Virus record (IMG/VR): IMGVR_UViG_3300034110_001243
Coordinates: 1-33,712 of that record
Source of the DNA: a virus
DNA length: 33,712 nt
Reading direction: 5' to 3' (one strand)
Part shown: positions 1-33,712 of the stretch, in pieces
Numbering within the stretch: position 1 is the first letter of the stretch
Layout: each line of letters starts with the position of its first letter
Notes under the pieces: model-generated
Told to the model about the DNA's origin: nothing
What the model saw: the letters and a program-made list of their open reading frames with translations, nothing else
Databases searched by the model: none
Translations under genes and position numbers: made by a program

Positions 1-813
1 GATCGCGCTTTCACTTGAACTGTGGCTGGTATTACTGGCTTTGTAATCGTAGCTGGCAAGGGAAACTGAGCTGCTGCCAATTTGCCGCTGGGTATTCCAT
101 TGGGTAAGAGAATCACTTTCCTCCGTTGCTGACGATCTATGAAAACGAGCGATGGGCTCTAAAGCTTCGGGGATGGAGAATACATCATCAAACACCACCA
201 GCTGCACTTGGGGCGAGTCTCCAGCCAAGAAATGAAAGCGCCACGTAAGGCCACTTTCCTTCATTAATCTGCATAAAAACGCAAAATCGTCTTCGCGATA
301 CTGTAAGCAGTATGAGCGCGGTGGATATTCGCCTGATAACTTGAAATCCAGCGTTTGCACGGAGGCAAACACAGGATTCTTGGCCTGATGCTCCGCCAGC
401 ACCTGTTTCACAATATCGACTGGGGATAAATCCTGAAAAACGCGTGAAGTGCGGCGGTGTCTGAGCAGCGCAAAAGGCGGCTCTACGGTGAGGGAATATT
501 GAGCGAAGCCCCCGTCAGAACCTAATAGCTGCGCCTGACTAACCACCCCACAGCGCTCAATCGCATCGCCATTGGCGTTTGCTATAGACAATACCACCGG
601 CAAGCCTAATAGCGATTTAAGTTCTAAATCGCCACTGGAGGATAAGCACTCAACCTGATAGCGATATGCTTGGCAAATCCCCTCGCTACCTGTTACGCGC
701 TGGGGCAATAACTGCTGGCCCCAAGCTGCACCATCGCCTAATTGAAGAGAGATAAGGCGCTGATCTTGATTAAAAGCAGCGGCGAAGGAAGCAAGCAGAT
801 CACTAAGATTCAT
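1..813 (-). CDS. vgrG: VgrG, type VI secretion tip protein (N-terminal part, runs off the window)
   Basis: The minus strand is open from an ATG at 813 to the window edge (271 residues, no stop). The translation starts MNLSDLLASF and has the gp27-like features of VgrG/Rhs-family spikes: an ICQAYRYQVECLS strand near residue 45, SPVDIVKQVL near 135, and the hallmark RSYCLQYREDDFAFLCRLM followed by ESGL near 180. VgrG trimers cap the Hcp tube of the T6SS and puncture target cells. The C-terminal gp5-like spike would lie left of base 1. It reads away from the phage genes and belongs to a different system from the prophage tail, so it probably marks host DNA. The family call is firm. Whether it is full length, and whether it carries an effector extension, cannot be seen. 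Confidence 0.9.
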   Translation of the reverse strand, partial: MNLSDLLASFAAAFNQDQRLISLQLGDGAAWGQQLLPQRVTGSEGICQAYRYQVECLSSSGDLELKSLLGLPVVLSIANANGDAIERCGVVSQAQLLGSDGGFAQYSLTVEPPFALLRHRRTSRVFQDLSPVDIVKQVLAEHQAKNPVFASVQTLDFKLSGEYPPRSYCLQYREDDFAFLCRLMKESGLTWRFHFLAGDSPQVQLVVFDDVFSIPEALEPIARFHRSSATEESDSLTQWNTQRQIGSSSVSLASYDYKASNTSHSSSESAI

Positions 814-938
814 GATAAATCAACGATATATGGCGAACGCTAATATTACACTAAGCTTTAAACCGCCTGTTTTGTAATTCACCTTATTTATCTATATTTA
901 TTAACTTGATTGATCACGCTATGTAAGTAAAATAATTT

Positions 939-1031
939 ATGAACTCCAAATACACATCTTTAAAACACTCCGTTTTGTTGGAAGCCGATATCGAGCTGGC
1001 GGCCAAACGCTATCAGGAGATTACATCATGA
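939..1031 (+). CDS. 30-residue unknown ORF, overlapping the antitoxin-like gene
   Basis: An ATG at 939 opens a 30-codon frame (peptide begins MNSKYTSLKH and ends AAKRYQEITS) whose TGA at 1029-1031 overlaps the ATG of the next gene at 1028 in an ATGA arrangement. Such overlap usually means coupled translation. In this position a toxin-antitoxin operon would carry the toxin, but 30 residues is far too short for a RelE/HigB toxin, so this could be a decayed remnant, a leader peptide or a small protein of its own. I do not recognise a family. It has no strong Shine-Dalgarno sequence. Confidence that it is translated is modest. Confidence 0.4.
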   Translation: MNSKYTSLKHSVLLEADIELAAKRYQEITS

Positions 1032-1313
1032 GTAAAACCATCATTGAATCCAGTGGCAATGTTTTTGCAGACCTTGGCTTTAGTCCAGAGGAAGCGACTT
1101 TACTAAGCCTGCGCAGTAGCTTAATGAATGAATTACGCCAGATATTGCAAGAAAAAAAACTGGACACAACAACAAGCCGCCACCGCGCTTGGGGTAAGCC
1201 AAGCGCGTATTTCTGATTTGGTGCGTGGCAAATGGGAAAAATTCAGCTTAGATATGTTGGTGACCCTAGCAAGCCTTGCTGGCCGTAAAATCAGTTTAAT
1301 GACTCACGCTTAA
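1028..1313 (+). pseudogene. XRE/HigA-like HTH antitoxin, split by a frameshift at an A8 run
   Basis: Two overlapping frames make one recognisable protein. The first, from ATG 1028, gives MSKTIIESSGNVFADLGFSP and an upstream helix, as in HTH antitoxins of HigA/HTH_37 type. It leaves the family sequence at an eight-adenine run (1152-1159) and would stop at 1216. The other frame continues with NWTQQQAATALGVSQARISD (helix-turn-helix) and ends KISLMTHA at 1313. Removing one A from the run restores a single protein of about 94 residues. The gene may be inactivated, rescued by polymerase slippage on the A tract, or altered by a sequencing error. The 3' end overlaps the convergent Rz1 gene by 23 bases. 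No intact toxin partner is visible next to it. Confidence 0.7.
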
Positions 1314-1560
1314 CATCGAGTAAAACCACCTCCACCAGCCCATCATGCCGAATGCGGCAGTCATGATAAATCGCCGCCCATTCGATCATGGTTTGCAGCA
1401 CCTCCCCCGCTGAGCCATCCACTAACATTGGCAATTCAGGGGGGCAGCGCACCAGCAGGCTGGCTTGCGGCATGGCCCTTGGCGGCGGCATTGATGAGCA
1501 GGCGCCCAGCAGCAGGCAGGCACTCACGGCTATAGATCGTGCTATTGGTTTTAATTTCAC
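1291..1560 (-). CDS. Rz1-like outer-membrane spanin lipoprotein (LysC-like)
   Basis: This 89-residue product begins at a GTG (1558-1560) and has a lipoprotein signal: basic start MKLK, hydrophobic core, and lipobox L-G-A-C with the acylated cysteine at residue 21, followed by SSMPPP, the proline-rich stretch usual for Rz1. It starts inside the Rz gene in another frame and runs 145 bases beyond its stop, a typical Rz/Rz1 architecture. The o-spanin in the outer membrane pairs with Rz in the inner membrane to fuse the two membranes at the last step of lysis. The body contains CPPELPMLVDGSAGEVLQTM, common in P2-like LysC proteins. The GTG start and lack of a strong ribosome binding site suggest translation coupled to Rz. 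Confidence 0.8.
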   Translation of the reverse strand: MKLKPIARSIAVSACLLLGACSSMPPPRAMPQASLLVRCPPELPMLVDGSAGEVLQTMIEWAAIYHDCRIRHDGLVEVVLLDVKRESLN

Positions 1561-1777
1561 GGATCACTCCTCGATCGATAATGCGTTCTGTGATTTTCAG
1601 GGCCGCTAGACGCTCTTCTACGGCTGAAGCAATGGCCTCGCTTTTTGCCTGTGTTTTAACTGCCGTGCTGATGGCGGCTTTTTGAGCGACTAATTCCAGC
1701 GCATCGTGGCGCCAGCCATTCACCAGCCAGCCCGCGCCAAAGCCCAGCGCGGCTGCAATGATCGTGGCCCGTATCAT
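1436..1777 (-). CDS. Rz-like inner-membrane spanin (LysB-like)
   Basis: The chosen start is the ATG at 1775-1777, which overlaps the lysozyme stop as ATGA; a longer upstream frame exists but only shadows lysozyme. The 113-residue product has an N-terminal membrane anchor (residues 3-20), a charged, alanine-rich helical middle likely to form a coiled coil (residues 25-70), and a C-terminal segment with ECLPAAGRLLINAA as in Rz-type i-spanins. It acts in the inner membrane and periplasm, bridging to the Rz1 lipoprotein. The order lysozyme-Rz-Rz1 with overlapping frames supports the call despite weak sequence conservation in this family. Confidence 0.78.
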   Translation of the reverse strand: MIRATIIAAALGFGAGWLVNGWRHDALELVAQKAAISTAVKTQAKSEAIASAVEERLAALKITERIIDRGVIREIKTNSTIYSRECLPAAGRLLINAAAKGHAASQPAGALPP

Positions 1778-2238
1778 GAGGTTTGCTCGCACAAGGCACG
1801 CTCTGCTGCGCGGCGGCGAACCAGCCCAGGGAGTTTTTTTCCGCCGGCGTAGACCCATCGACTCAGCTCTGCACATGCACCAGCGGCATCACCCGCATTA
1901 AGTTTTTTAAGCAAGCTAGAGCGGCAGAACTTCCCTCCCCCAACGTTAAAGGTAAAAGAGGCAAAAGCACCGCGTTGATTGGCGTTCAGCGGCACGGTGA
2001 CGCAAGCATCGATCGCTCGGTTTGCCGTCAGCAGATCCGCGGTCAGTAAGTCTTTGCAGGCATCCGAACTTTTCTTTTGCCCCAGCTTGACCTCTGCCCC
2101 GGTATGGCCCCAGCAGATGGTTGGAATGCCAACCGGATCCGAGTACGCCGCGGTGCGTAGCCCTTCAAAATGCATCACCACCGGCGTGGCCAGCCCGATG
2201 GCCGCAGCCACCGCAGCACTGATGATTTTCTTATTCAT
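1774..2238 (-). CDS. SAR endolysin, glycoside hydrolase 24 lysozyme
   Basis: The ATG at 2236-2238 follows a GAGGAAG ribosome binding site, giving 154 residues. The protein is a T4/P21-type muramidase: the triad E25, D34, T40 has the E-8-D-5-T spacing of T4 lysozyme (E11, D20, T26), within HFEGLRTAAYSDPVGIPTIC, and the family motif NVGGGKFCRSSLL follows. Residues 4-22 are a weakly hydrophobic alanine/glycine-rich segment without a signal peptidase site, as expected for a signal-arrest-release domain. The enzyme would be exported by Sec, held inactive in the membrane and released on depolarisation by the holin. It cleaves the MurNAc-GlcNAc bond of peptidoglycan. It overlaps holin by 8 bases and Rz by 4. 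Confidence 0.9.
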   Translation of the reverse strand: MNKKIISAAVAAAIGLATPVVMHFEGLRTAAYSDPVGIPTICWGHTGAEVKLGQKKSSDACKDLLTADLLTANRAIDACVTVPLNANQRGAFASFTFNVGGGKFCRSSLLKKLNAGDAAGACAELSRWVYAGGKKLPGLVRRRAAERALCEQTS

Positions 2239-2446
2239 CGTTCGCTTCCTCCTCTTTATTTCCACGTTTACGCAGCACGCGCCAGTACTTGAGCGCAAGT
2301 AAGCCAATCTGCAATACGAGATAAAGCAAGGTCACCAGCTGGATCAGTTCATCCATGCTCCATGAGCCCACCGCCGAAATACTGAGGGTGAATCCTGTTT
2401 TAATGCCGACGCTGCCGATATCGTCTTTCAACATGTTTTGATCCAT
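2231..2446 (-). CDS. Putative holin
   Basis: This 71-residue product (ATG 2444-2446; an alternative ATG lies at 2432-2434) has one clear membrane segment at residues 33-52 (IQLVTLLYLVLQIGLLALKY), a glycine/serine-rich, weakly hydrophobic stretch at 11-29, and a highly charged C-terminus (RKRGNKEEEANDE). Size, topology and position directly upstream of the endolysin, with an 8-base overlap, identify it as the holin that permeabilises the inner membrane and times lysis. Its ribosome binding region (GAGCGGG) lies in the 3' arm of a terminator hairpin, so access may depend on RNA folding. A pinholin role would fit the SAR endolysin, but this is inference. Confidence 0.72.
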   Translation of the reverse strand: MDQNMLKDDIGSVGIKTGFTLSISAVGSWSMDELIQLVTLLYLVLQIGLLALKYWRVLRKRGNKEEEANDE

Positions 2447-2468
2447 AAAAAAACCCGCTCGAGGCGGG
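2447..2468 (-). terminator. Intrinsic terminator between tail gene D and lysis genes
   Basis: On the minus strand a CCCGC / GCGGG stem with a five-base loop is followed by seven T residues that run directly into the holin start codon. It would end tail-operon transcripts unless read through. Confidence 0.75.
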
Positions 2469-2514
2469 TGTGGTTTCTTCAATAAAAGGGGCTTTATGCG
2501 CGTAAACGGCTTTT

Positions 2515-3579
2515 TTATGCGGTGATGGAGACCAGTTTTTTAGCGGGCTTTTTCTGCTTCGAGGGTTTTCTGGATTTTTTAAGCTGAGCTTTACTGATCA
2601 CCAGCTCAAGGCTGCTGGACCAGCCATTGGCACTAAAATCATGGGTAATCGTATCCACCACCCATTGGCCATCTACACCCTGCTTCACGCCTGACAGGCT
2701 GATTTTACGTTCGGCCACGATATCTGCCCGGCCTGCCAGATCCAGCGTTAAGGTGCCGGTGGAGCGGTTGTTCCGCTCTAACGCCCCTTTTGCGCTTGCC
2801 CCCGCCCGAGCTGCACTCGGCACAGAATGGCGGGCGGCGCGCACAGGCGCAGAAGGATTGTCTTTATCCGGCACAATGATTTCCAGCGTTTTACCAGTCT
2901 TTTTGTTGTGGCTTTTAACAGCCACGCCACCCGACTCATTCCGGTCTGAAAGGGTATAGCGCCAGCTTTTAATATCGGCCCTGTGTAACACCAGCAGCGG
3001 AATCGCTTTACCACTCACGCTTTTAGCCTGCCCACCCCGCGGAACCACGAGAAGTTTTCCGGCCTTGACGGAGGCGGTGGCGTCGTACTGTCGGGCAATG
3101 CGGGTAATAAAGTGAATATCCGATTCATTCACTTGATCCAGCCGCTCGACCTTGGCCTTCATTGTGCAGACCGGCGTCAGCTTATTACGCAGCGCAATCT
3201 CTTTGACCACCTGCGCCAAGGTGACGTTTTCCCATGCATGGCGGCGCACCGCTTTCACCGTGCCAGATAAATCGGCAGGCCGGCCACGCAGGGTAATTTG
3301 CTGTGGCGGCCCACTGGATTCCACTTCATCAATCCGATAGCTGCCCAGCGTTGTTAGCCCTGTTTCCTGATAGCCCAACGAAATCTGCAGCCGTGCACCT
3401 CGCGCCGGCAATGCCACTGCGCCATCCCGGTCATCCAGCGAGATCTCCGCTTCATCACTATCCATCCCTGCTTTATCGGTAATGCGGATACTGAGCAGCC
3501 GATCCGACAAAAGCGCCGTAATATCACGCCCAATGGCTTGGCCCGCAGCCGTGGCCACAATTTTAAAGATGGGTTGCAT
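2515..3579 (-). CDS. D: Late control / baseplate hub protein D (P2 gpD family)
   Basis: The 354-residue product resembles P2 gpD (about 387 residues), the gp27-like hub protein that joins tail tube and spike. Recognisable parts are an N-terminal hub domain with SIRITDKAGMDSDEAEISLD near residue 30, a central beta-rich region with SDIHFITRIARQYDATASVK near residue 155, and a long lysine-rich tail (KKSRKPSKQKKPAKK) at the C-terminus. It is the last gene of the tail block, as in P2 (order F-E-T-U-X-D). It starts four bases after the X stop. It is structurally related to the first domain of VgrG encoded at the left edge. Confidence 0.88.
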   Translation of the reverse strand: MQPIFKIVATAAGQAIGRDITALLSDRLLSIRITDKAGMDSDEAEISLDDRDGAVALPARGARLQISLGYQETGLTTLGSYRIDEVESSGPPQQITLRGRPADLSGTVKAVRRHAWENVTLAQVVKEIALRNKLTPVCTMKAKVERLDQVNESDIHFITRIARQYDATASVKAGKLLVVPRGGQAKSVSGKAIPLLVLHRADIKSWRYTLSDRNESGGVAVKSHNKKTGKTLEIIVPDKDNPSAPVRAARHSVPSAARAGASAKGALERNNRSTGTLTLDLAGRADIVAERKISLSGVKQGVDGQWVVDTITHDFSANGWSSSLELVISKAQLKKSRKPSKQKKPAKKLVSITA

Positions 3580-3582
3580 GCT

Positions 3583-3789
3583 CTACTCCCAAAGCGTAAT
3601 GGTTTCGCGCATCGGCGCAGCTAAATCAGGAAAATGGATCATGACGCCTGAGGGATACGGTTGTTTAATCGCAGCCAGCCCATGATTGCGGGCCAGCACC
3701 GCTTCCACCGTGCCTTTCACATGGCCATAAACGGCATAGCACAGGCGATCGAGCAGATCGCCATCATAGGTTCTGATAGTCTTCGCCAT
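3583..3789 (-). CDS. X: Tail protein X (P2 gpX family)
   Basis: The ATG at 3787-3789 gives 68 residues, the same size as P2 gpX (67). The sequence MAKTIRTYDGDLLDRLCYAV is typical of gpX, a small LysM-like protein at the baseplate or tail tip, followed by the conserved AIKQPYPSGVMIHFPDL. A longer in-frame extension upstream lacks family similarity and lies inside U. The start overlaps the 3' end of U by 26 bases, in line with translational coupling in the U-X-D group. Confidence 0.88.
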   Translation of the reverse strand: MAKTIRTYDGDLLDRLCYAVYGHVKGTVEAVLARNHGLAAIKQPYPSGVMIHFPDLAAPMRETITLWE

Positions 3790-4600
3790 AGCGTTTGAAT
3801 TCCATATTAAAAGTCTGTTTGCGCGGTGCACCATCGGTAAAGAGAAACGCCTGATCCTCTTCAATATGGGTGATGTACCAGCGCCCGAAGGATTGCCCGT
3901 AGCCCGTTGTCAGCGTAACGGGTTTCAAGGCGCTGGCGATCTCACGCAAGGTGTCAAGATGCCCCGTTCCCTGCGTCGCCAAATAAATCACGCCATTAAT
4001 TTTGATGGTCTCACCGCCTTTAGAGACCGCCTGCTCAGCGGGTGTGCGGGTCAGCCGCTCTTGTGACTGAATACCGTACTGGCTAGATCGGCTTAGGCGA
4101 TCAAACGCCGCCTGCCCCAGCGCAAAGCGAAAGATCCGGCCTTTTTCAGCGGCGATTTCTAGCAAAAAGCCTTTAGCAATCGGCGTCTCATCCCGACGAA
4201 TCCCTTCATCAAATAAAACATCACGCGCACGAATAGCGCCATTAACGCCAGCAGAACGCATATCCAGCACGCCCCCCATCGATTTCTTTAAGGCACCATG
4301 GCTCAGATCCAGCCATGCACCGGCTTCGCGCAGCGCCTGACTGCTGCTGCGGCTGATATCACGCACAGCGAGCTGAAGCACGCCAGCGGAACGGCTCACC
4401 GCACGGGCATTGGGGCCATCCAGCATTTCTCCCGCACTGGCAATCAGCCCCGCCGCTTTTTGAGTCAGCTCGGCTGCACTTCTGGCGTCTTTGATCGCCA
4501 CAGAAATATCCCGTGGCAATATCCGCATATTGGCGACAGCAGCGGACCGGCTGGCCACTTGGGTGGCCGCCTGAAGTAAGGGCATAAAATCCATCATCAT
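3764..4600 (-). CDS. U: Tail protein U (P2 gpU family) with a long N-terminal extension
   Basis: The C-terminal part (about residues 135-278) matches gpU: a conserved ending GYGQSFGRWYITHIEEDQAF followed by TDGAPRKQTFNMEFKRYGED. P2 gpU is about 159 residues, so roughly the first 120 residues here are extra: an alanine/arginine/serine-rich, predicted helical segment that may hold coiled coils. gpU is needed for tail completion. Three in-frame ATGs lie at 4600, 4597 and 4594; the first overlaps the T stop in an ATGA pattern. No internal stop separates the extension from the U domain, so it is probably a real fusion. Confidence 0.83.
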   Translation of the reverse strand: MMMDFMPLLQAATQVASRSAAVANMRILPRDISVAIKDARSAAELTQKAAGLIASAGEMLDGPNARAVSRSAGVLQLAVRDISRSSSQALREAGAWLDLSHGALKKSMGGVLDMRSAGVNGAIRARDVLFDEGIRRDETPIAKGFLLEIAAEKGRIFRFALGQAAFDRLSRSSQYGIQSQERLTRTPAEQAVSKGGETIKINGVIYLATQGTGHLDTLREIASALKPVTLTTGYGQSFGRWYITHIEEDQAFLFTDGAPRKQTFNMEFKRYGEDYQNL

Positions 4601-7600
4601 CCTATTGAGTCATACATGGCAGAGCGGCTGGCCTGTTGCTGCCAGCCATCAAAAATACGCTTCAAATGCGGGGCGATTTCAGCGGCAATCTGCTGCGGGT
4701 TTTTAACATCACCCTTTACCGTGACCTGAATCGTTGGCTGAAAGGTGAAGACCTGGCTGGGAATGACTTTAGGCTCAGGCTTTGCAAGCGAAGGAACAAT
4801 GACTGGCGGTGCAGCAGGTGGCGCAGGGGCTTTAGGAACAGGGGATTTTGCTGCCTCTTTACCCGCAATCGCCTTACCAATCAGCGCGCCGATTTTTTCA
4901 CCGCCCAAAGCGCCAATGGCGCCGCCCAGCAAGCCCCCAATCGCAGTCCCTATACCTGGCGCAATCAGGGTGCCAATCACGGCCCCCATTTTGGCCCCCG
5001 CCAAGCCGCCAGCTAATGTGCCCGCAGCGCCACCATAACCTTCGCCTTTCTCCGGCGCTGTCTTGGCATTTTTGTAGGTGTCATAAGCCGTATAGCCTGC
5101 ACTGGCCACCGACAAAGCGGCGCCACCCACCTTGCCCAAGACTTTGCCCCCCACTTTAAATGCTTGGCCTATCTTGGCTAATTTGCCAACCCGCTCCACG
5201 GCAGGCAGAGGCCCCAGCACAGGTTTTACCCGACCTGCCCTGCGGCTTGATCGATCGCGGCCCCCGACAGATCGATCAGCGCCTTCCCCTGAAAGATCAA
5301 GACCGCCCCCAGCCGGCAGATTAGTGACAAAGACTTCTTGTACCCCCCCCACATCCGTACCTTGCCCGCCTTGGCCATCCCGTAACACACCCACAGCGTC
5401 ATCTAAAAAGCCTCCGACCGCGGCACCAATGCCTGGCGCAATCATTTCGCCAAGGGTGGCGCCAATTTTGAGGCCATCGGGTGGCTTACCTGCCTGCGCT
5501 TTTTTCTCATCTGATGGCAGTACAGATTCAGGGGCGTGTTCTCCATGTTTGTCATTACCATAAGCGGATGCACCTAACATCCCCAGCGCCAACGCCGATC
5601 TGCCAAAGCGGCTCACCAAACGCCCGCCCACCTTGAATGCACGGCCGATTCTGGCCCGTTTACCCATCCGAACCGGCCCTTCTGCTGGCTGTGTATCCGA
5701 TCTAGCTGGCGATGCAGTGCCTCGTGCTAATGGCCTGCGGCTGGATCCGCCCAAGGGCCCCGCTGGCCAATTGGTGACAAAAACCTGCTGTACACCGGCC
5801 GCAGCACGGCCCGCCCCGCCTGCTGCAGAGCGGCCCTCGCTACTTGCACCGGGCAAGCGCAGGCCTAATTTTTCTAGCGACTTACCAACCAGCCAAGTGC
5901 CCGCACCTGCGGCGACCCGTTTCAGCGCAACCAGCCCCACACCGATGCCAGCCGCTAAGGCAGTCAGCGCAATGGCCGGATTATTTGCGGTGATCGTTGT
6001 GCCAAATTTCAGCACTTTTGCCGCTGTATCCGCTACAAAGTCAGTTACTGGGCGAATCGCATCACCAATCGTCACCATGGCCGCCGTGAATTCACTGGCG
6101 ACCACATTCCATTTACGGTTTGAGGTTTCATCCCGTTTGGATTTATCGGTATCGAGTTTTTTAATCCCGTCGGTGTTTTGGATTTTGATCAGATCATCTT
6201 TAATTTGCTGACCATATTTAATCTGTGCCAGCGCGGCAGAGCGGGCCTGCATATCACTGAGCACTTCCCCCAGCCCTGCTGCCTGCATATAGGCGGAGAG
6301 CGCTTCTTCTTCGGCTTTTTTATCCCCACTGGCGTTTTTAATCCTGGCTTTAATATCTGCCAGCTTTTTAGATCGGGTCGCATCGCCGCTGGTGGCGAGG
6401 TTTTCAGTCAGGCGCATAAAGGCCGCAACCGGCCCATCGCCATGGGCGCGCATGGTGGCTTCCATCGAGCCCTGCAGATCGATTCCCGCATCGGCAAATT
6501 TCTTATTGGAATCCGGCGAAGTGATTTTAGAGAGTAAGTTTTTAAAGTTAGTGGCCGCGCTGTCGGCATTGCCTGTCAGCTTAATCTGCGCTTGCAAGCT
6601 GGCGGCGATATAGCGCACGGCCTCTGGCCCTTGCATGCCCATGCTGCCTACTGTCGCCAGCAGCTCAGGCATAAATTTAGCCATCTTGTCGGATTCAAAA
6701 GCCCCGATATCACCGGCCACCGCAATCTGGCCCATGACTTTTTCCATTTCAGCCTGATTCACGCCGTTTTGCTGTAATGAATAAATCAGTTGCGCAGCAT
6801 CGCCGGATTCCATCTTTTGACCGATGGTAAGCTTGCCCAGCAAATCGCTATAGTCCACCGCTTCACGCCAATCCATACCTTGAGTAACGAGGCCATTCAC
6901 GGAAGCGGCCAGATCACTCTGGGCCATTTTTTGCCGTTTGGCGGCGGAACGAATCGCCCCGTCCAGCTCCTTTTCTCCACCTTGCCCGGCGATGCCGGCC
7001 TTAATGGCAATATCACGAATTTCGGCTTGATAGTCGCCAGATATTTTGGTTGGAATCGCCGTCGTAGCCAGCCCCAATCCTGCGGTGCGGCCCAGCTTCA
7101 TGCCCGAATCCATTTGCGTTTTGCCCGCCTCCTGCAAGGCTAAACCACGGCTGGTCCGGCCCAGGCGAATGTATTCTCGGTCCAGCTTATTTACCGCAAT
7201 GCCCGCTTCTCTGAGCTGGCCAATATGCGTATCCAGACGACGACGCAGGCCGCCGTCAGCAACGGCGCGCTGAGAAGTCGCCACGTCTCGCATACTGGAA
7301 CCCAGCACGGTGCTGGCTTGCCTTGCACCACCTAAAGCTTGGGTCTGCTGCTTTAATTCATTTTTATTGGCATGCAAAGCCGCCCTTTTCACTTCAAAAG
7401 CTTGCTTGGCCCGTTTTGCCTCTTGCTGGGTTTTTTCCAGCTCACGGGATAGCTTACTTTCTGCAGCGGTAGCCTCTTTACTCGCCGCAATCTGCGCCCG
7501 CTTTTCAGCAAGCAGTGCCTTTTGCCCTTTGGCCGCCAGCAGTGCGGCTTGATACTCGGCTTTCAGCGCCAGCACTTCTCCACTCGGGCCGGTTTTGTCT

Positions 7601-8040
7601 TTGCGGGCGTGCAGCCATGCGGCTTTTTTTGCTTCTGCGGCCGACTGAGTCAACTTCAGTGAGCGGCTCAGCGCGGTGTGTTCTGCCTCAAGTGCCGATA
7701 CATCCGCCTTGGCCGCCGTGCTCTTACGCATGGTCGCCAGCTGTTTTGCCATGCCGCCGACTCGATCGGTCGCGCCTTTCCAGTCTTTTTCAAGGCCGGT
7801 GACTTCTGAGCGCAAGGTACGGACACCATCCAAGCCAATCCGGCGTGAGGCACGATCGGCCTGCTCCATACTGCGCTGCAGCCGCTGAGTCTCCCCCACC
7901 AGCGATTGCAAACCCTTAGTATTGGCGAGCTTGCCCTGTAAACCCTCGACCGAGCGCTGGGTTTTATGGATCGCAGAGCCAAAGGTCGATGAGACAGCGC
8001 CGCCAATCACAATACCAATGGCCAGATCTTTAGACATCAT
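4597..8040 (-). CDS. T: Tail tape measure protein (P2 gpT family)
   Basis: At 1147 residues this is the longest gene and sets tail length. Residues 1-290 are helical and charged with long coiled coils. About 310-620 is the conserved tape-measure domain (PhageMin_Tail type: GLGLATTAIPTKISGDYQAE, IAVAGDIGAFESDKMAKFMP). From 660 to 1060 come hydrophobic glycine-zipper segments (LIAPGIGTAIGGLLGGAIGA) inside two related repeats. The end is a proline-rich linker and a short conserved domain. Two ATGs sit in tandem (8040 and 8037); an AGGAGG lies 2 bases before the first and 5 before the second, so the second is the likelier start. P2 gpT is about 815 residues, so this phage tail may be longer. Confidence 0.92.
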   Translation of the reverse strand: MMSKDLAIGIVIGGAVSSTFGSAIHKTQRSVEGLQGKLANTKGLQSLVGETQRLQRSMEQADRASRRIGLDGVRTLRSEVTGLEKDWKGATDRVGGMAKQLATMRKSTAAKADVSALEAEHTALSRSLKLTQSAAEAKKAAWLHARKDKTGPSGEVLALKAEYQAALLAAKGQKALLAEKRAQIAASKEATAAESKLSRELEKTQQEAKRAKQAFEVKRAALHANKNELKQQTQALGGARQASTVLGSSMRDVATSQRAVADGGLRRRLDTHIGQLREAGIAVNKLDREYIRLGRTSRGLALQEAGKTQMDSGMKLGRTAGLGLATTAIPTKISGDYQAEIRDIAIKAGIAGQGGEKELDGAIRSAAKRQKMAQSDLAASVNGLVTQGMDWREAVDYSDLLGKLTIGQKMESGDAAQLIYSLQQNGVNQAEMEKVMGQIAVAGDIGAFESDKMAKFMPELLATVGSMGMQGPEAVRYIAASLQAQIKLTGNADSAATNFKNLLSKITSPDSNKKFADAGIDLQGSMEATMRAHGDGPVAAFMRLTENLATSGDATRSKKLADIKARIKNASGDKKAEEEALSAYMQAAGLGEVLSDMQARSAALAQIKYGQQIKDDLIKIQNTDGIKKLDTDKSKRDETSNRKWNVVASEFTAAMVTIGDAIRPVTDFVADTAAKVLKFGTTITANNPAIALTALAAGIGVGLVALKRVAAGAGTWLVGKSLEKLGLRLPGASSEGRSAAGGAGRAAAGVQQVFVTNWPAGPLGGSSRRPLARGTASPARSDTQPAEGPVRMGKRARIGRAFKVGGRLVSRFGRSALALGMLGASAYGNDKHGEHAPESVLPSDEKKAQAGKPPDGLKIGATLGEMIAPGIGAAVGGFLDDAVGVLRDGQGGQGTDVGGVQEVFVTNLPAGGGLDLSGEGADRSVGGRDRSSRRAGRVKPVLGPLPAVERVGKLAKIGQAFKVGGKVLGKVGGAALSVASAGYTAYDTYKNAKTAPEKGEGYGGAAGTLAGGLAGAKMGAVIGTLIAPGIGTAIGGLLGGAIGALGGEKIGALIGKAIAGKEAAKSPVPKAPAPPAAPPVIVPSLAKPEPKVIPSQVFTFQPTIQVTVKGDVKNPQQIAAEIAPHLKRIFDGWQQQASRSAMYDSIG

Positions 8041-8050
8041 AGCCTCCTAT

Positions 8051-8076
8051 AAAAAAACAGCGGGCCTCAGCCCGCT
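8051..8076 (-). terminator. Intrinsic terminator between E' and T
   Basis: A perfect AGCGGGC / GCCCGCT stem with a four-base loop is followed on the minus strand by G and seven T residues. It lies just before the ribosome binding site of T and includes the stop codon of the E' frame. Confidence 0.8.
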
Positions 8077-8198
8077 TCATCACGATTCAACCAGTGCCCA
8101 ATCTCGCTGACCGGCACACTGCGTACCGTCTCTCGCGACCAGCCCAGCTCACGCGCCAGCCGTCTGGCTAACGGCCACCACTCATGGCTCCCTATCAT
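8067..8198 (-). CDS. E'-like tail assembly chaperone extension, out of frame with E
   Basis: Overlapping the last 17 bases of gene E and continuing past it is a 43-codon frame (ATG 8196-8198, stop 8067-8069). The product contains HEWWPLARRLARELGWSRET and ends IGHWLNRDEAG, a tryptophan-rich, compact sequence like the E'/gpT-type extensions of tail chaperones. P2 makes E' by a -1 ribosomal frameshift near the end of E; here the frame lies +1 (equivalently -2) relative to E. The frame is open upstream for about 54 bases before its ATG, so either frameshifting or internal initiation is possible; no Shine-Dalgarno precedes the internal ATG. It fills the gap between E and T expected for E'. Confidence 0.62.
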   Translation of the reverse strand: MIGSHEWWPLARRLARELGWSRETVRSVPVSEIGHWLNRDEAG

Positions 8199-8439
8199 CG
8201 CTAAGTAAACGAAAATAGGCGTCCTGCAGCTTTTTGTAATCGCGCAAAGTCAGCTGCCGCAGGTCATTGGGCGCACAATCACACAGCCGCGCAAACATCA
8301 GTTGCTCACGCTCCGCATCGCTTTTGCCCAACACTTGCACATCGAGTTGATCACCCACCGTCGGCTCACGTAGCTGCAGCTGATTCACCAGCACATCGTT
8401 TAATTTAATCGCGGTGCTTAACTTAATCATTTCTTGCAT
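8182..8439 (-). CDS. E: Tail assembly chaperone E (P2 gpE / Mu gp41 family)
   Basis: The 85-residue product has the family pattern IKLSTAIKLNDVLVNQLQLR followed by EPTVGDQLDVQVL, seen in tail assembly proteins of P2 and Mu type (P2 gpE is about 91 residues). These proteins load the tape measure and help tube polymerisation and are made in short and frameshifted long forms. The gene lies directly before the E' frame and T, as in P2. A second ATG at 8430 is possible. The 3' end contains short runs such as TTT-C and C-AAAAA-G that could serve as shift sites, but none is a textbook slippery heptamer. Confidence 0.83.
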   Translation of the reverse strand: MQEMIKLSTAIKLNDVLVNQLQLREPTVGDQLDVQVLGKSDAEREQLMFARLCDCAPNDLRQLTLRDYKKLQDAYFRLLSDDREP

Positions 8440-8455
8440 GAGGGTTTCCCTGATC

Positions 8456-8474
8456 GGCCCGCCATGTGCGGGCC
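8456..8474 (-). other. GC-rich intergenic hairpin between FII and E
   Basis: A perfect GGCCCGC / GCGGGCC stem with a five-base loop lies in the FII-E gap. There is no T run, so it is not a standard terminator; it may protect the 3' end of an upstream transcript or define a processing site. Confidence 0.5.
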
Positions 8475-8481
8475 TCTGTGA

Positions 8482-8985
8482 TTAAAGGCCGATTGCGGCG
8501 CGCTCTGCGGCCAGCTCGTCATTGCCATTGATAATGCGGATTGCGTTCACCGGGTCAATTTCAAAGATCACCCGGTTATCCACTTCCAGCTTGTAATAGC
8601 TCAGGCTGGCGCTGTACTTGGTTTCGCTTTTGTCGCCCGGCTTCCAGCTGCCGGAATCCACTTCGGTCAGCAGGCCTCGCCAAGTCACGATCACCGCAAT
8701 CACCGCGCCTTTCTGATCCGTGAATGCCCCGCGAAAATTGCCAGCAAACAAGGTGCTGTCGGCAATCCCGAAGAAAGCCAGCGCTTCAGGGCTAACCCCT
8801 GCCAGCGTAAAACCGCATTCCAGTTTTTCCAGCCCCATGGGCATATCGACTTCAGCATCCATCCCGCCAGCCCGATAGGCATCGGTTTTGCGTTTTAACT
8901 TGGGCAGCGTAATTTCCATCACCCTGGCGGCAAAGCCACGGCCATCGAGAAACATATTTAAATTAGTTAGAACTTGAGGAATCAT
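8482..8985 (-). CDS. FII: Major tail tube protein FII (P2 gpFII family)
   Basis: The 167-residue product (P2 FII about 172) starts MIPQVLTNLNMFLDGRGFAA, a near-typical opening for this family, and contains VMEITLPKLKRKTDAYRAGG and WKPGDKSETKYSASLSYYKL. It forms the hexameric inner tube of the contractile tail. It directly follows the sheath gene with a 12-base gap, the standard FI-FII order, so both are probably made from one transcript in high amounts. Confidence 0.93.
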   Translation of the reverse strand: MIPQVLTNLNMFLDGRGFAARVMEITLPKLKRKTDAYRAGGMDAEVDMPMGLEKLECGFTLAGVSPEALAFFGIADSTLFAGNFRGAFTDQKGAVIAVIVTWRGLLTEVDSGSWKPGDKSETKYSASLSYYKLEVDNRVIFEIDPVNAIRIINGNDELAAERAAIGL

Positions 8986-8997
8986 CGTGTGCGCTCC

Positions 8998-10173
8998 TTA
9001 GCGGCCGAAGTCGAGGACTTCGGTGATCCATTGATTGGTCACTTCCACTTGGAAAACAGGGTTTTCAGCGGGCGGTACATCGGTAAAGCGGATGGTCCAA
9101 TAAATACGCCCCTGCTCGATCGCGCTGGCGGTGTTTTTATCCGGGTCTGGAAACACTTCAAAATTAATCACCGCCCCCAAGGCTTTAAGGTCGCGCATAA
9201 AAGCATCCAGCCCATCGGTGACATCTTTGACATAGGTTTTAGTAATCCCGCGATCCACCGCCCATTGATGGCCTTTGAGAATCGCATCCATCACCATATC
9301 CACGGTGCGTACCCGAGTGACAAAGCTCCACTTCGGATCCGCCGACAAGGTACGGTTACCCCAAAGGCGAAAGCCGCCTTCGCGAATAATGGTGGTGATA
9401 TGCGCTTCATTCAGCAGATTGGCGCGGCAGGTGGCATCGCCATAGAGATATTCAATCGGGCGCTTGGTCCCCAGTACTTCGCTGAATTCGGTATTAGACG
9501 GGCTGGCCCAGAAACCGACACGGGCATCCTGACGGGCAAACAAACCTGCCGTGGCTGCAGATGCGGGCGCATCGGCTTCGGTGCTCAGTTTGCTATCCCA
9601 AACCCGCAGGCCCGGATCCACCACATAGGCCCGCTTACTGCCCAGATTCTTAACAAACGCCAGCGCGGCTTCATCGTCGGTATTGGGGCCGTCAATAATG
9701 GCGATCGCCCGCAGCTTATCGGCCAGTGAAACCATAGCGGAAGCCACGGCCGGAGTGCTGCTGTGGCCCGGTGCAACAATCAGCCGCGGGGATTGATTGG
9801 TTTTAGATTTTGCATCCAGCAACGCCTGTAAGCCGGTGCGCTTCCCCTTGGCATCGACGCCACCAATGATGGCGCTGGTCAGCTGTGCGGGCGTTTCAAC
9901 GGTTTGGCTAACGCCAACGGCCACCACCACGGCAGCAGCCTGAGCGTAGATTTCTTTCAGGCGCTTAGCCATGGCGCTCTCTTCGCCAAACTGCGCCACG
10001 CCCTCCCGTAAATTGGTAATCAAAATGGGGGTATCTGCCGCAGCCAAACCCGCACCCGGTGTAAATGTATCGACAATGCCAATAATCGATGAAGACGGCA
10101 GCGCAATCACACGCGGGCCTGTATCCACCAGCGTCACCGTCACGCCATGGAAAAAACTACCTTGTCCGGCCAT
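8998..10173 (-). CDS. FI: Tail sheath protein FI (P2 gpFI family)
   Basis: The product has 391 residues (P2 FI about 396). The N-terminus has the conserved FHGVTVTLVDTGPRVIALPS followed by SIIGIVDTFTPG; the middle has the inserted variable domain; the C-terminal part carries GNRTLSADPKWSFVTRVRTV and NFEVFPDPDKNTASAIEQGR, strongly conserved sheath motifs. Sheath subunits surround the tube and contract to drive it through the cell envelope. Its presence shows a myovirus. An AGGAGG lies 5 bases before the ATG, the strongest ribosome binding site form in this block. Confidence 0.95.
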   Translation of the reverse strand: MAGQGSFFHGVTVTLVDTGPRVIALPSSSIIGIVDTFTPGAGLAAADTPILITNLREGVAQFGEESAMAKRLKEIYAQAAAVVVAVGVSQTVETPAQLTSAIIGGVDAKGKRTGLQALLDAKSKTNQSPRLIVAPGHSSTPAVASAMVSLADKLRAIAIIDGPNTDDEAALAFVKNLGSKRAYVVDPGLRVWDSKLSTEADAPASAATAGLFARQDARVGFWASPSNTEFSEVLGTKRPIEYLYGDATCRANLLNEAHITTIIREGGFRLWGNRTLSADPKWSFVTRVRTVDMVMDAILKGHQWAVDRGITKTYVKDVTDGLDAFMRDLKALGAVINFEVFPDPDKNTASAIEQGRIYWTIRFTDVPPAENPVFQVEVTNQWITEVLDFGR

Positions 10174-10194
10174 AGGGCCTCCTGAAAATAGACG

Positions 10195-10216
10195 AAAAAA
10201 AACCGCCTGAGGGCGG
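10195..10216 (-). terminator. Intrinsic terminator upstream of tail sheath
   Basis: On the minus strand a CCGCC / GGCGG stem with a CTCA loop is followed by eight T residues. It separates the fibre genes from the sheath/tube pair. Confidence 0.8.
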
Positions 10217-10254
10217 ATATGCTTTAAACCAATGATTTTTAAACGAGGGACTTG

Positions 10255-10716
10255 TTAAATCACTTCTATCCCTTCAACACGCTTTTGAATGATGTTGATC
10301 GCTGCATCAGCGGCCAGCAGTACAGCATGGTGATCAAGCAGTTTTTTAACGGTCTCCTTCCCTTTAAGCCGCGTATCACGGATGGCATACAGCGCGGCAT
10401 CCCAGGCATCGGCCTTGAGGATAATACTTTCAGCCGCCGCTTGAGGAGTGATGCCGCAGGCATCGGCCCAGCTCTGTACGGTGAGCGGGACTTCGCCTTT
10501 AAATGCAAGGACCGCAAACGCTTTTGCCTCACGAGCCGTGCTTTCATACTCCATTGCACGTAATGGATCGCCCATGATAGAAAGACGAGCGGCATCCGCC
10601 GATTCATCAATTTGCTCGCATGCGGCCACAATAGCGGCATGTAAAGGGAGCTGATCAAACTCAAAACCAGCAAACTGTTGACCCGCAGAAATAATACTAA
10701 GGCTTGTTGTTTTCAT
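10255..10716 (-). CDS. Tail-fibre-associated protein of unknown function
   Basis: The 153-residue product follows the fibre genes, the usual position for fibre assembly proteins. The middle part (AREAKAFAVLAFKGEVPLTV then QSWADACGITPQAAAESII) and a C-terminal helix with YAIRDTRLKGKETVKKLL resemble a recurrent C-terminal module in fibre-linked phage proteins of proteobacteria, in which a residue-rich loop is followed by a helical end. No transmembrane segment or signal is present. It may be a fibre chaperone or a minor fibre component; the sequence does not decide between them. Confidence 0.5.
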   Translation of the reverse strand: MKTTSLSIISAGQQFAGFEFDQLPLHAAIVAACEQIDESADAARLSIMGDPLRAMEYESTAREAKAFAVLAFKGEVPLTVQSWADACGITPQAAAESIILKADAWDAALYAIRDTRLKGKETVKKLLDHHAVLLAADAAINIIQKRVEGIEVI

Positions 10717-10727
10717 AACGAATTCCC

Positions 10728-11462
10728 TTATAGCTTCTTAAGATTAGTCAGTACGTTCGAGAGATTAACGGGCAAGGTCCCCGCAGCAACCCCAAAAATG
10801 TATTTCCCACCGAAATCATCAGGAAACACAGTGGTATCACACATAAGCGTAAATGCACCGACATAGGCAGATAACAGCGCGCCACCAAACGTGCTTGGCG
10901 CAATAATTGAGCTATTTCTAATTCGCACCGAAATGCCCAGGTAGTTCCAGCCAGAAGCACGCACGAAACCCAGCAAGCCCGCGGCCACAGTTAAAGGCGG
11001 ACTAAGTAGATTGGACTCAGGAAAAGATAGCTCTAAGGTGTCAAATGAAAGCATATTGATGCTCCTAACATAAAAGCCATACATCGATGACTCTGTCTCA
11101 CCCCACTTAAAAAAACTGGTCGATAATTTACGACTAGCATCTTGACCTAAAATATATAAATCCCCGCCCAGCGTTACATTTTCACGCATCTCGTAATCAG
11201 AGAGCAGCCGCACCTCGCAACGGCCACATTTAGGCGTGCTATCAATGCACTTTCTGATACTGGAAAATGGCTCGGCACGGGTTCCTTTGCCCGCTTTATC
11301 ATCACCAATAATTTGATCCACATACCAAATACGGCTTAATTCAGGGGAAGCGGCAATCGCCCTTGCCACTGCTTGATCAATTTCTGTTTTCTTGCCACTG
11401 AATGTAGCGGTTAACTTGTTTGCTGCAGAGACAAGGTCTGCAATTTGTGACTCTAAACTCAT
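10728..11462 (-). CDS. Distal tail-fibre or receptor-binding protein, beta-helix-like
   Basis: The 244-residue product begins with a short coiled-coil-like stretch (SLESQIADLVSAANKLTATF) seen at the start of many trimeric fibres. It then has a module WYVDQIIGDDKAGKGTRAEP followed by SSIRKCIDS, a pattern found at the start of right-handed beta-helix (pectate-lyase-like) domains that list features along a repeated coil. The rest has repeating short strands. Four cysteines lie close together (C74, C80, C83 region), which is unusual for a fibre. Position between the collar fibre gene and the fibre-associated gene supports a host-recognition role. This gene is less GC-rich than its neighbours, a frequent sign of exchanged receptor-binding modules. 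Confidence 0.52.
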   Translation of the reverse strand: MSLESQIADLVSAANKLTATFSGKKTEIDQAVARAIAASPELSRIWYVDQIIGDDKAGKGTRAEPFSSIRKCIDSTPKCGRCEVRLLSDYEMRENVTLGGDLYILGQDASRKLSTSFFKWGETESSMYGFYVRSINMLSFDTLELSFPESNLLSPPLTVAAGLLGFVRASGWNYLGISVRIRNSSIIAPSTFGGALLSAYVGAFTLMCDTTVFPDDFGGKYIFGVAAGTLPVNLSNVLTNLKKL

Positions 11463-11473
11463 GATTGTTTTTC

Positions 11474-12229
11474 CTAAATGTTGGAGGGCAAAAGATATTT
11501 AAGTTGCCGATCGGTAATGACTTGTCGTTGCTGCAGAGTAATAAGCAAATCATCCCGATCAACACCACATAACGCCGCTGTGATGGCGGCAGTTGCATTG
11601 CTCGCAACCGCAATTAATAAGCCAAGATGATCAAGCTGATTTTGTTGATCTATTTCCGTGACCTTCTTAGTAAGATAAGTAAGCGTTCGGCCTATCTTGA
11701 CTTGCTCTTGTTGCTGAGTGGCCAGTTGATCATCTCGCTCTACGCCCCGCAGCTGCTCGCTGATCTGTGCTGCCGCCAATGCCGCCAGCGGACCAGCCAG
11801 CGTCAGATTCAAACCTGCTCCGCTGGATTCCATGGTGACGCTGTTTGCGGGCAGCGCTTCCAAAAGTAGGTCGTAAGCCAGTAGCAGATCCACACCCGCC
11901 GACTTGTACGCCAGCGGTGATTTAGGATCAGACCACACTGCGAGTAATACACCGCTGTCTAAATAAAAGCCCACTTCACGCACCCAAAACTCGGTTTTGC
12001 CATCGGCAATCGCGGTTAAGTGCAGATGATTAGTGCCTAGCTTTTCGCCGTCGCTGATGGCGTGGCGGGCTTTTTCGGTGCGTAGCTTGGTTTGGGTTTG
12101 CGCTGGGCTGTAGCCACTGTCGCCCAGTGCGATATGGGTGATTTTTCCTTGAAAACCATCCTGAGTTGCATTAAAAATCGCCGCCAAACCGGCTTCAGTA
12201 ATAACTGGTTGTAAAAGTGCGGTCGTCAT
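11474..12229 (-). CDS. Tail fibre protein, tail-collar domain (P2 gpH N-terminal type)
   Basis: The ATG at 12227-12229 follows GGAGG and overlaps the I stop as ATGA, giving 251 residues. Residues 1-150 are the tail-collar fibre domain (DUF3751): ITEAGLAAIFNATQDGFQGK, IALGDSGYSP, WVREVGFYLDSGVLLAVWSD. This part attaches the fibre to the baseplate. The C-terminal 100 residues hold two related glutamine-rich helical repeats ending with LTYL and LKYL. The protein is much shorter than P2 gpH (about 669 residues), so the host-binding tip seems to be supplied by the next gene. Confidence 0.82.
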   Translation of the reverse strand: MTTALLQPVITEAGLAAIFNATQDGFQGKITHIALGDSGYSPAQTQTKLRTEKARHAISDGEKLGTNHLHLTAIADGKTEFWVREVGFYLDSGVLLAVWSDPKSPLAYKSAGVDLLLAYDLLLEALPANSVTMESSGAGLNLTLAGPLAALAAAQISEQLRGVERDDQLATQQQEQVKIGRTLTYLTKKVTEIDQQNQLDHLGLLIAVASNATAAITAALCGVDRDDLLITLQQRQVITDRQLKYLLPSNI

Positions 12230-12948
12230 CGGGCCTCCATAGTGACGTGAAGTACCGCTCGGGCACGGCTGGCACTGGCTAGGGCCAGCCCACTTTGCGT
12301 CGATAGCGTCATCGAAACCGTTGCGGCGTGATGGCACACCGCACGCAATTGCGCAGCGGATGCCAGCGCCACAGGCTGCCTGAGCGTTTTAGGTTGTACG
12401 GCCAGCGCCGTCGCCGAGCCACGGGCTACGGCGCGAGCTTGATGGGCATTGGCCAGTAAAAATGGCGACTGATCAAAACGAGCGCCGACTTTAAAGCGGT
12501 AATGGCTGCGCTCATTTTTAACCGCATCCACCATGCGTTTCAGTCGCTCGTAAAGCGCTGGGGTCAACAGTGCACCGTCATGGCCATCGTGGTTTTCATT
12601 CACCCACGCGGTCAGGCCAAAGGTAAATGGCGCTGCACCCGGTATGTCCTGCCATTCTTTAAATTCAACCGATACCCCCAGCGCCCCCAAGGCCCGGCGC
12701 ACGGCTCCCGCTGTGCCTTTGTGTTTATGGATCTCAATTGAACGGCTAATCAACGTGCGGCGCGGGCCTTCGGTAAGGGCTTCATCCCAGCCATCCACTG
12801 AACGCTCCCAAGCGAGCCAGGGCAAAAAGGAAACTGGGCAGCGACTGGCATCAGCCAGCCAACTAAGCGGTGTTGGATTAACATCCGGCTCGCTGGCTTT
12901 GAACAGCGCACGCTCCAGCGGCGTGGCATTCGGTGGTAGTAAGCTCAT
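12226..12948 (-). CDS. I: Baseplate/tail protein I (P2 gpI family) with C-terminal repeats
   Basis: The first 170 residues match gpI: PNATPLERALFKASEPDVNP, FLPWLAWERSVDGWDEALTE, HKHKGTAGAVRRALGALGVS. gpI is a baseplate wedge protein next to gpJ that helps attach fibres. P2 gpI has about 176 residues; this one has 240. The extra C-terminus carries three repeats of about 29 residues starting LANAHQARAV, LASAAQLRAV and LASASRARAV. The extension runs into the fibre gene with an ATGA overlap. The start overlaps the J stop by four bases, so J-I-fibre is translationally linked. Confidence 0.88.
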   Translation of the reverse strand: MSLLPPNATPLERALFKASEPDVNPTPLSWLADASRCPVSFLPWLAWERSVDGWDEALTEGPRRTLISRSIEIHKHKGTAGAVRRALGALGVSVEFKEWQDIPGAAPFTFGLTAWVNENHDGHDGALLTPALYERLKRMVDAVKNERSHYRFKVGARFDQSPFLLANAHQARAVARGSATALAVQPKTLRQPVALASAAQLRAVCHHAATVSMTLSTQSGLALASASRARAVLHVTMEAR

Positions 12949-13910
12949 GCCGCCACCAAACTGATCGCGTCACATTGCGGAAAATGCCGCACATCGCAGC
13001 GGATATCCTCCGCCGGCTCAGTCAGAACCACCCGGCTGACCCCAGCCACATGCAGCGCAGCAAAAATGGCCGAACGAGACAAAGTACGGCCCAGCTTGCG
13101 TGTACTGGCCAGTGTGCTGTTTAGCCCCGCCCGCGCCTCTGCCAGCACGGTTTGTGAATCCGGGCCGTTTTCTATTTCAATCACGGCTTGCACTCGAAAT
13201 CCCGTAGCTTGGCCTGCGCTGACCCGCGGCCGGTCGGTCAGTGGCCGCACATCATCGGCAGACAAAGCCACTTGTACGGCGGCAGCCAGCTCATCGCCAT
13301 TCATACTCGAATCCATCGGCAACACCGCAATCGACACATCGCCCGGCAAAGGGGCGATCAGGCCAGCAGCATCGCTACACACTAAAACCAGCGCCCCTGC
13401 TGGCAGCTGACTGCGTAGCGCATCACTGATCGGCACCGCTGCAAATGTCGGTGAATCCACCGAGGCATCCGTCACCCAAGCCGACGCGCTCAAACTATGA
13501 AATAAATACGCCCCACGTGAACCGGCCACCGATAAGCCTTCCAGCGCCATCTGGCAGCGATAACGCAGACGCTCATCTTCTTCATAAACCGCCTCAATAG
13601 GCGGCTCTGCATCTGGGTTAGCAGGCGTCATCAACAGCCGGCTAACGCCATAATCGGCGGCCTTATTGTCCAAATCAGTGCCCCGCGCATAGGCCAGCAT
13701 GGTGGATACGGCCGCATCATTGACCCAGGCCCGCAGCATCAGCTCCTGATAGGCCGATAATTCCAACAGTTTTACTACTGGATCGCTTTCCAGCACCGCG
13801 CTCCAATCGGGGTAAATCGCCTTAAACTGCGCCAGCTTACGGGCATAGATCGCCTCAAAATCTAGCGTTTCCAGCAACTGTGGCGGCGGGAGTTGGCTTA
13901 AATCGATCAT
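12945..13910 (-). CDS. J: Baseplate assembly protein J (P2 gpJ family)
   Basis: The 321-residue product (P2 gpJ about 302) begins with IDLSQLPPPQLLETLDFEAI and continues YARKLAQFKAIYPDWSAVLE, the classic opening of gpJ. It also has LSAYQELMLRAWVNDAAVST and YARGTDLDNKAADYGVSRLL. gpJ is a wedge component homologous to T4 gp6 and Mu gp47 and forms the edge of the baseplate. It overlaps W upstream and I downstream by four bases each. Confidence 0.92.
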   Translation of the reverse strand: MIDLSQLPPPQLLETLDFEAIYARKLAQFKAIYPDWSAVLESDPVVKLLELSAYQELMLRAWVNDAAVSTMLAYARGTDLDNKAADYGVSRLLMTPANPDAEPPIEAVYEEDERLRYRCQMALEGLSVAGSRGAYLFHSLSASAWVTDASVDSPTFAAVPISDALRSQLPAGALVLVCSDAAGLIAPLPGDVSIAVLPMDSSMNGDELAAAVQVALSADDVRPLTDRPRVSAGQATGFRVQAVIEIENGPDSQTVLAEARAGLNSTLASTRKLGRTLSRSAIFAALHVAGVSRVVLTEPAEDIRCDVRHFPQCDAISLVAA

Positions 13911-14233
13911 GCCGTCACCTCCAGCAACATACTGTCGCCCAGATAGATCCCTGAAATTTTAATATTTACCCTGCCATCGATCACAGAAATAATCGTGACC
14001 TTGCTGACTTTAATCCGCGGCTCCCAGCGCACCAGATTGCGGGCGATTTCCGCTTGCGCCGCAGCAATCCAGCCCGCATTCACCGGCAAATCCACCATGC
14101 GTGGTAAATGGCTGCCATATTCTGGCCGCTCCCGACGGCTCCCTAGGGGCGTCGTCAAAATATCGGCAATGGATTGAGCCAGATGAGCGGAACCAGTCAT
14201 GGGCTGCCCTGTTATACGATCCATCCCCATCAT
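13907..14233 (-). CDS. W: Baseplate wedge protein W (P2 gpW, T4 gp25-like)
   Basis: The 108-residue product (P2 gpW about 115) carries the gp25-like core: HLAQSIADILTTPLGSRRER PEYGS near residue 20 and WIAAAQAEIARNLVRWEPRI near residue 55. The conserved EPR motif of gp25-like wedge proteins is present. It links the wedge to the first sheath ring. Three candidate ATGs sit at 14233, 14230 and 14224; GAGG lies nine bases before the first. It is the first of the overlapping W-J-I chain. Confidence 0.9.
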   Translation of the reverse strand: MMGMDRITGQPMTGSAHLAQSIADILTTPLGSRRERPEYGSHLPRMVDLPVNAGWIAAAQAEIARNLVRWEPRIKVSKVTIISVIDGRVNIKISGIYLGDSMLLEVTA

Positions 14234-14237
14234 CGAA

Positions 14238-14441
14238 TTAAGCCTCGCTGGCAGGCGGCAGGATCAAACGCTCAAAGTCTGGGCGCTGATCCAGATGAGC
14301 AATCAGTGCGTCATCATCGCTACTGATGGAGCGATTGATCACCGCAAACGAGCGGCCATCATCCAAAATAAGCGTTCGTGATCGAAAAGCCTTATCCGTA
14401 AAGGAAACGGGCTGAATCGGTGTGTTACTGGGCTTAGCCAT
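14238..14441 (-). CDS. Small conserved-looking protein of unknown function before W
   Basis: The 67-residue product starts at an ATG preceded by AGGAGG at five-base spacing, so it is certainly a plausible gene. The sequence (MAKPSNTPIQPVSFTDKAFR, ending RLILPPASEA) has no signal, membrane segment or motif that I can name. It lies between the terminator at 14461-14494 and W with only four bases to the W start, so it is probably cotranslated with baseplate genes. It sits where P2 has nothing between V and W, together with the inserted toxin-antitoxin pair. Confidence 0.7.
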   Translation of the reverse strand: MAKPSNTPIQPVSFTDKAFRSRTLILDDGRSFAVINRSISSDDDALIAHLDQRPDFERLILPPASEA

Positions 14442-14460
14442 ATTGGCCTCCTACAGATGT

Positions 14461-14494
14461 AAAAACGCCCCAGAGCAATGAAGCGCCGGGGCGT
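14461..14494 (-). terminator. Intrinsic terminator in the V-W interval
   Basis: An ACGCCCC / GGGGCGT stem with a 16-base partly self-pairing loop is followed on the minus strand by TTTTT. It lies between the HigBA pair and the small gene before W and would end minus-strand transcripts coming from V. Confidence 0.7.
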
Positions 14495-14552
14495 ATGTAA
14501 AGATCAAAGGATGAGGACGCATTAAAAATACAAACTTTTACCCCTCGCATTT

Positions 14553-14579
14553 CGTGTTGTGTGCGTATACACTACACAG
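14553..14579 (+). promoter_or_regulatory. Probable promoter/operator of the HigBA pair
   Basis: Just before higB is a partly palindromic TGTGTGCGTATACACTACACA (arms TGTGT and ACACA around GTATAC). TATACA at 14566-14571 could be the -10 box, putting the transcript start within a few bases of the ATG; no Shine-Dalgarno is visible. HigA-type antitoxins usually bind such palindromes to repress their own operon. No clear -35 box is seen. Confidence 0.45.
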
Positions 14580-14861
14580 ATGATTAAAACGTTCAACCAC
14601 AAAGGGCTCGAAGCGTTTTTCCTAACTGGTAGCAAAGCAGGGATTCGCCCAGATCACGCAAGTAAGCTGCGATTATTACTAGCACGACTTGATACGGCTA
14701 GCGGTGCACCAGATATGAACGTTCCCAGCTGGCGCTTACACCCCTTAAAAGGGGATCTGACGACACATTGGGCCGTCACGGTAAATGGCAATTGGCGCTT
14801 AACCTTCCGCTTCCTACCGGATGGCAACGTGGAATTAGTCAATTATCAAGACTATCACTAG
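14580..14861 (+). CDS. higB: HigB/RelE-family toxin
   Basis: The 93-residue product starts MIKTFNHKGLEAFFLTGSKA and contains ALWAVT-type core strands (LTTHWAVTVNGNWRLTFRF) and the ending VELVNYQDYH, all typical of the HigB branch of RelE/ParE toxins (plasmid maintenance system killer). These are ribosome-dependent mRNA interferases. The conserved R of NGNWRLTF and the C-terminal DYH are present, suggesting activity. It lies against the direction of the surrounding late genes and 13 bases before higA; toxin-first order is usual for HigBA. It is a cargo gene likely to stabilise the prophage or block competing phages. Confidence 0.9.
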   Translation: MIKTFNHKGLEAFFLTGSKAGIRPDHASKLRLLLARLDTASGAPDMNVPSWRLHPLKGDLTTHWAVTVNGNWRLTFRFLPDGNVELVNYQDYH

Positions 14862-14873
14862 GAGTACCAAATA

Positions 14874-15146
14874 ATGCGTATGCATAACCCGCCTCACCCA
14901 GGCGAAGTTCTAAAAGAGTGGTTTGCCGAGGTCAGCATAACCACGGCCGCTTCCAAGCTTGGAATTACCCGTGCCCACCTGTCGCGGATTCTAAATGGCC
15001 ATGCGGGTATCAGTGCCGAAATGGCATTACGCCTTGCCGCCTGCTTGAATACCTCGCCAGAAAGTTGGCTGCAAATGCAAATGAATTACGACTTATGGCA
15101 GGCAGAACAGCGGCCTTTACCGCCCATCGAACGCTTAGCAGCCTAA
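14874..15146 (+). CDS. higA: HigA-family HTH antitoxin
   Basis: The 90-residue product has the signature N-terminus [13 protein letters not shown] and an XRE helix-turn-helix [20 protein letters not shown] near residues 25-44, then [20 protein letters not shown] and [11 protein letters not shown], as in HigA/VapI antidotes. It neutralises HigB and autorepresses the operon. It follows higB closely and is preceded by AGGAG. Its reading frame is antisense to late transcripts that join V to W, so late transcription may reduce or interfere with antitoxin synthesis. Confidence 0.93.
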
Positions 15147-15216
15147 GCCAAATGGCACAGCAGGGACGTGAAAGATCAAGACCCCATGATTAAAACACGG
15201 CCCTGCCCACAATCAA

Positions 15217-15834
15217 TCAAACCGCCTCACTCGTCATCTGCCCATCGCCCTGTTCCCTATGAGCGTGTTTCATCAGGCTAATCTCTCCCGCGCTCACGTC
15301 GCCTTTGGCTTCAATGGCACCACCGAAGCTGGCTTTCGCGCCACCTTTGGCTAAGTGATTAATGGCGGCGCCTACCGTCAGATTCTGGGTCACGATGACA
15401 TCATCGGCATCCAGGGTAATGGTGGTTGATTTAACCGTGACGCTCTCTGCCGCATTCACGGTCACCGTTTTACAACCATCGATCAGGGCTGCACCAGCGG
15501 TAAAGTCATACTCGATTTTGCAACCATCGGGCATCTGCCACGCCACCACATTGGCTCGCCCGTCATGGCCCAGCGCGTCGGTGTAAAAACCCACCAGCGC
15601 GAAACCATTGTCTGGCTCGCCGGATGGATTCAGCATTAATGCTTGCTCACCCACCGAAGGCAGGCGCCAATGCTGTGCTTTACCCGCAGCTAAACCCAGC
15701 CAAGGCACCCAACTTGATACCCAACCATCTGAGGCGATTCTCACTCTGGCCTTGCCCGCATCCACAGCAGACACCACGCCAGGGATAAGCAAGCCAGACA
15801 ACATGCGGTCTAATTCTGATAATTCGTAACGCAT
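15217..15834 (-). CDS. V: Baseplate spike protein V (P2 gpV family)
   Basis: The 205-residue product (P2 gpV about 211) has the OB-fold start LLIPGVVSAVDAGKARVRIA followed by SWVPWLGLAAGKAQHWRLPS VGE, then a beta-helical spike region with repeated valine/threonine strands (VTVNAAESVTVKSTTITLDA). The end includes LMKHAHREQGDG; the H-A-H motif matches the HxH iron-binding tip seen in P2 and phi92 spikes. gpV trimers pierce the outer membrane. It is the first baseplate gene in the late direction and is separated from W by the HigBA pair. Confidence 0.92.
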   Translation of the reverse strand: MRYELSELDRMLSGLLIPGVVSAVDAGKARVRIASDGWVSSWVPWLGLAAGKAQHWRLPSVGEQALMLNPSGEPDNGFALVGFYTDALGHDGRANVVAWQMPDGCKIEYDFTAGAALIDGCKTVTVNAAESVTVKSTTITLDADDVIVTQNLTVGAAINHLAKGGAKASFGGAIEAKGDVSAGEISLMKHAHREQGDGQMTSEAV

Positions 15835-15845
15835 CGTGCCTGGGC

Positions 15846-16346
15846 CTATAAATCTTCCGGTTTAAAATACGCATCCACAGGGCCACTGCCTGTTGTGATG
15901 CCCAGCAGCAACTCGCCCAGCTCAGGAATAGGCCATTCTTCTACGTCTCCCACATGAAGCTCGTGCTCAAAGGTCACGCACCAGACCAGATATCCTTCCA
16001 GCTCGCCTTTAAAGCCATCTGGGGCAACGCTTTGAATCCGCGCCAAACCCACTGGCTGGCCCCAAGTTTTAAAATGAATGGCGGCGGCCAAGCGGCAAAC
16101 TAACTGCCGGATATGTAATTCAGCATCGGCGCGGGTTGGGTCCATCACCAGCCGCGCTTCAAAGCGGGCAATTAAAGACAGCTCGCCATTCCCTGGCTGC
16201 GTACCATCGCTAAATTCAGCCAGCTCGATCAGTAGCAGCGGTAGGCTGACCCGCCCTTCTAAATCCGGATAGGTCAGCACTTCCATCTTCGGAAAAACAC
16301 CCTGTAGCTGCTGCTCGATGGCCCTGTGTAAATCAGCAATATCCAT
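15846..16346 (-). CDS. Tail terminator/completion candidate
   Basis: The 166-residue product starts MDIADLHRAIEQQLQGVFPK and has alternating strands (LPLLLIELAEF, LSLIARFEARLVMD, GYLVWCVTFEHELHVG). Its size, fold-like pattern and position after Z suggest a tail terminator of the lambda gpU or Mu gp37 kind, which caps the tail tube and joins it to the head. Direct similarity to lambda gpU is weak, so the call rests on position: between Z and the start of the P2-like block. It shares one base with the Z start/stop junction. Confidence 0.5.
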   Translation of the reverse strand: MDIADLHRAIEQQLQGVFPKMEVLTYPDLEGRVSLPLLLIELAEFSDGTQPGNGELSLIARFEARLVMDPTRADAELHIRQLVCRLAAAIHFKTWGQPVGLARIQSVAPDGFKGELEGYLVWCVTFEHELHVGDVEEWPIPELGELLLGITTGSGPVDAYFKPEDL

Positions 16347-16897
16347 CAGCGCGCCCTCCCTGCCAGCTTATGCAGCTCATAATTTAATTCCTGCTGCATC
16401 AAGGTCTGCAGGCGGCCGGGTATCAAACCCGAAATTCTGGAAAAAGCCGTATTGGCCATCAGATCCACCTCGACCTTGGCCCGCCTGATCGGTAGGCGAG
16501 CCTTTGAGCTGCGCTGATACAACTTGCCGTTATAACGTGAGTTTTTAGAAGGCATAAACGCAGCTTCAAAATGCCATGACTTCACTCGATAGCCTCTGGC
16601 GGTTTTGATGGGTTTACCCAGCTCATCCGCATTCAGGGCCGAAATCCCAAACCAGATTTTGACGGCTGGCCCGCCATTGCTGCCTTCCCGCCATTGTTTG
16701 TCGTAGATCCGGACGCGATACACAATCATCTTGCGGCGGATCCCGCGATCTTTTAACTCCCGCAGCAAATGCGTGCGCGTCCACAAGGCTGTTTTGCGGA
16801 CCGCCCGTTTTGTCGCACGCTCCAGCGCATGAAGACTCAGCCCAGAGGCCAAGGCTTTAATCGATGCATCATCAAAATCAATCTTGACATCAATCAT
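16346..16897 (-). CDS. Z: Minor tail protein Z (lambda gpZ family)
   Basis: The 183-residue product (lambda gpZ about 192) has the family opening IDVKIDFDDASIKALASGLS, the strongly conserved LERATKRAVRKTALWTRTHL and the basic RELKDRGIRRKMIVYRVRIY. gpZ acts at the tail end that meets the head and positions DNA for ejection. It is a lambda-type protein serving a P2-type tail, so it lies at the head-tail chimera joint. The start overlaps the upstream joiner by eight bases. Confidence 0.83.
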   Translation of the reverse strand: MIDVKIDFDDASIKALASGLSLHALERATKRAVRKTALWTRTHLLRELKDRGIRRKMIVYRVRIYDKQWREGSNGGPAVKIWFGISALNADELGKPIKTARGYRVKSWHFEAAFMPSKNSRYNGKLYQRSSKARLPIRRAKVEVDLMANTAFSRISGLIPGRLQTLMQQELNYELHKLAGRAR

Positions 16898-17189
16898 AAA
16901 TCCCCCTTAGCACCAGTACCGTCAGCCCGCTGCCATCAGGCTCCAGATTCACGACGCTGTATTCACCCTGACCCGCCACACTGACACGGCTATTTTTAAT
17001 CACGCCATGGGCTCGTTCGTCTCGCACCACAAAATGTGGCTCACGCAGGCCGGTATTTAATTTGCCAATCATGGGCTGCAGCCAAGGCGCAGCAAACATG
17101 CCTTGCGCCGGCTGCCCATCGATCAGCGCTTGGTCTCCCAGCGAATCAAAAACAGCCGTATCCATTTCTGCAATCAGATCGCGAAACAT
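16890..17189 (-). CDS. Head-tail joining protein (lambda gpFII-like)
   Basis: The 99-residue product lies directly after the major capsid gene and contains FRDLIAEMDTAVFDSLGDQA at the start and a compact beta-rich C-terminus with EYSVVNLEPDGSGLTVLVLR. Lambda FII (117 residues) is a small beta-barrel protein of this type that adds the attachment site for the tail. The order E - FII-like - Z matches the lambda arrangement with FI omitted. Family similarity is visible but not strong. Confidence 0.7.
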   Translation of the reverse strand: MFRDLIAEMDTAVFDSLGDQALIDGQPAQGMFAAPWLQPMIGKLNTGLREPHFVVRDERAHGVIKNSRVSVAGQGEYSVVNLEPDGSGLTVLVLRGIYD

Positions 17190-17192
17190 GGC

Positions 17193-18188
17193 TTACACCT
17201 TGAGTTTGATCACCGCACCGGGCCGAGTGCAGAGATTGAGTGGATTAGATTGCGATTCCATATCAATGCCCTTGCCGTGGAGCATGGTTTCTTGCGAGGT
17301 GTAATACGGCAGGCCATTGGTGTTCACGGTTTCGATGTGATCAGCCGGCGCAAAGCGCGTTACAAACAACTCGGGTACGCCTTCCGGTACTGCATAGGCT
17401 TCGTCATCACCGACAAAGGCCTTACCACCTACTTTGCCGCGATAACGCTCAAAGACGCAGCCGCCAAATTCAATGACTTCCCGCGGCTCGCCACGCAATG
17501 CGGCAGCCAGCTCACTATTTAAATAAGTGGCTTCAAACGAATCATTGGAGAGCAAGGCTGACCAGAAATTCTTACCGCAAAACACCCGCACCCCTGTATG
17601 CGTCAGGGCGCCCAGCGCATCTTCGATCGCCTCATGAATTTCTAGGCACTTACTGCGTAAATGCATCTCTGGCTTAGCCAGCTCCATCGCAATCTCGACC
17701 TGCTTGATCCCAAATTGCTGATATAAATTGAGCAGCGGTGTTTGGCCATCTGCATCCAAAATCACGCCCTTGATGGCACCGATGCGGTGAAACTCAATCG
17801 TGGCATCCAACTGGCGGCGATGTTTAGCCAGGCGCTTGGAGACCAGGTTTTGCACCGATTCCATTTCAGTCTCGCTGCCAAACGCGCGCAAGCCTTGCAC
17901 TTCATCTGCGCGAATACTGGAGCGCTGTGGCAGGTGAATCGTATTAAACGGGATCAGCTGACGCTTAGTTCCGCCAACCACTTGCCCGGGTGCACCGCGC
18001 TCACCGGCTGACACCAGCGCCAGCGTATCGCCATCTTTTTCAATCTGCACCGTGGTGGTGGTGATGCCTTCTTCTTCAAACAGACCCAGCTTCCCGATGC
18101 GCCCAGGCACATGCGGCATGCTATTAATCTCCGCGGTCAGTGTGGACATAGAAAATGCGCCGTCGTTAAAAACATCGATGCTAGCCAT
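17193..18188 (-). CDS. E: Major capsid protein E (lambda gpE family)
   Basis: The 331-residue product (lambda gpE about 341) has HK97-fold family features: an N-terminal FSMSTLTAEINSMPHVPGRI, the typical GERGAPGQVVGGTKRQLIPF region near residue 65, and C-terminal LFVTRFAPADHIETVNTNGL near residue 285. These subunits form the icosahedral shell and are bound by decoration protein D. The gene follows D across a terminator-like hairpin and is preceded by a purine-rich ribosome binding site. There is no sign of truncation. The symbol is by analogy with lambda E and must not be confused with tail gene E. Confidence 0.92.
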   Translation of the reverse strand: MASIDVFNDGAFSMSTLTAEINSMPHVPGRIGKLGLFEEEGITTTTVQIEKDGDTLALVSAGERGAPGQVVGGTKRQLIPFNTIHLPQRSSIRADEVQGLRAFGSETEMESVQNLVSKRLAKHRRQLDATIEFHRIGAIKGVILDADGQTPLLNLYQQFGIKQVEIAMELAKPEMHLRSKCLEIHEAIEDALGALTHTGVRVFCGKNFWSALLSNDSFEATYLNSELAAALRGEPREVIEFGGCVFERYRGKVGGKAFVGDDEAYAVPEGVPELFVTRFAPADHIETVNTNGLPYYTSQETMLHGKGIDMESQSNPLNLCTRPGAVIKLKV

Positions 18189-18206
18189 TAGCGGCTTCCT
18201 TAAATG

Positions 18207-18229
18207 AAAAAACCCAGCAGCGCTGGGTT
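18207..18229 (-). terminator. Intrinsic terminator between decoration and capsid genes
   Basis: An AACCCAGC / GCTGGGTT stem with a three-base loop is followed on the minus strand by a run of T residues. It may end a share of head transcripts or mark a processed 5' end for the highly expressed capsid message. Confidence 0.75.
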
Positions 18230-18252
18230 ATAGGTAGAGGGGGAGATCAGCC

Positions 18253-18600
18253 TTAGCGGACGATAATGTGCTGCTCAGCCAGTTGCGCCGTGACCAGCGC
18301 ATCTAAGCCGGTCAATTCGGCCGCACTGACCTCGGCTAACCGAGACGTAATCGTCACTTGCAAGGGCGCTTCGCGCTCTCCTGCTGGCGCATACAAAATG
18401 GCAGCCGCTTTAACCACCGCCTTACTGCCTTCAGCCGGTGCGGCATAGGCCGAATAGAGCTGCGTTTTGTCATCAAAAGAGAGAATCTGCCCAGAAGGCA
18501 AAGCAGGGCCAGCGGCCAGTTGCGCCAGATCGGCGCTCAGCGTGCCCACGGTCGATAACAGATACTGACCGGCGCGGGCCTTTTGAGTCATGATAGTCAT
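18253..18600 (-). CDS. D: Head decoration protein D (lambda gpD family)
   Basis: The 115-residue product (lambda gpD 110) contains TVGTLSADLAQLAAGPALPS and ILSFDDKTQLYSAYAAPAEG, then LYAPAGEREAPLQVTITSRL, which fit the HDPD family. Trimers of D bind the expanded capsid and stabilise it against DNA pressure. It starts 4 bases inside the protease/scaffold stop and is followed by the capsid gene in the lambda C-D-E order. Confidence 0.9.
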   Translation of the reverse strand: MTIMTQKARAGQYLLSTVGTLSADLAQLAAGPALPSGQILSFDDKTQLYSAYAAPAEGSKAVVKAAAILYAPAGEREAPLQVTITSRLAEVSAAELTGLDALVTAQLAEQHIIVR

Positions 18601-19745
18601 GATAAACCTCGGATCGTGATGGGATTAGCCGCCGGAGTGCGGCGCTGTGCATAAATACTGTGGGCGTTCGGTCCACTATTGACCGGTTTAGCAGGCGTAT
18701 CTTCAGGCGGCGTGGCGTCCAGTTCAGCCCCCGCCGCCGTCACCAATTTGTTAAATAAGCGCTCCCGCGCCGCATCGATGCTGACACCAGCAGCAATCAG
18801 GCTGGCCGCCATTTCTGGCAGCTTGGCCGTCAGCGTCATATCGCGAATGGCGATCGCTTCATTCACGCTATTGCGCACCGCCTGCTCGCTGGCCAGCGCC
18901 GAAACCGCCACCACCCGCATCACCGCGACACTGGGTAATTGAGCGCTATTACATAATTCAGCTGCCAGCGCCGCCATGGCCACGGTATCAACCGGTTGAA
19001 TCACCGGCACGGGCTCAGGGGGTAAATCAGGCGGCACGATCTCTGCCGAATTCTTTAGCGCAGCCATCAGTGCCACAGGCGCATTACCGATCCGGCCTAC
19101 CGCTGCGGTCATTGCTGCACTGGCCTGCATCTTGACGGTGGGTAAAATCTCATCGGCAAAGCCCAGCGCAAGCGCCTCCTGTGCGGTCAGCCATGTGGTT
19201 TCGTCCATCATTTTGGACAACGTTTCTACATCCACCCCGCTGGCTTTTACGCGGTAACACGCAATCAGGCATTGCTTGGCTTTATCCATAAAGTCCGCCA
19301 CATCACGCAAATCACCCGACTCCCCCACCGCCACCGTGGCTGGGTTATGAATCATCAGCATGGCGTTATCCGGCATCACCACTTTATGAGCGCCCATCGC
19401 AATCACACTAGCGATACTGGCGGCAAGGCCATCAATACGTGCCGTCACGCGTTCACCCATGCGGCACAACACGTTATTGATGGCGATGCCATCCCAGACA
19501 TCACCACCGATGCTGTTAATGGCCACCACCACTGGGCGCTTGCCATCATCGACCGCATTCAGATCACGGATAAAATCGGCGGCACGAATGCCCCAGTCAC
19601 CGATCTGATCGTATAAAAACACTTCGATCGGTGCATCAGGCTTACCTTCCGCCGCATTGCGAATGCTGTACCAGCTGCTGCCGCTGCCATCGCCAACCGA
19701 TGCGGCACTATTCATCAGCCGTGGATTGTTATTTTTCATCTTCAT
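18597..19745 (-). CDS. C: Head maturation protease with scaffold region (ClpP/S49-like, lambda gpC type)
   Basis: The 382-residue product has a ClpP-fold protease at residues 35-210: INSIGGDVWDGIAINNVL binds substrate, IDGLAASIASVIAMG carries the nucleophile (S110), and LMIHNPATVAVGESGDL has the histidine (H133). Residues 225-382 are alanine-rich and helical, consistent with an in-frame scaffold like lambda Nu3 that may also be made separately from an internal start. It processes the portal and scaffold during prohead assembly. It overlaps the portal gene by 17 bases and D by four. Confidence 0.9.
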   Translation of the reverse strand: MKMKNNNPRLMNSAASVGDGSGSSWYSIRNAAEGKPDAPIEVFLYDQIGDWGIRAADFIRDLNAVDDGKRPVVVAINSIGGDVWDGIAINNVLCRMGERVTARIDGLAASIASVIAMGAHKVVMPDNAMLMIHNPATVAVGESGDLRDVADFMDKAKQCLIACYRVKASGVDVETLSKMMDETTWLTAQEALALGFADEILPTVKMQASAAMTAAVGRIGNAPVALMAALKNSAEIVPPDLPPEPVPVIQPVDTVAMAALAAELCNSAQLPSVAVMRVVAVSALASEQAVRNSVNEAIAIRDMTLTAKLPEMAASLIAAGVSIDAARERLFNKLVTAAGAELDATPPEDTPAKPVNSGPNAHSIYAQRRTPAANPITIRGLS

Positions 19746-21198
19746 CGTTTTCCTTTAGAGATCCATCCGGCGCCTCAACAAGGCGGGCATCAGAATCAAA
19801 ATGCAGATTCATCCGGTCTGCCCGGGCGTTATCTTCTTCAATCTCACGATCGATCGTTTCAGGGTCTTCACCGCGTTTAAGAATGACGGCAGAGCGGCTG
19901 GTAAACCCAGCCCGCACCAGTTTTTGATCGGCCTGCACGTCTTGTACCGGGTGCAAATACGGCCAGCCTTGCGGCACCCAATTAGTGCGGCGATAAACGC
20001 GTGGATTTTTGGCATAGCCTGGCAACACAATCGCCCCCGACAGCACCGCCATATCCATCCAGGCCTTGCGAATAGGCCGACAAAGCTGGTGTACAAAAAT
20101 ACCGTGCTGCCGTTGCTCCACCCTGCGGCGAAATTCATTCAAAATAACGCGCATCACCCGATCACTGATATTGCGTAAGTCGCCAGAGAGCAGCTCATAA
20201 GGCAAGCCAATCCCAGCGGCAACCGCAGCCAATTGCTGGCGCATAAATTCGTCATAGTTATTGCCGGCATCCGGTGGTTTAGAAAACGCCACCTCTTCGC
20301 CCGGCTCCAGCTCCTGCATGGTGCCCGGCTCTAAACCCACCATCGAAAAGCCCTGTGTTTCAGTGGCCTGCATCCCAGGGAACATCGAGTTCTCGGGATT
20401 GGGCTTACTGATAAAGCCAGCAAACAGATTGGCCACCTCTTGCCTGAACAACACCGCATCATCGAATTCATCCAGCGTTTTCATGCGCAGCAAGACAGGC
20501 GCCAGATGCGGCACACCCCGCAGCTGCCCAGGTCGGGTGGGTTCAAAGATATGCAAGATCTGGCTGGCCTCAACGCGGATCAGATCGTTATAAGCGCACT
20601 GACCCCGCTCGCCTGGATGGTTGCGATACATCCAATAGGCAACGCGCTTGCCGGTTTGATTAAATTCAATCCCCTGCCGAATATTGTTGCCATTGGGCGC
20701 CTTGCCATTTTTGTCATGCGGAACAAACTCCGGCTCCAGGATTTGAATCTGCAACGGCACGGCCAAGTCCTCCTTTAAGCTACGCGGCCGCAGGCGTACA
20801 AAGCACTCGCCGGACTCAAACATCGAACGAGCCACTAGCAGCTGCTGGCCATAAAAATCCAGCTGGCCATCAGCATCCGATTCCTCGCACCAATCGCCCC
20901 ATAAATCCTGTAATTCACGGCGAATAGTCGCGTCCGAATGCTTAGGCATCGGCACAATGCCGGTGCCGATATGATTACTGCCCAGCTTATCCAACGCCGT
21001 GGCGGCGTAAGGATCATTACGAACTGCCGCTCGGCTGCGATTACGCAGCGTTTGTAAACCAGCACTGCCGGTGCTGACCGGGCCGTTACCGCCGGGCTGC
21101 CAGTTGGCCGCCCGACGCCCTTGCCCTGCGCCGTCATAACTATTTTTTAAACGCGCAGGCAGGATAAAACCTTTAGAAGCCAATGCCGAATAAGCCAT
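19729..21198 (-). CDS. B: Portal protein (lambda gpB family)
   Basis: The 489-residue product (lambda B about 533) has NSYDGAGQGRRAANWQPGGN near the N-terminus, the conserved RNRSRAAVRNDPYAATALDK, the aspartate/tryptophan-rich LWGDWCEESDADGQLDFYGQ, and RLRPRSLKEDLAVPLQIQIL. The dodecameric portal is the DNA channel at one vertex, binding terminase during packaging and the joiner proteins after it. The C-terminus is charged (KENDEDEK). The start overlaps the gpW-like stop by one base. Confidence 0.93.
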   Translation of the reverse strand: MAYSALASKGFILPARLKNSYDGAGQGRRAANWQPGGNGPVSTGSAGLQTLRNRSRAAVRNDPYAATALDKLGSNHIGTGIVPMPKHSDATIRRELQDLWGDWCEESDADGQLDFYGQQLLVARSMFESGECFVRLRPRSLKEDLAVPLQIQILEPEFVPHDKNGKAPNGNNIRQGIEFNQTGKRVAYWMYRNHPGERGQCAYNDLIRVEASQILHIFEPTRPGQLRGVPHLAPVLLRMKTLDEFDDAVLFRQEVANLFAGFISKPNPENSMFPGMQATETQGFSMVGLEPGTMQELEPGEEVAFSKPPDAGNNYDEFMRQQLAAVAAGIGLPYELLSGDLRNISDRVMRVILNEFRRRVEQRQHGIFVHQLCRPIRKAWMDMAVLSGAIVLPGYAKNPRVYRRTNWVPQGWPYLHPVQDVQADQKLVRAGFTSRSAVILKRGEDPETIDREIEEDNARADRMNLHFDSDARLVEAPDGSLKENDEDEK

Positions 21199-21407
21199 CA
21201 GATCCCCTTTCCGGCGTGAAACATCCGGTGCTGACGCGTTTTAGCATGGCCCGCTTGTGCCGACAGATCACTGATCGCGAGATTTCTGGCCGCAATCAGC
21301 TCAGAAATATTGCGGTATTCCACCCGGCGGTCTGCGTACTGAATCACCCGCTCGCCTCGAGCAATGGCTTTATTGATTGCGTCCAGATCTTGCTGAGTAA
21401 ATGCCAT
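21198..21407 (-). CDS. W: Head-tail joining protein, lambda gpW-like
   Basis: The 69-residue product (lambda gpW 68) begins MAFTQQDLDAINKAIARGER and contains RVIQYADRRVEYRNISELIA, matching the gpW fold of two helices around a short hairpin. gpW binds the portal after packaging and is needed for adding gpFII and the tail. It lies between terminase and portal exactly as in lambda (A-W-B). It is separated from the terminase stop by one base. Confidence 0.88.
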   Translation of the reverse strand: MAFTQQDLDAINKAIARGERVIQYADRRVEYRNISELIAARNLAISDLSAQAGHAKTRQHRMFHAGKGI

Positions 21408-21408
21408 A

Positions 21409-23358
21409 TTAACGTCGCTTCAAATAGCCAGAGCGCGCCACCCGGCGAGCTGCAATGGGAGGGTCAGAAACAAAAGACCCCGCAGTTGCGGGGTCTCGTC
21501 GGGGTGATGCGTGGGCTTGCGCCGGTTTGGGCTCATCAAATAAGCCGGTTTGCGCGTAGCGCATCTTCAGCGCATTCCAATCGGCCTGCTGAAAACGGTG
21601 CAAGCCCATGTAATGCGCCATCGCTAAGCTATATACGGTTAAATCCAGTACCTCATTACGGTCTGATTTGGCCTTGGTCCAGTCGGTGATTTCACGGCCT
21701 TTAATAAAGCGCCGGATTTTGCGCTCTACCGTCAGCTGATCGTAGTACTCGCTGGGCAGATCTTTACTAAAGTGCTGTGCGCCCGGCCCGTCGAGTAACT
21801 TAAAGCGGTTATAAAGCCAGTCTTTAGCAGTGTCGGTACCGATCATCCACAGCTCACAGCCGCCTTTATCGGTGGTTCCCCGCCAAGTAACATCGACCTT
21901 GCTGGCCCGCGCCGCCAGAATGGGCCGGCCCCGTTTGCTCTCGCCCTTAATCGCCAGCACATGGCGATAACGGCGCAGCCTGCAGAACTGATAAACCTCC
22001 TGCGTGTGATGGCCCCCGGTATCGATGGCCGTCGCAGAAATCCCCATACTCTGGCCATGCGGGTGAATAAATTCCTTCTTTAATTCTTCATCCAGCATTT
22101 CCCATGAGCGCTCTTCGGCCGGATCACACATCATCACCCGATGATCGATAGTCCAGCTTTCCAGCCCTTCGCCCCAGCCTTTAATCAGCAGCTCCAAGCG
22201 GTTAGCCTGCACGTCCACGGAGGCCGTCAGAATCAGCACGCCCAGCGGAAGGCTACGTAAAGCGTAGTCCTCGGCCCGCGCCATCAGCTCACTGCCACGG
22301 GTGCGCTCTTGCGCGTTATCCCAGACCTGAGCCAGCCGAGTATTGTAAAAAACCTGCATTGGCTCTGGGTCTCCCCGCTGCAAGGCAATGGCGGCTTTTT
22401 CATATTGCTTGAGTAATGAGCCCCAGGACACCCAACCGAGCGGCATATTTAAAGCATTAATCTGGAAGGATTCGGTTTCCCCGTCCCCCACCGCACCGGC
22501 CCGCCACTCACCAGCGGGCAGCATTGCTGTTTTATGATGCTCATCAATCAGGCAACCGCTGGCGGTGCACACATAGTGGGCCTCGCTGTGCTCGCTATTC
22601 CAACGCAACTGCTCAAACACCAGCGTCTGAAACTCGCCGCAATGCGGACAGCCCACATAAAACCGCTGCTGCGTGCCTTCCAGATACAGATCATTAATTC
22701 GGCTGGAGCCTTCAAGCGTGGGGGAGCTGGAATAATAAATCTTGGCGTTACGGCCAAAGGTACTGGTGCGCGCCTCGGCCAGATCAACCGGGTCGCCTTC
22801 TTCGTTCACATTGCGTTCCCAGCGATCAATCTCATCGCCGTATAAATAACGCGCACTGACTTCGGCCAGATTGGCGGCTGAGCCCGCCGTGGTAATCATG
22901 AGCGTGCCGCCGGCAAATTCTTTGGTATCGATGGTATTACGGCTGTCGCGGCTACGTGGGGAGGCGACTTTTTCGCGCAGCACGGGGATGGCATCGATGT
23001 TTTTACCGATCCGGCCAGACAAACGCTTGGCCAGATTTAAGGACGGCTCCAGCGCCAGAATATTGCTGGGCGCCATATGGATTACCGCGCACATCCAGTT
23101 TAAAAACACCTGCGTCTTCAGCATCTGCGATGCCCCCATCACCACCACTCGGCGGCAAGGATGCGTCGGGGATAACACTCGCATCACCTGCTGCGCATAC
23201 GGCGTGCGACGGGTTAAATACTTGCCTGGCTCAGCGGCACCCGAATCGGTGGGAATCCGCTGATACTGGTCGGCCCATTCATCAATCCATAAGGCCGGAT
23301 CGGGCAGCAGGCCAGCGGCAAAGCCCTCTAGGTAAGTGGCAAATCCGTCTGCATACAT
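21409..23358 (-). CDS. A: Terminase large subunit (lambda gpA family)
   Basis: The 649-residue product (lambda gpA 641) is the ATP-driven packaging motor and cos nuclease. The ATPase part has a Walker A-like GASQMLKT at residues 75-82 and Walker B LYGDEIDRW with D175/E176. A CPHC at 237-240 and a later C-x4-C pair could bind zinc. The nuclease domain includes ATAIDTGGHHTQEVYQFCRL near 450 and KGRPILAA-type basic segments. GpA-type large terminases usually cut at cos, so this phage probably packages by cos. The last 40 codons contain a strong hairpin with a T-rich tail. Confidence 0.95.
   Translation of the reverse strand: MYADGFATYLEGFAAGLLPDPALWIDEWADQYQRIPTDSGAAEPGKYLTRRTPYAQQVMRVLSPTHPCRRVVVMGASQMLKTQVFLNWMCAVIHMAPSNILALEPSLNLAKRLSGRIGKNIDAIPVLREKVASPRSRDSRNTIDTKEFAGGTLMITTAGSAANLAEVSARYLYGDEIDRWERNVNEEGDPVDLAEARTSTFGRNAKIYYSSSPTLEGSSRINDLYLEGTQQRFYVGCPHCGEFQTLVFEQLRWNSEHSEAHYVCTASGCLIDEHHKTAMLPAGEWRAGAVGDGETESFQINALNMPLGWVSWGSLLKQYEKAAIALQRGDPEPMQVFYNTRLAQVWDNAQERTRGSELMARAEDYALRSLPLGVLILTASVDVQANRLELLIKGWGEGLESWTIDHRVMMCDPAEERSWEMLDEELKKEFIHPHGQSMGISATAIDTGGHHTQEVYQFCRLRRYRHVLAIKGESKRGRPILAARASKVDVTWRGTTDKGGCELWMIGTDTAKDWLYNRFKLLDGPGAQHFSKDLPSEYYDQLTVERKIRRFIKGREITDWTKAKSDRNEVLDLTVYSLAMAHYMGLHRFQQADWNALKMRYAQTGLFDEPKPAQAHASPRRDPATAGSFVSDPPIAARRVARSGYLKRR
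21466..21496 (-). terminator. Terminator-like hairpin inside the 3' end of the terminase gene
   Basis: A perfect 10-base-arm inverted repeat, AGACCCCGCA and TGCGGGGTCT with two bases between, is followed by TTTTGTTT on the minus strand. It lies within codons for about residues 621-631, which read DPATAGSFVSD. The U tract is interrupted, so efficiency is uncertain. Confidence 0.55.
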
Positions 23359-23368
23359 CGTGGGGTCC

Positions 23369-23959
23369 TTAGTTCATGGCGCGATCCATATCGTCCTTGC
23401 CCAGTTTAGAAACGTCTTCCAGCGTTTTACGCAGACGCTCGGTTAAAAGCTGCTCCAGCGCCCACGGATCAGTGATCGCGGCCAGATCAGACGAGATTTG
23501 TTTAGGCACACCCAGCAAGGTATCGCGTAAAAGACGACCGTAGCGGTGGGCGGCATCGTGTACGGCCTGCCGATCTACCGTCTGCTGGCAGACACGCTCG
23601 TATTCCACCTTGGCCAATTTAGCCAGATAGCCTTCACGGCTGGTGCGGGCTTCCTGAAAATCGGTAAACATCAGCTCGCCAGACAAAGGCGCTGCAGCGG
23701 CTTTAACCGGCAGCACCGGCCTATCGGCGTGGACTTCGTCATACACATCGCGCTGAATCCGCGCCTGCTCATGCCGCTGTCGCACGCCCTCTTTTGCGGG
23801 GTCGATGGTTTTACCGATCAGCGCCAGGGTAGCGGCGCAATCCACTTTTTTACCATCAGGGGTAAGAACTAAACGGCCCGTTTTTGACAGCTTGGTCACA
23901 TAGCTGGGCACCCAGCCTTGCGAATCTGCAAAGGCCTTCTTGCTCAGATATGGGTCCAT
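23369..23959 (-). CDS. Terminase small subunit (Nu1-like / DUF1441 type)
   Basis: The 196-residue product (lambda Nu1 181) begins MDPYLSKKAFADSQGWVPSY, a winged-helix start as in Nu1 (KKAFADS...V..L...GRLVL), then VDCAATLALIGKTIDPAKEG and a long charged helical middle with TSREGYLAKLAKVEYERVCQ. It recognises the packaging site and recruits the large subunit. It directly precedes the large subunit with a nine-base gap. Its start codon abuts a cluster of GTGAAA repeats that may be its own binding sites. The DNA-binding domain ends near residue 55. Confidence 0.85.
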   Translation of the reverse strand: MDPYLSKKAFADSQGWVPSYVTKLSKTGRLVLTPDGKKVDCAATLALIGKTIDPAKEGVRQRHEQARIQRDVYDEVHADRPVLPVKAAAAPLSGELMFTDFQEARTSREGYLAKLAKVEYERVCQQTVDRQAVHDAAHRYGRLLRDTLLGVPKQISSDLAAITDPWALEQLLTERLRKTLEDVSKLGKDDMDRAMN

Positions 23960-23960
23960 G

Positions 23961-24027
23961 CTTTCACCGATTATTTTAGGATTTCACTCGATTTCACCTG
24001 AGGTGAAATTTCACTAACTTCACCCGA
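23961..24027 (-). repeat. Iteron cluster upstream of terminase (candidate cosB)
   Basis: The sequence (+ strand) carries TTTCAC or TTCAC motifs starting near 23962, 23982, 23992, 24009 and 24018 and one inverted copy GGTGAAA at 24002. Two copies are exactly 10 bases apart. A perfect ATTTCACC-TGA-GGTGAAAT palindrome lies at 23991-24009. In lambda the small terminase binds R repeats between cosN and the Nu1 start; this cluster is in the equivalent place. It could also be an operator for terminase transcription. Confidence 0.55.
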
Positions 24028-24039
24028 CAGCCACTAAAA

Positions 24040-24140
24040 AGAAGCTGCGAGTCCTAGGCCCCGTAGTGCCTTGGAAAGTGCTAGGGTCCCCGGCTGAAAA
24101 AATGGGAAGGCAGATGGGCAGGCCGAGAGTCCTCTCATGG
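24040..24140. other. Candidate cos cleavage region
   Basis: This noncoding stretch has no good reading frame and alternates GC-rich blocks with A runs: GAGTCCTAGGCCCCG near 24050, CTAGGGTCCCCGG near 24083 and GGCCGAGAGTCC near 24121. It lies between the iteron cluster and the first late gene, where cos would be expected for a GpA-type terminase. The exact cut site cannot be read from the sequence. Confidence 0.35.
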
Positions 24141-24194
24141 TGTCAAAAAATAGCAGAAAAGAACTCCCCCCCTCATACAGCATATCTAATGCCG

Positions 24195-24452
24195 TTATCG
24201 CTTGAAGATAGCGGATTGGATAATCACTTTTTTAATATTCAAAACAACGCTGGGAGTTTCACTCAAAAAGGAACCCTTGATCCCTTCCTGCAAAACATAC
24301 GCCTCACCCACTGGCTGGATAAAGTGTTGATGAACCTTGTCTAGATCCTCCAATAGCTTTTCAGGTTGAAATATACCGCTATCTGATACAGCTATCTTAC
24401 ATACCGTATCTACAGCTCGTTCATAAGCAAACTGTTTGTTTAATGCAATCAT
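24195..24452 (-). CDS. Unknown 85-residue protein, first late gene
   Basis: The likely start is the ATG at 24450-24452, seven bases after AGGAG; other ATGs lie at 24458 and upstream. The product (MIALNKQFAYERAVDTVCKI, ending IIQSAIFKR) is helical at the start and has alternating short strands after it, with no membrane segment, cysteine cluster or known motif. It stands between the structured leader at 24474-24658 and the candidate cos region. On lambda maps this interval holds lysis genes, which here have moved to the other end of the late block. I do not recognise it. Confidence 0.55.
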   Translation of the reverse strand: MIALNKQFAYERAVDTVCKIAVSDSGIFQPEKLLEDLDKVHQHFIQPVGEAYVLQEGIKGSFLSETPSVVLNIKKVIIQSAIFKR

Positions 24453-24473
24453 TACCATTCTCCTAAAAAATAA

Positions 24474-24552
24474 AGCGTTCAATCAGCAGCATGCGAAAAG
24501 GACCATTGAGCTATCAAATATTGATGTCCTGGCACGCTGCTGATTGAATGCT
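24474..24552 (-). ncRNA. Long imperfect stem-loop I upstream of the first late gene
   Basis: The left arm AGCGTTCAATCAGCAGCATGC pairs over 21 bases with the right arm, with a single G-U wobble and one A-C mismatch. The loop holds smaller stems, AGGAC/GTCCT and ATCAA/TTGAT. Read on the minus strand it is followed by TTTATTTTTT, then the ribosome binding site of the 85-residue gene. The size and nested stems go beyond an ordinary terminator. There is no protein-coding frame through it. Confidence 0.55.
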
Positions 24553-24567
24553 AAAAATGAATATAAA

Positions 24568-24658
24568 AACCCATTGGGCTGACGGCCAGCACTAAAACGC
24601 ATTCAGGTTGAATGCGTACGATTGGGGATCTGGGGGCTGGCCATCAGGCCGATGGGTT
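24568..24658 (-). ncRNA. Long imperfect stem-loop II with an internal perfect hairpin
   Basis: Arms at 24568-24590 and 24636-24658 pair at 20 of 23 positions (AACCCAT and ATGGGTT ends; GGCCAGC and GCTGGCC inner ends). Inside is a perfect nine-base hairpin ACGCATTCA / TGAATGCGT with a three-base loop (24597-24617). On the minus strand the outer stem is followed by TTTTTATATT. Together with stem-loop I it forms a two-domain RNA at the head of the late block. Confidence 0.55.
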
Positions 24659-24670
24659 CAAACGACGAGC

Positions 24671-24700
24671 AACAAAAAAGCCCCGATTCCTCAGGGCTTT
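24671..24700 (-). terminator. Intrinsic terminator after the Q-position gene
   Basis: An AAAGCCC / GGGCTTT stem with a ten-base loop is followed on the minus strand by TTTTTTG. It is weaker in the + direction (GTATTTT follows). It would end transcripts of the early operon before the late block. Confidence 0.75.
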
Positions 24701-24759
24701 GTATTTTCTAGGCGTAATTGTATCCGCTGCAAATATGATAGTTTTGTCCGGAAATAAAG

Positions 24760-25251
24760 TCAAGCAGGAATCAATGTAAGTTCATCACGCCACTCCAATA
24801 GCTCCATGCATTGATCCTCAATAGCAGCATATGCCCTCGTCGCCAGCAACTCCAATTGCATGACATACTTTTGCTCATACTCATTAGCGCTGGTACGGCC
24901 CACACCATGGAGAGCTGCGACCTGACGGCAAGTTGGCACTCCACAACCCGTGGCCCACTTACGAATAAGCGCCTGGTTTGTGGTTAAACCAAACCGCCCG
25001 CCAATGACCCCTGCCAAGTAAATAATCTCCGTATCACGCTGCAGATGTAACGCCCATAAAGCCGCCCTTTCTTCTACACACAACCTGCCCACCTTCGCCA
25101 ACACCATCGCGGCCTGATAGCGCTGGTCCTCCATGCTCATGGCACCAAAACCTGCCCCCGTTTGCTCGCCATAAGTCGCTATTTTAATTCCTGCCGAACA
25201 CTCAATTTGAAACGCCCAAGCCAGTAAAGATTTAATATTTTTGAATTGCAT
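24760..25251 (-). CDS. Candidate late regulator in the Q position
   Basis: The ATG at 25249-25251 after GGGGA gives 163 residues. The product begins MQFKNIKSLLAWAFQIECSA and contains RYQAAMVLAKVGRLCVEERA and a possible helix-turn-helix CRQVAALHGVGRTSANEYEQ near residues 115-134, then helices to the end. Its place, after replication genes and before the late block, is that of lambda Q-type antiterminators. A minus-strand terminator and two long stem-loops follow it. No clear family match is recognised, so the role as an antiterminator is inference from position and from the terminators within the late genes. Confidence 0.5.
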   Translation of the reverse strand: MQFKNIKSLLAWAFQIECSAGIKIATYGEQTGAGFGAMSMEDQRYQAAMVLAKVGRLCVEERAALWALHLQRDTEIIYLAGVIGGRFGLTTNQALIRKWATGCGVPTCRQVAALHGVGRTSANEYEQKYVMQLELLATRAYAAIEDQCMELLEWRDELTLIPA

Positions 25252-25321
25252 TATTGTCCCCAATCATTCCCCGAGGCTCTTAGCCCGATCATTGTCAGGC
25301 TTTATTTTTGGTACTGCGTAC

Positions 25322-25909
25322 TTAAGCGACGATCATTTGCGCTCTTAATGCGGCCATGGCTTCATCCCTGGCAAAGCGGGTGGCCCGCTGAAAGATCTTT
25401 ACCGGCTCCGCTGCCGGAATCCCCGGACAATGGGCTGCTTCCAACCGCCGGGCATAAACCTCAATCCAGCGCACCTTGGTTTTGCTTCGGTAAAAGGCAG
25501 AACGCAGCGTGGTAAAACCAAAATCATAAGCGGCCCAATATAATTCTGGGCTACTCCAGCTGGCCATTAATGGATCAGGTGATTGCGCATTACGCTTAGC
25601 TTCTTCAAAAGCGATTGCATAATCTGTTTCAGGTCTGCACATTGCCGCCAGCTCCCCCAAGCTGGGCGGTAATGATTCGGCCTTCAATTGGCCGCGCAAA
25701 CGATCTAAAGCCAGCCGCATCCATTGCCACTTGATGCCTTCGGCGTACAAATAGGCGGCGGCTTCATCTTGCCAGGCGATCACGGCAGCCTCATCCGAAA
25801 ACAAAGCCTGCCATCTGGCGCCATACATGGCAGCCAAGCGCTGGCGTAAGACGATCACCGCCACAAAACCATCTGCCCCTGCTGGGCGATTCCATGCGTT
25901 TTTGCTCAT
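25322..25909 (-). CDS. Replication protein P-like (helicase loader candidate)
   Basis: The 195-residue product has the pattern of lambda P-type loaders: a helical start, EAAVIAWQDEAAAYLYAEGI near residue 40, a regular helix and then LPPSLGELAAMCRPE near residue 80 (the P-P-S-x-G-x-F/L-x-x-x-C-R motif), followed by AIAFEEAKRNAQ and WSSPELYWAAYDFGFTTLRS. Lambda P (233 residues) brings DnaB to the origin. It follows the O-like and another P-like gene closely (one base gap), in the usual O-P order. Low similarity overall makes this a moderate call. Confidence 0.55.
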   Translation of the reverse strand: MSKNAWNRPAGADGFVAVIVLRQRLAAMYGARWQALFSDEAAVIAWQDEAAAYLYAEGIKWQWMRLALDRLRGQLKAESLPPSLGELAAMCRPETDYAIAFEEAKRNAQSPDPLMASWSSPELYWAAYDFGFTTLRSAFYRSKTKVRWIEVYARRLEAAHCPGIPAAEPVKIFQRATRFARDEAMAALRAQMIVA

Positions 25910-25910
25910 C

Positions 25911-26726
25911 TCATTCCCCTAAACCCAATTGCCGGCCCAAGCCTAGTTCTCTGGCCCGCAGGATTAAGCTACTTGGCACTTCTTTGTGCAGCCCGCGTAA
26001 AGCGAGGACTGCCGAAGTGATCTGTACCATGCCTGCCTGCGGGGCCATTTCGGCAATCTGATGCGGCCATGATTTGGTACTGCGTAAGCCACTGATTGCC
26101 AATTTAAGCTGAGCCGCTTGCTCATTGCCCTGCGCCTTAGTCATTGTCCGTTTGGCAGGCGGAGGCAATAGCACTTGGGTGCTGGCATCGGGAATGGTGC
26201 GGTTACTGTCCCGCTCTGCATCCATCCAAGCCGCCACCCACCGAGCTTTTAAGCGCCAAGGCTCTTGAACCACTAAATCATTGCCAATGCGTTGTGCAGC
26301 CCAAAAGGTGCGGTTATCCGGCCAGTTTTCGTCCAGATATTGGCGGCGGCGGCTCATTTGGGTAATCGCCAGCTGCATCCGCACTTCTAAGTCGATTTCA
26401 ACATTTTGGCGACACGCCACCTGAAACTTATCCAAATCTGGTGCTCCATATAAAAACTTGGCGGCCATGCCGCGAGCAATCTCTTCCCCTGAAAACCCCG
26501 CCAGCTCTTCGGCCCATACCATTTTGGCGTTCTCAATACCGGTATCGCGCTCTTCGGTGTTGCCATCCATCAGCGTGACTTCAAAGCTTTCGCCAGAGCG
26601 GAATTTATCCACAAACTGGTTACCAAAACGCCCGTGCATCTTTCTAAAAATCTTCTCGACCCAAGCCAGTGGCAAGGCGTGGCTTTCAGTTGATCGTTGT
26701 GTATTCAGCGTTGACTGTACGTTCAT
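25911..26726 (-). CDS. Second P-like replication protein
   Basis: The ATG at 26724-26726 follows GGAGG at about seven-base spacing and yields 271 residues. LPLAWVEKIFRKMHGRFGNQ followed by FVDKFRSG near the start, then VWAEELAGFSGEEIARGM and a D-x-F-x-x-x-C-R ending near residue 110, resemble the N-terminal part of P-like proteins in proteobacterial phages. The C-terminal half is unlike anything I can name. It overlaps the O-like gene by 41 bases in another frame. It may be the true helicase loader, with its neighbour a paralogue or a partner. Confidence 0.5.
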   Translation of the reverse strand: MNVQSTLNTQRSTESHALPLAWVEKIFRKMHGRFGNQFVDKFRSGESFEVTLMDGNTEERDTGIENAKMVWAEELAGFSGEEIARGMAAKFLYGAPDLDKFQVACRQNVEIDLEVRMQLAITQMSRRRQYLDENWPDNRTFWAAQRIGNDLVVQEPWRLKARWVAAWMDAERDSNRTIPDASTQVLLPPPAKRTMTKAQGNEQAAQLKLAISGLRSTKSWPHQIAEMAPQAGMVQITSAVLALRGLHKEVPSSLILRARELGLGRQLGLGE

Positions 26727-27630
26727 GTCGGCCCTCCTCAAATGATCCAAAGATGGAACGCACTGCTGAAGCGCGCCCTTTACGCCCGCCTTGGGCGAAT
26801 GATTGTTTTGCTGACGGTTTTAAGCGTTGCTGCCGCATGATCGCCGCCAGATACAGCGGGCTGGTCGGCATACCGACAATAGCCTTGGCCTGAAATAAAG
26901 CCTGATTAAACTCGGCCTGACTGGCTTGCTCGGCCAGCCAAGTCTGGTACTGCACCATTGCCTTGGGGCTTTTTGCACTGCTTGCTGAAAAACCGGCCTT
27001 CATGGTGATAACCCGCCATTGCCAGATCTCGCTGGGCACTTCAGGGATAGCCAAAGCAATTTTGCTGGCACGCTCTGAATCATCTTTCACACTGGGCTCA
27101 TCCCATACTGTTTGAGATCGCTTAGATGATGAAAAGAACTTAGAGGTTTTGGTTTTATGAACTGGTGAACTACTGATTATGTGCCGCTCCTCCTCACCCA
27201 TGCTTAGCCCTTCCTCAGCCCCAAACCCTTGCTGTATATGACTTTGCTCAACCGGCGCTGCTCCTGCCATGCTCCTCCGCTCCTCTAAAGAACGAGCAAA
27301 GGTGTTGGCAGTAAAAACGAGGAAAATTTTAAGGCAGCGATACTGTTCGCTGTATTGTGAGTCACGTTTAATCAGCCCCACCCGTGTTAGCTTATCCAGC
27401 AGCTCCCGCACCTGGCGGGTGGTATAACTTAAAGCTTTGGCGTGGGATCCAGCAGGCGGCAGATAAGCCATGCGTGTAGCCAGCCCACCCAGCGACACCT
27501 TAGTCACCTCGCCGGTTTCAAAGCTGGCCAGTGGCTTTAAATACATCAGAAACAAACGCTGGCAATCTGGGCTTAGCCCTTCCAGTAGCTCCAGCTCAGT
27601 TTGCAGATAGGTATAAAACGCTTCCCTCAT
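26686..27630 (-). CDS. Replication initiator, O-like
   Basis: The 314-residue product opens with LSPDCQRLFLMYLKPLASFE and a winged-helix region SYTTRQVRELLDKLTRVGLI followed by KRDS near residue 85, the DNA-binding part of many phage initiators. A hydrophilic serine/lysine-rich linker at about 140-175 (SSSPVHKTKTSKFFSSSKRS) separates a C-terminal helical part that might contact the loader. Its place between the CII-like gene and the P-like genes is that of lambda O. In lambda the origin lies within O, and an AT-rich linker is present here too. The start overlaps the CII-like stop by four bases. Confidence 0.62.
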   Translation of the reverse strand: MREAFYTYLQTELELLEGLSPDCQRLFLMYLKPLASFETGEVTKVSLGGLATRMAYLPPAGSHAKALSYTTRQVRELLDKLTRVGLIKRDSQYSEQYRCLKIFLVFTANTFARSLEERRSMAGAAPVEQSHIQQGFGAEEGLSMGEEERHIISSSPVHKTKTSKFFSSSKRSQTVWDEPSVKDDSERASKIALAIPEVPSEIWQWRVITMKAGFSASSAKSPKAMVQYQTWLAEQASQAEFNQALFQAKAIVGMPTSPLYLAAIMRQQRLKPSAKQSFAQGGRKGRASAVRSIFGSFEEGRHERTVNAEYTTIN

Positions 27631-28103
27631 ACCGCCTCTCTGTGTGCAGTGCTGCGAATCACGTTAATCATGGTTTGTAATTGATCCAAGGCCGCATCAA
27701 GCTCTGGCAGCTCACGGTGCTCCACCTTCCAATCCTCAAACACACCGGCCAGCGTCATTCCCGTCCGTGAGGTTTCAGTCATAAACTGCGCCAGCACCCT
27801 ATTTGCTAACTGCTGCGGCCCATCGGCATGCAGCTGCCCACCCGCCGAAATGGGGACTGCCACATAACCAGCCAGTGCGGCAATCTGCTGCACCAGCTCC
27901 CCACACTTGGATTCTTCAACCAAAGAGAACAGGTGATTCGCCAGATACTGCTGCGAATGCAGATTAGGATTAGCGCAATTGGCCACCGATGAAGTAGCGC
28001 GATCAATGATCTCGCTAAACCGGCGGACCCCCACTCGGGTCGTCGCCAGTTGCACCATTTCATTTAAAGCTCGGTAACGATCATTTAATAATTCAGGAGT
28101 CAT
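27627..28103 (-). CDS. CII-like regulatory protein (CP76 family-like)
   Basis: The 158-residue product begins MTPELLNDRYRALNEMVQLA and has VANCANPNLHSQQYLANHLF then GELVQQIAALAGYVAVPI near residue 55-85. The pattern N-P-x-x-x-H-x-L followed by an A-x-x-x-G-Y-V-x-V-P ending resembles the P2-type/CP76 phage regulators (CII analogues). These act just after the cro-equivalent gene and steer the lysis-lysogeny choice. Position directly after the Cro-like gene agrees. The helix-turn-helix is less clear than in typical members. Confidence 0.5.
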   Translation of the reverse strand: MTPELLNDRYRALNEMVQLATTRVGVRRFSEIIDRATSSVANCANPNLHSQQYLANHLFSLVEESKCGELVQQIAALAGYVAVPISAGGQLHADGPQQLANRVLAQFMTETSRTGMTLAGVFEDWKVEHRELPELDAALDQLQTMINVIRSTAHREAV

Positions 28104-28165
28104 GTTTTAACCTTTAAGTAACTTGGCCAGCTTTCTCTTATCGAAAGAGAAGGAATCCAGTTACA

Positions 28166-28267
28166 TTACTCATTGGGGAGGCGCAGACGCGCCAGAATAA
28201 AAAAGCCGATGGGGATCGGCAAAACCATCCAATGGGGATTGGGTGGCAGAGTAAATTGGGGATTCAT
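28166..28267 (-). CDS. 33-residue hydrophobic peptide overlapping a terminator
   Basis: An ATG at 28265-28267 preceded by GGAGG (eight-base spacing) begins two bases after the Cro-like stop. The peptide MNPQFTLPPNPHWMVLPIPI then GFFILARLRLPNE has a short hydrophobic core (residues 14-26) that might insert in a membrane. A terminator hairpin lies within codons of the same frame, with its T run coding FF. Translation would unfold the hairpin, so the peptide may serve as a translated leader. I do not know a family for it; the strong ribosome binding site is the main support. Confidence 0.5.
   Translation of the reverse strand: MNPQFTLPPNPHWMVLPIPIGFFILARLRLPNE
28199..28220 (-). terminator. Intrinsic terminator after the Cro-like gene (tR1-like)
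   Basis: GCCGAT / ATCGGC pair around a CCCC loop and are followed on the minus strand by six T residues. It lies after the cro-equivalent and before the CII-like gene, the place of tR1 in lambda, and is embedded in the 33-codon frame. Confidence 0.7.
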
Positions 28268-28269
28268 TC

Positions 28270-28527
28270 TTAAACCTCCGTGTCTTTACGAACGGACGGC
28301 TCACTTGTCACAACTAACTCAGGCCAAATTTGAAACCAATCCAAAGGTCTAAGTTGTTGGCGGCAAATCTCACCATTTGTGACCTGTTCTATTTCAACGC
28401 AGACCTTTGGGCTTGGCTGTCGCTTTCCAGCAAGAATCAAGGCAATCGCGGGCTGAGAAACATGGATTGCTTTTGCGAAAACAGTTTGTCCGCCAAAAGC
28501 ATTGATGAACTTCAGTAGTTTTTTCAT
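28270..28527 (-). CDS. Cro-like regulator, YdaS family
   Basis: The 85-residue product begins MKKLLKFINAFGGQTVFAKA, then an HTH IHVSQPAIALILAGKRQPSP, and IEQVTNGEICRQQLRPLDWF, typical of YdaS-type putative antitoxin/Cro regulators in phages (short HTH protein in cro position opposite a CI gene). It would bind the three operators between it and cI and shut off cI. TATAAT at 28534-28539 (minus strand) places the transcript start at or next to its own ATG and no Shine-Dalgarno is visible, so the message may be leaderless. Confidence 0.83.
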   Translation of the reverse strand: MKKLLKFINAFGGQTVFAKAIHVSQPAIALILAGKRQPSPKVCVEIEQVTNGEICRQQLRPLDWFQIWPELVVTSEPSVRKDTEV

Positions 28528-28533
28528 ACGTAC

Positions 28534-28598
28534 ATTATAACCATAGTTATTATTTATTGTATAGCTTTGGTTATTTTACGTTTTATAACTCTAGTGAT
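28534..28598. promoter_or_regulatory. Three-operator control region between cro and cI
   Basis: Three 14-base sites start at 28537 (ATAACCATAGTTAT), 28561 (ATAGCTTTGGTTAT, reverse orientation) and 28585 (ATAACTCTAGTGAT). Each start is exactly 24 bases from the next, like lambda OR1-3. The site at 28537 overlaps a perfect TATAAT for cro on the minus strand. GATAAA at 28596-28601 is a weak candidate -10 for cI on the + strand. Confidence 0.85.
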
Positions 28599-28609
28599 AA
28601 ATTGACCTA

Positions 28610-29293
28610 ATGAAAAATCTAGGCAAAATAATCAAACTCTTAAGAGAGCAAAAAGGCTGGTCACAAGATGAGCTTGCTAAACGCATCCCTATGAGCCAGC
28701 CAGGATTAAACAAAATAGAAAACGGGGGAAGTACTAGAAAGATAGTTGACCTTGCACTTGCGCTTGGCGTGACCGCAGAGGAATTACAGCGTGGGGAGCT
28801 CAACGAAGAAAGAACTTCTCTTACGGCACCAGATCTTGATCAAATGGTAAATGACTACCCTCGCCCAGCAAGCAAAGATGATTACGCTATTATTCCTCAA
28901 TACACAACAAAAGGCTGTTGCGGTAGTGGTTTTCACAATGATCATGTGGAAGTCAAAGGCGGAATGGCATTTAAGGTTAATTGGTTAGAGCGGTTTGGGC
29001 TGAATGAAAATAATTCATGCGTCATTACTGCTTGCGGTGAAAGCATGATTCCATCAATTAATGATGGCGACATACTATTGCTAGACCAAAAACAAACACG
29101 CGTACGGACAGGTGAAGTTTATGCGGTCCTAATGGATGATGAAGTTATCGTAAAACGCCTAGCCAAAGAGTTCGGCATACTTTTACTAAGAAGCGATAAC
29201 CCAAACAAGGCAAGCTATCCAGACATTAGTGTCCCACCCAACATTCAGCTAGAAGTTATTGGGCGAGTAGTTTGGCGCGGCGGCGGAATGTAA
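28610..29293 (+). CDS. cI: CI-like repressor with S24 self-cleavage domain
   Basis: The 227-residue protein has an XRE helix-turn-helix at about 16-39 (WSQDELAKRIPMSQPGLNKI) and a LexA/CI peptidase at 95-225: CGESMIPSINDGDILLLD carries the catalytic serine (S145) and DDEVIVKRL the lysine (K182). A KGCCGSG at 101-107 is the likely cleavage site; Cys-Gly replaces the common Ala-Gly. RecA-stimulated self-cleavage would remove repression after DNA damage and start the lytic cycle. It stands between three operators on one side and two on the other. No Shine-Dalgarno is seen, so the message may be nearly leaderless. Confidence 0.93.
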   Translation: MKNLGKIIKLLREQKGWSQDELAKRIPMSQPGLNKIENGGSTRKIVDLALALGVTAEELQRGELNEERTSLTAPDLDQMVNDYPRPASKDDYAIIPQYTTKGCCGSGFHNDHVEVKGGMAFKVNWLERFGLNENNSCVITACGESMIPSINDGDILLLDQKQTRVRTGEVYAVLMDDEVIVKRLAKEFGILLLRSDNPNKASYPDISVPPNIQLEVIGRVVWRGGGM

Positions 29294-29306
29294 TAAAAAA
29301 TAACTT

Positions 29307-29330
29307 AACCCTGCCTAGGCGGGGTTTTTT
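29307..29330 (+). terminator. Intrinsic terminator after cI
   Basis: AACCCTGCC / GGCGGGGTT arms (one G-T pair) meet over TA and are followed by a run of six T residues on the + strand, 14 bases after the cI stop. Confidence 0.8.
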
Positions 29331-29423
29331 ATTGCCAGAAGCACGAGCCTGCAACATATCAAGTACCTCCTGTCATTCTCTCAAGCATTAAAATAAACAG
29401 TAAATAACCGAAAAACACAAAAT

Positions 29424-29465
29424 ATAACCAGTGTTATTGACTAAATTAATAACCTAGGTTATATT
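29424..29465 (+). promoter_or_regulatory. Leftward-type early promoter with two operators
   Basis: TTGACT (29437-29442), a 17-base spacer and TATATT (29460-29465) form a strong sigma70 promoter facing the + strand early genes. Operator palindromes ATAACCAGTGTTAT (29424-29437) and ATAACCTAGGTTAT (29449-29462) overlap both boxes. The second is a perfect palindrome. A half site ATAACCG lies at 29404. This is the counterpart of lambda PL/OL. Confidence 0.87.
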
Positions 29466-29501
29466 TTGTTTTTCGAAATTACCTCCATTGCGGAGCACAA
29501 C

Positions 29502-29636
29502 ATGCAAGAAATCAGACTGAATTACGCAACGCTCAGCGAGTCACTTGACGAGCTAAACCAACTCAAAGCAGCAGGCTGGACCATGCGCTTTAGCAGCAAT
29601 GGCGCAGAGATCATCGCTCGCAAGGTGATCAAATGA
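29502..29636 (+). CDS. 44-residue unknown protein, first gene of the early + operon
   Basis: ATG 29502 has GGAG six bases upstream. The peptide begins MQEIRLNYATLSESLDELNQ and ends EIIARKVIK; it looks like a small alpha/beta protein with no cysteines or membrane part. Its stop overlaps the next ATG (ATGA). As the first product of the strong early promoter it lies where lambda has N, but it is not arginine-rich, so an N-like role is not supported by sequence. Confidence 0.6.
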   Translation: MQEIRLNYATLSESLDELNQLKAAGWTMRFSSNGAEIIARKVIK

Positions 29637-30025
29637 AAGTGTGCAGTAAGTGTTACATAGCAAAAGTACTGGATGACTTTTTCAAAAAATCCAGTGCTAA
29701 GGATGGAAGAAGTAGTACCTGTAAAAAATGCCACAAGGTAATACAAGCCAAGTACTACAAAGAAAACAAGGAAAAAGTAGCTCTTCACGGTGCCAAGTAC
29801 TACGAAAAAAACAAAGAAAAAATAGCCATTAGTAGAGCCAAATACAACAAAGAAAATAAGGAAAAAAAATTAGCTCTGCGTCGAAAATATAAAATAAAGG
29901 CTATCGACACACTCAATGATTGCTATGTAAAGGAAAAGCTAAGGATAAAGGGAATAGATATTCCCCAAGAATTAATAGAATTAAAACGCATCCAATTATT
30001 AATTAAACGAGAATTAAGAAAATGA
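29633..30025 (+). CDS. Zinc-ribbon protein with lysine-rich tandem repeats
   Basis: The 130-residue protein begins with a C-x2-C ... C-x2-C pair (C4, C7, C30, C33; VCSKCYIAKVLDDFF and STCKKCHKV), a treble-clef/zinc-ribbon pattern found in many phage HNH-linked proteins. Residues 38-80 hold three 13-14-residue repeats, AKYYKENKEKVALHG, AKYYEKNKEKIAISR and AKYNKENKEKK, likely a long charged helix. The end IPQELIELKRIQLLIKRELR recurs in such proteins. No HNH catalytic histidine pair is visible. The gene is AT-rich and lies in a chain of overlapping small genes. Confidence 0.65.
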   Translation: MKVCSKCYIAKVLDDFFKKSSAKDGRSSTCKKCHKVIQAKYYKENKEKVALHGAKYYEKNKEKIAISRAKYNKENKEKKLALRRKYKIKAIDTLNDCYVKEKLRIKGIDIPQELIELKRIQLLIKRELRK

Positions 30026-30264
30026 ATATTACCGAAATTCGTGACGATATGATCCTTGTCTATCAATCACTTAGAAATGGCACGATGAAGAAAACGGAAG
30101 CCGATGCCTTGGCAAACGTAGCTGGCAAGATGATTGCGAGTGCAAAACTTCAGCTCGAATATTCAGCCATGCGAGGAGAAAAGCCGCTTATCCCTTTTAT
30201 TGGCGAAACAAAGCAGTCATTAATAACACCTCCCCAAGAACTAATTTTGTTATCGAAAGAATGA
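30022..30264 (+). CDS. Conserved-looking early phage protein of unknown function
   Basis: The 80-residue product starts at an ATGA overlap with the previous gene and has the pattern MNITEIRDDMILVYQSLRNG then EADALANVAGKMIASAKLQL EYSAMR, an amphipathic two-helix hairpin often met in small phage early genes. No enzymatic motif is present. The stop overlaps the next start in turn. Its helix pairing suggests a small oligomeric binding protein, but the target is unknown. Confidence 0.62.
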   Translation: MNITEIRDDMILVYQSLRNGTMKKTEADALANVAGKMIASAKLQLEYSAMRGEKPLIPFIGETKQSLITPPQELILLSKE

Positions 30265-30377
30265 GTAACGCAAGAAACCCACTTTACTCAGCTCTACTCT
30301 TGCTGCTTATCTTTGTGTTTACGCTCCTATCATTATCAGTGCTACTGCTTTTTTTACCCGTCAAGCCCCACCTATAA
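30261..30377 (+). CDS. 38-residue single-pass membrane peptide
   Basis: ATG 30261 overlaps the previous TGA (ATGA), and the frame encodes MSNARNPLYSALLLLLIFVF then TLLSLSVLLLFLPVKPHL. A short polar N-terminus with one arginine is followed by about 26 strongly hydrophobic residues and a short positive end, a clear single membrane helix. The coupled start and coherent topology argue for translation. Small membrane proteins in this position of lambdoid phages sometimes exclude other phages, but nothing here proves it. Confidence 0.6.
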   Translation: MSNARNPLYSALLLLLIFVFTLLSLSVLLLFLPVKPHL

Positions 30378-30416
30378 TTCGCAGTAACTTGGTATAAGAA
30401 CCAAAGGAAATAACGA

Positions 30417-30674
30417 ATGCATTCAATTTGGATGAGCCATTCCGAATTAGCAGAACTAACAGGTTATAAATACAAATCAAGAATAGCGGCATGGCTAAAA
30501 AGTAATAATTTTGAATTCATCCTTAATGCCGCCGGACTACCCCTTGTTGGGCGATCTCAAATAGAAATGCGCCTATCTGGTATGCAAATTTCCACCATAA
30601 GATCAGCTAATGATGGAAATAAAAAAACTATTAATTTTGATAAGTTAGATCAAATAACTCGCAAACAAGCGTAA
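30417..30674 (+). CDS. DUF4224 protein, probable excisionase-like partner of integrase
   Basis: The 85-residue product has HSELAELTGYKYKSRIAAWL near the start and NNFEFILNAAGLPLVGRSQI, the typical DUF4224 pattern: a short MerR/Xis-like winged helix with a conserved G-x-P-V/L-x-x-R motif. These genes commonly stand just before tyrosine integrases and may act as recombination directionality factors. AAAGGAAATAACGA gives a good ribosome binding site. The integrase starts ten bases after the stop. Confidence 0.78.
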   Translation: MHSIWMSHSELAELTGYKYKSRIAAWLKSNNFEFILNAAGLPLVGRSQIEMRLSGMQISTIRSANDGNKKTINFDKLDQITRKQA

Positions 30675-30684
30675 GAAGGAAACC

Positions 30685-31746
30685 ATGGCAAGGAAGCGCT
30701 TTAAAGACCTAGATTTACCTGCCCGAATGTATAGAAAAAACGGCGCTTTCTGGCTTGTGGATTCCGCAAAAAAATGGCACCGCTTAGCGGCATTAACAGA
30801 GAAATCTGCAGCAATGCGTCGATACGAGGAGCTAACAAATCCAGCGGCCCCACTCGAAACGAGCATAGCCGGTGTTATTAATAAGTATTTAGCAGATCAC
30901 CACGATTTAGCACCCAAAACTCGTATAGAGTATGAACGCAATGCAAAGTATCTTGCCGCTGCATTTGACGGAATTAATGCTTGCGATGTATTGCCCCACC
31001 ATATTTGGCAGTATTTGCAGCATAGAAAAAATGCTAATGCCGCTGTTTCAGGCAATAGAGAAAAAGCGCTATTAAGTGCCTCATATAGCCACGCATTACG
31101 TCACGGAATAGTTAATTCTAATCCATGCGTTGGTGTTGGCAGAAATAAAGAGCGCCCACGTACGCGCCTAGTCAGTGACGATGAATTAAATCGCTATATC
31201 GCATGGGCTCGCTCACTAAAATATGGCGATTTACAAACCACGCCTTCAATACGCAAACACACCAATACCTCGTCTATTTTTAGTGCCTTACTTATTTCCA
31301 GCATTTTAGAAATTGCGTATCTCACTGGCCAGCGCCGCCAAAGCGTACTCGCCCTCAAGCTAAGCGACCTAAAAGAGGACGGCGTTGAGTTTTACCAGGG
31401 AAAGACACGAGTCAGAGTCTTAGTTGGATGGACGCCACGCCTACGTGCGGCAATCGACTATGCCCTTGCCCTGCCACGCCCCATAAAAGCCATTTGCGTG
31501 CTTAGCAAGCGTAATGGTGGCGAATACACCGAAGACGGCATAAAAACGCTTACACAGCGTCTTATGACTGCATGGGTAGCACTAGGCAATGAGCGCTTCG
31601 TCACTCAGGACATGAGAGCCAAGGCCGTGACCCGCATGAAAGACGATGGCCGCGAAGTAAAAAACGTCACTGGCCACAAAACAGATAAAGCCATCGATGC
31701 CACCTACGACCGCCGCAGGATACGGCGCGGCAATGCCGTCGAATAG
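30685..31746 (+). CDS. int: Tyrosine recombinase (phage integrase)
   Basis: The 353-residue protein has an arm-binding start (MARKRFKDLDLPARMYRKNG), a SAM-like core-binding region (SIAGVINKYLADHHDLAPKT) and a catalytic domain. The first arginine is in LTGQRRQSVLALKLSDL, the lysine in GKTRVRV, the second arginine in TQDMRAKAVT, and the nucleophile is Y in DATYDRRR after VTGHKT. The position that usually holds histidine before the second arginine (H-x-x-R) is glutamine here. It integrates and excises the phage at an attachment site not visible in the window. It follows the DUF4224 gene and precedes further phage genes on the same strand. Confidence 0.93.
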   Translation: MARKRFKDLDLPARMYRKNGAFWLVDSAKKWHRLAALTEKSAAMRRYEELTNPAAPLETSIAGVINKYLADHHDLAPKTRIEYERNAKYLAAAFDGINACDVLPHHIWQYLQHRKNANAAVSGNREKALLSASYSHALRHGIVNSNPCVGVGRNKERPRTRLVSDDELNRYIAWARSLKYGDLQTTPSIRKHTNTSSIFSALLISSILEIAYLTGQRRQSVLALKLSDLKEDGVEFYQGKTRVRVLVGWTPRLRAAIDYALALPRPIKAICVLSKRNGGEYTEDGIKTLTQRLMTAWVALGNERFVTQDMRAKAVTRMKDDGREVKNVTGHKTDKAIDATYDRRRIRRGNAVE

Positions 31747-31777
31747 AAACTCTTTCCCCTTAAAGCCGAGATCACTC

Positions 31778-32470
31778 ATGAACCAAGACAGCATTATTAG
31801 CAAAATCCGCAAATGTTTAGCGCTCTCAAAAAGTAGCAATGAACATGAAGCAGCCGTAGCGTTACGGCAGGCACAAGCGCTCATGGACAAGCACCGCATT
31901 GACGAGGGCACCCTACTGGCAGCGGAAGCATCCGAAGCCTTTGCAAAATCCGGAGCCAAGAAAACCCCCGTGAGCTGGGAAAACTCACTCGCTGGCGTTA
32001 TCGGCTCGGCCTTTGGCTGCAAAGTAATCTTTCATCCGCGCCACCACGCAAGCGGCCTATGGGGGTTTCTTGGCACTGGCCCCGCTCCAGACATCGCGCA
32101 ATACGCTTTTGAGACATTGCTACGCCAGGCTAAGAAAGCCCGTCTTGAATTTATTAAATCTCGTTGCAGACGAGCTACCCCAACCAATAAAACCAAACGC
32201 GCCGATTTATTTTGCACTGGCTGGGTACAGGCCATTTACAAACAAGTGCAGCACTTTGCTGGTGCCGATAAAAACCAAGCTGCCATCGATGCCTATACCG
32301 CAAAACGCTACCCATCATTAACCACACTCCAGTCTAAAGACCGCCATGAAGGGAAATCACTGAAAGACAGAGACTATTCAGCGATTCAAGCGGGTGCTGC
32401 AGCAGGAAAAAACATACAGCTCAATCACGGCGTAAACAGCGTGGGACAAAACCAATTGCAATTAAATTAA
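31778..32470 (+). CDS. DUF2786 domain protein
   Basis: The start at ATG 31778 gives 230 residues beginning MNQDSIISKIRKCLALSKSS then NEHEAAVALRQAQALMDKHR, the DUF2786 signature, followed by a second region (VSWENSLAGVIGSAFGCKVI, then FHPRHHASGLWGFLGTGPAP) that usually accompanies it in phages. The family is frequent in phage and plasmid early regions but its activity is unknown. The longer upstream frame overlaps integrase and is not supported. The gene has no strong ribosome binding site. Confidence 0.82.
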   Translation: MNQDSIISKIRKCLALSKSSNEHEAAVALRQAQALMDKHRIDEGTLLAAEASEAFAKSGAKKTPVSWENSLAGVIGSAFGCKVIFHPRHHASGLWGFLGTGPAPDIAQYAFETLLRQAKKARLEFIKSRCRRATPTNKTKRADLFCTGWVQAIYKQVQHFAGADKNQAAIDAYTAKRYPSLTTLQSKDRHEGKSLKDRDYSAIQAGAAAGKNIQLNHGVNSVGQNQLQLN

Positions 32471-32479
32471 GGAAAGAAA

Positions 32480-32659
32480 ATGTACTGCATATCAGAAAAG
32501 CAACGTAATGCCCGTGAGTTCTGCCAATCAATGAATACACGATTTATTACAAGCAACAACCCACCTGAAAAAATCGCCCGCGACAGCCTAATCAGCAAAA
32601 AACGTAACGAGCTGCAATATCAACAGGATTTAAAACGAATAAACAAAGAGCTTTTTTAA
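32480..32659 (+). CDS. 59-residue basic protein of unknown function
   Basis: ATG 32480 lies after GGAAAG. The product (MYCISEKQRNAREFCQSMNT, ending LKRINKELF) is short, basic and predicted helical, with 12 lysine/arginine residues and two cysteines. The frame starts ten bases after the previous stop and ends 12 bases before the next start, so it fits the operon exactly. Possible nucleic-acid binding is inference from charge only. Confidence 0.55.
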   Translation: MYCISEKQRNAREFCQSMNTRFITSNNPPEKIARDSLISKKRNELQYQQDLKRINKELF

Positions 32660-32671
32660 AAAGGAAAAATA

Positions 32672-32902
32672 ATGGAAATCGAAGCACTGAAAGAAATACA
32701 GGCCCGTCTGGGTAATTCTGGGGCCGCATCGCAAGTAAAAGCGGTTATGGCGTCGATCAAACTGATTAATCAAACCGAGGGCATGTTGGACACAGGCAAT
32801 CGAGCTACAGCGCTTTATCACCTTTCTGTCGCACTTTCCGGCAAAGATCGCGCGGTTTCAACTTTAGTCGATACCGCCAACTGGCTTCAATATGCAGAAT
32901 AA
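32672..32902 (+). CDS. 76-residue unknown early protein
   Basis: ATG 32672 follows AAAAAGGAAAAATA. The product begins MEIEALKEIQARLGNSGAAS, is mostly helical and has no cysteines or hydrophobic segment. Its end overlaps the next frame by 11 bases. No family is recognised; it belongs to the run of small early genes under the promoter at 29437 or an unseen internal one. Confidence 0.55.
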   Translation: MEIEALKEIQARLGNSGAASQVKAVMASIKLINQTEGMLDTGNRATALYHLSVALSGKDRAVSTLVDTANWLQYAE

Positions 32903-33122
32903 ACCAAGAAATAACATACGCGACCCAAGAAAACACCCAATGAGGGGCGACACATTGCGGAAATTTGGCACCACATTAACTGCGGCTGAAGTAATCAAAA
33001 ATGAAAGAGGAACAATCACCCACATTCGCACAGCCCAAAGTGACACAAAAACAATTAGTGCATGGCGTGCCTGGGCAAAAGAAAGTTGTGAAGTGATTCA
33101 TCAAACACCGGAGGCGATATGA
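32892..33122 (+). CDS. 76-residue unknown early protein
   Basis: The product starts MQNKPRNNIRDPRKHPMRGD, then TLRKFGTTLTAAEVIKN and ISAWRAWAKES. The R-D-P-R-K-x-P-x-x-G-D opening followed by short strands and a W-x-x-W-A helix recurs in small early phage proteins. Function is unknown. The start lies inside the preceding gene and the stop overlaps the next start (ATGA). Confidence 0.58.
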   Translation: MQNKPRNNIRDPRKHPMRGDTLRKFGTTLTAAEVIKNERGTITHIRTAQSDTKTISAWRAWAKESCEVIHQTPEAI

Positions 33123-33421
33123 GCAAAGTAAACTTTTCTATCGAATGCCTAGAAGCCATTCTTGATGCCGCAAAAAAAGAACAAAAGCAAAGTGTGACAT
33201 TTGCAATATCACTGGCAATTGCAGAGCTACACCGCCTAGTCAGCATAGAGCAAGCCAACCAAATTAAAACAATTGGTGAGCTCAGTGAAAGCGGCCATTA
33301 CTGGTACAGAGTTAAACCAAGTAGCCAATGGAACATCATGTACATAACTGATCCACAGCGACTCAGCTACGGCATCGCCAGCTTTGAGTTTTCCGGCCCA
33401 ATACCAGCCCCTATCGAGTAA
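33119..33421 (+). CDS. 100-residue unknown early protein
   Basis: The start overlaps the previous TGA as ATGA. The N-terminal half (FSIECLEAILDAAKKEQKQS VTF) looks like a helical hairpin; the C-terminal half (SGHYWYRVKPSSQWNIMYIT) contains several aromatic residues and short strands. There is no signal peptide. Nothing ties it to a known family. Confidence 0.55.
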   Translation: MSKVNFSIECLEAILDAAKKEQKQSVTFAISLAIAELHRLVSIEQANQIKTIGELSESGHYWYRVKPSSQWNIMYITDPQRLSYGIASFEFSGPIPAPIE

Positions 33422-33502
33422 AGCTTTACCAACTCCAGCAAACTTTCTCCACAGCTATGCAGCACATAGCCAAACAATGAACATAGATAGGAACAATAAA
33501 GA

Positions 33503-33712
33503 ATGAGGACAACCGCACGCGTTACACTAACAATTGAAATTGAAGCAGATGGCTGCTGGGGCGAAAATTGCCAGCTCAAACAGATCTTTGAGCAAGCAGA
33601 AGAGTCTGCACTAGGTAAGCTAAGGAAAGCATTTCAAAATAGCCCCAAAAAAATCAGGATAATCGGCGAACCAACCACCGAAGCAATTATGCATAACAAT
33701 ACTGAAGCATAA
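33503..33712 (+). CDS. 69-residue unknown early protein, ends at the window edge
   Basis: ATG 33503 follows AGGAACAATAAAG and the frame stops at the last base. The N-terminus ARVTLTIEIEADGCWGENCQ looks like two beta strands and a turn, then a helix (IFEQAEESALGKLRKAFQNS). It may be a small alpha/beta binding protein. The 81-base gap before it holds no supported feature. Confidence 0.55.
   Translation: MRTTARVTLTIEIEADGCWGENCQLKQIFEQAEESALGKLRKAFQNSPKKIRIIGEPTTEAIMHNNTEA

Follow-up and report, generated by a model that had tools for sequence, protein, structure and literature searches.

Oversized hairpins in tandem with a tR'-like terminator: a probable Q/AlpA-type late leader in a temperate phage

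What is the role of two very long hairpins at the head of a phage late operon? The question is raised by IMG/VR record IMGVR_UViG_3300034110_001243, positions 1 to 33,712, which is the whole stretch of DNA analysed here and is referred to as the window. The record is that of a temperate phage, with recognisable genes for terminase, portal, head protease, major head protein, tail sheath, tape measure and integrase. The leader of the late operon is read on the minus strand. An initial annotation had placed about 230 noncoding bases with long stems and a terminator between the gene in the Q position and the late genes. The stems and the terminator were confirmed, but the noncoding gap is longer: it runs for 307 bases from the stop of the Q-position gene (24760) to the ATG at 24452. 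The features of the region are as follows.

24760..25250, minus strand: Q-position gene (ATG at 25250), predicted from a model to encode an AlpA/Q-fold antiterminator with a helical N-terminal part and a C-terminal helix-turn-helix
24735..24763, minus strand: late promoter (pR'-like), TTGACT-17-TATCAT, sigma-70-like, overlapping the Q-position gene stop codon
Outer promoter spacer, -29 to -20, minus strand: candidate antiterminator-binding element, in a spacer that is swapped together with the helix-turn-helix in the relative L003
24717..24722, minus strand: -10-like TACAAT at about +7 to +12 in the initially transcribed region, candidate sigma-dependent pause element
24677..24700, minus strand: tR'-like intrinsic terminator, AAAGCCCTGAGGAATCGGGGCTTT followed by TTTGTT
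24567..24659, minus strand: H1, a branched 93-nt hairpin with a 22-bp outer stem and a T tract after it, candidate second terminator
24597..24617, minus strand: nine-base-pair hairpin inside H1, with a short T run after it
24474..24552, minus strand: H2, a 79-nt hairpin with 21-base arms, followed by TTATTTTTT and abutting the ribosome-binding site of the next ORF, candidate third terminator
24195..24452, minus strand: orphan 85-aa ORF with an AGGAG ribosome-binding site, in a variable cargo site
23960..24110, minus strand: cos-like region (GGGGACCCTAGCACTTTCC..., GTGAAAT iterons), directly before the small terminase gene

In the order of transcription, the gap holds a promoter-like site, the -10-like TACAAT, a conventional terminator (tR', about +29 to +60 from the late promoter), H1, H2 and then a ribosome-binding site. 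As judged from its motifs, the succession of promoter, -10-like motif and terminator is the layout of a Q/AlpA-type late switch, and polymerase presumably pauses at the -10-like motif. The ribosome-binding site of the 85-aa ORF lies within 15 bases past H2. This ORF (24452-24195) had been taken for the first late gene; it is instead an orphan for which a search for relatives found none, and a weak KorB-like match has an E-value of 0.018. The first conserved late gene is that of the small terminase at 23959. The cos-like region in front of it is 93-97% identical in five close relatives, and its position and iterons suggest a cos function. Two more elements were seen elsewhere in the window. A terminator-like hairpin (GAGACCCCGCAACTGCGGGGTCTT plus a T tract, 21497-21474, minus strand, -19.1 kcal/mol) lies within the 3' end of the large terminase gene and would require antitermination in the late operon. 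An AT-rich inverted repeat of 45-53 nt (29469-29417 / 29421-29465), with T tracts on both strands, lies near the repressor side and is perhaps a bidirectional terminator or an operator.

The long stems are far more stable than their shuffled counterparts. The folding energy of H1 is -46.6 kcal/mol (z -7.4), that of H2, taken as 24473-24553, is -38.4 kcal/mol (z -7.1), and that of the inner nine-base hairpin of H1 is -10.2 kcal/mol (z -6.2); in each case none of 200 shuffles was as stable. The entire gap stretch has a z of -9.5 against shuffles. The arms of H2 (24474-24494/24532-24552) were independently recovered as a 21-base inverted repeat with 90% complementarity. No other inverted repeat in the window has 19-base arms with two mismatches or fewer, and none of this class arose in 20 dinucleotide shuffles of the whole window. 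The terminator, H1 and H2 all abut T tracts on the minus strand, with no counterpart after the stems on the plus strand. Folding, repeat search and T-tract positions thus bear out the initial annotation, which had described long stems with T-rich tracts on the minus strand. H1 and H2 each place a stable stem directly before a T tract on the transcribed strand, as in an intrinsic terminator, and we infer that both terminate transcription. Their T tracts are interrupted. A scan of the window showed that a hairpin followed by a T tract is itself common in shuffled sequence, and energy alone fails to set H1 and H2 apart from shuffled sequence in this general scan. The unusual features are the long arms and the three T-tract hairpins in succession within a noncoding gap. 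A point against the terminator reading is the size of H1 and H2, which greatly exceeds that of typical terminators and brings no obvious gain for termination.

The gene upstream of the leader provides the context for these signals. An AlphaFold model of the Q-position protein, made from an alignment of eight sequences, has a pLDDT of 82. Foldseek against the PDB matched AlpA (7xyb, E 6.1e-4; 7xya, E 2.6e-3), and VIA-align gave Z scores of 12.3 and 11.1 for AlpA, 7.9 for lambda Q (7ubn) and 6.0 for Q21 (6p18), with all others at or below 5.3; identity to AlpA in the structural alignment is only 12-15%. A profile search with hmmsearch, which uses sequence only, also matched AlpA (E=0.0023). The model thus has the AlpA/Q fold with a C-terminal helix-turn-helix, and the protein probably acts as an antiterminator. 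Searches of Pfam and NCBIfam gave no match, PHROGs no confident match, and the named phage collection no relative, and relatives were found in 7 of 300 genomes of the host order. Two other phages, L005 and L010, carry related proteins of unknown family (L005:1910-2380 and L010:3416-3862; PHROG 19609 for L010) where the antiterminator would stand, and these come with a promoter, CTCAACAATCT motif and terminator of their own. These proteins are possibly a further antiterminator family; their structure model is poor (pLDDT 39).

The promoter layout recurs among relatives. A TTGACW-17-TANNNT promoter at the end of the antiterminator gene, with a terminator soon after, is present in L002, L003, L042 and L043 and in weaker form in L044, and an equivalent layout stands beside non-homologous proteins in L005 and L055. 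The TACAAT motif is kept in L002 and L003 and was not seen in L042. In the L003 protein (L003:4001-4510), the N-terminal part is 91% identical to that of the window and the helix-turn-helix part only 40%, the latter being closer to L042 (57%). The promoter spacer follows the same pattern. From -29 to -20, L003 is identical to the window at 3 of 10 positions and to L042 at 6 of 10, and from -19 to -13 all seven positions are identical in the three phages. Sequence comparison thus shows that the helix-turn-helix half and the outer promoter spacer were exchanged jointly in L003. This joint exchange is the best sequence evidence that the promoter spacer may be the binding site of the Q-position protein. 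This natural exchange could serve to read the binding code of the antiterminator.

Comparison of six close phages (the window, L002, L003, L005, L010 and L038) separates the constant from the variable parts of the leader. The promoter is present in all six, with a weak -10 in L010, and so is the intrinsic terminator downstream of it. H1 is intact in four (window, L002, L003, L005; 93-97% identity) and absent from L038. In L010 only a broken 3' half of H1 is left, with the 5' arm lost and a fold z of -0.4, and the covariance-model match in this phage was accordingly rejected as a remnant. H2 is confined to the window and L003. Since H1 and H2 are missing or broken in relatives that keep the promoter and the terminator, they are accessory, and the promoter and terminator are constant. 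In L005, the antiterminator, promoter and terminator have been replaced by unrelated ones, and H1 still follows. More distant relatives also have tandem terminators after the late promoter, namely L055 and, as read from sequence, L053 and L054.

These data bear on whether H1 and H2 form a cis-acting antitermination RNA, as the initial annotation had suggested by analogy with HK022 put. Nascent H1 and H2 would then bind RNA polymerase, so that downstream terminators are ignored. A pair of neighbouring stem-loops where an operon begins, with pairing kept on the minus strand, would suit such an element. The hairpins, however, lie after a terminator that the polymerase must already have passed, an AlpA/Q-fold protein antiterminator is encoded beside the promoter, and relatives with the promoter and tR' dispense with them. 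Both also end in T tracts. Their position, their dispensability and the adjacent protein antiterminator make a put-like RNA very improbable.

The stretch from tR' to the cos-like region contains a variable cargo site, with H1 and H2 beyond the first terminator and before the cargo. The cargo in L002 is an FRG-domain protein (L002:4899-6215) assigned to PDC-S15, a candidate defence class of PADLOC. L005 has a PLD-like protein (L005:2701-3666), L038 a repeat protein (read from sequence) and L010 two small ORFs, and the site is empty in L003. The cargo genes of L002 and L005 also have a terminator after them. The site is an exchange hot spot where cargo, and even the antiterminator module, have been swapped around H1. 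Such traffic, together with the broken 3' half of H1 retained by L010, is what would be expected if the hairpins were passengers, that is, cargo remnants or recombination linkers at a module boundary with no selected function for the phage. Against this stand the pairing kept despite substitutions, with one change in H2 mending an A-C mismatch, and the failure to find H1 as a repeat elsewhere in the 200-399 genomes sampled from the host order. Passenger hairpins are, on balance, improbable.

Database searches of the leader gave little. A MITE- or REPIN-like repeat spread through genomes was considered and rejected; outside the phage lineage there were only short terminator-like matches or nothing. 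Phage and plasmid collections had no match to the leader region, and a terminase-based scan of genome contigs gave one locus. Rfam had no match at gathering score. Its weak E-value matches (eukaryotic microRNA and snoRNA families and a few bacterial leaders and sRNAs) were all far below gathering and were taken as chance. No antitermination RNA family was among these Rfam matches.

Substitutions in the stems hint at which strand may be under selection. The relatives differ from the window at seven paired positions of H1 and H2, by six single transitions and one transversion. In the minus-strand RNA, each of the six transitions turns the pair into G-U and so keeps it; the plus-strand RNA would get an A-C mismatch. 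By our own calculation, the chance of this outcome is about 1 in 64 if both kinds are equally likely; three of the six cluster in the H2 of one relative. Another change, in L003, converts an A-C mismatch of H2 to A-U. The transversion, in L005, breaks one pair of H1 beside a mismatch that turns into a pair. The initial annotation had proposed compensatory changes as a check. Double changes are absent from the four H1 and two H2 homologues, which are all close and, as a sample, too few and too similar to give the covariation test power. The substitutions are nevertheless non-random, in that every transition keeps pairing. The changes tilt the balance towards selection on the minus-strand RNA and go no further than that, because transitions keep pairing and a mismatch is repaired while no pair has changed on both sides.

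Selection on the RNA could also reflect processing. RNase III cuts stems of about 20 bp. H1 and H2, with near-continuous stems of about 20 bp, fit its substrate size, and H2 ends right at the ribosome-binding site of the next ORF. If they served to process or stabilise the late mRNA made after antitermination, the duplexes would be cut, or would shield the 5' end of that mRNA, and so set cargo and late expression after read-through. Kept pairing on the minus strand is in line with this, but processing has no need of a T tract directly after each stem, and most relatives lack H2. This reading is tentative and rather unlikely as the sole explanation; processing could coexist with termination at the same hairpins. 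The conservation of H1 (93-97%, loop bases included) is about equal to or slightly higher than that of the neighbouring genes (mostly 91-95%), and conservation of the loop bases, which is more than a terminator would require, counts against the terminator reading. It is conceivable, though doubtful, that H1, H2 or both work as leader RNAs that do more than terminate transcription. They might, for example, switch processing, or act in cis together with the AlpA-like antiterminator to set expression of the swappable cargo (defence) genes apart from the late operon.

The best explanation, to which we give a probability of roughly 0.7, is that a Q/AlpA-type late operon has its leader here, in which H1 and H2 are accessory intrinsic terminators in tandem with tR'. 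Most likely, it is an ordinary switch for late-gene control with unusually large stop signals and not a new antitermination RNA. Transcription would start at the late promoter, which covers the antiterminator gene's stop codon. In the lysogen, a short late-promoter RNA would end at tR', and polymerase leaking past it would meet H1 and H2 before reaching the cargo gene, cos and the terminase, head and tail operon. The two hairpins would thereby keep cargo and late operon silent in the lysogen. Upon induction, the AlpA/Q-like protein would load at the promoter, and the polymerase would pass all the hairpins. By analogy with AlpA, for which a nozzle-type mechanism has been described (PMC9371919), the protein may block hairpin formation in the exit channel, in which case the large size of the terminators should not hinder it. 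The purpose of the extra terminators is presumably to silence or insulate the cargo site and the late genes. The tR'-like terminator array, the other proposal of the initial annotation, is thus supported by the late promoter, the AlpA/Q-fold gene and tR' directly upstream, and by T tracts on the transcribed strand. Two consequences follow. A putative AlpA/Q-type antiterminator that is invisible to the sequence family libraries searched can be assigned to a prophage lineage, and the cargo site, with stacked terminators on one side and the late operon on the other, points to a way in which such genes could be separated from lytic genes.

Three known systems resemble this leader in part. The put RNA packs two stem-loops into ~70 nt and works at early promoters without any phage protein (PMC9378689). 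The window shares with it two adjacent stem-loops in a phage transcript, but its stems are longer (93 nt and 79 nt), carry T tracts, belong to a late promoter, follow a terminator and come with a protein antiterminator. In the Q systems of lambda, 21 and 82, the antiterminator gene is followed by the late promoter, the pause motif and tR', an order shared by the window with its candidate pause motif. The window protein, in contrast, has no sequence match to known Q families in Pfam, NCBIfam or PHROGs, its promoter overlaps the end of the antiterminator gene, and its operon begins with cos and terminase.

The closest parallel is AlpA of Pseudomonas aeruginosa. AlpA is a processive antiterminator with a Q21-type fold that binds between -35 and -10, where its element GGGACG begins at -25; it needs a -10-like pause motif and acts on downstream intrinsic terminators (PMC7969949, PMC9371919). 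In its second target operon, two intrinsic terminators are predicted upstream of PA0807 (PMC7969949). As at the alpB and PA0807 promoters, the window combines a C-terminal helix-turn-helix fold and a candidate element between -35 and -10 with a -10-like motif after the start site and one or two intrinsic terminators before the first gene. Unlike alpA, the window gene sits in a prophage before cos and terminase. Its terminator starts at about +29, as opposed to +54 for AlpA, and is followed by two oversized hairpins.
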